42,743 nucleotides of DNA from positions 1 to 42,743 of the IMG/VR virus record IMGVR_UViG_3300028769_000017; one strand, written 5' to 3'. Shown here piece by piece: positions 1 through 42,743 of the stretch; positions within the stretch are counted from its first letter, which is position 1; every line of letters begins with the position of its first letter. The position numbers and the translations under genes were made by a program. This DNA comes from a virus. The notes below the pieces were generated by a model that had not been told where the DNA came from, made no database searches, and saw nothing but the letters and a program-made list of their open reading frames with translations.

Positions 1-396
1 TGCCAGCGCCTCAAACGATTGCGGAAAGCGAAAAACCTGACTCAAAAGGAGCTGGGAAAGTTTGGTGGACTGGGCCAAACAGCGATAGCAAACATCGAGT
101 CAGATACACGGGGATACGGGGCGGGCATCGTTGGCATCGCCAAAGCGCTTGGCACAACCCCTGAGTATTTACAACTCGCAGATCAGATTAAGGCACCTAT
201 TCCACTTGGAATTCAGGAGCATCGCACGCCAGATGAGTGGCCATTCACGACAGTCAGCCCGAGTGAATATGAGCTACTTACTCCCGATGATCGGGCAGCC
301 ATAGAGCAGCATATCCATTTATTTATCAAAGCAAGAGGCGATCCTGAAAAACAGAACGCGCCCGCGAAATACCTCGCAAGCGCCAAGGCAGCTTGA
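1..396 (+). CDS. CI-like XRE-family repressor, C-terminal portion (5' end at 42602 across the junction)
   Basis: This is the distal part of a helix-turn-helix repressor. The reading frame is open from base 1, and the same sequence at the window's end supplies the missing start (ATG 42602), giving a protein of roughly 136 residues when the circle is closed. The N-terminal third has the XRE pattern: a basic helix, 'LTQKELGKFGGLGQTAIANIE' style helix-turn-helix, then a dimerisation-like helix. The C-terminal part (motif WPFTTVSPSEYELL) resembles short phage repressors that lack the S24 self-cleaving peptidase domain, so induction may not go through RecA-driven autocleavage. It is divergent from the Cro-like gene at 42313-42528, with paired operators between them. 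The first base differs from the overlap copy (t against g), which is probably an assembly edge effect. The immunity repressor role is inferred from fold and position. Confidence 0.8.
   Translation, partial: CQRLKRLRKAKNLTQKELGKFGGLGQTAIANIESDTRGYGAGIVGIAKALGTTPEYLQLADQIKAPIPLGIQEHRTPDEWPFTTVSPSEYELLTPDDRAAIEQHIHLFIKARGDPEKQNAPAKYLASAKAA
2..127. repeat. Terminal direct repeat, left copy (circular overlap)
   Basis: These 126 bases are identical to 42618-42743. The repeat falls inside one gene, the repressor, and continues its frame exactly. That fits a circular molecule linearised by an assembler better than biological terminal repeats. Confidence 0.9.
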
Positions 397-459
397 TCTA
401 TTCAGCGCTCAAATTTTCTGTTTTAAAAGCTATAAAAACAGCCGGGCAGTCGTCGTTGG

Positions 460-491
460 AAATTTTTAAATTTTTAAATTTTTAAATTTTT
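460..491 (+). repeat. Four tandem copies of AAATTTTT upstream of the zinc-ribbon gene
   Basis: Four perfect 8-base units lie directly before the ribosome-binding site (AAAGGGA, 492-498) of the gene at 504. The stretch is pure A/T in an otherwise GC-rich genome. It may act as an UP-like or bendable promoter element, or copy number may vary by slippage and change expression. Only the repeat itself is seen; both roles are inference. Confidence 0.85.
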
Positions 492-503
492 AAAGGGAAC
501 CGT

Positions 504-1028
504 ATGGCATTGACTCATTGCAAGGAGTGCAATCAACAAATAAGCAACAAAGCTGAGGCTTGTCCGCACTGCGGTGCCAAAGTGCCAAAAAAGACATCAA
601 AGGTAACTTGGCTGGTAGTGGGAATTCTCGCTATTGGACTCATTGGCGCGCTCACCGCAAAAGCGCCTGACACAACAAAGCAAGCTGCGACCGATGCGGC
701 GAAAACGCCAGCACCACCAAGCAAGCGTGATTTGCAACTACGAGCAGGCGGTGCCGGTGCACTTGCACTTAAAAACGCCTCTAAAGACCCCGAGACCTTC
801 GAGCTCAAGGCCGCCACCGTGATGGCAGACGGGACCACTTGCTACAGCTATCGCGCAAAAAACAGCTTCGGTGCAATGCTCGCTGGGGATGCTGTTCTTA
901 CCAGCTCAGGCAAGATACTGGTACATGAAAAAGATGGCAATGCATTCGTGTCTGTTTGGAATAAGAACTGCACAAAAGCTGGCGGCAATGATATTGCCAG
1001 CTACTTGCAACGAACCGGCATCATTTAA
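504..1028 (+). CDS. Zinc-ribbon membrane-anchored protein, unknown function
   Basis: The 174-residue protein starts with a zinc ribbon, CKEC near residues 7-10 and CPHC near 21-24. A basic stretch and one hydrophobic helix follow (about residues 34-51, VTWLVVGILAIGLIGALTA). After an Ala/Thr/Pro linker comes a C-terminal domain of about 90 residues, with a WNKNC motif near the end, that probably folds outside the cytoplasm. It has a good ribosome-binding site. The gene stands alone just downstream of the repressor, a typical place for genes expressed in the lysogen (immunity or superinfection exclusion). That role is an inference from position only; I do not recognise a specific family for the C-terminal domain. 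Confidence 0.8.
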   Translation: MALTHCKECNQQISNKAEACPHCGAKVPKKTSKVTWLVVGILAIGLIGALTAKAPDTTKQAATDAAKTPAPPSKRDLQLRAGGAGALALKNASKDPETFELKAATVMADGTTCYSYRAKNSFGAMLAGDAVLTSSGKILVHEKDGNAFVSVWNKNCTKAGGNDIASYLQRTGII

Positions 1029-1051
1029 TTCGACAAAAATACCGCCAAAAC

Positions 1052-1092
1052 ATCACTTTAGTGTTGACATGACAAAACACTAAAGTGATACT
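1052..1092 (+). promoter_or_regulatory. Paired operators and rightward promoter of the early operon
   Basis: ATCACTTTAGTGTT (1052-1065) and its exact inverse AACACTAAAGTGAT (1076-1089) are separated by 10 bases. Each arm holds the small dyad CACT-NN-AGTG. A perfect -35 (TTGACA, 1064-1069) and a weak -10 (GATACT, 1087-1092) at 17-base spacing sit between and over the arms, so a bound repressor would block the promoter. The same 14-mer occurs in the repressor/Cro intergenic region at 42540-42553. This is therefore the likely repressor-controlled promoter of the rightward operon starting at 1136. Confidence 0.8.
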
Positions 1093-1093
1093 T

Positions 1094-1131
1094 CACTCCA
1101 GGCCGCCACCCTAAGGCGGTTTTCTGGAGTG
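1094..1131 (+). promoter_or_regulatory. Leader stem-loop covering a Shine-Dalgarno
   Basis: CACTCCAG (1094-1101) pairs perfectly with CTGGAGTG (1124-1131). An inner stem, CCGCC (1103-1107) with GGCGG (1115-1119), is followed by TTTT. The GGAG that would serve the start at 1136 lies inside the outer stem. The inner stem plus T-run looks like a weak attenuator. Translation or elongation control of the operon's first gene is inferred from this structure. Confidence 0.6.
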
Positions 1132-1135
1132 AAAA

Positions 1136-1630
1136 ATGGCAACGACCCGTGAGTCAATCGCTGCGGCTAAGCCCGCGGTTCTGGTGGCGCAACTCAACCT
1201 TCGAGTTCTTGAGTTAGCGCAAATCTCAGATCAACAGCCCGGCCACGCCGAGCAAGCCAACCAAGCGCTACTGGACGCCTTTCGGCGGCTCAACCCCGGT
1301 CAGCACCTTGTAGGCGATCAGATTTGCGTATTCAGTGCGAGCCTTGGCGTCGATACGCAGGCCACGCCCAGCGCACCAAGCGGGGAAAGTGGCCGGGTCT
1401 ATGTCTACACAGACAACCCGGACGCCTTTAGCCTCCTGAGCCTTTCTGCCTATCTCGGCATCCCGCAGCCACTCGTCGAAAGTGCGATGCAGTTTGTGAC
1501 GGTCCTCAAACATGGCCATCAACCTGTCGAAATTCTCGCGCTTGTACCAGACCATGCCGATGGCTTGAACCTGTTGGCTCATGACATTCCCCGCGTAGTT
1601 GAAACCTGCATTGTGGGGGAGGAATCATGA
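1136..1630 (+). CDS. Hypothetical protein, first frame of the rightward operon (conflicts with an antisense gene)
   Basis: The 164-codon frame follows the repressible promoter, has a Shine-Dalgarno GGAGTG and ends in an ATGA overlap with the next gene (ATG 1627). That is the junction style used throughout this operon. The first 50 or so residues look like an amphipathic helical segment (LVAQLNLRVLELAQI). The remainder is opposite a reverse-strand frame whose product looks more like a known protein family. I recognise no domain here. Either this frame is real and overlaps an antisense gene, or only its start serves as a translated leader. Confidence 0.45.
   Translation: MATTRESIAAAKPAVLVAQLNLRVLELAQISDQQPGHAEQANQALLDAFRRLNPGQHLVGDQICVFSASLGVDTQATPSAPSGESGRVYVYTDNPDAFSLLSLSAYLGIPQPLVESAMQFVTVLKHGHQPVEILALVPDHADGLNLLAHDIPRVVETCIVGEES
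1268..1582 (-). CDS. Conserved hypothetical protein, antisense to the operon leader gene
   Basis: The 104-residue product has the look of a small conserved bacterial family that I recall but cannot name: an N-terminal GMVWYKRENFDRLMAMF segment, a TFDEWLRDAE helix, and a C-terminal VDIDPATFPAWCAGRG stretch with conserved Trp and Cys. It starts at ATG 1582 with GGGGA just upstream. It lies wholly inside the forward frame 1136-1630 and would be transcribed against the operon, so it may be a lysogen-expressed 'moron' gene. No catalytic motif is evident. Confidence 0.6.
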   Translation of the reverse strand: MSQQVQAIGMVWYKRENFDRLMAMFEDRHKLHRTFDEWLRDAEIGRKAQEAKGVRVVCVDIDPATFPAWCAGRGLRIDAKARTEYANLIAYKVLTGVEPPKGVQ

Positions 1631-2085
1631 TGTCAACACCCACCGCCACCGAAGCGCCCGCACCAGCGCTCACCCCGCGCCAAATCGCCATCCAGGCTCA
1701 GCGCGAAATCACCCTTAGCCACTACTCGCAGCAGCAGCAAGACGCCGCGCTGCAGCTCTACACCGCTGCCCGCACCATGCTCGACACCGGTGGCGGCGGC
1801 ACTTGCGCCCGCTTGTTGCTGGGCCTGTACAACGGCGACCGCTTCCCGTTTGACCTGACGGACCTGCGCCGCCTGGACGACCGTCTGCACGACGCGGCCA
1901 TGGCGGTAATTCATATGGACAGCCGCCGCTGCTGGTGTGAGATCCATGTGCTGCTGGATGCCGTCCTGGCCGTGCCCTATGGCAAAAGCACCGGCCACAC
2001 CATGGAGCTGTGGGCGCACTCCCTGCGGCTCAAGGGCAAGTGCAACAAGGATGCCATCCCGGATCTGAAGGTTCATGCAGCATGA
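1627..2085 (+). CDS. Conserved phage hypothetical protein (DUF7673-like)
   Basis: The 152-residue protein has a Pro/Ala/Gln-rich N-terminus. A compact C-terminal region follows, with a GGGGTCARLLLGLYNG loop and FDLTDLRRLDDRLHDAAMAVI. This resembles small phage and prophage proteins in which 'A.FLL..W....FDLTDLW.VD' is conserved, catalogued I believe as DUF7673. That match is from memory. It has a strong ribosome-binding site (GGAGG before ATG 1627) and overlaps the next gene by ATGA at 2082. Function unknown. Confidence 0.75.
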   Translation: MMSTPTATEAPAPALTPRQIAIQAQREITLSHYSQQQQDAALQLYTAARTMLDTGGGGTCARLLLGLYNGDRFPFDLTDLRRLDDRLHDAAMAVIHMDSRRCWCEIHVLLDAVLAVPYGKSTGHTMELWAHSLRLKGKCNKDAIPDLKVHAA

Positions 2086-2345
2086 AGCCCGTGCACGAGG
2101 CCGCCAGCACGGTCATTACCACACCACAGCAGCGCCGACTGATTGAGCAGCTTGCGGCAAAGCACCTTGAAGATGGCGGGAGCATGCTCTGCCAGGTGTT
2201 TCCCGACGGTTTGCGCCTGAGGGTGCTCACGCCGCAAGCAACGGCGGACTTGCGCACCGCCTTTGCCAAAGCCCTCGGCGAGCCCAGTCCCAAGGGTTTA
2301 TTTCACTCTGCTTTTAGTGAACGCGGCGAAGGCGGTGCCACATGA
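2082..2345 (+). CDS. Small hypothetical protein
   Basis: The 87-residue product starts at ATG 2082, chosen because it overlaps the previous stop as ATGA; a longer frame from 2010 would bury 76 bases of the upstream gene. The middle (QRRLIEQLAAKHLEDGG, then QVFPDGLRLRVLTPQATADL) suggests a helix followed by a beta pair. It ends ATGA into the membrane protein at 2342. No family is recognised. Confidence 0.65.
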   Translation: MKPVHEAASTVITTPQQRRLIEQLAAKHLEDGGSMLCQVFPDGLRLRVLTPQATADLRTAFAKALGEPSPKGLFHSAFSERGEGGAT

Positions 2346-2527
2346 CCCGCCACCGCCTCATCAACTGGACCCTGGCCGCGCTCATTGCCCTGGGCTTGAG
2401 CTGCACTTACCTGCTGGATGGCCCCACCGAGCTTGACGCCATCCAGGCCACGGCAGACAGCGTTATCGACGCCCAAATAGCCGCCACCGCCGCCCACACC
2501 ACCCAACTCGCCATGGAGCAACCATGA
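2342..2527 (+). CDS. Small single-span membrane protein
   Basis: The 61-residue protein has one hydrophobic segment at about residues 8-25 (INWTLAALIALGLSCTYLL) after a short basic N-terminus, then an acidic and Ala/Thr-rich helix. It could be an inner-membrane protein or a poorly processed signal peptide; there is a Cys at the end of the helix but no clear lipobox. It overlaps both neighbours by four bases and is probably made together with the next small membrane protein. Function unknown. Confidence 0.6.
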   Translation: MTRHRLINWTLAALIALGLSCTYLLDGPTELDAIQATADSVIDAQIAATAAHTTQLAMEQP

Positions 2528-2751
2528 TGAAACCCTATCCCTTGCCAGACCGGCGCAAAACACCTCGCGCCGGGGCTACCCCCAGCCCCACCACCACCCC
2601 ACCCGAGGCGGGCAACGTGCAACTACCCGAGCCTGACGACATCTGGCGGGAGTTCCGCAACGAGCGCGTAGCCATCGCGGGTCTGGCGGGCTTTTTCTTT
2701 GGCCTGGGCTTCCTGTATGTGCTCACGCAGCCAATCTGGGGCACATCATGA
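2524..2751 (+). CDS. Small membrane protein with Pro/Thr-rich N-terminus
   Basis: The 75-residue protein has a proline/threonine-rich polar N-terminal half and a single transmembrane helix near residues 49-68 (VAIAGLAGFFFGLGFLYVL). The N-terminus is predicted in the cytoplasm with only a few residues outside. It is the second of two adjacent small membrane proteins and ends in an ATGA overlap with the next gene. No family is recognised. Confidence 0.6.
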   Translation: MMKPYPLPDRRKTPRAGATPSPTTTPPEAGNVQLPEPDDIWREFRNERVAIAGLAGFFFGLGFLYVLTQPIWGTS

Positions 2752-3071
2752 ACGGCGCCGTGCATACGTCTGCACAGGCTACTGCCTTGCTTGAGTACAC
2801 CGGCACGCTGGTCAAAGCAGCCGAGGCACGTAGCCGCTCCTCCGACCTAGAGGGGCACATGGTGCCCGTGCTTTATTGCGTGATCCAGCTAAACAACGCC
2901 CAGCGCACCCACCTGGTGGCCGAGCAACGCTTCCCAGCGGGTGCACATGACCAAGCCCAGGCCGCTGCCAGGCGCCTCAAAAAAGGCGCCCAAATCACCA
3001 TCCAGGCAGCAGTGTCAGACATCCGCCTTTTCGCGAGCAATGCAGCCCACATCCACGTCGTTCCAACCTGA
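2748..3071 (+). CDS. Conserved hypothetical protein, possible OB-like fold
   Basis: The 107-residue product has beta-rich segments (HMVPVLYCVIQL, THLVAEQRF, ITIQAAVSDIRLF) ending in the pattern NAAHIHVVP. The strand spacing is reminiscent of small phage single-strand-binding or OB-fold proteins ('.VPV..C.I.L....RT....E..F'), but I cannot confirm this. It overlaps the previous gene by ATGA and is followed by a 13-base gap. The position among early genes is compatible with a nucleic-acid role, which remains inference. Confidence 0.65.
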   Translation: MNGAVHTSAQATALLEYTGTLVKAAEARSRSSDLEGHMVPVLYCVIQLNNAQRTHLVAEQRFPAGAHDQAQAAARRLKKGAQITIQAAVSDIRLFASNAAHIHVVPT

Positions 3072-3084
3072 TTGAGAGATCGCC

Positions 3085-3357
3085 ATGGCATCAGTCACCA
3101 TCACCTTCACCGATACGCCAGACAAAACTGTGTCCGTCAAAACCGACGCTGTGCCCGCAGTCGGCAAGCCCCTAACTCCCGCCCAGGCTGCAGGCATGGA
3201 TGCCTACATCCGCGCATGCCATCAGTGGGGCCTCACTGCCGATCGACTGGCCAAGCGGCTCGACGCCGCCGCCGTTCAGATCGCCAACTACGGCACCACC
3301 GCCGAAAACAACCGCAGGCAATGCCACGGTGACCACGCCGCCAACCCCACCCTCTAA
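3085..3357 (+). CDS. Small hypothetical protein upstream of the DGR
   Basis: The 90-residue product starts with a beta hairpin (ASVTITFTDTPDKTVSV), then a helical region containing GMDAYIRACHQWGLTADRLAKRL. A ribosome-binding site (GAGA) precedes ATG 3085. It lies directly before the first DGR target gene and may be co-transcribed with it. No family or motif is recognised. Confidence 0.6.
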   Translation: MASVTITFTDTPDKTVSVKTDAVPAVGKPLTPAQAAGMDAYIRACHQWGLTADRLAKRLDAAAVQIANYGTTAENNRRQCHGDHAANPTL

Positions 3358-3387
3358 CCGCTTCACCCACCACCCAGAAAGCCAACC

Positions 3388-3777
3388 ATGTCCACTCAAA
3401 CCAAAACCCTGTCTATTTCCAATCTACCCGCCTTGGGTGAACCGCTTGAAGGCGGCATCTTTGCGGGCGTCATCACCACCAAAGACGGTGTGCACAGCGC
3501 TGTGATCCGCCTGCCAGGAAACGGCACCAGCCTCACGTGGAACAAGGCCATTACCTGGGCCAAGAAACAAGGCGGAGTGCTGCCCACTCGGCCCGTGGCT
3601 GCGCTGTTGTTTGCCAACATCAAGGCCACGCTGCCGAGCGGCTGGCACTGGACCAGCGAGGAAGACGACGCCTCTTGCGCCTGGTATTGCAACTTCGGCT
3701 ACGGCTACCAGAGCGACACCCGCAAGGGCTTCGGAGGTGGTGCTGTTGCCGTCCGCTTGATTCCCCTCATCGCTTAA
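3388..3777 (+). CDS. DGR target protein 1, C-type-lectin-like variable protein
   Basis: The 129-residue protein has the layout of DGR-diversified proteins. A beta-rich N-terminus is followed by a lectin-fold core (LTWNKAITWAKKQGGVLPTR, then LPSGWHWTSEE). It ends with the variable segment starting ASCAWYCNF and finishing GGGAVAVRLIP. The 'W.W[TS]SE...A.W' ligand-binding pattern is typical of C-type-lectin-like (CLec) variable proteins. Residues encoded by VR1 (3670-3756) would form the exposed binding face. It is paralogous to the next gene. There is no signal peptide or membrane segment, so how it reaches a surface (virion, or host envelope through a partner) cannot be read from the sequence. 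A role as a tunable binding protein is inferred from the family. Confidence 0.88.
   Translation: MSTQTKTLSISNLPALGEPLEGGIFAGVITTKDGVHSAVIRLPGNGTSLTWNKAITWAKKQGGVLPTRPVAALLFANIKATLPSGWHWTSEEDDASCAWYCNFGYGYQSDTRKGFGGGAVAVRLIPLIA
3670..3756 (+). repeat. DGR variable repeat VR1
   Basis: This aligns without gaps to the template repeat at 4841-4927 over 87 bases. It differs at 13 positions, every one an adenine in the template (8 A to G, 4 A to T, 1 A to C). All 62 non-adenine positions are identical. The last 20 bases (GGTGGTGCTGTTGCCGTCCG) are invariant and would hold the initiation-of-mutagenic-homing (IMH) site. Confidence 0.93.
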
Positions 3778-3806
3778 TTCTTCAATCCTTTTTTTTAGGA
3801 GCCACC

Positions 3807-4265
3807 ATGACCACCATCACCCTTGAAGCCATCGAGGCCAAACAAACCGAATTGAGCAAGCTGATTGCCCAGTTCAAAGCGGATGCCAATAAGCCAGTGC
3901 TCTGGCGCTATGCAGAAGCTGAAATTGAGCTTTTCCCAGGTGAGCGCTATGCCGGGCCGGTGCTCAACGAATCAGGCCATGTTGACCACCACTTGGTGCT
4001 GATGACTCAGCGGCCGCAAGGCAAGCTCACCTGGCAGGCCGCTATGGATTGGGCCGCCAGCATTGGCGGCTCGATCCCAACCCGCCAAGAGCAGGCCTTG
4101 CTGTACGCCAACTGCAAGCCACACCTCAAGCCCGAGTGGCATTGGTCTAGCGAGACACATGAGGAAGACGCCTCTGCCGCCTGGTATTGCGACTTCGGCA
4201 ACGGCTACCAGAACTACGGCCTCAAGAGCTACGGAGGTGGTGCTGTTGCCGTCCGTAGATTTTGA
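3807..4265 (+). CDS. DGR target protein 2, C-type-lectin-like variable protein
   Basis: The 152-residue paralogue of target 1 starts at ATG 3807 behind TTTAGGAG; a longer upstream frame only shadows target 1. It has an N-terminal helix (IEAKQTELSKLIAQFKA), a beta-rich part, then the lectin core (LTWQAAMDWAASIGGSIPTR, EWHWSSE) and the C-terminal variable segment AAWYCDFGNGYQNYGLKSYG ending AVAVRRF. VR2 (4170-4256) encodes the last 30 residues. The extra N-terminal helix is absent from target 1 and could attach it to a different carrier. It lies 40 bases before the Avd-like gene. Family assignment is strong; the ligand and location are unknown. Confidence 0.9.
   Translation: MTTITLEAIEAKQTELSKLIAQFKADANKPVLWRYAEAEIELFPGERYAGPVLNESGHVDHHLVLMTQRPQGKLTWQAAMDWAASIGGSIPTRQEQALLYANCKPHLKPEWHWSSETHEEDASAAWYCDFGNGYQNYGLKSYGGGAVAVRRF
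4170..4256 (+). repeat. DGR variable repeat VR2
   Basis: Gap-free 87-base alignment to the template shows 11 substitutions at template adenines and 2 at other bases: T to G in the third codon, and C to T at the last base. The adenine bias is the hallmark of mutagenic retrohoming. The two other changes are probably ordinary drift or lie at the edge of the exchanged tract. Confidence 0.92.
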
Positions 4266-4305
4266 GATTTAGTCCTTCAATCCTTTAACTGAGCCGCACC
4301 AAGTC

Positions 4306-4668
4306 ATGGCTTTGCACACCGAAATCCCAATTCACCGCACCGGTATCCGGCTGTTGGATCTGGCTATAAAAGCACAGGTTCAAATGCCGCGAACAGTCAA
4401 GCGGGCGTTGGGCGAGAAGATCACCCAGCACTGCGTTGAAATGCTGGACCTGATGGCCCTTGCCAATGCTACCCAGCACGAAACCCGCGCTAAGTACATT
4501 CACAAGCTGCTCGCTACCGAGCGCGCCATCACTGTCCTGCTGCGCGTCAGTCACGATGCCCGATACATCTCGCCCAAGCTCTGGGCTGAGTCCATCGAGC
4601 TGCTGGGCAGCATCGGGAAGCAAGCCGGTGGCTGGCTCAAGAAAACGAACAGGGCGCCTGCTGTATGA
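4306..4668 (+). CDS. avd: Avd-like DGR accessory protein (four-helix bundle)
   Basis: The 120-residue, all-helical, basic protein matches the size and pattern of DGR accessory variability determinant proteins: a start like IPIHRTGIRLLDLAIKAQVQMPRT, a helix ending KITQHCVEMLDLMALA, then ATERAITVLLRVSHDARYISPKLW. In known DGRs this pentameric protein binds the reverse transcriptase and the template RNA and is needed for cDNA synthesis. It lies between the second target and the template repeat, the usual place. Its stop (TGA 4666-4668) overlaps the ATG at 4665. The function is established for the family; membership is judged by eye from size, helices and position. Confidence 0.85.
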   Translation: MALHTEIPIHRTGIRLLDLAIKAQVQMPRTVKRALGEKITQHCVEMLDLMALANATQHETRAKYIHKLLATERAITVLLRVSHDARYISPKLWAESIELLGSIGKQAGGWLKKTNRAPAV

Positions 4669-6026
4669 CGGTCAAGGCCCTCACACCCGTGCGCACAGTG
4701 AATCTGGTCGCGCCGCTGGCCCACAAGGCCACCGACATGCACATCACAGACACCGCTGCACAAGTGCAGGCCCGGTCTGGTGCAGCCACCCACCTGATCG
4801 GCTCAGGCCTTCGGGTGGGCAGCCTCAATAGCGCGATGGTGCCTCTTACGCCTGGAATTGCAACTTCAACAACGGCAACCAGAACAACAACCACAAGAGC
4901 TACGAAGGTGGTGCTGTTGCCGTCCGCAGATCCACACCTGTTCTACCACCTGGTGCAGGCCTACCTTGATTGCCGTCGCACCAAGCGCAACAGCACCAGT
5001 GCCCTGGCTTTTGAGGCCCAGGCCGAGCACAACCTCTACCAGCTGTATGACGAGCTGTCATCCGGCACCTACCAGCCCGGGCGGTCTGTCTGCTTTGTGA
5101 TCACCCACCCCAAGCCACGCGAGGTGTGGGCGGCACGCTTCCGCGACCGCATCGTGCACCACCTGCTGTACAACCACATTGCGCCGCGTTTTCACGCCAG
5201 TTTTGTGGCCGACAGCTGTGCATGCATCCCCGGGCGCGGCACCCTCTACGCTGCCAAGCGGCTGGAGCACCAGGTGCGCAGCTACACCCACAACTGGAGC
5301 CAGACAGCGCACTACCTCAAGTGTGACCTGGCCAACTTCTTTGTGTCGATCAACAAGGCCGTGCTGCTGGAGCAACTGCAGCGCCGGGTGACAGAGCCGT
5401 GGTGGATGTCGCTGGCCCAAGTCATCCTGATGCACGACCCGCGCCAGGACGTAGAGGTGCGCGGCACCCCTGCCGAGCTGGCACTGGTGCCACCCCACAA
5501 GCGGCTGGCCAACGCACCCCAGGGCTACGGCCTGCCCATTGGTAACCTCAGCAGCCAGTTTTTTGCCAATGTGCTGCTGGACGATCTGGACCAGTTTGTC
5601 AAACACCGCATCGGTGCGCCGACTTACGTGCGCTATGTGGATGACTTTGTGCTGCTGCACCACAGCCCCCAATGGCTCAACCAAGCACGCAGCCAGATTG
5701 AGGCCAAGCTGACCACCCTTGACCTACAGCTCAACCCACGCAAGACCATCCTGCAGCCAGTAGCGCGCGGAATTGACTTTGTGGGCCACCTGGTCAAACC
5801 CTGGCGGCGCATCACCCGGCGCAAGACCATACATGTGGCGCTGGACCGCCTGCAAGACATGCCCGCTGCCGACCTGCACCCAGCCGCCAACAGCTACTTC
5901 GGCCTGCTACGCCAAGCCACCCACAGCCACCACGACCGCACCCGCATTGCCAAGCTGATGCTTAAGCGCGGGCATGTGGTTGCAGGCGATATGACCAAGA
6001 TTTACCGAAAGAAAGGCCAACCATGA
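4665..6026 (+). CDS. DGR reverse transcriptase
   Basis: This frame encodes a group-II-intron-like reverse transcriptase that copies the template-repeat RNA into adenine-mutagenised cDNA. Visible motifs are the RT-1 region (RFRDRIVHHLLYNHI), catalytic Asp about residue 221 (LKCDLANFF), the DGR-specific GLPIGNLSSQ at about 289-298 and YVDD at 324-327. The C-terminal basic thumb region ends at TGA 6026, which overlaps the parB start. ATG 4665 overlaps the avd stop, but recognised RT homology begins only near residue 88 (DPHLFYHLVQ). The first 87 codons cover the template repeat read in another frame. True translation may therefore start later (ATG 4836, or a GTG at 4908 or 4911). Assignment as a DGR RT is firm; the start is not. 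Confidence 0.93.
   Translation: MTVKALTPVRTVNLVAPLAHKATDMHITDTAAQVQARSGAATHLIGSGLRVGSLNSAMVPLTPGIATSTTATRTTTTRATKVVLLPSADPHLFYHLVQAYLDCRRTKRNSTSALAFEAQAEHNLYQLYDELSSGTYQPGRSVCFVITHPKPREVWAARFRDRIVHHLLYNHIAPRFHASFVADSCACIPGRGTLYAAKRLEHQVRSYTHNWSQTAHYLKCDLANFFVSINKAVLLEQLQRRVTEPWWMSLAQVILMHDPRQDVEVRGTPAELALVPPHKRLANAPQGYGLPIGNLSSQFFANVLLDDLDQFVKHRIGAPTYVRYVDDFVLLHHSPQWLNQARSQIEAKLTTLDLQLNPRKTILQPVARGIDFVGHLVKPWRRITRRKTIHVALDRLQDMPAADLHPAANSYFGLLRQATHSHHDRTRIAKLMLKRGHVVAGDMTKIYRKKGQP
4841..4927 (+). repeat. DGR template repeat (TR)
   Basis: The 87-base template holds 25 adenines, mostly in AAC codons relative to the VR frame, a codon choice that gives wide amino-acid variety without stop codons. 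Read in the VR frame it gives ASYAWNCNFNNGNQNNNHKS and then YEGGAVAVR. It lies between avd and the recognisable start of the reverse transcriptase, in the same orientation as both VRs. The surrounding transcript (avd end to RT start) would be the template RNA. Confidence 0.94.
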
Positions 6027-8236
6027 CCGCGCCATCCTCCCCCGCCAGTGCCATTGCCTTAACCGACCCCGTCACGCCCGCCGTGTGGGAGCTGGTGACC
6101 CAAGACGCTTTTGTGATTGCAGAGCTGCGGGCCATCGTCGCCAGCCTGACCAACCCACGCAAGACTTTTGACCCGGTCAAGCTCAAAGCCCTGGCCGACG
6201 ACATCGCCGAAAAAGGCATGCTGCAGCCCATTCTCGTGCGTGCCTTGCCCGGTAGCCGGATGGCCGACACAGACCGCCACGTGCACCTTGAAGTTGTCGC
6301 TGGCGAGCGGCGGTTCCGCGCTGCAAAACTGGCTGGGCTAGAGAGCGTGCCGGTGCTGGTGCGCATCCTGACCGATGACCAGGTGCGCGAGATTCAGCTC
6401 ACTGAAAACCTGCAGCGTGACGATTTGACCGAGCTGGAAGAGGCCGAGGGGCTTGAGCAGCTGATGCAGCACGCTGGCCTCACTGCTGACCAAGTGGGCG
6501 CCAAGATCAAACGCAGCCGCGCCTACGTCTACGCACGCCTCAAATTGCTGGATTTGTGCACCGAGGCTCGCACCGCCCTGCGCACCGGCGCCATTGATGC
6601 CAGCCGCGCCTTGCTGCTGGCCCGCATTCCAGACACCACCCTGCAGATCAAGGCGCTGGATAGCTTGAGCGCCAAGGATTACTCTGGCGATGTCAATCTG
6701 GGCTACCGTGCCGCCCAGGCCTTGATCCAGCAGCAGTACATGCTGCACCTGGACCGTGCCCCATTCAAGATCACCGATGCCAACTTGGTGGCCGAGGCGG
6801 GCAGCTGCAGGACGTGCAGCAAACGCACTGGCCACAACCCAGACCTGTTTTCTGACGTGCAAGGTGCAGACGTGTGCACCGATCCGCCCTGCTACCACCG
6901 CAAAGAAGAGGCCCACAGCGCCCTGATGCTGGCCAATGCCCAGGCCAACGGCCAGACCATCATCGAGGGCCGCGAGGCCAAGGCACTGATGCCCAACAGC
7001 TGGGGGGGTGTGGATGGTTATTTGCGCTTGGACGAAGTCCAAGACAGCCCCACCGACACGCCCCTGCGCAAGCTGCTTGACAAGCAGCTAGAGGCCGAGG
7101 GCATCAAGCCCACCTTGATCGCCAACCCGCACAAGGCAGGCGAGCTGATTGCCGTGCTGCCCAACACCCAGGTGGCCGATCTGCTCAAAGCCACCCAGCA
7201 CGCCGACGCCGCCGAGCGCGTGGCTGGCAACCTTGAGCGCAGCAAAAAGGCCGACGCCGAGCTTGAGAAAGCCAAAACCAAAACCGAGTACGAGCAAGGC
7301 TGGCGTACCCTGCTGCTGGAGCGCACATGGGCTGCCATCAAAAATGACGGTGAAGATCTTGGGCTGACCGACAAGGTGCTGCGCCACTTGGCCATGCACT
7401 TTGCCAACGTAGCCAACACCGACCGCGCCAAACGCCTGTGCCAGATCCTTGACCTGGGCAAGGTGGCGCCCAAGGCCGCGCTGATTGACTACATCACAGA
7501 CGCCGAGCGGCCACAAGACGTGCTGCAGCTGCTGATCATGCAAGCGGACGTCGAGTACCTGTCTTACATGGCCGAGCACTACCCAGACCGGCCGCAAAAC
7601 GTGGGCCTGATGCTGGTGGCGGCTGACTATGGTGTGGATGCCGATGCCATCAAAGCCGAGGTCAAGGCCAAGATGCGCCGCCAGGCAGCACCGGCCACCA
7701 CCAAAGACGTGATGTACCGCTGCCCCATGACCCACAGCACGTGGACAGGCCGTGGCCAAAAACCCAAGTGGGTGCAAATCCACCTTGAAAAAGGTGGAAC
7801 CCTTGAAGAGCTGCTGCAAGTGCCTCTACCCCTTACCCCCGCTGCGCAAGCGCAGGGTGTGGGTAAGGCGAAAAAACCAAAAACCACAGCTGCGCAAGCG
7901 CAGGCCCTGATTGCCGCTGCGCTGCAGGAAGCCCAGGGGTCCACTCCAGGCGCTGAAGCGCAGGGCAACAAAGCTGACAGTAGCCAGCCAGTAGCCACGT
8001 CCACCCCGCCCGTCGCTAGCGCTCCGGTCGTGGCGGGTGTGGCTCTGGCTGTGGATGCGCGTGTAGTGGTGACCAGTGACCTGGACAAGCTGCCGGTGCA
8101 CCACCACAAATGGGCCGGGAAGGAAGGCGTCATTCAGCAAAAGCTGGGTGCCGGGGCGTGGATGGTGAGCTTTCGTGGACGCAAGGGTGGACTAGCCAGC
8201 CTTGATCATTCTGAGTTGACGGTGGTGACGGCATGA
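6023..8236 (+). CDS. Large ParB-like protein with an H-NS-type DNA-binding segment
   Basis: The 737-residue protein carries a ParB N-terminal domain at about residues 43-180: the NPRKTFD box, GERRFRAAKLAG, LTENLQRDDL and a helix-turn-helix around LTADQVGAKIKRSRAYVYARL. A cysteine cluster follows (CRTC, then VCTDPPCYH, about 262-290), seen in phage ParB relatives. Around residues 564-590 MYRCPMTHSTWTGRGQKPKWV looks like the C-terminal DNA-binding domain of H-NS. An Ala/Gln-rich linker and a small beta-rich KOW-like end (HHKWAGKEGVIQQKLGAGAW) close the protein. No ParA gene is present, so nucleoid-like DNA organisation, replication or transcription control is as likely as partition. ATGA overlaps link it to the RT and to the next gene. 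Confidence 0.85.
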   Translation: MTAPSSPASAIALTDPVTPAVWELVTQDAFVIAELRAIVASLTNPRKTFDPVKLKALADDIAEKGMLQPILVRALPGSRMADTDRHVHLEVVAGERRFRAAKLAGLESVPVLVRILTDDQVREIQLTENLQRDDLTELEEAEGLEQLMQHAGLTADQVGAKIKRSRAYVYARLKLLDLCTEARTALRTGAIDASRALLLARIPDTTLQIKALDSLSAKDYSGDVNLGYRAAQALIQQQYMLHLDRAPFKITDANLVAEAGSCRTCSKRTGHNPDLFSDVQGADVCTDPPCYHRKEEAHSALMLANAQANGQTIIEGREAKALMPNSWGGVDGYLRLDEVQDSPTDTPLRKLLDKQLEAEGIKPTLIANPHKAGELIAVLPNTQVADLLKATQHADAAERVAGNLERSKKADAELEKAKTKTEYEQGWRTLLLERTWAAIKNDGEDLGLTDKVLRHLAMHFANVANTDRAKRLCQILDLGKVAPKAALIDYITDAERPQDVLQLLIMQADVEYLSYMAEHYPDRPQNVGLMLVAADYGVDADAIKAEVKAKMRRQAAPATTKDVMYRCPMTHSTWTGRGQKPKWVQIHLEKGGTLEELLQVPLPLTPAAQAQGVGKAKKPKTTAAQAQALIAAALQEAQGSTPGAEAQGNKADSSQPVATSTPPVASAPVVAGVALAVDARVVVTSDLDKLPVHHHKWAGKEGVIQQKLGAGAWMVSFRGRKGGLASLDHSELTVVTA
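7842..7960. repeat. Palindromic GC repeats inside the parB-like gene
   Basis: CTGCGCAAGCGCAG occurs at 7842-7855 and 7890-7903, and a shorter relative CGCTGAAGCG at 7951-7960. They encode the AQAQ-type linker. They could be low-complexity coding sequence or self-binding sites for the ParB-like product. Confidence 0.6.
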
Positions 8237-8622
8237 GCACAAAACCCCCAACCCCACGCCAGGCGCAGGTCATGGCCGCCCTGGACAAGCTGACCGAAAA
8301 GACCCGCGAGGCACTACTCACTGCCACCGGCCTCAGCCGCCAGATGCTTGACCGCGACCTGGAGCGGCTGGCTTACCACCGGCTGATCACCCGCGAGCGC
8401 ACCGGTCCAGACCAGCGCGGCGTGCTGCAGCTGGGCATCACCATGACAGGCCGCCGGGCAATGGCTGACTTTGAAGCGGCAAAGAACCATGTGGCACCGC
8501 AGCTGGTGCCACCCCGCCGTTTCTTCAGCAGCAGCATCGCCAAATGGCCCACCCAATCTGCTGATCCGTTCGTCCGCAACAACGGAAACCGGGACGTGCC
8601 CAGCCGAGGTGTCGGATGCTGA
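8233..8622 (+). CDS. Winged helix-turn-helix DNA-binding protein
   Basis: The 129-residue protein has a winged-helix pattern over residues 8-75: PRQAQVMAALDKLTEKTREAL, recognition helix TGLSRQMLDRDLERLAYHRL, then a beta wing (ITRERTGPDQRGVLQLGIT). The C-terminal 45 residues look unstructured and basic. It is transcribed after the ParB-like gene (ATGA overlap) and overlaps the next gene by seven bases. Likely a transcription regulator or a replication accessory protein; the target is unknown. Confidence 0.75.
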   Translation: MSTKPPTPRQAQVMAALDKLTEKTREALLTATGLSRQMLDRDLERLAYHRLITRERTGPDQRGVLQLGITMTGRRAMADFEAAKNHVAPQLVPPRRFFSSSIAKWPTQSADPFVRNNGNRDVPSRGVGC

Positions 8623-8972
8623 CCATCACCGTTCCCCAAACAAACCCACTTGGCCAGGCCATCAAGGCGCTGCGCGAGGGCGTGGCCACAGAGCAGCAAT
8701 GGCAGTGTGCTGCCACCGCTGTGGCGCTGGCCAGCAACCGCCAGAACAGCGTGCGAGGCCTGCAGGGGCACATTCGGGCAGCAGACCAAGCCCTGCAGGT
8801 TATCCATGCCAGCGCCCTGCACGCCGGTGGCGGGCGCTGGGCGTGCGTCGTCCCTCAGTTCCAGGAGCTCGACGCCCTGCAGACGTTCATGGATCTGCAC
8901 GAACTGCAGACCACCCAACCCCACCCCGCCCGCACCTGCCGTGCGCGGCATTTTGAAAGGCAAGCAGCATGA
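8616..8972 (+). CDS. Conserved phage hypothetical protein
   Basis: The 118-residue helical protein is of a type common in Burkholderiales prophages. It has an N-terminal [18 protein letters not shown] helix, a second helix [21 protein letters not shown], and a C-terminal segment [18 protein letters not shown] know of no assigned function. It starts inside the end of the previous gene and ends in an ATGA overlap with the HD-domain gene, so translation is probably coupled. Confidence 0.75.
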
Positions 8973-9508
8973 GCTCAGACATTCTCACCCGCGCAGGCAC
9001 CTATTTCGACTTCATGACCCCCGAGCGCAGCCACATCGACATCGACACCATTGCCCACGCACTGGCGCATATCTGCAGGTTCACCGGCCACACCAGCAGC
9101 TTTTACAGCGTGGCGCAGCATTGCGTGCTGGTCAGCCAATTGGTGCCGCCAGAGCACGCGTTGGCGGGCTTGCTGCACGATGCACCAGAAGCCTACATCG
9201 GCGACGTGGCCGCGCCGCTCAAGGCCCTGCTGCCCGATTACCAAGCCATCGAGGCCCGCGTAGAAGCTGCGGTGCTCGGGCATTTTGGTCTGCCTGCAAA
9301 GCTGCCGCCATGCGTCAAAGTTGCGGATCTTGTGATGTTGGCCACTGAGCAGCGCGACCTGATGCCCCCGCACGATGACACACCGTGGGACTGCATCGAC
9401 GGCATCCCAGCCCTTGCCCAAAACATCGTGCCCATGCAGCCCTATATTGCCCGCCAGATGTTTCTGGCGCGGTTTCATGAGCTGATGACCACACGGGGGC
9501 AAGCATGA
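8969..9508 (+). CDS. HD-domain phosphohydrolase (YfbR-like)
   Basis: The 179-residue protein has the metal-binding HD signature: His in [11 protein letters not shown] (about residue 49), HD in [15 protein letters not shown] (about 72-73) and a distal Asp in [12 protein letters not shown]. Proteins of this kind remove phosphate from nucleotides, as YfbR-type 5'-deoxynucleotidases do. In a phage, one could recycle host nucleotides or lower a signal nucleotide. The fold assignment is strong from the motif; the substrate is not readable. It sits in the tightly overlapping early operon. Confidence 0.85.
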
Positions 9509-9714
9509 CCACCGAAACCCTGGCAGATGCCCTACCCAAAGAGATGGCCCGAGTGCGTGAAGTGCTGGGCCACTATAAAGAAATCGGCCCCGCCGGAATG
9601 ATAGGCGCAGCCTTCATTGAGCAAGACCTGCGCGAGGCAGACCAAGCCGTCATGTCGGGTGACGTGATTCGAATGATCAGGTCACTAAAAACTTTGCAGG
9701 GCATTGAATCATGA
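9505..9714 (+). CDS. Small helical phage protein
   Basis: The 69-residue product is predicted to be entirely helical ([18 protein letters not shown], then [23 protein letters not shown]). Its pattern is one I associate with conserved prophage proteins of unknown function in Burkholderiales. It has four-base overlaps with both neighbours. No motif suggests an activity. Confidence 0.7.
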
Positions 9715-10055
9715 CCAATAAAAACAACCTGGTCGAGCTGACTGAAGTCAAATGCTACAAGGTCAAGGCCCTGGCCACTGGTAAAGAACTGCCGATGATG
9801 GTGGTGTCATCTGAGTGGAACGGCCTGCAAGAGCTGCGCACGATTGATGGCAAGCCTGACCAAATGCTGATCATTGCCTCATCAGAATTTGACGGACTGG
9901 CGGGCCGCGTGCGCGTGCTGCTGGGCGGCAATCCCGTCACCGCTGTGGTGCTCAAAGGCTCGCCCGACCTGCTGGCCAAGCTGCAGGAACAGCCAGCAGG
10001 CGACCACCTGCAATCCCACTCGAGCGAGACCGGTCCAGGGGGTCAATCATCATGA
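9711..10055 (+). CDS. Small hypothetical protein
   Basis: The 114-residue product alternates beta strands and short helices (VELTEVKCYKVKAL, LPMMVVSSEWNGLQEL, QMLIIASSEFDGLAGRVRVL, NPVTAVVLKG) and ends in a polar disordered tail. The two related segments, MMVVSSEWNGLQ and LIIASSEFDGLA, suggest an internal duplication. No family is recognised. It is translationally linked to both neighbours. Confidence 0.65.
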   Translation: MTNKNNLVELTEVKCYKVKALATGKELPMMVVSSEWNGLQELRTIDGKPDQMLIIASSEFDGLAGRVRVLLGGNPVTAVVLKGSPDLLAKLQEQPAGDHLQSHSSETGPGGQSS

Positions 10056-10246
10056 GCCCGACACAACTGCGCCAAATCGCAGACGCACGCCTGACCACCA
10101 GGCGCAAAGCCACCTGGGCCGAACAGGCCGAGCAGGCCCTGAGGTCCGCCGCCATCGAGCTGGAGCGCGTGCTGCGCGAGCAGCAAGCCCGCCAGCCGAT
10201 GGCGTTGCGGTCGTATGGCGGCGACACCGGGGGAGTGGCACTGTGA
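10052..10246 (+). CDS. Small coiled-coil-like hypothetical protein
   Basis: The 64-residue protein is mostly one long Ala/Glu/Arg-rich helix (TWAEQAEQALRSAAIELERV) with coiled-coil character and a short Gly-rich end. It overlaps the previous gene by ATGA, and its stop overlaps the GTG start of the HNH gene. It may be a partner of a neighbour; nothing more can be said. Confidence 0.6.
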   Translation: MSPTQLRQIADARLTTRRKATWAEQAEQALRSAAIELERVLREQQARQPMALRSYGGDTGGVAL

Positions 10247-10944
10247 CCAAATCCCGCAACGTCAAAGCGGCCAGGCACACTTGGACCGCCGACGAACTGG
10301 CCGTGATTCGGGCGCAGTACGCCAGCAAAATAACGTCAGAGATAGCCGCACAACTGGGGCTGCCAGTGCACCTGGTGTACAGCAAGGCCAACAGAATGGG
10401 GTTGACCAAAGGCGCCGACTTTCTTGCTACCAGCAAATCAGGTCGCATCCTCAAGGGTGGCAAGCTGGGGCAGGCCAACCAGTTTGTTCCTGGCCAGAAG
10501 CCTTGGAATGACGGGCTCAAAGGCTTCCAAGCCGGGGGCCGCAGCGTCGAAACCAGATTCAAGCCGGGCAACTCACCGCACACCACGCTGCCGGTGGGTG
10601 CCTACCGCATTGTTACGCACTGCAAAGGCTCCAAACACCTGGAGCAGAAAACCAGCGAAGCCAAGGGCGGCAATCACATGCGCTGGACCCCTGTGAGCCG
10701 CCTGGTTTGGGAGAAGGCAAACGGCCCTGTTCCGCGAGGGCATGTTGTCGTATTCAAACCCGGTCAAAGCACCCTGGTGCTTGAGCAAATCACCATTGAT
10801 CGACTGGAGTGCATCACCCGGCGCGAGTTAGCCAGGCGCAACCACCCCAATAGTTCAAACCCAGCTTTTGCCCGCCTGATCCAGCTCAAAGGCGCCATCA
10901 CCCGTCAAGTCAACCGTATCCAAAAGGAGAGCCTTGCACCATGA
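10243..10944 (+). CDS. HNH endonuclease-like protein with N-terminal helix-turn-helix
   Basis: Translation starts at GTG 10243, which overlaps the preceding TGA; an upstream in-frame extension would cross three other genes. The 233-residue protein has an N-terminal SANT/Myb-like segment (HTWTADELAVIRAQY, ITSEIAAQLGLPVHLVYSKA). A C-terminal HNH_3-like core follows (MRWTPVSRLVWEKANGPVPR, GHVVVFKPG, then LECITRRELARRN). In canonical members the position after GHVV is His-His or His-Lys with Asp; here it is VFKPG, so the metal site may be altered or inactive. Such genes act as homing nucleases or packaging partners; here the location is the early operon. Confidence 0.8.
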   Translation: MTKSRNVKAARHTWTADELAVIRAQYASKITSEIAAQLGLPVHLVYSKANRMGLTKGADFLATSKSGRILKGGKLGQANQFVPGQKPWNDGLKGFQAGGRSVETRFKPGNSPHTTLPVGAYRIVTHCKGSKHLEQKTSEAKGGNHMRWTPVSRLVWEKANGPVPRGHVVVFKPGQSTLVLEQITIDRLECITRRELARRNHPNSSNPAFARLIQLKGAITRQVNRIQKESLAP

Positions 10945-11243
10945 CCACAGAAAACACACCTCACATCGACCAGGTGCGCAACGCTTTGCTGGCCACACTC
11001 GCGGATCTGCGCGACCGCACCAACCCCATGGATCTGGACCGCGCCAAGACAGTGGCAACCGTGGCCAGCGTGCTGGTGGATACTGCCCGGGTCGAAAACG
11101 ACTACCTCAAGATCACTTGCCAAGACAGCAGCCAGTTTCTGCAGCAGCCTCCACCGGCAGCCGATGGCCAAGAATCCACCACAGTGCAGCCAGGTGACCG
11201 CAACGGCATTACGTCGATCACTCAGCACAAGCTCAGGGGTTGA
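10941..11243 (+). CDS. Conserved phage hypothetical protein
   Basis: The 100-residue protein has the pattern of a small helical family often seen beside HNH genes in Burkholderiales prophages: VRNALLATLADLRD, then MDLDRAKTVATVASVLVDTA and RVENDYLKI, followed by a disordered polar tail. Function unknown. ATGA overlap with the HNH gene. Confidence 0.7.
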   Translation: MTTENTPHIDQVRNALLATLADLRDRTNPMDLDRAKTVATVASVLVDTARVENDYLKITCQDSSQFLQQPPPAADGQESTTVQPGDRNGITSITQHKLRG

Positions 11244-11245
11244 TC

Positions 11246-11494
11246 ATGATAGGCACACAACCCGAAGGCACCATCAGCAATGTCGTCATCAGCGCCGTCT
11301 CACACGAGGGGCTGAGCGTCACCGTGAATGGCAAACCGGCCAGGCTGGCCATTCTTGCGGACGATGGCCAGATCATTGCCGAAGGAATCCAGGTGGCCAA
11401 AGAAGCCGAGGCCGTGGCGCTTAACTGCTACCGCAACTTCCTCAAAGGTCAAGGCTATCTGCGCGTCAACAGCGAGCTGATTGCGACCAAGTAA
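11246..11494 (+). CDS. Small hypothetical protein
   Basis: The 82-residue protein starts at ATG 11246 behind AGGGG; an alternative TTG at 11240 overlaps the upstream stop. It has a beta-rich N-terminal half (ISNVVISAVSHEGLSVTVNG, PARLAILADDGQIIAEG) and a C-terminal helix with a conserved-looking CYRNFLKGQGYL. No family is recognised. Confidence 0.65.
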   Translation: MIGTQPEGTISNVVISAVSHEGLSVTVNGKPARLAILADDGQIIAEGIQVAKEAEAVALNCYRNFLKGQGYLRVNSELIATK

Positions 11495-11546
11495 ATCAGG
11501 CACGGTCACCGCCTGTCTATGGTGGCCAATACATCTAGGAGAACCC

Positions 11547-11726
11547 ATGCCAGAGAAATTTAAGTTCAAACTGAATGAACCAGTGACCATTGCGGCAAGC
11601 GGTGAGCAAGGCATCATCATTGGCCGAGCCGAGTATGTTCACAGCGAAAACAGCTACTTGCTCCGCTACAAGGCGGCAGATGGCCGCGCACAAGAAAGCT
11701 GGTGGACCGAGAGCGCGCTGAAATAG
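11547..11726 (+). CDS. Small KOW-like beta-barrel protein
   Basis: The 59-residue product has the look of a small SH3/KOW barrel: FKLNEPVTIAASGEQGIIIG, RAEYVHSENSYLLRYKAADG, then a WWTESAL end. Similar short phage proteins are common and uncharacterised. A clear Shine-Dalgarno (TAGGAGA) precedes ATG 11547. It is the last gene before the operon terminator at 11747. Confidence 0.75.
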   Translation: MPEKFKFKLNEPVTIAASGEQGIIIGRAEYVHSENSYLLRYKAADGRAQESWWTESALK

Positions 11727-11746
11727 CCAGGCACACCACCAAATGA

Positions 11747-11772
11747 AAAGCCCGCTTGAAGCGGGCTTTTTT
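11747..11772 (+). terminator. Rho-independent terminator of the rightward operon
   Basis: AAAAGCCCGC, a TTGAA loop, then GCGGGCTTTTTT form a perfect GC stem with a T-run, 20 bases after the last gene stop. The A-run on the other side would let it work leftward as well. Confidence 0.92.
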
Positions 11773-11861
11773 ACGTCTGCAATGATGGTTTATATTAACT
11801 ATCTTTAGCGCATCCTAGCGATACCATACCTATACGCGGTCGTTTTTCTATTGTTTCAGTC
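11773..11861. other. AT-rich gap before the integrase, candidate attP and promoter
   Basis: This 89-base gap is much richer in A/T than its surroundings. It contains short repeats (TAGCG twice at about 11806-11820, and ATACC/TATAC motifs at about 11820-11836). Large serine integrases usually have attP next to their gene, so this is the best place for it, with the downstream flank as the alternative. No core site can be defined from one sequence. Confidence 0.35.
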
Positions 11862-13487
11862 ATGAGGTGTAGTTTGACAGGTCTTGTGTACAGCTATATG
11901 AGGTTCAGCGATCCTCGCCAGGCTTCAGGCCATAGCAGCGACCGCCAGGCAGCTTACGCTGCCAAATGGGCTGCCGAGCATGCCCTTATTCTCGACGAAT
12001 CACTTTCAATGAGAGATGAGGGCTTATCAGCGTATCACCAGAGGCACGTGAAATCGGGTGCACTAGGCGTCTTTTTGGCAGCGGTCGAAGAAGGTCGGAT
12101 ACCACAAGGATCGGTGCTCGTTGTCGAGGGCCTTGACCGTTTATCAAGGGCAGAACCGATTCAGGCGCAAGCCCAACTGGCCCATATTGTAAATGCAGGC
12201 ATCACCGTCGTGACTGCAAGCGATGGCAAAGAGTATTCACGCGAAAGGCTAAAGGCCAATCCGATGGACTTGGTCTACTCGCTTTTGGTCATGATCCGCG
12301 CCCACGAAGAGAGCGACACCAAAAGCAAACGGGTGCTGGCCAGCATCAGGCGCCAGTGCGAGGGATGGCTGGCTGGCACTTACAGAGGCCTGATCCGCAA
12401 CGGCAAAGACCCGGTATGGCTGCGGCTGGTCGACGGCAAGTGGGAGGAAATACCAGAGCGGGTAGCCGCAGCACGTGAGGGCCTGCGCCTGTACCTGATG
12501 GGCTATGGCGCCACAAAGATCATCGAGCGCCTGACCGAGCAAAACCTATCGCTGACCGGGCGCGGCCCCCAGGCGCTGCAGATCTACCGCCTGATCAAGC
12601 AACGGGCGCTCATTGGGGACAAAGAACTTACGCTGGGATCTGAGAGCTACCAACTGCCAGGCTATTACCCGGCCCTGCTCACCAAGGCTGAATGGGACGG
12701 CCTGCAGCTGGCCAACAGCGGGCGTGGCAGGCGCAAGGCAAAGGGGCCGGTGCCCCACATACTCACCGGCATCGGCATCACCGTGTGCGGCTATTGCGGA
12801 CGCGCCCTGGTCGGGCAAAACATCGGCACGCGCAACCGGGACGAACTGGGACGAATCCAAAACGGTCACAGACGTCTGCACTGCACCAGTTACTCACACG
12901 GCGGCTGCTCGGTCGGCGGGTCGGTGTCGGTCTACCCGTTTGAGCGGGCGCTGATGGAATACTGCTCAGACATCGTCAACCTGCAGGCGCTCTACGGTGC
13001 CGACCGGTCTGCAGGCCCATTGGCCAAGTTAACAAAAGCTAGGCAGGATCTGGTGGACGTGGACAACAAGTTGGAAAAGCTCACTGACGCCATGCTGGCC
13101 AGCGCCGAGGATGGCGTGCCGCTCACGTTTGCCAAGCGTGCCCGCGAGCTGGAGGCCGAACAGCAGCGGCTGCAGGCACTCGTCCAGGAGGCTGAGCGCG
13201 ATCTGGCCGCCACAGCCCGTACGGATATCCAGGGCACCGATGCAGCGTGGAAGCGCCTGGCCGCCGGTGTAGAAGCCCAGGACTACGACGCACGCCTGCA
13301 GACCCGCCAACTGGTGGCCGACACGTTTGAGCGCATCGTCATTTACCAGCGCGGTGTGCGCCCGACCGAGGACAAAGGCCCGATGGACATGATGCTGCTG
13401 GCCAAGGGCGGCACAGCCAGGCTGCTGCGCATCGGGCGGGATGGACAATTGATCTTGGCCGAAAGTCTGGAGCAGCCAACATCATGA
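11862..13487 (+). CDS. int: Large serine recombinase (phage integrase)
   Basis: The 541-residue protein has a resolvase-type catalytic domain over residues 8-160: YMRFS with nucleophile Ser16, DEGLSAYHQRH, a VEGLDRLSR motif and AGITVVTASDG. A recombinase domain follows (helical region around RVAAAREGLRLYLMGYGATKI). A zinc ribbon begins CGYCGRALVGQ near residue 309, with later Cys in LHCTSYSHGGC. A C-terminal coiled coil (about 390-455) completes the large-serine-integrase plan. This enzyme class joins attP and attB unidirectionally; excision would need a directionality factor, perhaps one of the small nearby proteins. The catalytic residues are intact. The stop overlaps the next start as ATGA. 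Confidence 0.92.
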   Translation: MRCSLTGLVYSYMRFSDPRQASGHSSDRQAAYAAKWAAEHALILDESLSMRDEGLSAYHQRHVKSGALGVFLAAVEEGRIPQGSVLVVEGLDRLSRAEPIQAQAQLAHIVNAGITVVTASDGKEYSRERLKANPMDLVYSLLVMIRAHEESDTKSKRVLASIRRQCEGWLAGTYRGLIRNGKDPVWLRLVDGKWEEIPERVAAAREGLRLYLMGYGATKIIERLTEQNLSLTGRGPQALQIYRLIKQRALIGDKELTLGSESYQLPGYYPALLTKAEWDGLQLANSGRGRRKAKGPVPHILTGIGITVCGYCGRALVGQNIGTRNRDELGRIQNGHRRLHCTSYSHGGCSVGGSVSVYPFERALMEYCSDIVNLQALYGADRSAGPLAKLTKARQDLVDVDNKLEKLTDAMLASAEDGVPLTFAKRARELEAEQQRLQALVQEAERDLAATARTDIQGTDAAWKRLAAGVEAQDYDARLQTRQLVADTFERIVIYQRGVRPTEDKGPMDMMLLAKGGTARLLRIGRDGQLILAESLEQPTS

Positions 13488-13723
13488 CCCACACCAGCGA
13501 CTATCTGAAAGATATAGACAACCGCCACTGTCAGGACTGCCAGGCTTGGGGCGGGTGGTTACCTATCCAAGTGGGTGATCAGATCAGCTACACAACCCAT
13601 GGCCGGTGCAAGCACCCCAAATATGTACCTGTCATCGCCCGCCCGGCGCTTGGTTGCTGTTTGTGGGCGCCGATGACCATGGCCCCAAACCAGCGGCCAG
13701 CGCCGCACAAGCCAGCGCGGTGA
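13484..13723 (+). CDS. Small Cys-rich hypothetical protein, translationally coupled to the integrase
   Basis: The 79-residue product has CQDCQAWGGWL near residues 17-27 and further Cys at GRCKHP and GCCLW, suggesting a small metal-binding fold. ATG 13484 overlaps the integrase stop. A coupled small protein beside a serine integrase is a candidate recombination directionality factor, but I see no direct support. Its last 92 bases overlap the convergent HTH gene at 13632-13877. Confidence 0.6.
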   Translation: MTHTSDYLKDIDNRHCQDCQAWGGWLPIQVGDQISYTTHGRCKHPKYVPVIARPALGCCLWAPMTMAPNQRPAPHKPAR

Positions 13724-13877
13724 TCTGGCTGATTTGCACCGGCTTGCCGGTGTTGCGGCTGACGCCCGCCAGCCAATCACGGTAGGTGCCAGAGTAACTC
13801 ACGCCCAGCGCGGCGGCGGCTTTGGGGGCGGTCAGGCCCATTTGGGCCTGCCAGGCGTGCAGATCGGCGGGGGTCAT
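13632..13877 (-). CDS. Small HTH protein
   Basis: The 81-residue protein contains a clear phage-type helix-turn-helix: LHAWQAQMGLTAPKAAAALG, then VSYSGTYRDWLAGVSR. A TGKPVQISQITALACAALAAGL segment follows, recognisable from small prophage XRE-like proteins. It has a strong AGGAG site before ATG 13877. It is the last gene of the leftward accessory operon and converges on, and overlaps, the Cys-rich gene. It may regulate this operon or the integrase. Confidence 0.75.
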   Translation of the reverse strand: MTPADLHAWQAQMGLTAPKAAAALGVSYSGTYRDWLAGVSRNTGKPVQISQITALACAALAAGLGPWSSAPTNSNQAPGGR

Positions 13878-13897
13878 GGGTTGCGCTCCTGATACAT

Positions 13898-14443
13898 TTA
13901 TTTTTTGTACAGTTGATAGTGTGGATGCTGGTTTGTTGCCAGCAGAAACAAAGACCAGCGCTCAACACCCATCTGCCTAGTAGATGACTCATAGTGCAGC
14001 CAAGCCCGCGCGCCGTTCGGAGATCCTGCCAACGTAGCAGCTTCCCGCAACGTAAGATTTGCATCCAGCCTAGCCTGCTTAATTTCTGCTGGCGATGCAA
14101 CAGGCACTATTAAAGCTTGAGGGTCTGCCAAAACCGATGCCAGATACTTTTTATGAGCGGGAATCTTTTGCTTTTGCCGCAACGTGCGGACAGATCGCAC
14201 AGACACACCCAACGACCTGGCTAAATCGGCATCAGACACTTTTCCAAGTTGAGCGCAGATTTGCTCTTTAATTTCTGGCGTGCCACCAATTTTATAAACG
14301 GCAGTCTTGATCCCGTTTTTTTTCCGGTAGCGGTAGACATAGGTTTCGTCTACCCCTAGCATTTCGCCAATTTTTTTATCAGGAACCTTGCCGAGTTGAG
14401 CCAGAATTTCTGGCGTCCAAGACACATTTTTGTATTTTGTCAT
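13898..14443 (-). CDS. Multi-HTH DNA-binding protein
   Basis: The 181-residue basic protein carries two similar homeodomain-like helix-turn-helix units. The first is at about residues 9-44 (LAQLGKVPDKKIGEMLGVDE, TYVYRYRKKNGI) and the second at about 55-95 (CAQLGKVSDADLARSLGVSV, RSVRTLRQKQKI). A third XRE-like unit follows at about 120-165 (IKQARLDANLTLREAATLAG). 'AQLGKV.D' is repeated almost exactly, which indicates internal duplication. It is less GC-rich than its neighbours. ATG 14443 overlaps the previous gene's TGA. Likely a DNA-site-specific regulator or a partner of the DNA-processing machinery. Confidence 0.75.
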   Translation of the reverse strand: MTKYKNVSWTPEILAQLGKVPDKKIGEMLGVDETYVYRYRKKNGIKTAVYKIGGTPEIKEQICAQLGKVSDADLARSLGVSVRSVRTLRQKQKIPAHKKYLASVLADPQALIVPVASPAEIKQARLDANLTLREAATLAGSPNGARAWLHYESSTRQMGVERWSLFLLATNQHPHYQLYKK

Positions 14444-14694
14444 GATGATTTATTTTTTGCGATAAACATCTGAGCCTCTTTGGTCAGGCGCTGCACGCGC
14501 TCGACAAGTTGGTGCACCGGAACGCCCCGCGAGGTTTCTCGCGCTTGGAAGATGGCCATGCTGGCGTCGTCGGTTTCCAAGTCTACGAAACCTGCGCCGT
14601 GCGTCACCAAGAAGCGCAGGCCTGATGTGTGCACTAGGTGGCCTTGCTCGTCGCGGCGCCAGGCTTTGTGCCAGCCGAAATTTTTGTTAGTCAT
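14440..14694 (-). CDS. Small hypothetical protein
   Basis: The 84-residue protein has a beta-rich N-terminus (FGWHKAWRRDEQGHLVHTSG, LRFLVTHGAGFVDLETDD) and a C-terminal helix (VHQLVERVQRLTKEAQMFIA). It is a middle member of the leftward accessory operon, overlapping the gene on each side by a few bases. No family is recognised. Confidence 0.65.
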   Translation of the reverse strand: MTNKNFGWHKAWRRDEQGHLVHTSGLRFLVTHGAGFVDLETDDASMAIFQARETSRGVPVHQLVERVQRLTKEAQMFIAKNKSS

Positions 14695-14968
14695 GGCGGG
14701 TGCCTCGGTAAAGTGGGTCGTTCATCTTCATGGCTTCCATTTTTTTGGCGTAATCCAGCACCGCCCGGGCATCGTCAAACACCAGCGGGGCAAGGGTCTG
14801 GGGTTTGACGACTTGGTTTTTCAGCGCCAGGTAGGTGAGCTGTATGCCTGCAATCTCGAAGTGCACTTGCGGGCACTTGGCGCCGCCGTAGATAGCGGGC
14901 GTTTTGTTGGGGATCAGGTAGCCACCACAAAATGACTCAAAGGCTTTTTGTACTTGGGGTTTGCGCAT
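14687..14968 (-). CDS. Small hypothetical protein
   Basis: The 93-residue product starts at ATG 14968, placed seven bases after GGAG; a TTG at 14980 would lie over that site. It contains YLIPNKTPAIYGGAKCPQVH and a helix AIQLTYLALKNQ-like region near residues 42-55, then FDDARAVLDYAKKMEAMKM. No motif or family is recognised. Confidence 0.65.
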   Translation of the reverse strand: MRKPQVQKAFESFCGGYLIPNKTPAIYGGAKCPQVHFEIAGIQLTYLALKNQVVKPQTLAPLVFDDARAVLDYAKKMEAMKMNDPLYRGTRHD

Positions 14969-15006
14969 GATTTGCTCCAAATGCCCGCCGTGGCGGGCGG
15001 GTTGGT

Positions 15007-15246
15007 TTAGGCTGCAATGATGGCATCGAGGGCAGCTTCAAGCGCTGCCCAGTCAGCAAATGCCCAAGCTTTGTTCAGGCCGTCCCAGCGGGCACCAGCT
15101 GCTTTGAGTTGTTCTTTGATGCCGAAGGTGTTGCCAGTCAAACCGGGTTTTGCACCCCAGCCAGAGCCGCACAGGCCAGCTGTGCAAGCGATGGAGGCGG
15201 CCTTGCTGTTGATGACTTCTTGACCGTGGACGTTGCTAATAAACAT
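15007..15246 (-). CDS. Small protein with DUF5710-like C-terminus
   Basis: The 79-residue protein ends with NTFGIKEQLKAAGARWDGLN and KAWAF. This pattern resembles the short DUF5710-type module found beside plasmid and phage nucleic-acid enzymes ('.YP.K..LK..GA.WD...K.W'). It has a strong GAGGA site before ATG 15246 and is the first gene after the operator-promoter at 15318-15348. Function unknown. Confidence 0.65.
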   Translation of the reverse strand: MFISNVHGQEVINSKAASIACTAGLCGSGWGAKPGLTGNTFGIKEQLKAAGARWDGLNKAWAFADWAALEAALDAIIAA

Positions 15247-15317
15247 TTTGGATTCCTCTTAAGGAGCCAACTGCCGGTTGGTGTCGGTGGACTTGCTTTA
15301 TTGCCTGTCCATGGGTC

Positions 15318-15348
15318 AAATGATATACTCATTGTGAGTATATGCAAG
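15318..15348 (-). promoter_or_regulatory. Leftward promoter with palindromic operator
   Basis: ATATACTC (15323-15330) and GAGTATAT (15336-15343) form a perfect 8+8 dyad with a 5-base centre. On the reverse strand TTGCAT serves as -35 and TATCAT as -10 at 16-base spacing, with the dyad in the spacer. A dimeric HTH regulator bound there would exclude RNA polymerase. The operon it drives itself encodes two HTH proteins, which suggests autoregulation. Confidence 0.65.
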
Positions 15349-15389
15349 CCTTTTTTGATTTTTTTGAAAATATTTTCTAGGGGTTTACC

Positions 15390-15890
15390 CTAATGTTTAG
15401 GGTTCAAGGCGTCATAGACGGTGTTGTATTTGCCTTGGCACTCGATAAGCTGTAGTCGTAATTTGTCGGCTCTGGCACCCTCCCCAACAAGAAACTCTGA
15501 ATCCTGCCTGAGAAGGTCGGCTCCTGTTGCGCCGAGGGCTGATCCAGTGGCGGGATTGCTGGGCACACCGCCTGCACTATCACGCGCGGGGCGGTTGCGC
15601 AGCCCTGCAACAGCAGCAGCCACAGTGTTGTTAAGGCTAGAAATTTGCGCATTGGTGGTGCTCCTTTGGCTTGCAAAATCGGTGATCAAAGTCTGGGTGG
15701 TGGTCAGCGCGGCGACGGCCACTTTGGCGCTTTGTATCGCCTCGTCTTTTGTCTCAGCATCCCAGCGGGCTTGCACGCTGGCGGCGCCACGGTCGTAGAT
15801 CCAGTTGTAGCCATACCAACCCGCAGTAGCCAAGATAGCAACGGCGGCAAGCTCCAGCCACACGCGGGGGTTAAGGGTGGCCAGGTTCAT
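15390..15890 (-). CDS. Rz-like inner-membrane spanin
   Basis: The 166-residue protein has an N-terminal signal-anchor (LELAAVAILATAGWYGYNW, about residues 11-29) and a long periplasmic coiled-coil-type helix rich in Ala and Gln (about 40-110). This is the layout of Rz/i-spanin proteins that fuse inner and outer membranes at the end of lysis. The start at ATG 15890 overlaps the stop of the gene at 15887. An Rz1-like lipoprotein gene is embedded in another frame. It is the last gene of the lysis cassette. Confidence 0.85.
   Translation of the reverse strand: MNLATLNPRVWLELAAVAILATAGWYGYNWIYDRGAASVQARWDAETKDEAIQSAKVAVAALTTTQTLITDFASQRSTTNAQISSLNNTVAAAVAGLRNRPARDSAGGVPSNPATGSALGATGADLLRQDSEFLVGEGARADKLRLQLIECQGKYNTVYDALNPKH
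15404..15652 (-). CDS. Rz1-like outer-membrane spanin lipoprotein, embedded in Rz
   Basis: The 82-residue protein starts at ATG 15652 after GGAG. It has a short signal peptide (MRKFLALTTLWLLLLQGC) with a lipobox Cys, then a Pro/Gln-rich mature part (PAIPPLDQPSAQQEP). It lies entirely within the Rz frame, the classic nested Rz/Rz1 arrangement. The mature lipoprotein would bind the Rz C-terminus across the periplasm. Confidence 0.82.
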   Translation of the reverse strand: MRKFLALTTLWLLLLQGCATAPRVIVQAVCPAIPPLDQPSAQQEPTFSGRIQSFLLGRVPEPTNYDYSLSSAKANTTPSMTP

Positions 15891-16195
15891 GATGCGCCCC
15901 AAGGTGGTAGGTCTACCGTCTGGCCAGCCAGCGCGTGGGTGCAGTCGCCCAGGAACTGGATGCGGCCATCGGTGACAAAGCTGTGGCAGGTTTTGGGTGG
16001 GGCACCATCTTGGCCAGCGTCTGCGCCGTCGTAGCTGACCAGCACCGAAGGCGTGAAGGTGGGCTTGGTGACGTCGCCATTCCAGCCCCAAGCGCCCTGC
16101 CCCTCAATTTGTACTTTGTGCGCTTGCTGGCAGGCCGGGCAGCGAAACAGGATGTAGGTGCCGTCCGGGTTGTGCATGATGACTCCAGTGCTCAT
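15887..16195 (-). CDS. DUF6527-like phage protein
   Basis: The 102-residue protein has FRCPACQQAHKVQI near the start, GWNGDVTKPTFTPSVLVSYD in the middle and CHSFVTDGRIQFLGDCTHAL near the end. This pattern of metal-ligand-like Cys and His is one I associate with small prophage proteins (DUF6527) located in lysis cassettes. Function unknown. It has ATGA overlaps with the endolysin before it and the spanin after it. Confidence 0.75.
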   Translation of the reverse strand: MSTGVIMHNPDGTYILFRCPACQQAHKVQIEGQGAWGWNGDVTKPTFTPSVLVSYDGADAGQDGAPPKTCHSFVTDGRIQFLGDCTHALAGQTVDLPPWGAS

Positions 16196-16806
16196 GCCAG
16201 TGCCGCCTGCGCCAGGTCGGCGCGGTGCTCGCGGTCGGTCAGGCCGATCAGGCCGCCGTTGACGCGCTCGGTGATCTTTTCAGGGTCGCCAATGAGGCTG
16301 TCTGGAATTGTTGCCTCCCACCACAAAATGGCGGCTTTGAGGGCGTAGTCTGGTTGCTCCAGCAGCTCAGGCTGGCGCACCAGGTCGATGCCCATCAGAT
16401 CACTCATCAAACGGTAGTTGACCTTGCCGGTAATCTGTATCGGCGTGCGTCCACGGTAGCGCCACCCATCGCCCGGCTGGGTGTTGCCCATGCGCCCGCC
16501 GTACACCCGGTTGGCCAGCGCCTCTGGGTTGTTGGCATAAGGCCGGGCATCGGCCAGCGTGGGGAAGCGCTTGGGCCACACTTGGCACAGCCGGGCGGCG
16601 CTGTAGTTCAGGTTTTCAGTGAACTCGGTCAGGCCGTTGCTTTCATGCAGGATTTGGCCCAAGAAGTCGTCAATCTCAGCGTCTCCCTGGCTGAACGTGT
16701 GCTCACCCACTTGGCGGGCAAATACGGGTGCCCAAGCGCTGGCCACGGAGATGCGCACTTGACAGTGCAGCAGGCTATTGAGCCATTGGCTGGTGTCTCT
16801 GATCAT
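16192..16806 (-). CDS. Endolysin, GH19 chitinase-like
   Basis: The 204-residue protein carries the GH19-type motif ILHESNGLTEFTENLNYSAA (about residues 52-71), where Glu55 and Glu64 are the probable catalytic acids. It continues with the family regions LANRVYGGRMGN and WRYRGRTPIQITGKVNY. There is no signal peptide, so it needs the holin upstream. ATG 16806 was chosen over a TTG at 16812 because GAAGG is correctly spaced. It degrades peptidoglycan at lysis. Confidence 0.9.
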   Translation of the reverse strand: MIRDTSQWLNSLLHCQVRISVASAWAPVFARQVGEHTFSQGDAEIDDFLGQILHESNGLTEFTENLNYSAARLCQVWPKRFPTLADARPYANNPEALANRVYGGRMGNTQPGDGWRYRGRTPIQITGKVNYRLMSDLMGIDLVRQPELLEQPDYALKAAILWWEATIPDSLIGDPEKITERVNGGLIGLTDREHRADLAQAALA

Positions 16807-16808
16807 GA

Positions 16809-17108
16809 TCAACCTTCTTTGACGCGGGTTCGGACGATCAGCACCGCAAAGCCCGCCGCTATGGCGGTCTCTGACAGGCTGGGCGGCTTGGCGCTGGTGG
16901 CTTGCAGGGCGAAAAACAGTGGCGCAAACACCGCCAACGCACCACCGATGGCCAGCAACGCCCAGGCCAGCGCTTTGAGACTGGCTACCAGCCGGGCATG
17001 GGGTGTGAGGCCTGGAGCGCAGGGCGCGGTGCGCTCCACCTTATTAAGCGCCTCGGCCAGGATGACCAGCCCGGCCAGCCAGTGCAAGATCAGCAAACCG
17101 GTGCTCAT
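16809..17108 (-). CDS. Holin-like membrane protein 2
   Basis: The 99-residue protein has three hydrophobic segments: residues 4-17 (GLLILHWLAGLVILAE), about 40-66 (LVASLKALAWALLAIGGALAVFAPLFFALQ), and about 78-92 (TAIAAGFAVLIVRT). This is typical of small phage holins or their antagonists. It lies between another membrane protein and the endolysin. ATG 17108 overlaps the preceding stop; the longer upstream frame is only a shadow. Which of the two membrane genes is the holin cannot be told. Confidence 0.75.
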   Translation of the reverse strand: MSTGLLILHWLAGLVILAEALNKVERTAPCAPGLTPHARLVASLKALAWALLAIGGALAVFAPLFFALQATSAKPPSLSETAIAAGFAVLIVRTRVKEG

Positions 17109-17512
17109 GGTGCGCCCTCCCCAGCCTTGGCGGCTGGTGTGCCAAAGCGGGCAATGAGCTGCAGCAGCACGCGCTGCGCACCGCCACCCACCCCAAAGGC
17201 CGCACCCAAAAACATGCTGTCTGGCAGGCTCCACATCAGCAGGGCCAGCGGGGTTAGGTAACCAGCGGTGATGCTGCTGGCCAGCGCCACAAAAATGCGT
17301 TTGGCCGTGGTGCGAATCAGGTGCTGCCAGGTGTCGCCCGAGGCGGGCACAGTGTTGAGCAGGATGATGGCCACCAGGCTGCCACAAAAGCCAGCGATCA
17401 GCACGTCTGCCCGCAGGCCAAGGGGCACGCCAAATGCTGACAGCATGGGCACGCAGACCCCGGCGGCTGCGTAGGTTACGCCAGCGGCGCAGGTGGATGT
17501 AGGTTCGGGCAT
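17105..17512 (-). CDS. Putative phage holin (membrane protein)
   Basis: The 135-residue protein has several transmembrane stretches (about residues 7-32, 37-54, 75-95 and 100-115; for example VLIAGFCGSLVAIILLNTVP). It resembles 'putative holin' proteins of betaproteobacterial phages. Start at ATG 17512 after GGAAA. It is the first gene of the lysis cassette, before holin 2, endolysin, the DUF6527-like gene and the spanins. Confidence 0.75.
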   Translation of the reverse strand: MPEPTSTCAAGVTYAAAGVCVPMLSAFGVPLGLRADVLIAGFCGSLVAIILLNTVPASGDTWQHLIRTTAKRIFVALASSITAGYLTPLALLMWSLPDSMFLGAAFGVGGGAQRVLLQLIARFGTPAAKAGEGAP

Positions 17513-17577
17513 ATCGTTTCCAAAATTGTTAGATGTAAAACCACCCCAAAGCAGCTTGGGTGACGTGCAAGCTAGTC

Positions 17578-17955
17578 TTAGCTCATTGCCGTAAAAATCG
17601 TCTGCTTGCGCTCTGCCGTCAGCAGCCCGGCAGACACCAGCGCATCCAGGCCAGCTACAGCGCGCCTATCCGTGATCGTGACGCAGCCACTGGCTAGCAT
17701 GCGGTCGTACCAAAGTTTGACCACTGGCACTGACATCGCGGCCGTCACCAATCCGATCTGCTCAGATTCGCTACACATGCTTAAAAAAAATTCAAACGGT
17801 TTGACCACTGGCTCAGCAGCCACCTCTGCTGCGTACATGGCATCGGCCTGCGCTTCGGTTATAGGAACAAGTTTTTTATCGATGAAGTCATCTTGTGATC
17901 CATCACCTTCAAATGCGTAGCGAGTCTGCGTGGCTGGGTCTAAGTAATATTTCAT
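17578..17955 (-). CDS. Tail-fibre-associated small protein
   Basis: The 125-residue protein begins MKYYLDPATQTRYAFEGDG and continues SQDDFIDKKLVPITEAQADA. This resembles the N-terminal module of small proteins encoded just after tail fibres in many phages (DUF4376 or fibre-assembly-like). ATG 17955 shares its A with the preceding TAA stop (TAATG), and GGAG lies upstream. A fibre chaperone or minor fibre component is inferred from position. Confidence 0.7.
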   Translation of the reverse strand: MKYYLDPATQTRYAFEGDGSQDDFIDKKLVPITEAQADAMYAAEVAAEPVVKPFEFFLSMCSESEQIGLVTAAMSVPVVKLWYDRMLASGCVTITDRRAVAGLDALVSAGLLTAERKQTIFTAMS

Positions 17956-18890
17956 TAAGATTTCTCCGTCCATATCACACCAGGAGTGCCGCCCGCTGTG
18001 ATCGAATAGGTCCGACCAGCGGGTACCGGGTAGCTGAGGCAGAGAGGGGTCGCACTAGGACTGTTGTTTCCGACACGATCAATCACTCCACCATCAACCG
18101 TCATGCTTGCGGCCTGTCCAGCAGCCAGGGTGACAACAACTTTCACAAACCTTTCACGGCGAGCGGAGTTTGTATAGACGGTGCCGTCCACCTTCCTGTC
18201 TGGTGCAGCATAAAACACGGGGGGATTCCACCCTTGTATAAAACCCGAGCTGGCAATGGTCTGCCAGTTTGTCCCGTCAAAACAAAGTTCCAGGGAGTCC
18301 CCCTGCCACAAGTCGATAGTTGTCGCATAGCTTGTAAAAGGCCCGCAAATTGTGGCCCCGCCACTGCGGGCTAACGTACAAACGACGGTAGATAAATTCA
18401 CAACAGTAATAACGATGCCAGCGGGCGGATTGTTCGGCAGCGTTAAAGTTCCTGCGGAAGCACTTGCGTAATAACAAGCGCGGCCAAAGTCAGCAGTGGT
18501 TAAAGTTGCTGACGCGGTAAACGCCGTGTACCCCGCACTGTGCAGCCCAACTGACTGAACCATTTGTGTGCTTGCAATTCGAGACGAGTTGTCTGTGGCT
18601 GACGGGGTAGTAGTCGTGGGCAGCCCGGTAAACGCAGGATTGCCACCAATAGTGGTTACTGCTGACAGGCTGGTGATGTCGCCATTCGACCCAGACACAG
18701 CCGCGCCAATATCCGCCCGCATCAAAGCGGCTGTGGCCCGCGCAAGAAATGTTTGACCAAGCGTTGATACGTGGGCGCGCAGCAAATTGAACTTCGTCAA
18801 AAGGTCTAAAACATCAGCCCTAAATAGCGCCGGGCTGTCGGTGCCTGCGTCGGCGTTGGTGGTGTTTACATTGCTTGATGGCCAGGTCAT
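17955..18890 (-). CDS. Tail fibre / receptor-binding protein
   Basis: The 311-residue Ser/Thr/Ala-rich protein has an N-terminal helical part (LFRADVLDLLTKFNLLRAHV), then beta-repeat character. Its C-terminal domain runs from VFYAAPDRKVDGTVYTNSAR to YPVPAGRTYSITAGGTPG. C-termini of this kind are common in siphophage fibres. It directly follows the tail hub gene. It carries no DGR variable repeat, so it is not itself the DGR target. Receptor binding is inferred. Confidence 0.8.
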   Translation of the reverse strand: MTWPSSNVNTTNADAGTDSPALFRADVLDLLTKFNLLRAHVSTLGQTFLARATAALMRADIGAAVSGSNGDITSLSAVTTIGGNPAFTGLPTTTTPSATDNSSRIASTQMVQSVGLHSAGYTAFTASATLTTADFGRACYYASASAGTLTLPNNPPAGIVITVVNLSTVVCTLARSGGATICGPFTSYATTIDLWQGDSLELCFDGTNWQTIASSGFIQGWNPPVFYAAPDRKVDGTVYTNSARRERFVKVVVTLAAGQAASMTVDGGVIDRVGNNSPSATPLCLSYPVPAGRTYSITAGGTPGVIWTEKS

Positions 18891-18892
18891 GA

Positions 18893-21844
18893 TCAATACC
18901 CTTCAATAAAAAAATCAACAAAAGCGGGGTCGGCCAGCACGCCGTTGAGCCGGAACTGCCAGCGGGGTGCAGGTGACAAAGATTGGTCTATGCGGGCATA
19001 GGTCCATGTGCCCACGCTGCCGTCTTGAATCACCACTGTGGTGCGCTTGAGCACCGTGTAGCTGCCAGCAAGCGGGACGCGGATGTCGCCCACACCGATT
19101 CGGTAGGCGCCGGTCAAGCTGCTTAGAACAATGTCGTTGAGGTACTCGTTTTTCATCGGCGCGATGATTTGGTACGACCACTGGCGCACAGCGGGCACCG
19201 GCGCGGCAGTGGTAGCAGCAACCGTCAGCCGGACTTTGAGGTACCGGCTGCTGAATGCTGCTGATGCACTACCCCACGCACTCCAGGTGGTGCCGTCTGC
19301 ACTGGTGGCCAGCTCTTGAGTCACCGAGCCATCTGCATCGATGACGCCGTCCACTTGCCCCGCGATCACCGTACCGAAGTCACGCACCGGCGCCGTGTAA
19401 ACGATGGGGCTGGCGGGCGCCATGATCCAGCGGGTCCACGCGTCCCACGTGCTGGGCAGCGTAGACCAGGTGGTGCTGTCGTTGGCCACCAACGCCGTTT
19501 TCTCAATATGGCAGCCTGACTTGACGCCCAGCCATCCATCAGTATGTTCAAAGAACTCATCAAAAACATTACCCAGGCGGCGCGATGGCAGGGTGATGTT
19601 GACCACCTTGTACGTCGATTCGTTGCCCAAGCGGTCCAGTGATTTGCACGCAAACGTGTAGTCCCCAGCTAACGGTGCATTTAGCTCCACTGGGCTCGCG
19701 GTGTAGTAGGTGGCTGTGTCCTGCAACGGCGTCATGCTTGACCAGTCAGGATTTGCGACCGTACCGCCAACATACCTGATTTCGGCACCAAGCCAGTCTG
19801 GTGGCGCCGCCGTGGCATACGAGAAGTTGTATTGCCGCGTGCCATCTGGTTGACTCAACACCAAAAACTCATCAAACGGCGGTGGGGGCAAGCCAGCCAT
19901 ACTGCCAGCGATCACATAGGGATAAGCGACTACTGTGGACAGGTCTTCTTCGGCAACCTTATATATGTTGAAGCTGGTGAACTTGAAATAGATCGTCTGC
20001 CCGATCATGCTCAGATCCAGCGATCCCGACTTCGCCAGTGCATCATCCACACGGGCAAAAGCATCGCCTGAACTGTGCGTGGCCCCGCTGGTGCCAAAAG
20101 CCGATCGGGTCAGGCCGGTGAGCGTATAGGCCAGCACCCCGGTCAGCGTTGCAGTGCCGTGTGCCAAGTATTCAGGGTTGTCGCCACCGATGTAGCACAA
20201 GGTAGCCAGGTTCACGCTGTCGGTCTCACTGCCACTGAGCATTTGCCCGCCATTTAGCAAAACAGGCACAGCACCTGCAGCAATAGGGCCAGTCAACTTA
20301 CCGTAGCGAGCACCACCGTAGATCATGCCGCTGTCTTTGTACTGAACACCGTCAAGTGACGTCCACACCCTGCAGCCGCCCCAATTGGGATCAATGCCAC
20401 ACACCGCCGCGTAAACCTCAAGCCCCGTCGTCGTGCGCCCGACCGGTGCTTCAAAAAACATGGGCGGCAAGACCGGGCCCGGGGCAGCGTTGTAGTTGTG
20501 TTGGAAGCCAGCGCCGCCTTGGCTGGAGTAGGTGGCCGCGTGAGCCACCCCCACTGCAAAGTCTTCGGCCACGATAGACAGGTCACCGGCCTCGGACTCG
20601 CCCACCTCGGTGACACGTACCGCCAACTTGTCGAAGCCTAGCGCACTGTCCGTCAGCGTCACCAGGTCCATCGGCTCCAGCATGGCCCGCGTCCAGGGCA
20701 ACTCAAATTCATAGGTGTTGCGCACATACATGGCGCGCTGCAACAGTATTTGCGCCATGGTGCGGGCAACGGCCACATCACAAATCCAGTGCGCCGCGAG
20801 CACGTCAGCCGAGCGCAGGCCATAGGCGTCAATGCTGGCACTGTCCTTGGCCTCGGCAATTTCAACGTTGTAGTAATTTGCCCGGTTAACGAATTCGATG
20901 CGGATGTGGTTATAGGCATCCGCCTGCGACTTGCGCGTGACGCGGATCGGGTCGCCATCGGTGGCGGGGCAAAAGTCGTCATCTGTCAGATCAAACAGCG
21001 GCGTGACATTGGGTGTGTAGGTCGCGCCATTGCCACTGATAGCTGTGTCGCCGTACGGAACCATCTTGAGCTTGCCGCCTGACCACACCGGCGCAGTATT
21101 GGTCAGTGCACAGATCTTTGTCAGAAACTCACCGGCCTGGATCTGCTCAGCCAGCACGGGTGATGTCAGCAGGCCTGCCGCCAGAACGTAGTTTGACCAA
21201 TCGGCAGTGACAAGCTGGCCCACCGGGAACGACGCACCATAGCGCACGTTGGTCAATACATCAGCCGCCACCAGCGCGGTGTTGGCGTCTGGGCGGCCAG
21301 GGACACTGCCGTACAACTGCCCGCACACCTCAAAAGAGTGGTTGACCACCGATGCGCCGCTGCCTAGCGCATAGTCGCGGGCATATACATAGGCTAGGCC
21401 ACTGTACCCCAAGGCTTGGCTGCCAGGCGCGCCACCGGCTGGCGTGAAGCTGGTCAGGTAAGGCCAGGTGCCTTGCCCAAGCGCCCCAGTGGCCAGCGAC
21501 ATGCTCAACTGCGACAAGGCCGTTGTGGCGCCGTCCGCAATAAGCTGCTTATCTTTCCAGATGCGAGGGATGGCCTTGATAGTCCCCTCGCAGATGCCCA
21601 TGATCACCGAAGCCGAATAGGTGTAGGTGGTGCTTTGCTGAGTCACACCGCCGCCACCGCCTTTGCCCCCGCTGGAAGTGGTGCTGGTGTGGGCTGTGGC
21701 CTTGAAATCACCGTACCAGATCATGTTGCCACTGAGCCTATTGGAGCCATACACCAGCGGCACAGTGACCCCATAGGCCGAACTCTGGATGTTCAGCGCC
21801 TCGATGCGCGTTTCACTGGTGCTGATCGTGCTGCCGCCGCTCAT
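18893..21844 (-). CDS. Tail tip hub / central fibre protein (gpJ-like)
   Basis: The 983-residue protein starts at ATG 21844, overlapping the NlpC/P60 stop. The N-terminal third (SGNMIWYGDFKA, MGICEGTIKAIPRIWKD) and the region DAYNHIRIEFVNRANYYNVE to YVRNTYEFELPWTRAMLEPM match the 'putative phage tail protein' hub found in gene-transfer agents and lambdoid-like siphophages (Phage-tail_3 type). The C-terminal third is beta-rich and may contact the receptor. It closes the tube tip and anchors the fibre. No membrane or signal segment is visible. Confidence 0.85.
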   Translation of the reverse strand: MSGGSTISTSETRIEALNIQSSAYGVTVPLVYGSNRLSGNMIWYGDFKATAHTSTTSSGGKGGGGGVTQQSTTYTYSASVIMGICEGTIKAIPRIWKDKQLIADGATTALSQLSMSLATGALGQGTWPYLTSFTPAGGAPGSQALGYSGLAYVYARDYALGSGASVVNHSFEVCGQLYGSVPGRPDANTALVAADVLTNVRYGASFPVGQLVTADWSNYVLAAGLLTSPVLAEQIQAGEFLTKICALTNTAPVWSGGKLKMVPYGDTAISGNGATYTPNVTPLFDLTDDDFCPATDGDPIRVTRKSQADAYNHIRIEFVNRANYYNVEIAEAKDSASIDAYGLRSADVLAAHWICDVAVARTMAQILLQRAMYVRNTYEFELPWTRAMLEPMDLVTLTDSALGFDKLAVRVTEVGESEAGDLSIVAEDFAVGVAHAATYSSQGGAGFQHNYNAAPGPVLPPMFFEAPVGRTTTGLEVYAAVCGIDPNWGGCRVWTSLDGVQYKDSGMIYGGARYGKLTGPIAAGAVPVLLNGGQMLSGSETDSVNLATLCYIGGDNPEYLAHGTATLTGVLAYTLTGLTRSAFGTSGATHSSGDAFARVDDALAKSGSLDLSMIGQTIYFKFTSFNIYKVAEEDLSTVVAYPYVIAGSMAGLPPPPFDEFLVLSQPDGTRQYNFSYATAAPPDWLGAEIRYVGGTVANPDWSSMTPLQDTATYYTASPVELNAPLAGDYTFACKSLDRLGNESTYKVVNITLPSRRLGNVFDEFFEHTDGWLGVKSGCHIEKTALVANDSTTWSTLPSTWDAWTRWIMAPASPIVYTAPVRDFGTVIAGQVDGVIDADGSVTQELATSADGTTWSAWGSASAAFSSRYLKVRLTVAATTAAPVPAVRQWSYQIIAPMKNEYLNDIVLSSLTGAYRIGVGDIRVPLAGSYTVLKRTTVVIQDGSVGTWTYARIDQSLSPAPRWQFRLNGVLADPAFVDFFIEGY

Positions 21845-22287
21845 GACCAAAAACTCCAGTGCTGCAGCTCACGCCCACACAGTGGTTCTTCCGCGGCGCG
21901 GGACTTGATCACGCCCAGGCGCAGGTAGCTGTGCACAAAAATGCCGTCGCCAACGTAGATTGAGCCGTGCGAGAAGCAGCGGCCATATTTCCACAACACC
22001 ACATCACCAAGCCCAAGCGGCGTTCCAGGCGCTTGCAGGTGGGCGTACTTTTCCATCCAGCCGCTGAACTTTTCTTCAGAGTGGTGAAGGTGCCAATCAA
22101 CGGCATAGGTGCCGGGATCGACGGGCGGGATAAGGCCGGTGTTTTCGTACACCGCGCACAGAAACTGCGCACAGTCCACGCCCACGCCTTTGATGCGAGC
22201 ATGGTGGTGGTATGGGGTTTCTAGCCAGGACTCGGCTTCTTTTGCAACCGCTTGGCGTTGCAATGCCTGGTGTTGGTCGCTTGTCAT
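21841..22287 (-). CDS. NlpC/P60 tail tip peptidase
   Basis: The 148-residue protein has catalytic Cys39 in GVDCAQFLCAVYE and His107 in RCFSHGSIYVGD, the NlpC/P60 pair. Such proteins form part of the tail tip and cut cell-wall peptides during DNA entry. ATG 22287 overlaps the DUF2163 stop. The order DUF2460, DUF2163, NlpC/P60, hub is the standard gene-transfer-agent-like tail tip order. Confidence 0.9.
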   Translation of the reverse strand: MTSDQHQALQRQAVAKEAESWLETPYHHHARIKGVGVDCAQFLCAVYENTGLIPPVDPGTYAVDWHLHHSEEKFSGWMEKYAHLQAPGTPLGLGDVVLWKYGRCFSHGSIYVGDGIFVHSYLRLGVIKSRAAEEPLCGRELQHWSFWS

Positions 22288-23156
22288 GTAATGCTTTCGG
22301 GTGCGGGCACGTAGGGGTGGCCACGAAACCGGGCCACGTTGGCAAACTTTGCGGTGCATGTCGCTTGTGTCTTGTCGCAGCCTGGGTAACCGGTGAACGT
22401 GTCGCCGGCGGCTACCGGTGCGGGCCAAGGCTGGATGGCCTGGAAGGTGCCCACCGCGAACGCCTTGACAGTGCGCCCGACGCCTGCATTGGCGCCCGTT
22501 ACACCCACCAACCAGCCCAACGCAAAGTAGCCCGCTGCCTCACCACGCGCACTGCTAAAGACGGTGCGGGTGGCGTCTGTTGCTGATGTGGCGGTGACAG
22601 CCAACGCATAAGCAGCCTTGGCTAGACCACAGGTTGGGTCAAACAGCGTGTTGCTGCACCCTGGCTGGTACACATTGCGTGGCACCATCACATTCAACAA
22701 CTCGCTGTCACTGTTGACAGTCATGCTGGCGGTGTAGCGCGATGTCTGCGGGCCGCTGATGCTGCCTTGGAACAAGGGCAAAGCACCCACCCAAGCCGCA
22801 CCAGGGCCGCTTGAAAAAGCGCGCTCCAGCACCAGCTTGGCCCCATCAAAACCGCCCGCCGCGATGAACTGCAGCAGAGGCGTGCCGTTGACATTGACAC
22901 TGGCGTCCGCCGAAATAGACAGGTCTAGCGTATCGACTGCCACGCCAACGGCCAGCTTGGTTTTGCCACGCGTAATGACCGGGCCAACGGCGTAAGTGAG
23001 CGCGTTCACTGTCACTGCCACTTGCGCAGAGGTGTAGCGCAGCACTGTGCCACCCGACAGCGTGATGGTGAACAGATCGGCCATGTAGGCCTGCGTCGTC
23101 GAATTCAAGAACGCAGCCAAAGCGCCTGGGCTGGTTTCCCATGAAGCTGATCTCAT
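22284..23156 (-). CDS. DUF2163 / BR0599-family tail tip protein
   Basis: The 290-residue protein shows the DUF2163 pattern: WETSPGALAAFLNSTTQAYM at the start, LFTITLSGGTVLRYTSAQV, a central RNVYQPGCSNTLFDPTCGL, and a C-terminal GCDKTQATCTAKFANVARFR followed by GHPYVP. In gene-transfer-agent structures its homologue links the tail tube to the tip. Three Cys pairs are conserved. Overlaps both neighbours by four bases. Confidence 0.9.
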   Translation of the reverse strand: MRSASWETSPGALAAFLNSTTQAYMADLFTITLSGGTVLRYTSAQVAVTVNALTYAVGPVITRGKTKLAVGVAVDTLDLSISADASVNVNGTPLLQFIAAGGFDGAKLVLERAFSSGPGAAWVGALPLFQGSISGPQTSRYTASMTVNSDSELLNVMVPRNVYQPGCSNTLFDPTCGLAKAAYALAVTATSATDATRTVFSSARGEAAGYFALGWLVGVTGANAGVGRTVKAFAVGTFQAIQPWPAPVAAGDTFTGYPGCDKTQATCTAKFANVARFRGHPYVPAPESIT

Positions 23157-23752
23157 GGCAGCACCGTCACCATCTCAAGCGTTTTCAGCTCCCACAGATT
23201 GGCCAGGAACTTTGAGAAGTCTGCCGTGTCTTGGGCAAAACACATGCGCCTGTAGTAGGTGCCCGACCAGGTGACAACCACGCCTGCGCCAGGCGCGGCC
23301 ACAAAAGTTACCTGGCCTGTGGCCCCAAGTGTGTAGTGCGTGCCCAACGTCTTGAGTACACCATCCCAATAAATGAGCGGGGCACTGTTGGCGTCATAAA
23401 CAGGCTCGACAAAACCACCAAATGTGCGTACCAACTGAAACAGCTTGTTAGATCCATCACCTATACCCAAAACTTGAGCTGTAACAGTGTTGTCGTCAGG
23501 GTCGGTGTACAGAAATGAGTCGAATGAGCCGTTGCGGGCGTTGAAAAACCCGACCAGCGTTGAGAACTCTGTAAAACCAGTGGTCTGGCGCAAAACAGTG
23601 AATGACAGCTTGTACCGGTATCGAGGAAACACCATGTTGGCCACACGGTATTCGCGCTGGCTGACCGAAGTCTTTTTTGTGGTCGACCAGATGGGCTGGC
23701 GGACCGTGCCCCAAGCTAAACCGGGGAGCGTGGGGAAAACAGCGTTACTCAT
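23153..23752 (-). CDS. DUF2460 distal tail protein
   Basis: The 199-residue protein begins FPTLPGLAWGTVRQPIWSTT. It has a central GFFNARNGSFDSFLYTDPDD and an RTFGGFVEPVY region, the family signature of DUF2460 (TIGR02217). It is the distal tail protein joining tube and hub in gene-transfer-agent-like tails. ATG 23752 overlaps the tape-measure stop. Confidence 0.9.
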   Translation of the reverse strand: MSNAVFPTLPGLAWGTVRQPIWSTTKKTSVSQREYRVANMVFPRYRYKLSFTVLRQTTGFTEFSTLVGFFNARNGSFDSFLYTDPDDNTVTAQVLGIGDGSNKLFQLVRTFGGFVEPVYDANSAPLIYWDGVLKTLGTHYTLGATGQVTFVAAPGAGVVVTWSGTYYRRMCFAQDTADFSKFLANLWELKTLEMVTVLP

Positions 23753-26040
23753 GAAAATGCCATGTTTCTGTGGGCTTTTTTAAGGGCCGCCACAAGCTGA
23801 CTCTGGTGCGCCATGAAGTAATTGCCCGGCATAGGGTGCGCGGCGATGGTCACGTTCAGCTCACGGGGTTCAGTCTCGCCACCGCCCTGCCCGCCGTCTG
23901 CCAGACTGCGGATGACGTTGGCGTGTTCGGCGGGCAGCACCATTTCTTGCTCGTGCAGTTGGGTGAGCGGATTGAGCCCGGCGGGGATGTCAAAGCCTTG
24001 CGAGGCACTGGCGATATTTGCGGCATATCCCAGCACCACGCCAGTTGCTGCGACCGCTAGCGCCGGGGCGAGAAAGGGTCCAACCATCGGGATGGCAGCG
24101 ATGGCGGCATAAACAGCGGCGGCCACCTCCCAGGCTTTGATGGCGATGTTTTTGACAGCGGCCCAAGCGTTGGCAGCCACCGACTTGGTGGCCGCCATCC
24201 AGTCAGACGCTGTTCGCGTAGCATTGCCCGCGACGGTGGCGCCGGTCTTCGAGTTTTCACCTAGCGCCCAGGCGATCACTTGCTTGGCGATCATTTGGGT
24301 AAAGCCTTGCAGCACCGCGTTCCAAACGGCTTGAAGGCCTTTTTGCAACGTCAGCGTGCCTTGTAGCATGCTTGCCAGGCTGTTTTCTGAGGCGCTGCGG
24401 ATGTTGGCAAACATGTCACGCTGTTGCGCAGTTTTTTCAAGCGCGGCCTGACGATCCAGATTGAGTTCGAGCGCTTTGTACTTGCGCTTGATCTCAAGCT
24501 TCTGCATCTCCAACTGCTCAAGCGCCACCACGTTGGCATCGGGGTCAGCTTGAGCAGCAGTGATTTTTTGCTGGATGAAGTCCAACTCGGCCTGCAAGCG
24601 CAACTGATTGAAGCCTTGCTGGCGAGCCAGGTAGTCGGCCTGGGTGGTGACACCCATATCGCGCTCGTAGGCGGCGCGGGCTTCAAGCTCGTTGACATAG
24701 TCGAGCGTTTCGGCCTTGTGGTCTTCGGCATGGAGCTGCTGGATCTGGGCCTTGTCCTTGGCGTTTTGGCGCAGGATGTCCAGTTCAAGCTTGCCGGTTT
24801 TGATGAGGATTTTGATGCGGTCTTTGCTGCTGATCTCGTCGTCTGCTAAAACGCCTTTCCAGTAGTCAAGTTCTTGCTGCTTGCTGAACTCGCGCAGAGT
24901 GTTTTCTTTTTCAAAGACGATCTTGCGGGCGGCCAAGGCAGCTTCATAGGAGGGGATGGCGCTTTCTTCTTTTTTTTCTTTCTTCTCTTTTTTTTCAGAC
25001 GGTGTTTCTGGTGCTGAGTTTTTACCTGCGTTCCTCAGCTTAGCCATGTTTTCAACGGCATTGCTGCCGGTGGCGTTCCAGGCTGCATCAATTTCGCTAA
25101 GCGTTGTCTTCCAATCGCTGGCGATATCGTTTTTGAGACCGCTGATGATGTCCATCGCCCCAGAGAAGTTGCCTGTGACAGCTGCAAAGATTGCGGCAGA
25201 AACGCCACCCAGAACTGTGCCAACCGTGCTGAAAGTCTCTACCACTGCCAGCCCCGATATGTACAGCCCCTTCATAGCTGTTGACAGAATGGTCGCCGTG
25301 TTTTTGAGCTTGTCGCCACTTGACATGCTTGTGAAAAACTGATCAGCCAAGCTGGAAAGCGTTGGCAGAAGTTGGGCAGCAATCTGAGTCGATAAGCCTT
25401 TTGTGCCTTGACTTACCAAATCAAGCGTGTCGTTAAATTTTTCGGCTTGTTCGGCAGTGGATTCTTCGATAGTTAAGCCCAACTTCGCGGCCATGGCATC
25501 GTATTCATCAAGGGCTGCAGCACCGCCGTTTAACAAAGGAATAAGTTCCGCACCTGACTTACCAAATATTTCTTGCGCAAGTGCTGTTTTTTCGATGCCG
25601 TCACGGTATGAGGAAAATTTATCTGCCACCTCCCCAATGACTTGCCGACTTGTCTTGAGCGTGCCATCGCTGTTTCGCACATTGATGCCCATGGCCTCGA
25701 AGGATTTGCTGCCATCAACCACACTTTTTGAAAGCTTGGCTATGCTGCTTGCAAATGAGTCACCCGCGCCTGCCTGTTCATATGCCAGTTTTAACCCAGC
25801 GACCTGGTTGACAGCCAGACCTGTTTTTTGTGCCAGCTTTGAAGTCTCGTCAGCGGCATCAACAGCGCCTCGAATCCACATTGTGAATGCGGTCACAGAC
25901 AAACTGACACCAATCACACCAAGCGCTTTGTTGATGCTTGCGGATGACTCACGCGATGCGCTGACCATGCGGCGCATGGCCTGCTCAAACGGGTTGATAT
26001 TGGCGTCGACCTGAAAGCCGGTGGTGTTTTGTGTGGCCAT
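23749..26040 (-). CDS. Tail tape measure protein
   Basis: The 763-residue helical protein has long coiled-coil stretches (about residues 365-570, rich in Lys, Glu, Gln and Ala). A hydrophobic stretch near the C-terminus (about residues 655-700, AAIPMVGPFLAPALAVAATGV) would insert in the host membrane. The early part (TGLAVNQVAGLKLAYEQAGA) matches phage tape-measure proteins. Length sets tail length; by the usual rule of about 1.5 angstrom per residue the tail would be near 110-120 nm. A poly-Lys/Glu linker (EKKEKKEKKEE) lies near residue 360. It follows the tail chaperones, as expected. Confidence 0.88.
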   Translation of the reverse strand: MATQNTTGFQVDANINPFEQAMRRMVSASRESSASINKALGVIGVSLSVTAFTMWIRGAVDAADETSKLAQKTGLAVNQVAGLKLAYEQAGAGDSFASSIAKLSKSVVDGSKSFEAMGINVRNSDGTLKTSRQVIGEVADKFSSYRDGIEKTALAQEIFGKSGAELIPLLNGGAAALDEYDAMAAKLGLTIEESTAEQAEKFNDTLDLVSQGTKGLSTQIAAQLLPTLSSLADQFFTSMSSGDKLKNTATILSTAMKGLYISGLAVVETFSTVGTVLGGVSAAIFAAVTGNFSGAMDIISGLKNDIASDWKTTLSEIDAAWNATGSNAVENMAKLRNAGKNSAPETPSEKKEKKEKKEESAIPSYEAALAARKIVFEKENTLREFSKQQELDYWKGVLADDEISSKDRIKILIKTGKLELDILRQNAKDKAQIQQLHAEDHKAETLDYVNELEARAAYERDMGVTTQADYLARQQGFNQLRLQAELDFIQQKITAAQADPDANVVALEQLEMQKLEIKRKYKALELNLDRQAALEKTAQQRDMFANIRSASENSLASMLQGTLTLQKGLQAVWNAVLQGFTQMIAKQVIAWALGENSKTGATVAGNATRTASDWMAATKSVAANAWAAVKNIAIKAWEVAAAVYAAIAAIPMVGPFLAPALAVAATGVVLGYAANIASASQGFDIPAGLNPLTQLHEQEMVLPAEHANVIRSLADGGQGGGETEPRELNVTIAAHPMPGNYFMAHQSQLVAALKKAHRNMAFS

Positions 26041-26061
26041 GGTGGGTTAGCAATTTGAGGA

Positions 26062-26373
26062 TCAGAGGGGCGAGGCGATGGGTGCCGGGGGGATCAGGTC
26101 CAGCATCGGGTCAGCGGGGCGGCCATCAAAGGCGGGGATGCCTGCCATGGCTGCGGCCATGGCGACGTCTTGCTCGCTGCTAGCCGGGCCTGTTGCAGCA
26201 GCCAGGCGCGGGGTGCCGGGCTGGGCATCGGGCTTGAGGCCGATAAATGAGGCAATGCGCCGCAGTTGGATGGCTGCGGGTGGGACCTCACGCCACCAAT
26301 CGCACAAGGCGAAGTACATGGGCAGGTCGCAATGGTGCTGGGCGTGCTGCCACGTCCAGCCCGTGCCGCTCAC
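26062..26373 (-). CDS. Tail assembly chaperone, second frame (GT-like)
   Basis: The 103-codon frame opens with GTG 26373 overlapping the upstream TGA. The -1 frame is also open upstream through GINWDRITAHI, which reads naturally into VSGTGWTWQHAQHHCDLPMY. The HCDLPMYFALCDWWREVPPA region resembles the T part of tail chaperones. It is probably made mainly as a frameshift extension of 26370-26789, binding the tape measure. The GTG could allow separate translation. Confidence 0.7.
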   Translation of the reverse strand: MSGTGWTWQHAQHHCDLPMYFALCDWWREVPPAAIQLRRIASFIGLKPDAQPGTPRLAAATGPASSEQDVAMAAAMAGIPAFDGRPADPMLDLIPPAPIASPL

Positions 26374-26789
26374 GATGTGGGCGGTGATGCGGTCCCAGTT
26401 GATTCCCCCAGCGTGCCGCCCTCCTGGGCGGCGGGGCTGGTGCTGGTGGTGGCCTGCTTGGCTTTGCGCATGAGGCCAGAGACATCCATGGCGGCCTGGA
26501 AGGTTTCCATGATGACGTCCAGGCCCAGGTTCTCGGCTACAAACTCGGCGGTGATGTCGGGGTAGTTGCGCTTGAGCGCCTCATGCACCACGGCATTGAT
26601 GGTGTCGATGGCTGACTCTGACAGATTGAAACTGCCGCCCTGCTTGGCAAAGGCGTCGATGCCTTTGGCGTTGCGCTTGAGCGTGGCCAGGCTGCACGGC
26701 GGCAGGATGTAGGCGGTGCCAGCAAGCGTGATAGCCACACCGTCAAGCAAGTTTTGCACTGAGGCAAAGGTGGGGGTGGATTGGGTCAT
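26370..26789 (-). CDS. Tail assembly chaperone, first frame (G-like)
   Basis: The 139-residue protein is mainly helical (CSLATLKRNAKGIDAFAKQG, IDTINAVVHEALKRNYPDIT, VIMETFQAAMDVSGLMRK) with a disordered Thr/Ser/Pro end. It lies between the tail tube gene and the tape measure, the canonical place for the G/GT chaperone. A run of five G residues near its end is a plausible -1 slip site into 26062-26373. Confidence 0.8.
   Translation of the reverse strand: MTQSTPTFASVQNLLDGVAITLAGTAYILPPCSLATLKRNAKGIDAFAKQGGSFNLSESAIDTINAVVHEALKRNYPDITAEFVAENLGLDVIMETFQAAMDVSGLMRKAKQATTSTSPAAQEGGTLGESTGTASPPTS
26405..26409 (-). other. Candidate -1 frameshift site (run of five G on the coding strand)
   Basis: On the coding strand the frame reads CTG GGG GAA. 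A P-site tRNA on GGG can slip back one base and still pair GGG, after which GGA ATC AAC TGG continues the second chaperone frame. The zero frame stops 33 bases later. Downstream stem structure was not assessed. Confidence 0.55.
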
Positions 26790-26791
26790 GA

Positions 26792-27556
26792 TCAGTACTG
26801 GCAGATGTAGCCGACGTTGCCCGATGCGTCGGCAAAGGCTTCAGCGTCCAGGTCGTTGGTGGTGAAGTCGTCGTTTTTGAACGGCAGGGAGAGCTTGCCA
26901 AGCACGTTGCTGTTGAGCTTCATGGCCAGCGTTTTGCCTGCGTACTGGTTGTAAAAGATGGCGCTGAAAGTGGGCGTGTAGCCCATCAACTGATTGCTGA
27001 TGGAGAAAAGGCTGCTGGTGGCGCTGCTGGCGATGCTGTACTCGTAACTGATGAGCACGGGCACGCTGGCGTCAGCAGCAGCAAAGGTGTAGATGCCAGT
27101 GGCCACATTAAGGCTGTATTGCCCCGCTGTTGGGGCGCTGCTTACGCGCGTCATTTGCTGGCCAGTGACGGCATTGATAACCCCGAGATCGGTGGCAAAA
27201 ACACCACTGGAGGGCGGTGCAATGGTGATGGTGTAGGTGGTGGCGGACGGGATGGTTTTAGCCTCATCAACTACGGCACCTTTGCGGGCAGCGGTAGGCT
27301 GGGCGCCCAGGAACAGGGAACCCAGGGCGGCGCCACTGAAGTCGCCACTTTTGGCCTTCCAGCCGATTTTGGCTTTGCCCCGGGCGATGGCCACGGCGAA
27401 TTGCTTCTCGCCATGCAGGGTTTTGGTCTCGTAATCAAAGTCAACCGAGACGTCTTGCATGACAGCGACGACCACGGGCGTGGGGACAGCAATGGCATTG
27501 CCAAGCGCGTCGGTGGTGGGTACGGCAATGAGCTTGCCTGCTCCGAAAATGATCAT
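26792..27556 (-). CDS. Major tail (tube) protein
   Basis: The 254-residue beta-rich protein has MIIFGAGKLIAVPTTDALGN at the start, a DVSVDFDYETKTLHGEKQFA strand-loop and YTPTFSAIFYNQYAGKTLAM near the end. This is a pattern I know from siphophage tube proteins of Burkholderiales phages. It lies between the tail terminator and the chaperones. It would polymerise around the tape measure to form the tube. Confidence 0.85.
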   Translation of the reverse strand: MIIFGAGKLIAVPTTDALGNAIAVPTPVVVAVMQDVSVDFDYETKTLHGEKQFAVAIARGKAKIGWKAKSGDFSGAALGSLFLGAQPTAARKGAVVDEAKTIPSATTYTITIAPPSSGVFATDLGVINAVTGQQMTRVSSAPTAGQYSLNVATGIYTFAAADASVPVLISYEYSIASSATSSLFSISNQLMGYTPTFSAIFYNQYAGKTLAMKLNSNVLGKLSLPFKNDDFTTNDLDAEAFADASGNVGYICQY

Positions 27557-27594
27557 GGTGATGGCTCCGGTAAGCGCTTGAAGCGCAGGGTGAT

Positions 27595-28062
27595 TTACAA
27601 AGGGGCGAGCAGGTTTTGCTCACGCATGGCGAGGGTGATCTCGTAGGTGTGGCTGGCCCAACCGGCGGTGCCGTCAGCGTTTTCACGCCGCCAGCTGGCA
27701 CGCCGCCAGCGCACACGCGCAGCCAGGCCACCCAGGGTCGGGTCGGCCATAAGGCGGGCATGGGCGCTGGCCCAGATGGGGTTAGACAGCTTGCGGGCAG
27801 AGGTCTCTACGCCTGCACTGCTGATGGCGGCGCGGGTGTAGATGGCCAGCTCAACCTGCACCACGGTGGCCAGCACGCTGCGCACGGGAGAGCTGTCGCC
27901 CAGGGTGCGGCCATCGGCTTCCTGCAGGGTAATGTTGATGGCGTTGGCCTGGTCTGCGGTGAAGGCTTGGGCACGATCTTCAAACACGCCGCCAGTGGCT
28001 TCCGGGGTGGTGGCGACGATGGCAATGAAGGCGTCAAGCACCTGGTCGATCATGGTGGTCAT
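27595..28062 (-). CDS. Tail terminator / minor tail protein
   Basis: The 155-residue protein sits directly before the tail tube gene in transcription order. It has an N-terminal helix (MIDQVLDAFIAIVATTPEAT) and a beta region (VVQVELAIYTRAAI) ending SHTYEITLAMRE, consistent with tail-terminator folds that cap the tube at the head side. Identification is by position and general fold. ATGA overlap with the head-tail joining gene. Confidence 0.7.
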   Translation of the reverse strand: MTTMIDQVLDAFIAIVATTPEATGGVFEDRAQAFTADQANAINITLQEADGRTLGDSSPVRSVLATVVQVELAIYTRAAISSAGVETSARKLSNPIWASAHARLMADPTLGGLAARVRWRRASWRRENADGTAGWASHTYEITLAMREQNLLAPL

Positions 28063-28367
28063 GCGCGGGCCTCTTCGAGTTCGGCGCGGGTGAACGTACC
28101 GTCGCCCTGCTTGCGGGGCACGTTGTTTACGCGGTACAGCGTGCCGCTGATGGTGAGCCCCTCACCCAGGGCGAGGTCAGGCGCGTCAGCGGTGGCGTAC
28201 TCGATCTCAAACTGCGCGGTCTGCACGGCATCACCCAAGATGAGCTGTTCTGGCCGTGTGAAGCCCACAACAAAGCCGGTGCTGCCTGGCGGCGCGGTGC
28301 GCCGCACGGCGCGGGTGGCCATGCCATGATCTTCAAACGCGGCCATGAAAAACGAGGCGTCGAACAT
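28059..28367 (-). CDS. Head-tail joining protein
   Basis: The 102-residue protein starts at ATG 28367; the longer open frame covers the decoration gene and reads as shadow. It has MFDASFFMAAFEDHGMATRA, GFVVGFTRPEQLILGDAVQT and a C-terminal EGLTISGTLYRVNNVPRKQG. The pattern matches small head-tail connector (gpFII or ATP-binding-like) proteins of siphophages. It is placed between the capsid decoration and tail terminator genes. Confidence 0.75.
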   Translation of the reverse strand: MFDASFFMAAFEDHGMATRAVRRTAPPGSTGFVVGFTRPEQLILGDAVQTAQFEIEYATADAPDLALGEGLTISGTLYRVNNVPRKQGDGTFTRAELEEARA

Positions 28368-28387
28368 GTCAACCAGGCGGTGCAGGT

Positions 28388-28720
28388 TTAGCGGATGACG
28401 CCGTCGAGCAGCACGGTGCCGATGGGGCTGGGGTTGGCTGCAACGGCGCAGGCTGCGCCCACCAAGGTGTTGTTGGTGGCTGTGGTTGTCAATACCTTGT
28501 TGGTGTTGTCCCAGTACACCTTGGCGCCAACGGTCCAGGCCTCGGCAGAGGCCTTGGCGTGGGTGAAAACGCCTTCGCGTTTGAGCTGCGCTTCTGCACC
28601 GCTGGCAGCGGCATTGACCGCAATGCCGAAAATGGCGCCGACCAGGCATCCAGCGCCAGAAGCCAGGGCGTAGGGAGCGATGACGGTGACGTTGTCACCT
28701 TCTTGTTGGTAGTTTTTCAT
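28388..28720 (-). CDS. DUF2190 capsid decoration/cement protein
   Basis: The 110-residue protein begins MKNYQQEGDNVTVIAPYALA and continues GCLVGAIFGIAVNAAASG, the DUF2190 signature. It ends with NPSPIGTVLLDGVIR. Members form trimeric spikes on HK97-fold capsids. Good GGAAA site before ATG 28720. Separated from the capsid gene by a terminator hairpin at 28745-28770, so its level may depend on partial read-through. Confidence 0.9.
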   Translation of the reverse strand: MKNYQQEGDNVTVIAPYALASGAGCLVGAIFGIAVNAAASGAEAQLKREGVFTHAKASAEAWTVGAKVYWDNTNKVLTTTATNNTLVGAACAVAANPSPIGTVLLDGVIR

Positions 28721-28744
28721 GATGGTTTCCTAAAAATTGGTACG

Positions 28745-28770
28745 AAAAAAAGCGCACCGAGGTGCGCTTC
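28745..28770 (-). terminator. Intrinsic terminator after the capsid gene (leftward)
   Basis: On the coding strand AAGCGCACC, a TC loop, then GGTGCGCTT is followed by a run of T, 25 bases after the capsid stop. Placed inside the structural operon, it probably attenuates rather than stops transcription, making capsid mRNA more abundant than tail mRNA. Confidence 0.8.
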
Positions 28771-28795
28771 AAGCGGATGGGGTAGCTCAGATGGA

Positions 28796-30970
28796 TCAGT
28801 TGCCCGGGTTTTTCTGAACACCGCGCCAGTCGATGGCTTTGGCGGCAAAGACGTGGCGGGCTTTGATCTCGACACCGTCCACCTCGAAGCCTTCGCGCCG
28901 GGTGGTGAAGAGACCGGACTCGCCTTCAAGGTACGAATACTCCACGGTGTCAACCCGGGCCGGGGTGGCCGCTAGATACCACTGGTTGCCGGTGACCCGG
29001 TTGTCCACCACCACGCTCAGCGAGGTGTTGAACGCGGGATTGATGTCCACACCCTTGGCAGCCACAAAGTTGGAGCTGGTGTACTTGAGCGCGGCGGCTT
29101 CGTTGTCTGGGCCGACGATCAAGATGTCAGGTGCCAGGTTGAGCACACGACCATTGGCGCCGGTTTGCTTGCGCATGGCAGCGCGGGCCAGGCCAAGCGT
29201 CACGTCTGTGATTGCTGCACCAGCGAGCAGGTTTCCGTGCTGGGCATCAAACAGGCCGACGGTGTCGGACATGGTGGGGTTGCCGATCAGCGCGGCGTAA
29301 ACCAGATCGCCCTCGAGCGCCGTAGCCTCTTCACTGATCATGGTGGGGATGCGGGCGAAACCACTGAGGTCGTCATTGATGATCGACTCCCAGGTGATGG
29401 CGATGATGCCGCCGTATTTGGAGAGGCTGTACTTTTCAGACGAGTCACTGAAGCTGAGGTACTTGTACTCGGCACCTTCATTGACCTTTTTGAACTGACT
29501 CATGCCGCTGAGTTGCAACACGGCTTTTTCACGGAAGTCCTTGTTGGTGGACTGGCTGGCCCAGGCGGTGAAGGTGCGCGGGGCGGCTTCATACGCGGCC
29601 CGCAGGCTGCGGTTGACGGTGCTGGCCATGAGGTTGGTGAAGTCGCTGGTGCCGTGCATGCCTGCAGAACGCATAGCGTCTTGGTCGAGGTTCATGGCAG
29701 CCAGGGCGATCTCGCGGCGGCTCATGCCGTCGGCATTGCCACCGGCAGCGGCGATGCAACGCCGGGCCATGTCAAGCAGATCCATGCCACGGAAGTTGCG
29801 GGCGCCTTCTGCGTCGATTGTGATGCCCCGGCGTTTGGTTTCGTCGGGGGCGGCGCGAAGGACAAGGGCGTCGCTCATGCGTTGGCGCAGGGTGTCGACC
29901 TCATCGCGCTCAGTGCGCAGGTTCGCCGCGCCGCGCGATGCGTTGCCGTTGCTGCGCTCGGACAAAGCGGTGAGGATCTGGGCGCGGGCTTCATCAATGC
30001 CGACGCCCGCGTCGATCAGGCGGGTGGCTAGGGCGTTGGCGTCAGCCTCGCCCAGGGTGGCACGGGCGGCCTGGGCAGCGCTGCGGATGTCGGCAGCACG
30101 GGTGCGCTCGGCCTGGATGCCTGCGGCGCGGGCTGCATCTGCAGTTGGCGCGGGGGCTTGGGGCGCTGCGCGGTTGGCGTTGTCGTTGGTAGCGGCTGGG
30201 GTGCCGCTGCCGTCTTGCTGGGATTGTCCTGGCATGGTAGCTCCTAAAGTAGTGAGGGGTTCGGCTGGGTCTCCCGCCGCGGGAGTGTGTGGCGCTGCTG
30301 CGGGGGCAGCGGCGCGCTGTTGGGGTGTTTCTGCAACGGTGATGAGGCAGGGGTAGGCGCGAATCTCGCGGCCTTCTCTGTCAAGCAAACGGCCGCCTTC
30401 GCTGCGGATCTCACAATCCATGTCTGCTTGGATTGGGACGGGAGACACTTCCATAGGTGTCCAGCGTTTGACTCGATAGATCCACATTCCAGTGGCTTCG
30501 CTTGGCTCGACCATTTCAATGGCGTCGCGGGCATAACCGACGGAAACGTGACGAATGACGCGGTCTTCCAAGTCTTGGACGATGCCGCGCACACTTTCAC
30601 GGCGGCTCAGTTGCGCTTGAGCGGTGCCGATACCGTTTGAAATTTCGGGCTGATCGACCACACCGATGATGTCTTCCAGACTCCAGGCCGAATGGGCATT
30701 GAGAAACGAGACACCGCGCTGCATTCGGTCAAGGTTGACAGCCTCTGGTGTGACTTCGAGCTGCTCCATGTAGTAGCGGCCGTTTTGCCAGTCATACCGG
30801 CGCACTGCTGCACCAGTTGTAAAGACAATCTCAAAACGGGCTGCTGGGGCAGTGGATGTTTCGCCATCAGCTGGATCGGCGCGGGTGAAGTTGCGCACAG
30901 CCATTTGAAGGCTCGCCATCGGCATGATGGAGGATCGAGCCTGAGGGTGTTCTTGAGCAATGGTTGGCAT
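28796..30970 (-). CDS. Prohead protease-major capsid protein fusion
   Basis: The 724-residue protein joins two steps of capsid assembly. The N-terminal 200 or so residues are an S78-type prohead protease, with His in GVSFLNAHSAWSLEDIIGVV and Ser in IRHVSVGYARD as likely catalytic residues. An Ala/Pro/Gln-rich linker and a helical scaffold-like region (about 215-390) follow. The HK97-fold capsid domain comes last (GTSDFTNLMASTVNRSLRAA, YLSFSDSSEKYSLSKYGGII, and FDAQHGNLLAG). It would cleave itself during maturation. Fused proteins of this type are known in phages of this group. Confidence 0.92.
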   Translation of the reverse strand: MPTIAQEHPQARSSIMPMASLQMAVRNFTRADPADGETSTAPAARFEIVFTTGAAVRRYDWQNGRYYMEQLEVTPEAVNLDRMQRGVSFLNAHSAWSLEDIIGVVDQPEISNGIGTAQAQLSRRESVRGIVQDLEDRVIRHVSVGYARDAIEMVEPSEATGMWIYRVKRWTPMEVSPVPIQADMDCEIRSEGGRLLDREGREIRAYPCLITVAETPQQRAAAPAAAPHTPAAGDPAEPLTTLGATMPGQSQQDGSGTPAATNDNANRAAPQAPAPTADAARAAGIQAERTRAADIRSAAQAARATLGEADANALATRLIDAGVGIDEARAQILTALSERSNGNASRGAANLRTERDEVDTLRQRMSDALVLRAAPDETKRRGITIDAEGARNFRGMDLLDMARRCIAAAGGNADGMSRREIALAAMNLDQDAMRSAGMHGTSDFTNLMASTVNRSLRAAYEAAPRTFTAWASQSTNKDFREKAVLQLSGMSQFKKVNEGAEYKYLSFSDSSEKYSLSKYGGIIAITWESIINDDLSGFARIPTMISEEATALEGDLVYAALIGNPTMSDTVGLFDAQHGNLLAGAAITDVTLGLARAAMRKQTGANGRVLNLAPDILIVGPDNEAAALKYTSSNFVAAKGVDINPAFNTSLSVVVDNRVTGNQWYLAATPARVDTVEYSYLEGESGLFTTRREGFEVDGVEIKARHVFAAKAIDWRGVQKNPGN

Positions 30971-30990
30971 GGGAGTCTTTCAGTGCAGGG

Positions 30991-32475
30991 TTACGGGGTG
31001 GCGGGGTGTTGCAGGACATCGGCGCCGGTGAGGCCCAATTCGGTGACGGCGGCGTCGGTGTCAACCACGATGCCAGCGGCCTTGAGCTTGGACAGCTCGC
31101 TACTGCGCTCTTCGATGTAGGCGTCCAGGTCTGTGCCGTCCTCCCGCAAGACGTCGCTGAGCGTGCGGGAGCCGCCCCGGATGGCTTCCTTGGCGGTGAG
31201 GGTGTCTTTGAGGGGATCGACCTGGTACTTGCGAGGCATGCTGATCTTGTCCTTGGACACGTCGCCCAAGCTCACACCGGCGAGTTGGGCGGCCTCACGA
31301 AACCAGGCACGAATGGGCTGCAGCACCTTGGGTACGAGGTTGAGCCACTGCTCTTGCTCAATCATTTGCCGGAACTCGATCAGGCCCATGCGGTTGCTGG
31401 CAAAGTTGGCTTGGCTCATGTCGCCAGTGAGTTGGGCGTAGGTGATGCCAGAGCCAACGGCCAGGGCGTGCAGTTGGTGGCGCATGTATTCGCCACCGCC
31501 ACTGCTGGGGATCGGGTTGTTGAAGGTGACGCTATCGCTGTTGCCGATGCGGCCAATCATGCCGGGGCGCATTTTTTCGACACCGGCGGTGCTACCAGGC
31601 AAGCCGAGTGCCTTGTCAGGTGCCTCGCTGCTGATGAGCGCGACGATACAGGCCTCCATCTTTTTGCGGATCAGCTCGGCATCGTCCCAGTCGGCGGTGT
31701 CACGGTAGCGCATGAGGCTGACGGCCAGCTCAGAAACACCGCGCACGGCGCTGGGGCGGTCGCGGCCAAAGTAGTGGATGATTTCGCTGGCGGGGACACG
31801 GCGGCTTTGCAGGTCGCGGGCGCTGCGGGTGGCCAGCTCGCCCGGGTGCTGTGGGTAGAGCCAGTAGGCCACCGTGTCGCCCAACTGGTTGAATTCTTTG
31901 CCAAGGATGCAGAGGTTGCCGTTGGCACCGACCGGGCCGGTTTTGTTCTGGTCAAGAAAATCAGGCTCAAGCACCTGGATCTGCAATGGGATGGCGTAGC
32001 CATCTTGCGGCCTGCGCCACCGGCGGCGCAGCAGCACCTCCCCAGCGCTGAATCGCTCGCGTACACCCAGGCGCAGCAGACCGGCCAGGCAGTCATTGCC
32101 ATCGGCATCACAGGCCAGGCTGCCCGCCCAGGCGTTCCAGGCGGCACGCTCGAGCAAGTTGTCGGGGGTGATGGTGATGCCGTAACCGACGACATTGCTG
32201 GCAAACACAGAAACGGCGCGTTTGGCGTATTCGTTGTTTTGGATGGTGTCGCGGCAGCGGTTGCGGATGCGCTCCAGGCCATAGCCAAGTTCGGCGTTGG
32301 CAGTGCCGCCGGTGGCGTTCCAGCCGCTGGTGCGGCGGCCTGCTTTGGCGGCGTCGTAGCTGCGGGCGTGTTCCATGCCCATGCGGGCGTAGCTGCGCCG
32401 CAAGGCCCAGCCGGGGAAAGTGACCTCGATGGCGCGATCCAACAAGTTGGCGCCTGCGATGGGTGTGGTTTTCAT
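30991..32475 (-). CDS. Portal protein (lambda family)
   Basis: The 494-residue protein starts at ATG 32475; an upstream in-frame extension overlaps the gpW-like gene and is not protein-like. It shows the lambda-portal features: YDAAKAGRRTSGWNATGGTA, RCRDTIQNNEYAKRAVSVFA, a VLEPDFLDQNKTG segment and YAQLTGDMSQANFASNRMG near residue 365. The dodecamer is the DNA gate of the capsid and the docking site for terminase. Confidence 0.93.
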   Translation of the reverse strand: MKTTPIAGANLLDRAIEVTFPGWALRRSYARMGMEHARSYDAAKAGRRTSGWNATGGTANAELGYGLERIRNRCRDTIQNNEYAKRAVSVFASNVVGYGITITPDNLLERAAWNAWAGSLACDADGNDCLAGLLRLGVRERFSAGEVLLRRRWRRPQDGYAIPLQIQVLEPDFLDQNKTGPVGANGNLCILGKEFNQLGDTVAYWLYPQHPGELATRSARDLQSRRVPASEIIHYFGRDRPSAVRGVSELAVSLMRYRDTADWDDAELIRKKMEACIVALISSEAPDKALGLPGSTAGVEKMRPGMIGRIGNSDSVTFNNPIPSSGGGEYMRHQLHALAVGSGITYAQLTGDMSQANFASNRMGLIEFRQMIEQEQWLNLVPKVLQPIRAWFREAAQLAGVSLGDVSKDKISMPRKYQVDPLKDTLTAKEAIRGGSRTLSDVLREDGTDLDAYIEERSSELSKLKAAGIVVDTDAAVTELGLTGADVLQHPATP

Positions 32476-32482
32476 GGGCGGA

Positions 32483-32701
32483 TCAATAGCGGGCGAATTC
32501 GGTGACGGTGGCCATACCACGCGACGGAGCGCCGGGCAGCTGGCCGTTGGCAATCAGCTCATCACGGATGACCTTGCGGGCGTTCATGAGCGAGGGCAGA
32601 TCCTGGTACTGGACTTCTTTGCCGTCGTAGCGGACCTTGAGGGTGCCGCTGGCAATGGCACGCTCGATGGCTTCGAGCTGGGCGAGGGTGAATCCGGCCA
32701 T
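32483..32701 (-). CDS. gpW-like head-tail connector protein
   Basis: The 72-residue protein has the gpW pattern: FTLAQLEAIERAIASGTLKV, RYDGKEVQYQDLPSLMNARK. It lies between terminase and portal, the usual place. It has a strong AAAGGA site before ATG 32701. It stabilises DNA in the filled head and prepares it for tail attachment. Confidence 0.88.
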   Translation of the reverse strand: MAGFTLAQLEAIERAIASGTLKVRYDGKEVQYQDLPSLMNARKVIRDELIANGQLPGAPSRGMATVTEFARY

Positions 32702-32712
32702 TTGCGTTTCCT

Positions 32713-34734
32713 TTAAATCCAGTTGTCGGGCACGTCGGGCACCCAGTTGTTGTGTTCATGCTCTGCTTGCCTGGCCGGTTCGGGCCTGGCTGCAGCAGGG
32801 GGCGGGGTGGCTGCCTCAGGGTTAGCCTGTGCAGACGTCTGCACTGGGGCAGCGTCTGGCGTTGTCAATGTGGCCTGCTGGGTGAACATGTCGTTGACAC
32901 GTGGCTCCAGCAGGCGCTCCAGTTCGTCCCAGTCGGCGGCGCGGGCGGTGTGGATGGCCACCCTGGGGTGGTGCGCTGCGGCATAGGCATAGCCCCAGGT
33001 GTCCAGCGGCTCGTTGCGTTTGCCGGGGCGCTTGATCCACTTGCCGGTGTCACGGTCGTAGTACTCGCTGACGATGCCTTCAAAGAAGGTGGCGGGCAGC
33101 TCATTGCTGTATCGCACCATGCGGTCGGTCTGCTGGTCGTGCATGGCGTCACTGTCCAGGCGGGCAAACAGTGCGCTTTTGGCGGTGTCGGTGCCAACCA
33201 TCCAGAGATCGACGCCGTTTTTGTCCATGGCGCCTCGGTCGTTTTTCACGTCCTGTTTGCTGGGGCGGCCCAGGATCGGCTTGTTGGGTTGGCTGTAGCC
33301 CTTGATGACAATCACGTCGTCATGCCGGTATTTGCGGGCGTATTTGTAGGCCTCATGCACGGTGACGCCGTCGCCCGAGTCAATGGCGGTCATGCTGACG
33401 CGCAGGTCGATGCCAAAGGCGTTGCGAATGGCGCGGCGGCGGTAGGTGGTGATGACCTCCCAGTCTTCGCTGCGCGATGGGTCGCCGGGGATCTCGGTGT
33501 AGTCCACGGTGTGGCAGCGCTCTCCCCTGCCCCACGCTACCAGGTGCAGGGCAAAGTAACCGGCCCGCTGAACGTCAACGCCCAGAGTGAGCACCAGGTA
33601 ACCTGGCAGCACGAAGCGCAGCGGGTAGGCCTCGCCACGCTGCTGCAGGGCGCTGGCCTGAACGGCATCGCTGTGATCCTCATACGGCTCGCCCAAGTGC
33701 AGGTTGACAAAGGTCTGCAGCTTGACCGGGTCGTTTTTGGCTTCGATAAATTTCTGTGCCCGCTCGGCCCAGGTGAAGCCCAGGCCCACGGGGCTGTACA
33801 GGCCGTTGATGTGGTAGCCGCGCTTGGCTCGCCCGGGGTGGCGGTGTCGCCAAACGCCGCCGGCCAGCATGGCGGGTTTGTAGTGCTCTTCGATCTCAGC
33901 GCCACAGTGTTCGCAGACATAGACGGCGGTGTCGGGCCAGTGGTGGGTTTTGCCCTCGGCGTCCTTGGTTTTTTTCCAGCGCAGTTTCTCGAACTGCAGC
34001 ACCTGCATTTCCTGGCAGTGCGGGCATGGCACCCAGTACTGGGCCATGCTGCTGGATTCGTATTCATCGGTGATGACCGAGGCGCCGCGCACCTTGGGGG
34101 TGCTGGTCTTGAGGATCTTGCGGCGAGGGAAGTTGGCGGTGCGCTGCTCGGCCAGTTTGACCGGGCTGCCTTCGTCTTTCAGACTGACCGGGTAGCGGTC
34201 AACCTCATCAAGCGCCAGTTTCTTGATGGGCTTACTAGCCAGCTCACTGGGGCTGTTGGACCACCCCAGATACAGCACGCCACCGGGGAAATTCTTCTCG
34301 GTGATCTTGTTGCCGCTGTCACGCTTGCGAGCGTTGGGGATCTTGACCCGGATGCGCGGCATCATGTCGATGGCGGGCTCCAGGCGCTGGCTGACAAAGT
34401 CTTTGACCGCTTTCTCGGTGGGCTGCACGATCAGCATCGGGCCGGGGTCCTGGTCGATGGACTCAAACACCCAGTTCAGCAGCACCTCAGTTTTCAGCAC
34501 CTGGCTGGCTGCCATGATCACGACTTCTTGCGTGCGCGACATGGAGCTGAGTTCGTTCATGACCTCGGCGGCATAGGGCGTGCGGCTGGTGCGCCACTGG
34601 CCACCTTCGGGCGACGACTTGCTGGGCACCATGCGGTACTTGTCCGCCCAGTCTGAGATTGACAGGCGTTCTGGCACCATCCAGGCGCGTGCTGCGGCTT
34701 CCATGACCGCTTGGTAACCGTCGCGCAAGTTCAT
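32713..34734 (-). CDS. Terminase large subunit (GpA family)
   Basis: The 673-residue motor-nuclease starts at ATG 34734, overlapping the small subunit stop. Family features are ISDWADKYRMV near the start, the ATPase region AASQVLKTEVLLNWVFE, Walker B-like KKLALDEVDRYP and a zinc-ribbon pair CPHC and CEHC. A nuclease-type Asp lies in MTAIDSGDGVTVHEAYKYAR. GpA terminases usually make staggered cos ends, so this phage probably packages from a cos site. Confidence 0.93.
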   Translation of the reverse strand: MNLRDGYQAVMEAAARAWMVPERLSISDWADKYRMVPSKSSPEGGQWRTSRTPYAAEVMNELSSMSRTQEVVIMAASQVLKTEVLLNWVFESIDQDPGPMLIVQPTEKAVKDFVSQRLEPAIDMMPRIRVKIPNARKRDSGNKITEKNFPGGVLYLGWSNSPSELASKPIKKLALDEVDRYPVSLKDEGSPVKLAEQRTANFPRRKILKTSTPKVRGASVITDEYESSSMAQYWVPCPHCQEMQVLQFEKLRWKKTKDAEGKTHHWPDTAVYVCEHCGAEIEEHYKPAMLAGGVWRHRHPGRAKRGYHINGLYSPVGLGFTWAERAQKFIEAKNDPVKLQTFVNLHLGEPYEDHSDAVQASALQQRGEAYPLRFVLPGYLVLTLGVDVQRAGYFALHLVAWGRGERCHTVDYTEIPGDPSRSEDWEVITTYRRRAIRNAFGIDLRVSMTAIDSGDGVTVHEAYKYARKYRHDDVIVIKGYSQPNKPILGRPSKQDVKNDRGAMDKNGVDLWMVGTDTAKSALFARLDSDAMHDQQTDRMVRYSNELPATFFEGIVSEYYDRDTGKWIKRPGKRNEPLDTWGYAYAAAHHPRVAIHTARAADWDELERLLEPRVNDMFTQQATLTTPDAAPVQTSAQANPEAATPPPAAARPEPARQAEHEHNNWVPDVPDNWI

Positions 34735-35360
34735 ACAGTGGTCTGCTGCGCGTTTTTGAGGATCAGCAGCTGCAGCTTGTCGCGCAGGGTGTCGCACACA
34801 CGCATGACCTCGGCTTCGATCATGGTGTGGATCTTGGCGGCATCGGTCTCGGGCGTCACCAGGGGCGTAAGGCGATCTGGCAGGGACATCAGCTCGGATC
34901 GGGTAGACACCATGGCGTCGGTGACCGCGCGGGTCATGGGCTCAATGGCGGCCACCGTGCCTTTGAGGATGGCCAAGTCGATTTGTGATTTTTCGGCTTT
35001 GCTTTGCTCGGTCAGAGTTCGGGCATCAAGCAGAGGGCTTGGAATGGTGGCTTTTTGCACCGGTGGTGCAACCACGGCTGGTGCTTCGATACCGACTGGG
35101 GCAACAGCCACTGGCTGGGCTACGACCGTAGCGCCCATTTGCAAATCACCAAACACACCAGCCTCGCGCTGGCCACCGCGAAACGGATCAGCCGTCAGGC
35201 TCATGCCCAGACGCACCGCCTCGACATCGACTGAGCCATCAGCAAAGCGCTGACAGCGTTCGGCTTTGATGGCCTTGTGAATAGCCGTGTCGCTGACGCC
35301 GAGCTGGCGAGCGCACTCCCTGACAGAGACACCCGTCAGGTTACGCGCCAACCTACCCAT
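34731..35360 (-). CDS. Terminase small subunit (Nu1-like)
   Basis: The 209-residue protein has an N-terminal helix-turn-helix (VSVRECARQLGVSDTAIHKA, IKAERCQRF) for binding the packaging site. It has a Pro/Ala/Val-rich middle and a C-terminal helix that would contact the large subunit (IEAEVMRVCDTLRDKLQLLI). Its position just before the large subunit with a four-base overlap supports the call. Direct repeats lie just upstream. Confidence 0.85.
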   Translation of the reverse strand: MGRLARNLTGVSVRECARQLGVSDTAIHKAIKAERCQRFADGSVDVEAVRLGMSLTADPFRGGQREAGVFGDLQMGATVVAQPVAVAPVGIEAPAVVAPPVQKATIPSPLLDARTLTEQSKAEKSQIDLAILKGTVAAIEPMTRAVTDAMVSTRSELMSLPDRLTPLVTPETDAAKIHTMIEAEVMRVCDTLRDKLQLLILKNAQQTTV

Positions 35361-35387
35361 TGTTTATCTATGCAACCTAATTCAAAC

Positions 35388-35500
35388 AATACAAACCAAA
35401 GCAAACCAATTAAAAAAACCTGCAAACCCGTAAACCTCGGGGTCCGAATTACCCGCGAGGGGGTGGGGGGTGGGAAGGACCCGCCGATTTTTTGGACGGC
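35388..35500. other. Candidate cos/packaging site
   Basis: Between the terminase small subunit and the next gene lie four related direct repeats: ACAAACC (35391), GCAAACC (35401 and 35422) and GTAAACC (35430). They are followed by a G-rich tract, GCGAGGGGGTGGGGGGTGGG (35455-35474). Repeats resembling terminase-binding sites next to a G-rich nicking region are what a cos site would look like. Cut positions cannot be read. Confidence 0.45.
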
Positions 35501-35501
35501 A

Positions 35502-36296
35502 TCAAAGCAATGTCATCTGCCGCTTGGGGATGGCAGTGCGCATGGATTCAGCGACCGATCTCTGCAACTCGATTACAAAGCGCTTTTCAATCACCTGCTT
35601 GGCAATGCCCGGCACGTCCAACTGCCTGGGATACGTGGGCTTTGACACAAAGATAATCACCGGCTTGATGGCTGAGCCAGCGGCGCCAAAGCTGATGCGT
35701 TGCCACACACCCAGCGGCAGGCGGCCATTGCCAGGCCGACCAACAAAGTACTCAAAACCACGCGCCCCAGTACGCTTATTGCCCCTTGCCAGAGCCGAGC
35801 GCTTTTTGTCGCTCATATTTGCCGAGTAACCTTGCTCCCCAAACGCCTTGAAATAGGACAGTATCTGCACGATCTGCCCTCTCGACATATTGCCGTAAGC
35901 ATCCAGTTTTGCGGCACTGCCTGGCAATGCCGCAAAACCAGTGGGCAAAAGGCCAGTGCTTTGCAGCGAACGTTCAAACGCCTTGAGTTTTCGCTCACCG
36001 CCATACACCAGCGGTGCCAGATAGTCACGGGCTGATGTGCCCCGACCCATGGCCACCCTGAAGTCCACCTCTGCCAGCAGCTTGCGTTTGGTGGCAGGGT
36101 ACAAGCGAAAGCCCTTCATGGTGTAGGGCGTGGGCCGGTCGATCAGGCTGGGTAGCTGCCGCTCAACTTCTTCTTTCCCAAACTTTGCGGTGCGGGTCAG
36201 TGCCACCGCTGTGGCATAGGGCATCTGATCACCTGCGACCCTAGCCCATTGCGACACCGTGGCCTCCAGATCACTCTTGACGCTGATCTGAAACAC
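35502..36296 (-). CDS. GPZ-like minor tail protein
   Basis: The 264-residue protein starts at GTG 36296, with GGAG eight bases upstream. It contains YATAVALTRTAKFGKEEVER and the region YTMKGFRLYPATKRKLLAEV, recalling prophage minor tail protein Z proteins. It is basic and has a C-terminal IEKRFVIELQRSVAESMRTA helix. The location before terminase rather than in the tail block is unusual for GPZ, so the assignment is tentative. Confidence 0.6.
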   Translation of the reverse strand: MFQISVKSDLEATVSQWARVAGDQMPYATAVALTRTAKFGKEEVERQLPSLIDRPTPYTMKGFRLYPATKRKLLAEVDFRVAMGRGTSARDYLAPLVYGGERKLKAFERSLQSTGLLPTGFAALPGSAAKLDAYGNMSRGQIVQILSYFKAFGEQGYSANMSDKKRSALARGNKRTGARGFEYFVGRPGNGRLPLGVWQRISFGAAGSAIKPVIIFVSKPTYPRQLDVPGIAKQVIEKRFVIELQRSVAESMRTAIPKRQMTLL

Positions 36297-36446
36297 TGGC
36301 TAGCTCCAAAAGAGAACGCTGCGATTGGTCCCCGCTGGGGATGTTTCTGGGTCTTTCAGAACATCATGGGCTTGGTGCAAGTCGCGGCCAGGAGCCGAAG
36401 CCCCTGGCGTTGACACACAACCGTTGCCCGTTTCGGCGGGGTTGTA

Positions 36447-36653
36447 TCAGTTGAATTCGTTGTTTGTGGTTCGTCGGCTTTCGATCAATGCGCGTTGTGC
36501 TAGGTTCTCAGCGCGCAGCTTCTCGGTCCGCACCTTGGCCACTTCTTTACGTCGCTGTTTTTCGACCTCATCAACAGTCACAGGCTTTTTTGACTTTGCT
36601 GCGGACGCTGCCATTGCAGCCCTCAATTGATGTGAAAAAGTCTGGTAAGTCAT
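36447..36653 (-). CDS. Small basic coiled-coil protein
   Basis: The 68-residue product is almost entirely charged helix (VDEVEKQRRKEVAKVRTEKL, RAENLAQRALIESR) with an Ala/Ser/Lys-rich N-terminus. It may bind nucleic acid or a partner. Its ribosome-binding site is weak. No family is recognised; it might not be translated. Confidence 0.5.
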   Translation of the reverse strand: MTYQTFSHQLRAAMAASAAKSKKPVTVDEVEKQRRKEVAKVRTEKLRAENLAQRALIESRRTTNNEFN

Positions 36654-36698
36654 TTGTTCGCAGATTTTTGACAGCTAACTGAAATGTACCTAAAAGGT

Positions 36699-37094
36699 CT
36701 ATGTTGTCAAACTCTTTTTTGCTTTTTCCTGCGCGATGCGCTTGTCATCAAGCCAGCGCGCAATGGCACGGTCTGCGGCTTCTATGTTGGCTTTGATGGT
36801 GGATTCGGCTCGGGCCATGCGGGTGGCGACCTGGTGGCGGGGCAGCCCTTTAACGTAGGTCAGGGTCAGCACCATGTGCAAATGTGGCTGCGACCAGCGC
36901 AGGGCAGTCACCGCGTCATTCATCTCGCTGGCGTCCAGGTCAGATATTGGCACAGCCCCATCATTGCCCCCACCCGAGGGCGATAGCCTTGCAAATGTCG
37001 TTTGGCGGGGGTATCCCAGACTGCCCGATTCACCGGATGCACACCACCGTGCCCAGTTTTCAAGCCGTCGCTTCACCCACTCAACGCGTGCCAT
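36699..37094 (-). CDS. Candidate late-gene regulator (Q-like / sigma-region-4-like HTH)
   Basis: The 131-residue protein starts MARVEWVKRRLENWARWCAS, has LSPSGGGNDGAVPI, and ends in a helix-turn-helix (LTYVKGLPRHQVATRMARAE, STIKANIEAADRAIARWL). Proteins with this layout occur at the junction of early and late genes in Burkholderiales phages and are thought to act as antiterminators or sigma-like late regulators. The gene lies between replication and structural modules on the same strand, which fits that role. Confidence 0.72.
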   Translation of the reverse strand: MARVEWVKRRLENWARWCASGESGSLGYPRQTTFARLSPSGGGNDGAVPISDLDASEMNDAVTALRWSQPHLHMVLTLTYVKGLPRHQVATRMARAESTIKANIEAADRAIARWLDDKRIAQEKAKKSLTT

Positions 37095-37356
37095 GGTTGC
37101 CCCTATGACGCCGGGCAAAAGCCTTCATGGCTTCTTCCGGTACACCTACACAAAAACCGTTTTCAACTGCACTCACCCAGCCATCACCGCGCCGATACAC
37201 CGCCCGCACGGCCTGATAGTCATCCGCGTCATAGGCCCGGCGCAGGTCCATGCTGGCCTTGAGCTGCAGCTGCACTGACTCACGCCCCAGATTGGCCGCC
37301 AGATCCTGCAGCAGCTTTGCCAAGATGGGCATCTGGAGTTTGATGTTGGTAGGCAT
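37081..37356 (-). CDS. Small hypothetical protein
   Basis: The 91-residue protein starts at ATG 37356; an upstream extension would run into the repeat-rich non-coding region. It is helical (LQMPILAKLLQDLAANLGRE, SMDLRRAYDADDYQAVRAVY) with a basic C-terminus. It overlaps the Q-like gene by 14 bases. No family is recognised. Confidence 0.6.
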   Translation of the reverse strand: MPTNIKLQMPILAKLLQDLAANLGRESVQLQLKASMDLRRAYDADDYQAVRAVYRRGDGWVSAVENGFCVGVPEEAMKAFARRHRGNHGTR

Positions 37357-37737
37357 TGGGAGTAATCCGTCCACCCCGTCCACATGCTGGCCGTGGTGCT
37401 GGACGGTGCAAGCTGTTGAATCCATTTACTTTTTTTTCCTTCCGTCCAGATGTCCAGTGAAAACGCGTCGCGCGCACGTATGCGCGCCCGCCCCTGCCTG
37501 CGCACCTGCGCCCACACACACGCACATGTGCATGTGTGCGCGGATTTGGTGGCCGTGGTGGACGGATATCAAAATCACAAGCAAAATCAACAGCTTGCAC
37601 CGTCCAGCATTGCCGACCATCACCCGGACGGTGCTGGACGGCACACCCCACCCGGACGGCCAGACGTGTGCACAAGGCAGGCGCGCAAAACCCCATCGGC
37701 TTCGCGCTTCCCATAACTGCCATGGGCTCACACCTGG
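37357..37737. other. Iteron-rich non-coding region, candidate replication origin
   Basis: This is the largest gene-free stretch (381 bases) and lies just after the primase-helicase stop. CCGTCCA, or its complement, occurs seven times: 37367, 37376, 37400 (-), 37442, 37559 (-), 37600 and 37635 (-). Two CGGACGG variants lie at 37625 and 37653. A 23-base inverted repeat flanks a GC-rich alternating tract. Clustered iterons beside a replication gene are typical of an initiator-dependent origin. A regulatory region for the late operon is the alternative. Confidence 0.6.
37397..37609. repeat. 23-base inverted repeat pair
   Basis: Bases 37397-37419 are the exact reverse complement of 37587-37609. 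The arms are 167 bases apart, and each contains one CCGTCCA/TGGACGG unit followed by an AGCTTGCA-type core. Arms this long do not arise by chance and indicate a duplicated protein-binding site. Confidence 0.9.
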
Positions 37738-40278
37738 TCAATACCACGGCGGCACCTCATCATCTGTAACCGGGGCTTGCGCAGGCACCGCCCCGGGCTT
37801 CTGAGCCGGTTTCTCGACCTCCAGGCTACGCAGGTAGCCGCGTGGTCTGGCGTTGCCCTCAGACCAACGGTGAGTCTCAAAACCCAGCATCTTCATCGCG
37901 TTGCCCACGCTGCGCTGCATAGTCCCCGCCCGGTCTACTTTGCCAATGTCAAGTTTTAGGGCATTGGTCAGCAGCTCATGCGTGCTAAAGAAAGTGCGTT
38001 CATGGTTTTCCAGCAGACGACCACCTTGCAGGGTGCCGTCAAAACCCTCCACCATCTGTTTGCTGTGCACATACCTTGACAGTGCGTCATGCCACACGTC
38101 CACAAACTTCCACTTATCCTGCTCAGGGAAGAAAAGCCGCGTTTCCTCATCCTTGGTCGGGTAGCGCCGGGCACCAGCCTTGTAAAGGTGCACCGCCTCG
38201 GCCAGCAGCTGCGAGCGCTGTGCCATCATCCTGGACACTTCGATATCAGCGCAGTGCACCACCCAAAAGCGCCGGTCACCCGTGGCATCACGAAGAAACT
38301 CACCCTGGTTGGTGTCACCCGTCAGCACGCAGTTGCGCGGGAAGGCCTGGAAGCCCTTGGCATACGGCGGCCTGAACCGGTCGGTTCTCTCCGTAATAAA
38401 CCCTTTGATGGCGGTTGACTCCGAGCGGCTCAGCGAGTCCAACTCGTTAAAGTTGAAAATCAATCGCCCCTGCAGCGCTTGCAGCGCATCCTTGTCGCCA
38501 ATGCGGAACGACCCCGCACCGTAGAAGTCACCGCCCAGCACCTGCAGCACACTGGACTTGCCCAAGCCCTGCGCCCCCTGCAGCACCAGCATGTAATCCA
38601 TCTGGCACCCAGGCTCAAACACACGGGCCACCATGCTGAGCAAAAAGAACTCACTCACCAGCTGCACATACGGCGTTTCAGCCGCGCCCAGGCAATCAGA
38701 CATCCAGTGTGGCAAACGGCGAATGCCGTCCCACACGTGTGACTCAAAGTCCTCTTTGACCGGGTTGTAGGCGTTGTCGTGTGCAGACATCAGCACAGCC
38801 TGCTCGATGGTGACCGGGTTGCCCACAATCAGCCCATGGCGGCTGGCCACGTATTCAGCCAGGCGGATGTCGTCCAGCACTTCTTTCCACTGGCCGGGCT
38901 TGCCACCCCACGGCGGCACACGCACCTTGTCGATCTGCTGGCTGAATTCGTTGTACCGCACCAGCTCGCGCAGGGCCGGGTCGTTTAAGAGGGCAAAGTA
39001 CACGTTTTCACGAATGCCCTTGATCTCAAACTTGTCAGTCAGGTACGGAAAATTCAGGCGCGGCGAGCCATCGTCTGCCCCACCACCGCCGCCATTTCCC
39101 CCATCTCTGCCGGGAGGCTTGGGGGTCGATTTTTTTTCTGCCTTCGGTTCTGGCTCGGCCATCAGCTGCGCACGCGCCACCGCAATGCCCTCGGCCACGT
39201 GCAAGTCATTAAAGTCGGTCAGATCCTCGGCACGGCCTTCAAACTTTGGCAGCACCACATGGCACCCATACCGCTTGGCCGCTGCAAAGGCCTTGGCCCT
39301 GCCCGCGTTCTCGATCTTGAGCATGGCGGTGGTGCCATCCACCGTGATGGAGCCTTCGATGTGATACACATCACATTTGTCCTTGGCCCAGCGTGCTTTC
39401 AGGTCCACCACCTTGCCGTCGGGCAGCTCCCAGTGCATGTCTCGCAGCCCGCCAGCGCTCTTGGCAAAGTCAGCCTGCTTGACGCCCACACCATGGTCCT
39501 GCAGCCGCTCACACAGGCGGCGCACCAGGTGGCGGTCATCGTCGGCAAAGATCACAAAGCGCTTGTCTGGGTACAGCTTGCGCCAGGCGGCGATCACAGG
39601 CATCAGGTTGCCTGCGTCAAAGCAGGTGACCACCGGCCAGGCCGTGGCCATGTGCCCACTGGCGCAGGTGGCATAACCCTCGCCGAATCCAATGGGGAAC
39701 TCGTCGGCCAGCTCACCGAGCAGGTGGAAGTGCCCCTCTTTCACAGTGCCAGTGCCAAACACCTTGCCACCGTCTTTGCTGATCCACTGCAGCCCGTGCA
39801 GGTTACCAGCCAGGTCCACCACCGGCACCACCACCGAGCCAAAAGCAAAACGCACACCATAGGCGCCCACCTGCTTGCGCTGCAGGTACTCACTGGCGCC
39901 CTCTTCCCGGGCGCGGGCCCACAGCTTGCTTGCCTTGTCTACAGCAGCGGCGGCAGTAGCGCGGCGCTCTTCGTCGGCCTCTTTCTCGATAGCCTTTTTG
40001 CGCTCTAGCCAGGCGGTCTTTTCAGCGGGCGACCACTCTATCTGGGTCGGCTCAACCGTCCAATACTCGTCGCGGATGCCGTAAATGCCCACCACAAACT
40101 TTGTGCCAGACTTGGGCGACGTCCACTCATGCAGCACCGCCCAAGCGTTCTTTTTCTTGGGCTTGCGGGCATCGCCTGCCCAGGTGATCTTTTTACCCGT
40201 CGTCTCCAGACCCTTGGGAGGGGGAACAATGTCCCGCTCGCGCATCTGGTTCTCGACATCTTCAATGGATAGTGCCAA
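37738..40278 (-). CDS. Toprim primase / VirE-type helicase replication protein
   Basis: The 846-residue protein combines a Toprim primase region (about residues 185-265, FGEGYATCASGHMATAWPVV to RFVIFADDD) with a VirE-like SF3-type helicase domain (about 430-700). Walker A GAQGLGKSS is near residue 570, and NELDSLSRSE is the likely Walker B region. A Gly/Lys/Pro-rich hinge joins them. It starts at TTG 40278, the first possible start in the frame, after a G-rich stretch; ATG 40245 is an alternative. It probably initiates phage replication at the nearby iterons. Confidence 0.88.
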   Translation of the reverse strand: MALSIEDVENQMRERDIVPPPKGLETTGKKITWAGDARKPKKKNAWAVLHEWTSPKSGTKFVVGIYGIRDEYWTVEPTQIEWSPAEKTAWLERKKAIEKEADEERRATAAAAVDKASKLWARAREEGASEYLQRKQVGAYGVRFAFGSVVVPVVDLAGNLHGLQWISKDGGKVFGTGTVKEGHFHLLGELADEFPIGFGEGYATCASGHMATAWPVVTCFDAGNLMPVIAAWRKLYPDKRFVIFADDDRHLVRRLCERLQDHGVGVKQADFAKSAGGLRDMHWELPDGKVVDLKARWAKDKCDVYHIEGSITVDGTTAMLKIENAGRAKAFAAAKRYGCHVVLPKFEGRAEDLTDFNDLHVAEGIAVARAQLMAEPEPKAEKKSTPKPPGRDGGNGGGGGADDGSPRLNFPYLTDKFEIKGIRENVYFALLNDPALRELVRYNEFSQQIDKVRVPPWGGKPGQWKEVLDDIRLAEYVASRHGLIVGNPVTIEQAVLMSAHDNAYNPVKEDFESHVWDGIRRLPHWMSDCLGAAETPYVQLVSEFFLLSMVARVFEPGCQMDYMLVLQGAQGLGKSSVLQVLGGDFYGAGSFRIGDKDALQALQGRLIFNFNELDSLSRSESTAIKGFITERTDRFRPPYAKGFQAFPRNCVLTGDTNQGEFLRDATGDRRFWVVHCADIEVSRMMAQRSQLLAEAVHLYKAGARRYPTKDEETRLFFPEQDKWKFVDVWHDALSRYVHSKQMVEGFDGTLQGGRLLENHERTFFSTHELLTNALKLDIGKVDRAGTMQRSVGNAMKMLGFETHRWSEGNARPRGYLRSLEVEKPAQKPGAVPAQAPVTDDEVPPWY

Positions 40279-40309
40279 GCCGCCCCCGAGGAATCAAATT
40301 CATGTTGGT

Positions 40310-40612
40310 CTACCCACCCCAGGCCTGCAGGCACTGGCCCAGCAGCACTGGACCCGGCTGGATCAATGGCGCGGACGGATCCGCAGGGGCATACAGCGCC
40401 ACAGGGCGGTTTCGGTAGTCCACACGCCGCTCGCCCACAATTTCCAGACGACCACGGCGTTTAAGATTGGGCACGTGCTGGCGGGCAGCATCACGGCCCA
40501 CACAGGCCTTGGCCGCAATCTCGGCCAGGGAGGCACCACCGGCCTCAGACTCAGCGGCCAATAGCCGGGCGGCACGAATCAGCGCCTGGTTGACGTCACC
40601 AGCGGGCCTCAT
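40310..40612 (-). CDS. Small winged-helix protein
   Basis: The 100-residue protein has a helix-turn-helix (GASLAEIAAKACVGRDAARQ, HVPNLKRRGRL) and a beta wing (EIVGERRVDYRNRPVALYAP). It lies between the YmfL-like gene and the primase-helicase, the position of replication accessory or O-like proteins in many phages. It overlaps the upstream gene by ATGA. The exact role is not established. Confidence 0.75.
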   Translation of the reverse strand: MRPAGDVNQALIRAARLLAAESEAGGASLAEIAAKACVGRDAARQHVPNLKRRGRLEIVGERRVDYRNRPVALYAPADPSAPLIQPGPVLLGQCLQAWGG

Positions 40613-41070
40613 TCGTGGTCACCTGCAGGGTCTGGGTGTTTGCAAAACACCTCAAATGCCAGGGCCAGCAACTCAATCGTTTTACGGTTGATGTTTTGGC
40701 CCAGCACCTCCAGCTTGTGACGCTCGCCCTTGTTGATGTCATCGTTTTTGACAGCGTCTTCAAACGTCTCACACAGGTGGCCAATCTCGACATACAAGCC
40801 GTTGAACTTGCCCCGCAGATCCTCGTTGCACACCGTGCCGCACTTGGGCATCTGCACAAAGCAGCCACCGGCCTGCATCGCCACCGCCTCGGCCCACAGC
40901 GTGGTGCCAGACACCACCTGCATCTGCTGCGCCAGGTCCACAGACACCGTCTGCCCCTTGCGCTCGTAGATGCGGTTTTCAAGCGCCTGCCGGGTCATAC
41001 CCAGCGCTGCGGCCATCACTTCCCAACTACCAGGGGTGGCTTTGATCATTGCTACATAAACGCTACGCAT
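40609..41070 (-). CDS. YmfL-like regulatory protein
   Basis: The 153-residue protein starts at ATG 41070, with AAAGG upstream. It has a helix-turn-helix (SWEVMAAALGMTRQALENRI) followed by YERKGQTVSVDLAQQMQVVS and SGTTLWAEAVAMQAGG, the pattern of YmfL-type prophage regulators, which resemble CII in position. It is the first gene of the leftward replication operon and may control the lysis-lysogeny choice. Confidence 0.82.
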   Translation of the reverse strand: MRSVYVAMIKATPGSWEVMAAALGMTRQALENRIYERKGQTVSVDLAQQMQVVSGTTLWAEAVAMQAGGCFVQMPKCGTVCNEDLRGKFNGLYVEIGHLCETFEDAVKNDDINKGERHKLEVLGQNINRKTIELLALAFEVFCKHPDPAGDHE

Positions 41071-41335
41071 AGCCACAACCTTTCATAAAACGTGGTGGTT
41101 TGCAGACCCACCTTGCGTGGGCACACTGCAGGCATGTGCCAAATAAAAACCACCCACCGCCCCAACACGCCAGGCAGCGCGCACCTGCCCGCGCGCGCTA
41201 CTGATGACAAGGGAAAAATCACCACGACAGACGTGCCGGGTTGGGATGCGGTGGGTGCAAAAAAGGCGAGCGCCCCGACCGTTGGACAATGGCGTTCTCA
41301 CACAACCAAAGCCGCTGAAAGGAGCGCTCAAAACC
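41071..41335. promoter_or_regulatory. Divergent intergenic region between YmfL-like gene and the 41336 gene
   Basis: These 265 bases hold no supported gene. GGTGGTTT (41093-41100) is inversely repeated as AAACCACC (41147-41154). Inside lies the hairpin CCCAC-CTTGC-GTGGG (41107-41121). The region must contain promoters for both flanking genes. I could not place -35 and -10 boxes with confidence. Confidence 0.5.
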
Positions 41336-41674
41336 ATGAAACGTGTACTGGTACTGATCCACTTCACCGCCAAGCAGGAAGGCCAAGCATTGATCGACGC
41401 TGGCACTGCAGCACTTGCTGCAGCTCGCGCCAATCTCCGGGAAATGGCAGTGTTCTTAAACTCCAACATCTGCTTCGGTATCGTCGGAAAAACCAACCAA
41501 GAGGTCAGCGACCTGCACAAAGCACTGTGCAAGGCCATAAGCCCCAAAGTGGGCGACAACATCAGCGTGCTGGAGCTGGACCTGAACATCATTTCGAACC
41601 ATCCAGGTCTGACGGAGTGGCAATCCACAACGGTGATATCTGCGGACCGCGAAAGATCAAAGAGACAGAAATAG
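41336..41674 (+). CDS. Small hypothetical protein
   Basis: The 112-residue protein starts at ATG 41336, with a distant AAAGGAG; upstream in-frame extension is GC-rich and not protein-like. It contains RVLVLIHFTAKQEGQALIDA, then AAARANLREMAVFLNSNICF and a beta segment DNISVLELDLNIIS. The strand-helix alternation suggests a small alpha/beta domain. No family is recognised. The end overlaps the convergent frame at 41589. Confidence 0.55.
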   Translation: MKRVLVLIHFTAKQEGQALIDAGTAALAAARANLREMAVFLNSNICFGIVGKTNQEVSDLHKALCKAISPKVGDNISVLELDLNIISNHPGLTEWQSTTVISADRERSKRQK

Positions 41675-41825
41675 GCTGCGCGTCGTATTCCTCAAATATC
41701 TGCTTCAGCTGTGCGGTTGAAACCCGCGACTGCATGTTGCCAATCCAGTTGAAGGGCGGGCAAAACACCAGCCACGCCAAAAAGCGGGCCGTGCGAGATG
41801 TGTACTGGATGACAGGCTCAGACAT
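41589..41825 (-). CDS. Small hypothetical protein, possible
   Basis: The 78-residue frame starts at ATG 41825 with a weak ribosome-binding site. It has a hydrophobic stretch (TARFLAWLVFCPPFNWIG) that could be a membrane segment, then RVSTAQLKQIFEEYDAQPIS. It overlaps the forward gene by 86 bases. It may follow the Cro-like operon leftward. Weakly supported. Confidence 0.4.
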   Translation of the reverse strand: MSEPVIQYTSRTARFLAWLVFCPPFNWIGNMQSRVSTAQLKQIFEEYDAQPISVSLIFRGPQISPLWIATPSDLDGSK

Positions 41826-41911
41826 ATCGCACCCCACAATGGAAAAGGCGAGCAGCCCGCTTGAATACACTGATGGCTCTCACACACATCAACTTCATCA
41901 AGGGGCCACTC

Positions 41912-42208
41912 ATGAAAGCAGAGAATCCGTTCGACACCAAGATCACCGTGCAAAAAGGCATGGCCAGCTCAATGCGCGACGCCGCCATAGAACTGACAGA
42001 CACGCTGGATTTGTGCTGGGCAGCAGCCCAAGCGGTGTTCGAGAGAAAAGCGGTGCCGGAACACGCGCTGGCGTTGTTGCCAATGTTCATGGCGCGGGCA
42101 GACGCGAAACGTCTAGAACAACTGGCCGACTTTCAAAAGAGTGTGGCCGCCGCATCCGGACCAGCCGCAAAGTCGAAACGTCCACGCCGCAATCCAAAGG
42201 CAAGCTGA
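41912..42208 (+). CDS. Small helical hypothetical protein
   Basis: The 98-residue protein starts at ATG 41912 behind AAGGGG; upstream starts lack such a site. It has a helical centre (MRDAAIELTDTLDLCWAAAQ, HALALLPMFMARADAKRLEQ) and a basic, Lys/Arg-rich C-terminus that could bind nucleic acid. It converges on and overlaps the frame at 42087-42311 by 122 bases. No family is recognised. Confidence 0.5.
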   Translation: MKAENPFDTKITVQKGMASSMRDAAIELTDTLDLCWAAAQAVFERKAVPEHALALLPMFMARADAKRLEQLADFQKSVAAASGPAAKSKRPRRNPKAS

Positions 42209-42311
42209 CCTCAGCTGCCAAAACATCCTCTTTGCTGGGGTTCAAACTGGCATCCAGCATGGGGATGCGTTGCAGGGGCAATAGACCGGCTACAAAAGCT
42301 TTAGCATCCAT
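42087..42311 (-). CDS. Small protein downstream of the Cro-like gene
   Basis: The 74-residue product starts at ATG 42311, one base after the Cro-like stop, with GGGGGTG upstream. It contains AFVAGLLPLQRIPMLDASLN and a C-terminal basic part. The close link with the Cro-like gene supports translation; the overlap with the convergent forward gene is a caution. No function can be inferred. Confidence 0.5.
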   Translation of the reverse strand: MDAKAFVAGLLPLQRIPMLDASLNPSKEDVLAAEVSLPLDCGVDVSTLRLVRMRRPHSFESRPVVLDVSRLPAP

Positions 42312-42312
42312 T

Positions 42313-42528
42313 TCACACCCCCTGCGCTGCGGTTTGGGTAGCGCCCTGCCCGTGATTGGCTTGGGCTTGGGCCGTTTCTGGCGCATATTTCAAGCGCAGT
42401 ACCTGCGCCCAAGGCTTCGGAAGGCCTCGCGCGCGCCAGTTGCTGACGACGTTTTGACGAATGTCAAGGGCATCGGCCAGCTTGCCAACGCCACCTTCGG
42501 CTTGAATAGCGGTTTGAAGTATGTCCAT
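42313..42528 (-). CDS. Cro-like HTH regulator
   Basis: The 71-residue protein has a helix-turn-helix of the YdaS/Cro type (AEGGVGKLADALDIRQNVVS, NWRARGLPKPWAQVL) and an Ala/Gln-rich tail. It is divergent from the repressor gene starting at 42602, with two operators in the 73-base gap. This is the usual genetic switch layout. It would turn down the repressor after infection. Confidence 0.82.
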   Translation of the reverse strand: MDILQTAIQAEGGVGKLADALDIRQNVVSNWRARGLPKPWAQVLRLKYAPETAQAQANHGQGATQTAAQGV

Positions 42529-42539
42529 AACATCACTAT

Positions 42540-42576
42540 ATCACTTTAGTGTTGTTATACAAACCACCAAAGTGAT
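42540..42576. promoter_or_regulatory. Repressor/Cro operator pair of the immunity switch
   Basis: ATCACTTTAGTGTT (42540-42553) is identical to the operator at 1052-1065. It faces ACCACCAAAGTGAT (42563-42576), which matches the inverse arm at 12 of 14 bases, across a 9-base gap. The neighbouring promoters could not be placed firmly. Confidence 0.8.
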
Positions 42577-42601
42577 TCACGACTGTGATGTACTCAAACA
42601 G

Positions 42602-42743
42602 ATGGATGAAACGCAAGGCCAGCGCCTCAAACGATTGCGGAAAGCGAAAAACCTGACTCAAAAGGAGCTGGGAAAGTTTGGTGGACTGGGCCAAACAGCG
42701 ATAGCAAACATCGAGTCAGATACACGGGGATACGGGGCGGGCA
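42602..42743 (+). CDS. CI-like XRE repressor, N-terminal portion (continues at base 1)
   Basis: ATG 42602 starts MDETQGQRLKRLRKAKNLTQ, continuing KELGKFGGLGQTAIANIESD, the DNA-binding half of the repressor whose C-terminus ends at 396. The coding frame runs off the end of the window and is identical to bases 2-127. No strong ribosome-binding site is visible, so the transcript may be leaderless or near-leaderless, as for some phage repressors. Confidence 0.85.
   Translation, partial: MDETQGQRLKRLRKAKNLTQKELGKFGGLGQTAIANIESDTRGYGAG
42618..42743. repeat. Terminal direct repeat, right copy (circular overlap)
   Basis: Identical to bases 2-127 over 126 bases. Removing one copy gives a circle of about 42.6 kb. 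Confidence 0.9.

What the first reader, a model, noticed from the sequence alone, without database searches (positions are those of the whole stretch)
3388..6026. Complete diversity-generating retroelement with two target genes in a temperate phage
Seen: two VRs, an Avd-like gene, one TR and an RT with YVDD and the DGR-type IGNLSSQ motif, all on one strand. VR1 differs from the TR at 13 of 25 adenines and 0 of 62 other bases; VR2 at 11 adenines and 2 others. Known: this adenine-only pattern is diagnostic of mutagenic retrohoming. Inference: the element is, or recently was, active.
Basis: partly seen in the sequence, partly recalled or inferred. Interest (0 to 1): 0.92.

Follow-up and report, generated by a model that had tools for sequence, protein, structure and literature searches.

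The report
Phage gene cassette rewriting two lectins
A bacterial virus carries a reverse-transcriptase cassette that keeps rewriting parts of two small lectin-like genes; it is a known kind of system, but its template RNA and its target sites are built differently from the textbook example, which gives new handles on how such systems start copying and find their targets.

Summary
In detail: a complete diversity-generating retroelement (DGR) lies at 3388-6026. TR-VR1 differences are 13 adenines and 0 others; TR-VR2, 11 adenines and 2 others. Activity is shown by near-identical phages: over 6,476 bp, L004 and L005 differ at 14 of 52 TR-adenine VR sites, 1 of 126 other VR sites and 0 of 6,298 sites outside.

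(1) The TR sits inside the RT open frame, 7 nt before the RT domain; there is no room for the 3' spacer that folds and primes in BPP-1. Instead a 192-nt structured RNA, Rfam RT-15 (E 3e-42), lies directly 5' of the TR; its pairs covary in 50 relatives. (2) An unpaired RT-15 element is complementary to the TR's 3' edge with lineage-specific covariation, the best of 11,232 registers scanned; I propose it positions cDNA priming. (3) VRs are followed by an 8-bp tandem array (88 of 99 held-out flanks) and mostly lack the BPP-1 hairpin (none in this window). (4) The targets are small C-type-lectin proteins in the early region. (1)-(3) are sequence evidence; priming and array function are inferred. 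Whether RT-15 was linked to DGRs before could not be checked.

The parts
3388..3777 (+). target gene 1, 129-aa lone C-type-lectin-like protein, VR1 near its C-terminal end
   Evidence: ORF; phrog_4245 3.9e-5; Lcl_C only 0.065, below cut-off; fold not modelled
3670..3756 (+). VR1
   Evidence: 13 A-only differences to the TR
3776..3791 (+). 8-bp tandem array after VR1 (AATTCTTC AATCCTTT), candidate target-site element
   Evidence: one of only two hits >12 bits on both strands of the window
3807..4265 (+). target gene 2, 152-aa C-type-lectin-fold protein with an N-terminal helix
   Evidence: Lcl_C 1.5e-5, below curated cut-off; AF2 pLDDT 95.6; best PDB match 8q4e Lcl C-terminal domain, E 5.5e-5
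4170..4256 (+). VR2
   Evidence: 11 A + 2 other differences to the TR; 14 of the 15 VR differences between window and L005 lie here
4271..4286 (+). 8-bp tandem array after VR2 (AGTCCTTC AATCCTTT)
   Evidence: the other of the two hits >12 bits in the window
4306..4668 (+). avd, accessory variability determinant
   Evidence: PF22296 6.8e-11; phrog_3206 9.3e-24
4652..4843 (+). RT-15 RNA (RF03018): structured 5' leader of the template RNA, ending 3 nt inside the TR
   Evidence: 169.6 bits, E 3e-42, model 1-192 of 192; covariation in 50 relatives
4698..4706 (+). unpaired leader element GTGAATCTG, proposed to pair with 4927-4935 (8 of 9 pairs)
4841..4927 (+). TR, inside the RT open frame
4927..4935 (+). 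TR 3'-edge element CAGATCCAC, partner of 4698-4706
4665..6026 (+). RT open frame (453 codons); the folded domain starts near residue 85-92 (~4917-4938); residues 1-84 lie over RT-15 and most of the TR
   Evidence: pLDDT <50 for residues 1-84

Best explanation
This is an active phage DGR of a lineage whose template RNA is organised the other way round from BPP-1. The transcript carries a 5' structured leader (RT-15), then the TR, then almost at once the RT coding sequence. The leader folds and binds RT and Avd; its unpaired GTGAATCTG-type element pairs with the TR's 3' edge and closes the TR into a loop. That duplex sets where cDNA synthesis starts, so the TR is copied with errors at adenines. 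The cDNA replaces a VR whose 3' side is marked by an 8-bp tandem array instead of, or beside, the hairpin that BPP-1 needs; the TR lacks the array and so is not overwritten. The diversified products are small C-type-lectin-fold proteins encoded in the early/lysogeny region. Shown by sequence: VR rewriting in nature (one rewritten tract spans at least 4176-4234), leader position and structure, leader/TR covariation, array and its specificity, rarity of the hairpin, fold of target 2. Inferred: binding of RT and Avd by the leader, priming at the duplex, array as recognition mark, RT translation starting after the TR, non-tail role of the targets.
For: Activity. RT-15 ends 1-3 nt inside a TR with adenine-biased VRs in 7 of 8 genomes over the family's cut-off, out of 399 genomes not chosen for DGRs; RT-15 is in 42 of 44 records tested from the RT relatives. 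Structure: 91.7% of cells paired against 80.3 +- 0.4 in shuffles; 37 of 56 pairs with changes on both sides; 311 such cells against 97 (0 of 500 shuffles). TR end to RT domain: median 7 nt (-1 to 33; 50 loci) against medians 151 (143-186) and 175.5 (139-756) in two classical groups. Leader/TR 3'-edge pairing: positions 7-9 paired in 117 of 150 cells against 77.8 +- 4.4 permuted, 0 of 5,000; distinct haplotypes 79 of 108 against 51.3 +- 3.8; other registers 31-69 of 150; overlapping 8-nt windows of this helix are top by z and by paired fraction of 11,232 registers. Array: lag-8 autocorrelation 0.395, z 22, against 0.20 after TRs and 0.23 before VRs; 88 of 99 held-out flanks against 3 of 1,980 shuffles; 87 of 94 whole-locus hits lie after a VR.
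Against: No wet-lab data. Permutation tests do not remove relatedness (the haplotype test only thins it); registers unrelated to the helix reach z 6.4 in the same scan, at paired fractions of 0.29-0.58. The duplex has an unpaired position in most loci and starts with only 2-4 continuous pairs in L029, L036, L038, L048, L056, L062 and L063. L057 has the RT but neither RT-15 nor a detectable TR; L072 has a partial RT-15 without RT or TR. Synonymous change in RT codons 1-45 is mildly low (0.40-0.42 against a mean of 0.46; other stretches go to 0.37), so some 3' RNA function is not excluded. In the flanks lags 1 and 4 are also raised (z 9 and 11), and 11 of 99 held-out flanks miss the array. The array could serve something other than targeting. 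RT-15 may already be known as a DGR RNA: Weinberg 2017 and Wu 2018 were not held.
Confidence: 0.75

Rival explanations
1. The RT is translated from ATG 4665 (overlapping the avd stop), so RT-15 and TR are coding sequence for an N-terminal extension, and leader conservation is protein conservation.
For: The frame is open through the TR in 48 and through the leader in 43 of 50 non-redundant loci; tblastn aligns residues 1-450 or so in many relatives; the ATGA overlap with avd allows translational coupling.
Against: Leader differences by codon position 0.162/0.163/0.203, nearly flat, against 0.145/0.128/0.366 in the RT domain (65 pairs); 7 of 50 frames are closed; residues 1-84 model at pLDDT <50 (only the first row of that alignment covers them, so this is weak); base pairs covary.
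Confidence: 0.12
2. An ordinary BPP-1-type DGR with a 3' spacer and a hairpin target; the differences are trivial.
For: Same kind of RT, Avd, adenine mutagenesis and C-type-lectin target fold.
Against: No room for a 3' spacer (median 7 nt); Phage_DGR RNA (BPP-1) and RT-14 (BalMu-1) both lie 3' of their TRs, RT-15 lies 5'; GNNA-loop hairpin in 27 of 31, 16 of 38 and 5 of 5 classical flanks but 3 of 99 here; any GC-rich stem of 6 or more in 25 of 31, 18 of 38, 5 of 5 against 18 of 99; none in the window.
Confidence: 0.1
3. RT-15 is a cis-regulator (attenuator or translational control) of the RT gene and not part of the template RNA.
For: Rfam lists it only as 'RT-15 RNA, Gene; sRNA'; it lies 5' of the RT domain.
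Against: It ends 1-3 nt inside the TR in 7 of 7 TR-bearing genomes found by RNA search, and its unpaired element covaries with the TR's 3' edge.
Confidence: 0.12
4. The 8-bp array is an expression signal (terminator, RBS control) of the target operon, not a retrohoming element.
For: It overlaps the stop codon of target 1 and lies just before the next gene; window copies contain TCCTT, complementary to Shine-Dalgarno-like sequence (reading).
Against: It follows VRs and not TRs; it follows third VRs in other genes, and in L049 (VR 5049) it lies inside a 241-aa frame; the TCCTT core is not kept in many deeper relatives.
Confidence: 0.25

Closest known systems
Bordetella phage BPP-1 DGR (AY029185)
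   Same: RT, Avd, TR/VR, adenine-only mutagenesis, VR at the 3' end of a target gene; C-type-lectin target fold (Mtd's fold recalled)
   Different: BPP-1: TR directly after avd, 144 nt before brt, Phage_DGR RNA (RF03022) 3' of the TR, hairpin after VR, tail-protein target. Here: 172 nt of RT-15 5' of the TR, 7 nt after it, no hairpin, 8-bp array, early-region targets.
Rfam RF03018 RT-15 RNA
   Same: full-length match, 169.6 bits
   Different: The Rfam description in the output does not name DGRs; here it is tied to the TR edge.
Burkholderia phage Magia DGR (MT701587)
   Same: 60% RT identity, Avd-like gene, three VRs in small genes, two of which its annotators noted as lectin-fold possible DGR targets, RT-15
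   Different: RT frame not open through the leader; the third VR gene is annotated hypothetical; deposited RT start at 13066 of L059, still 5' of the TR.
Bacteroides/gut phage DGRs (L086, L095, L097, L098)
   Same: RTs join the RT-15 group with 100/99 support in a midpoint-rooted tree; TR end to RT match 30-70 nt; 8-bp-spaced array in L095 and L098; possible leader/TR duplex in L086 and L098
   Different: no RT-15 match in L086, L095, L098 (L097 not scanned); long stem branch (1.26)
Retrons (msr-msd-RT)
   Same: order of structured 5' RNA, then template, then RT (retron order: PMC8867640, one passage)
   Different: cDNA replaces a VR with adenine errors; RT family is DGR-like

Membership tests
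Diversity-generating retroelement | DGR-type reverse transcriptase | tested here: met
   phrog_1423 3e-110; IGNLSSQ and YVDD (motif meaning recalled); best solved relative 8ub7; groups with other phage DGR RTs in a tree that had no non-DGR outgroup
Diversity-generating retroelement | TR/VR pair differing at TR adenines | tested here: met
   41 of 41 viral relatives; 18 of 20 further loci
Diversity-generating retroelement | VR rewritten while surroundings stay fixed | tested here: met
   L004/L005 14 of 52, 1 of 126, 0 of 6,298; L034/L035 14 of 35, 0 of 72, 6 of 2,536
Diversity-generating retroelement | accessory protein (Avd or HRDC) | tested here: met
   NF033474 43 bits, below its cut-off of 80
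Diversity-generating retroelement | C-type-lectin fold around the VR | tested here: met
   for target 2; target 1 by weak profile hits only
Diversity-generating retroelement | mutagenic cDNA synthesis and retrohoming by experiment | not testable with these tools
   needs bench work
BPP-1-type DGR | structured 3' spacer between TR and RT | tested here: not met
   7 nt in the window; -1 to 33 nt in 50 loci
BPP-1-type DGR | GC-rich hairpin with 4-nt loop after the VR | tested here: not met
   none for VR1 or VR2 (stem 6 or more); 3 of 99 lineage flanks with GNNA loop, 18 of 99 with any stem of 6 or more
Rfam RF03018 RT-15 | score over gathering cut-off (82 bits) | tested here: met
   169.6 bits
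Retron | RT of a retron family and msDNA product | tested here: inconclusive
   retron St85 RT model 45.9 bits against a cut-off of 235, so not met by that profile; msDNA not testable; only the RNA order is alike

The most novel reading that the evidence does not exclude
DGRs come in two RNA architectures: the BPP-1 type, with a 3' priming spacer, and a 5'-leader type, found here (RT-15) and perhaps in gut Bacteroides-type phages. In the second a structured leader pairs with the TR's 3' edge to prime cDNA synthesis, in retron-like order, and targets are marked by tandem 8-bp repeats rather than by a hairpin; a related array of 7-8-bp repeats may be a wider, overlooked DGR target element (lag-7 z 10.8 in 38 flanks of a gut-phage group, though not seen in 31 BPP-1-like flanks). 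In this lineage the DGR diversifies lone lectins of the lysogeny/early region, so it serves something other than tail tropism.
Probability: 0.5. Interest if true: 0.75.

Novelty: new variant of a known kind. Interest (0 to 1): 0.62.

Why it matters
If right, it gives a second, compact DGR RNA design: one transcript in which the priming structure, the template and the RT follow each other directly, with a duplex that can be tested by compensatory mutations. It would give a function to an Rfam family that is listed only by its neighbour gene. It shows VRs rewritten in nature without the hairpin that was proposed as a conserved requirement (PMC3240598, passages), and offers a short sequence mark as the alternative. 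The early-region lectin targets raise an open question: what a temperate phage gains from diversifying proteins that are not obviously part of its tail.

Tried and rejected
Coding explanation of the leader: tested by codon position, open frames and fold, not supported. A 3' RNA element inside the RT gene: synonymous change only mildly lower in codons 1-45, no clear signal. Remote targets in the host: in one host genome (G027, Limnohabitans) the TR and three prophage VRs match strongly; six further hits have E 0.07-0.9; the VR-end + array pattern occurs once in each of 4 of 5 host genomes, at a known VR by coordinates, with no control hit. Plasmids: no RT match at 1e-60. Defence RT: NCBIfam hits are far under their cut-offs and PADLOC (25 of 77 families shown) gives many RT families at once. 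Generality of the array: of 156 classical loci fetched I scanned 139; 123 had a VR, 74 flanks were non-redundant. Group D (38 flanks) lag 7 z 10.8 and lag 8 z 5.1; group V (5 flanks) lag 7 z 3.8; BPP-1-like group B (31 flanks) z 0.8 and -3.6 at lags 7 and 8 (lag 6 z 4.6), so not universal. In ten named classical flanks the octamer matrix itself finds nothing (best dimer below 0 bits in each), though L088 has an 8-bp repeat of another sequence. First hairpin scans were too strict for classical loci and were replaced; the new one still misses stems with a mismatch. Group V TR-RT distances are an artefact of my truncated query; one search gives 141-152. A scan with a Bacteroides-type RT found no relative. 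An uninterrupted-run statistic for the leader/TR duplex was weaker (5.38 against 5.15 +- 0.09, 20 of 2,000) than the position-wise one. Rows dropped: near-copies (60 to 50 RTs; 127 to 99 flanks), flanks under 60 nt, L057 (no TR) and L058 (spurious pair) before the RT set, 17 partial classical loci.
Full report
Observation. The window is one virus record of 42,743 bases. The DGR is as described: two VRs, avd, TR and RT on the + strand. The 87-nt TR has 25 A; VR1 differs at 13 of them and nowhere else, VR2 at 11 plus two other sites. The TR lies within the RT open frame (4665-6026) and is read there in another frame than in the VRs.

Activity. All 41 viral contigs with a related RT have at least one TR/VR pair with mainly or only adenine differences, and so have 18 of 20 further loci from genomes and named phages, the exceptions being L057 and L058. 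Near-identical phages give the direct test. Between the window and L005 there are 15 differences in 2514-11811, 1 in VR1 and 14 in VR2, none elsewhere; 35 more lie in 1089-2513. L005's VR2 carries the TR base at 4176, where the window does not, yet has the same non-TR T at 4256, so, if L005 is the rewritten one, the tract covers at least 4176-4234 and stopped before the last base. L004/L005: 14 of 52 TR-adenine VR sites, 1 of 126 other VR sites, 0 of 6,298 outside; L034/L035: 14 of 35, 0 of 72, 6 of 2,536; L021/L035: 15 of 36, 1 of 73, 160 of 5,036. Apart from window/L005, the other ten pairs of that table are near-copies with at most one VR site and six outside sites different, and they show no rewriting.

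Template RNA. Rfam RT-15 (RF03018) matches 4652-4843 over its full 192 positions at 169.6 bits, E 3e-42, ending 3 nt into the TR. It is present in 42 of 44 records tested (44 of my 61 relatives were given). In the other direction, 399 genomes of one bacterial family, not chosen for DGRs, gave 8 over the cut-off; in 7 of 8 RT-15 ends 1-3 nt inside a TR with adenine-biased VRs, and 0 of 6 sub-threshold hits have a TR. Three of those eight (L065, L067, L071) were already known from the RT search. On a 50-sequence alignment the Rfam structure pairs in 91.7% of cells (80.3 +- 0.4 in shuffles; 33-39% with slid partners), 37 of 56 pairs having changes on both sides. In BPP-1 the Rfam family Phage_DGR lies 3' of the TR, at 4813-4945 of L079, and in BalMu-1 RT-14 lies 3' of the TR; the other 12 classical loci scanned had no Rfam match at the gathering threshold. 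So this lineage has its structured RNA on the other side, and from TR end to RT domain only a median of 7 nt, against 151 and 175.5 in two classical groups.

Leader to TR contact. In BPP-1 the spacer folds and recruits bRT-Avd, and an internal adenine of the spacer primes cDNA synthesis at the 3' junction of the TR (PMC12875486, one passage). If the 5' leader does this job it should reach the TR's 3' edge. An unpaired, well conserved leader element (window 4698-4706) is complementary to 4927-4935 in 8 of 9 positions. The inner five pairs are nearly constant and so prove little, and they are partly coding in the VR. Positions 7-9 vary and covary: 117 of 150 cells pair against 77.8 +- 4.4 when TR edges are dealt out among loci (0 of 5,000); with each of 36 distinct combinations counted once, 79 of 108 against 51.3 +- 3.8; shifted registers give 31-69 of 150. 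I noticed this by eye, so I then scanned all 11,232 8-nt registers between leader and TR edge: overlapping windows of this helix rank first by z (9.4) and by paired fraction (0.86). Registers outside it reach z 6.4, but at paired fractions of 0.29-0.58, which shows how much relatedness alone can give. The length of the uninterrupted run gave a weaker result, 20 of 2,000 permutations as high. A free fold of the window's leader + TR does not contain this duplex (minimum -106 against -71 kcal/mol for the Rfam structure plus duplex; adding the duplex to the Rfam structure gains 2.3), so its case rests on covariation. In the gut group, L086 and L098 have 8- and 9-nt complements (0.05 and 0.007 of shuffles as good); L095 and L097 do not stand out (0.21 and 0.55).

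Is the leader protein? Unlikely. Codon-position differences are nearly flat in the leader (0.162, 0.163, 0.203) and strongly periodic in the RT domain (0.145, 0.128, 0.366); 7 of 50 frames are closed; the model has pLDDT under 50 for residues 1-84 and confident structure from about 90 on, though the other alignment rows did not cover that stretch. TR overlap with the annotated RT is itself known as 'group 3' of DiGReF (PMC3521204, section 13).

Target site. PMC3240598 (passages) found a hairpin after the VR critical in BPP-1 and proposed it as a conserved requirement. The window has none. Hairpins with GNNA loops: 27 of 31 BPP-1-like, 16 of 38 gut-phage group and 5 of 5 VHML-like flanks, but 3 of 99 in this lineage; any GC-rich stem of 6 or more with a loop of 3-5: 25 of 31, 18 of 38, 5 of 5 and 18 of 99. 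Instead VRs here are followed, a median of 11 nt after the match ends, by a tandem octamer close to ARTCMTTY, scored as 2 (61), 3 (35) or 4 (3) copies by a method that assumes at least 2. Lag-8 autocorrelation is 0.395 (z 22) with a harmonic at 16 (z 9); lags 1 and 4 are also raised (z 9 and 11); 54 of 99 flanks match in 8 of 10 consecutive positions at lag 8, against 0-5 at lags 5-7 and 9-11. A matrix trained on other loci finds it in 88 of 99 held-out flanks (3 of 1,980 shuffles); scanned over whole loci (640 kb, both strands), 87 of 94 hits lie after a VR, and three of the other seven start at a VR's edge. In the window only two hits exceed 12 bits, one after each VR (matrix trained with the window included). 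In L049 the third VR is internal and the array lies inside the reading frame, which speaks against a terminator. Gut-phage DGRs of another group show repeats 7-8 bp apart between VR and hairpin (lag 7 z 10.8, lag 15 z 8.3); the BPP-1-like group does not.

Targets and place. Target 2 models with pLDDT 95.6 (the other four models 79-83) and matches the Lcl C-terminal domain (8q4e, E 5.5e-5), then animal C-type lectins and a Bdellovibrio protein at E above 0.001. The 123 target frames have a median of 153 aa, counted from the first ATG. The DGR sits with an HTH regulator, a ParB-like gene and a serine integrase on the + strand, whereas the head, tail and lysis genes identified are on the - strand. 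By their annotation five relatives (Magia, QDWS, Cruim01, phPA-G, Haboob) have the DGR in the early region near repressor, recombination or integrase genes, and LPPA56 has it near its integrase; L064 has no annotation there. Of 20 classical named records examined, 13 have tail, baseplate or structural genes annotated beside the DGR; the other 7 have no informative label or a doubtful one. Roux 2021 (PMC8144416, sections 8 and 9) links phage DGR targets of three clades mostly to tail proteins and leaves many targets unknown. I cannot exclude that these lectins are mounted on virions.

Lineage. In a 47-RT tree, midpoint-rooted and without a non-DGR outgroup, the RT-15 RTs form one group (with L057 inside it) next to the gut group L086/L095/L097/L098, 100/99 support for both together.

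Novelty. The DGR itself is a member of a known kind. New as far as I could see: the 5' position of the RNA tied to the TR, the leader/TR duplex, and the array with hairpin loss. Searches of the paper library for RT-15 with RT or DGR terms and for direct or tandem repeats with DGR terms gave no such report (of I saw listings of 15 of 69 and 12 of 21 papers, and read passages of four), but key papers are not held, so earlier description is possible. The 2025 BPP-1 RNP structure paper is recalled, not seen.

Noticed in passing
window ~11818 against L005: Window and L005 are nearly identical up to about 11818, just before the serine integrase gene (11862), then unlike in ungapped comparison; L004 stays alike to 12023, where it ends. 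This looks like integrase-module exchange.
   Followed up: no
window 2476-2513: Six differences in 38 bp, shared by L004 and L005 against the window, in otherwise identical sequence: local exchange or assembly error.
   Followed up: no
L016, L017, L027, L040, L047, L049, L050, L053, L054, L059, L061: A third VR lies 0.4-8 kb from the nearest other VR, in most of them with an 8-bp array by eye (weak in L053).
   Followed up: partly
L080, 5795-5938: Rfam RT-14 lies at the 3' side of the TR in Bacillus phage BalMu-1, so RT-14 looks like its DGR spacer RNA.
   Followed up: partly
L057, L072: L057: RT of this lineage without detectable TR or RT-15; L072: partial RT-15 without RT. Probably decayed elements.
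   Followed up: no
window 6023-8236: ParB-like protein with an H-NS C-terminal domain in the same frame, directly after the RT.
   Followed up: no
L060 and OP650936.1: The 'Hujiaoplasma phage zrk29-1' record has the same length and RT identity as Shewanella phage vB_Sb_QDWS; host labels conflict.
   Followed up: no
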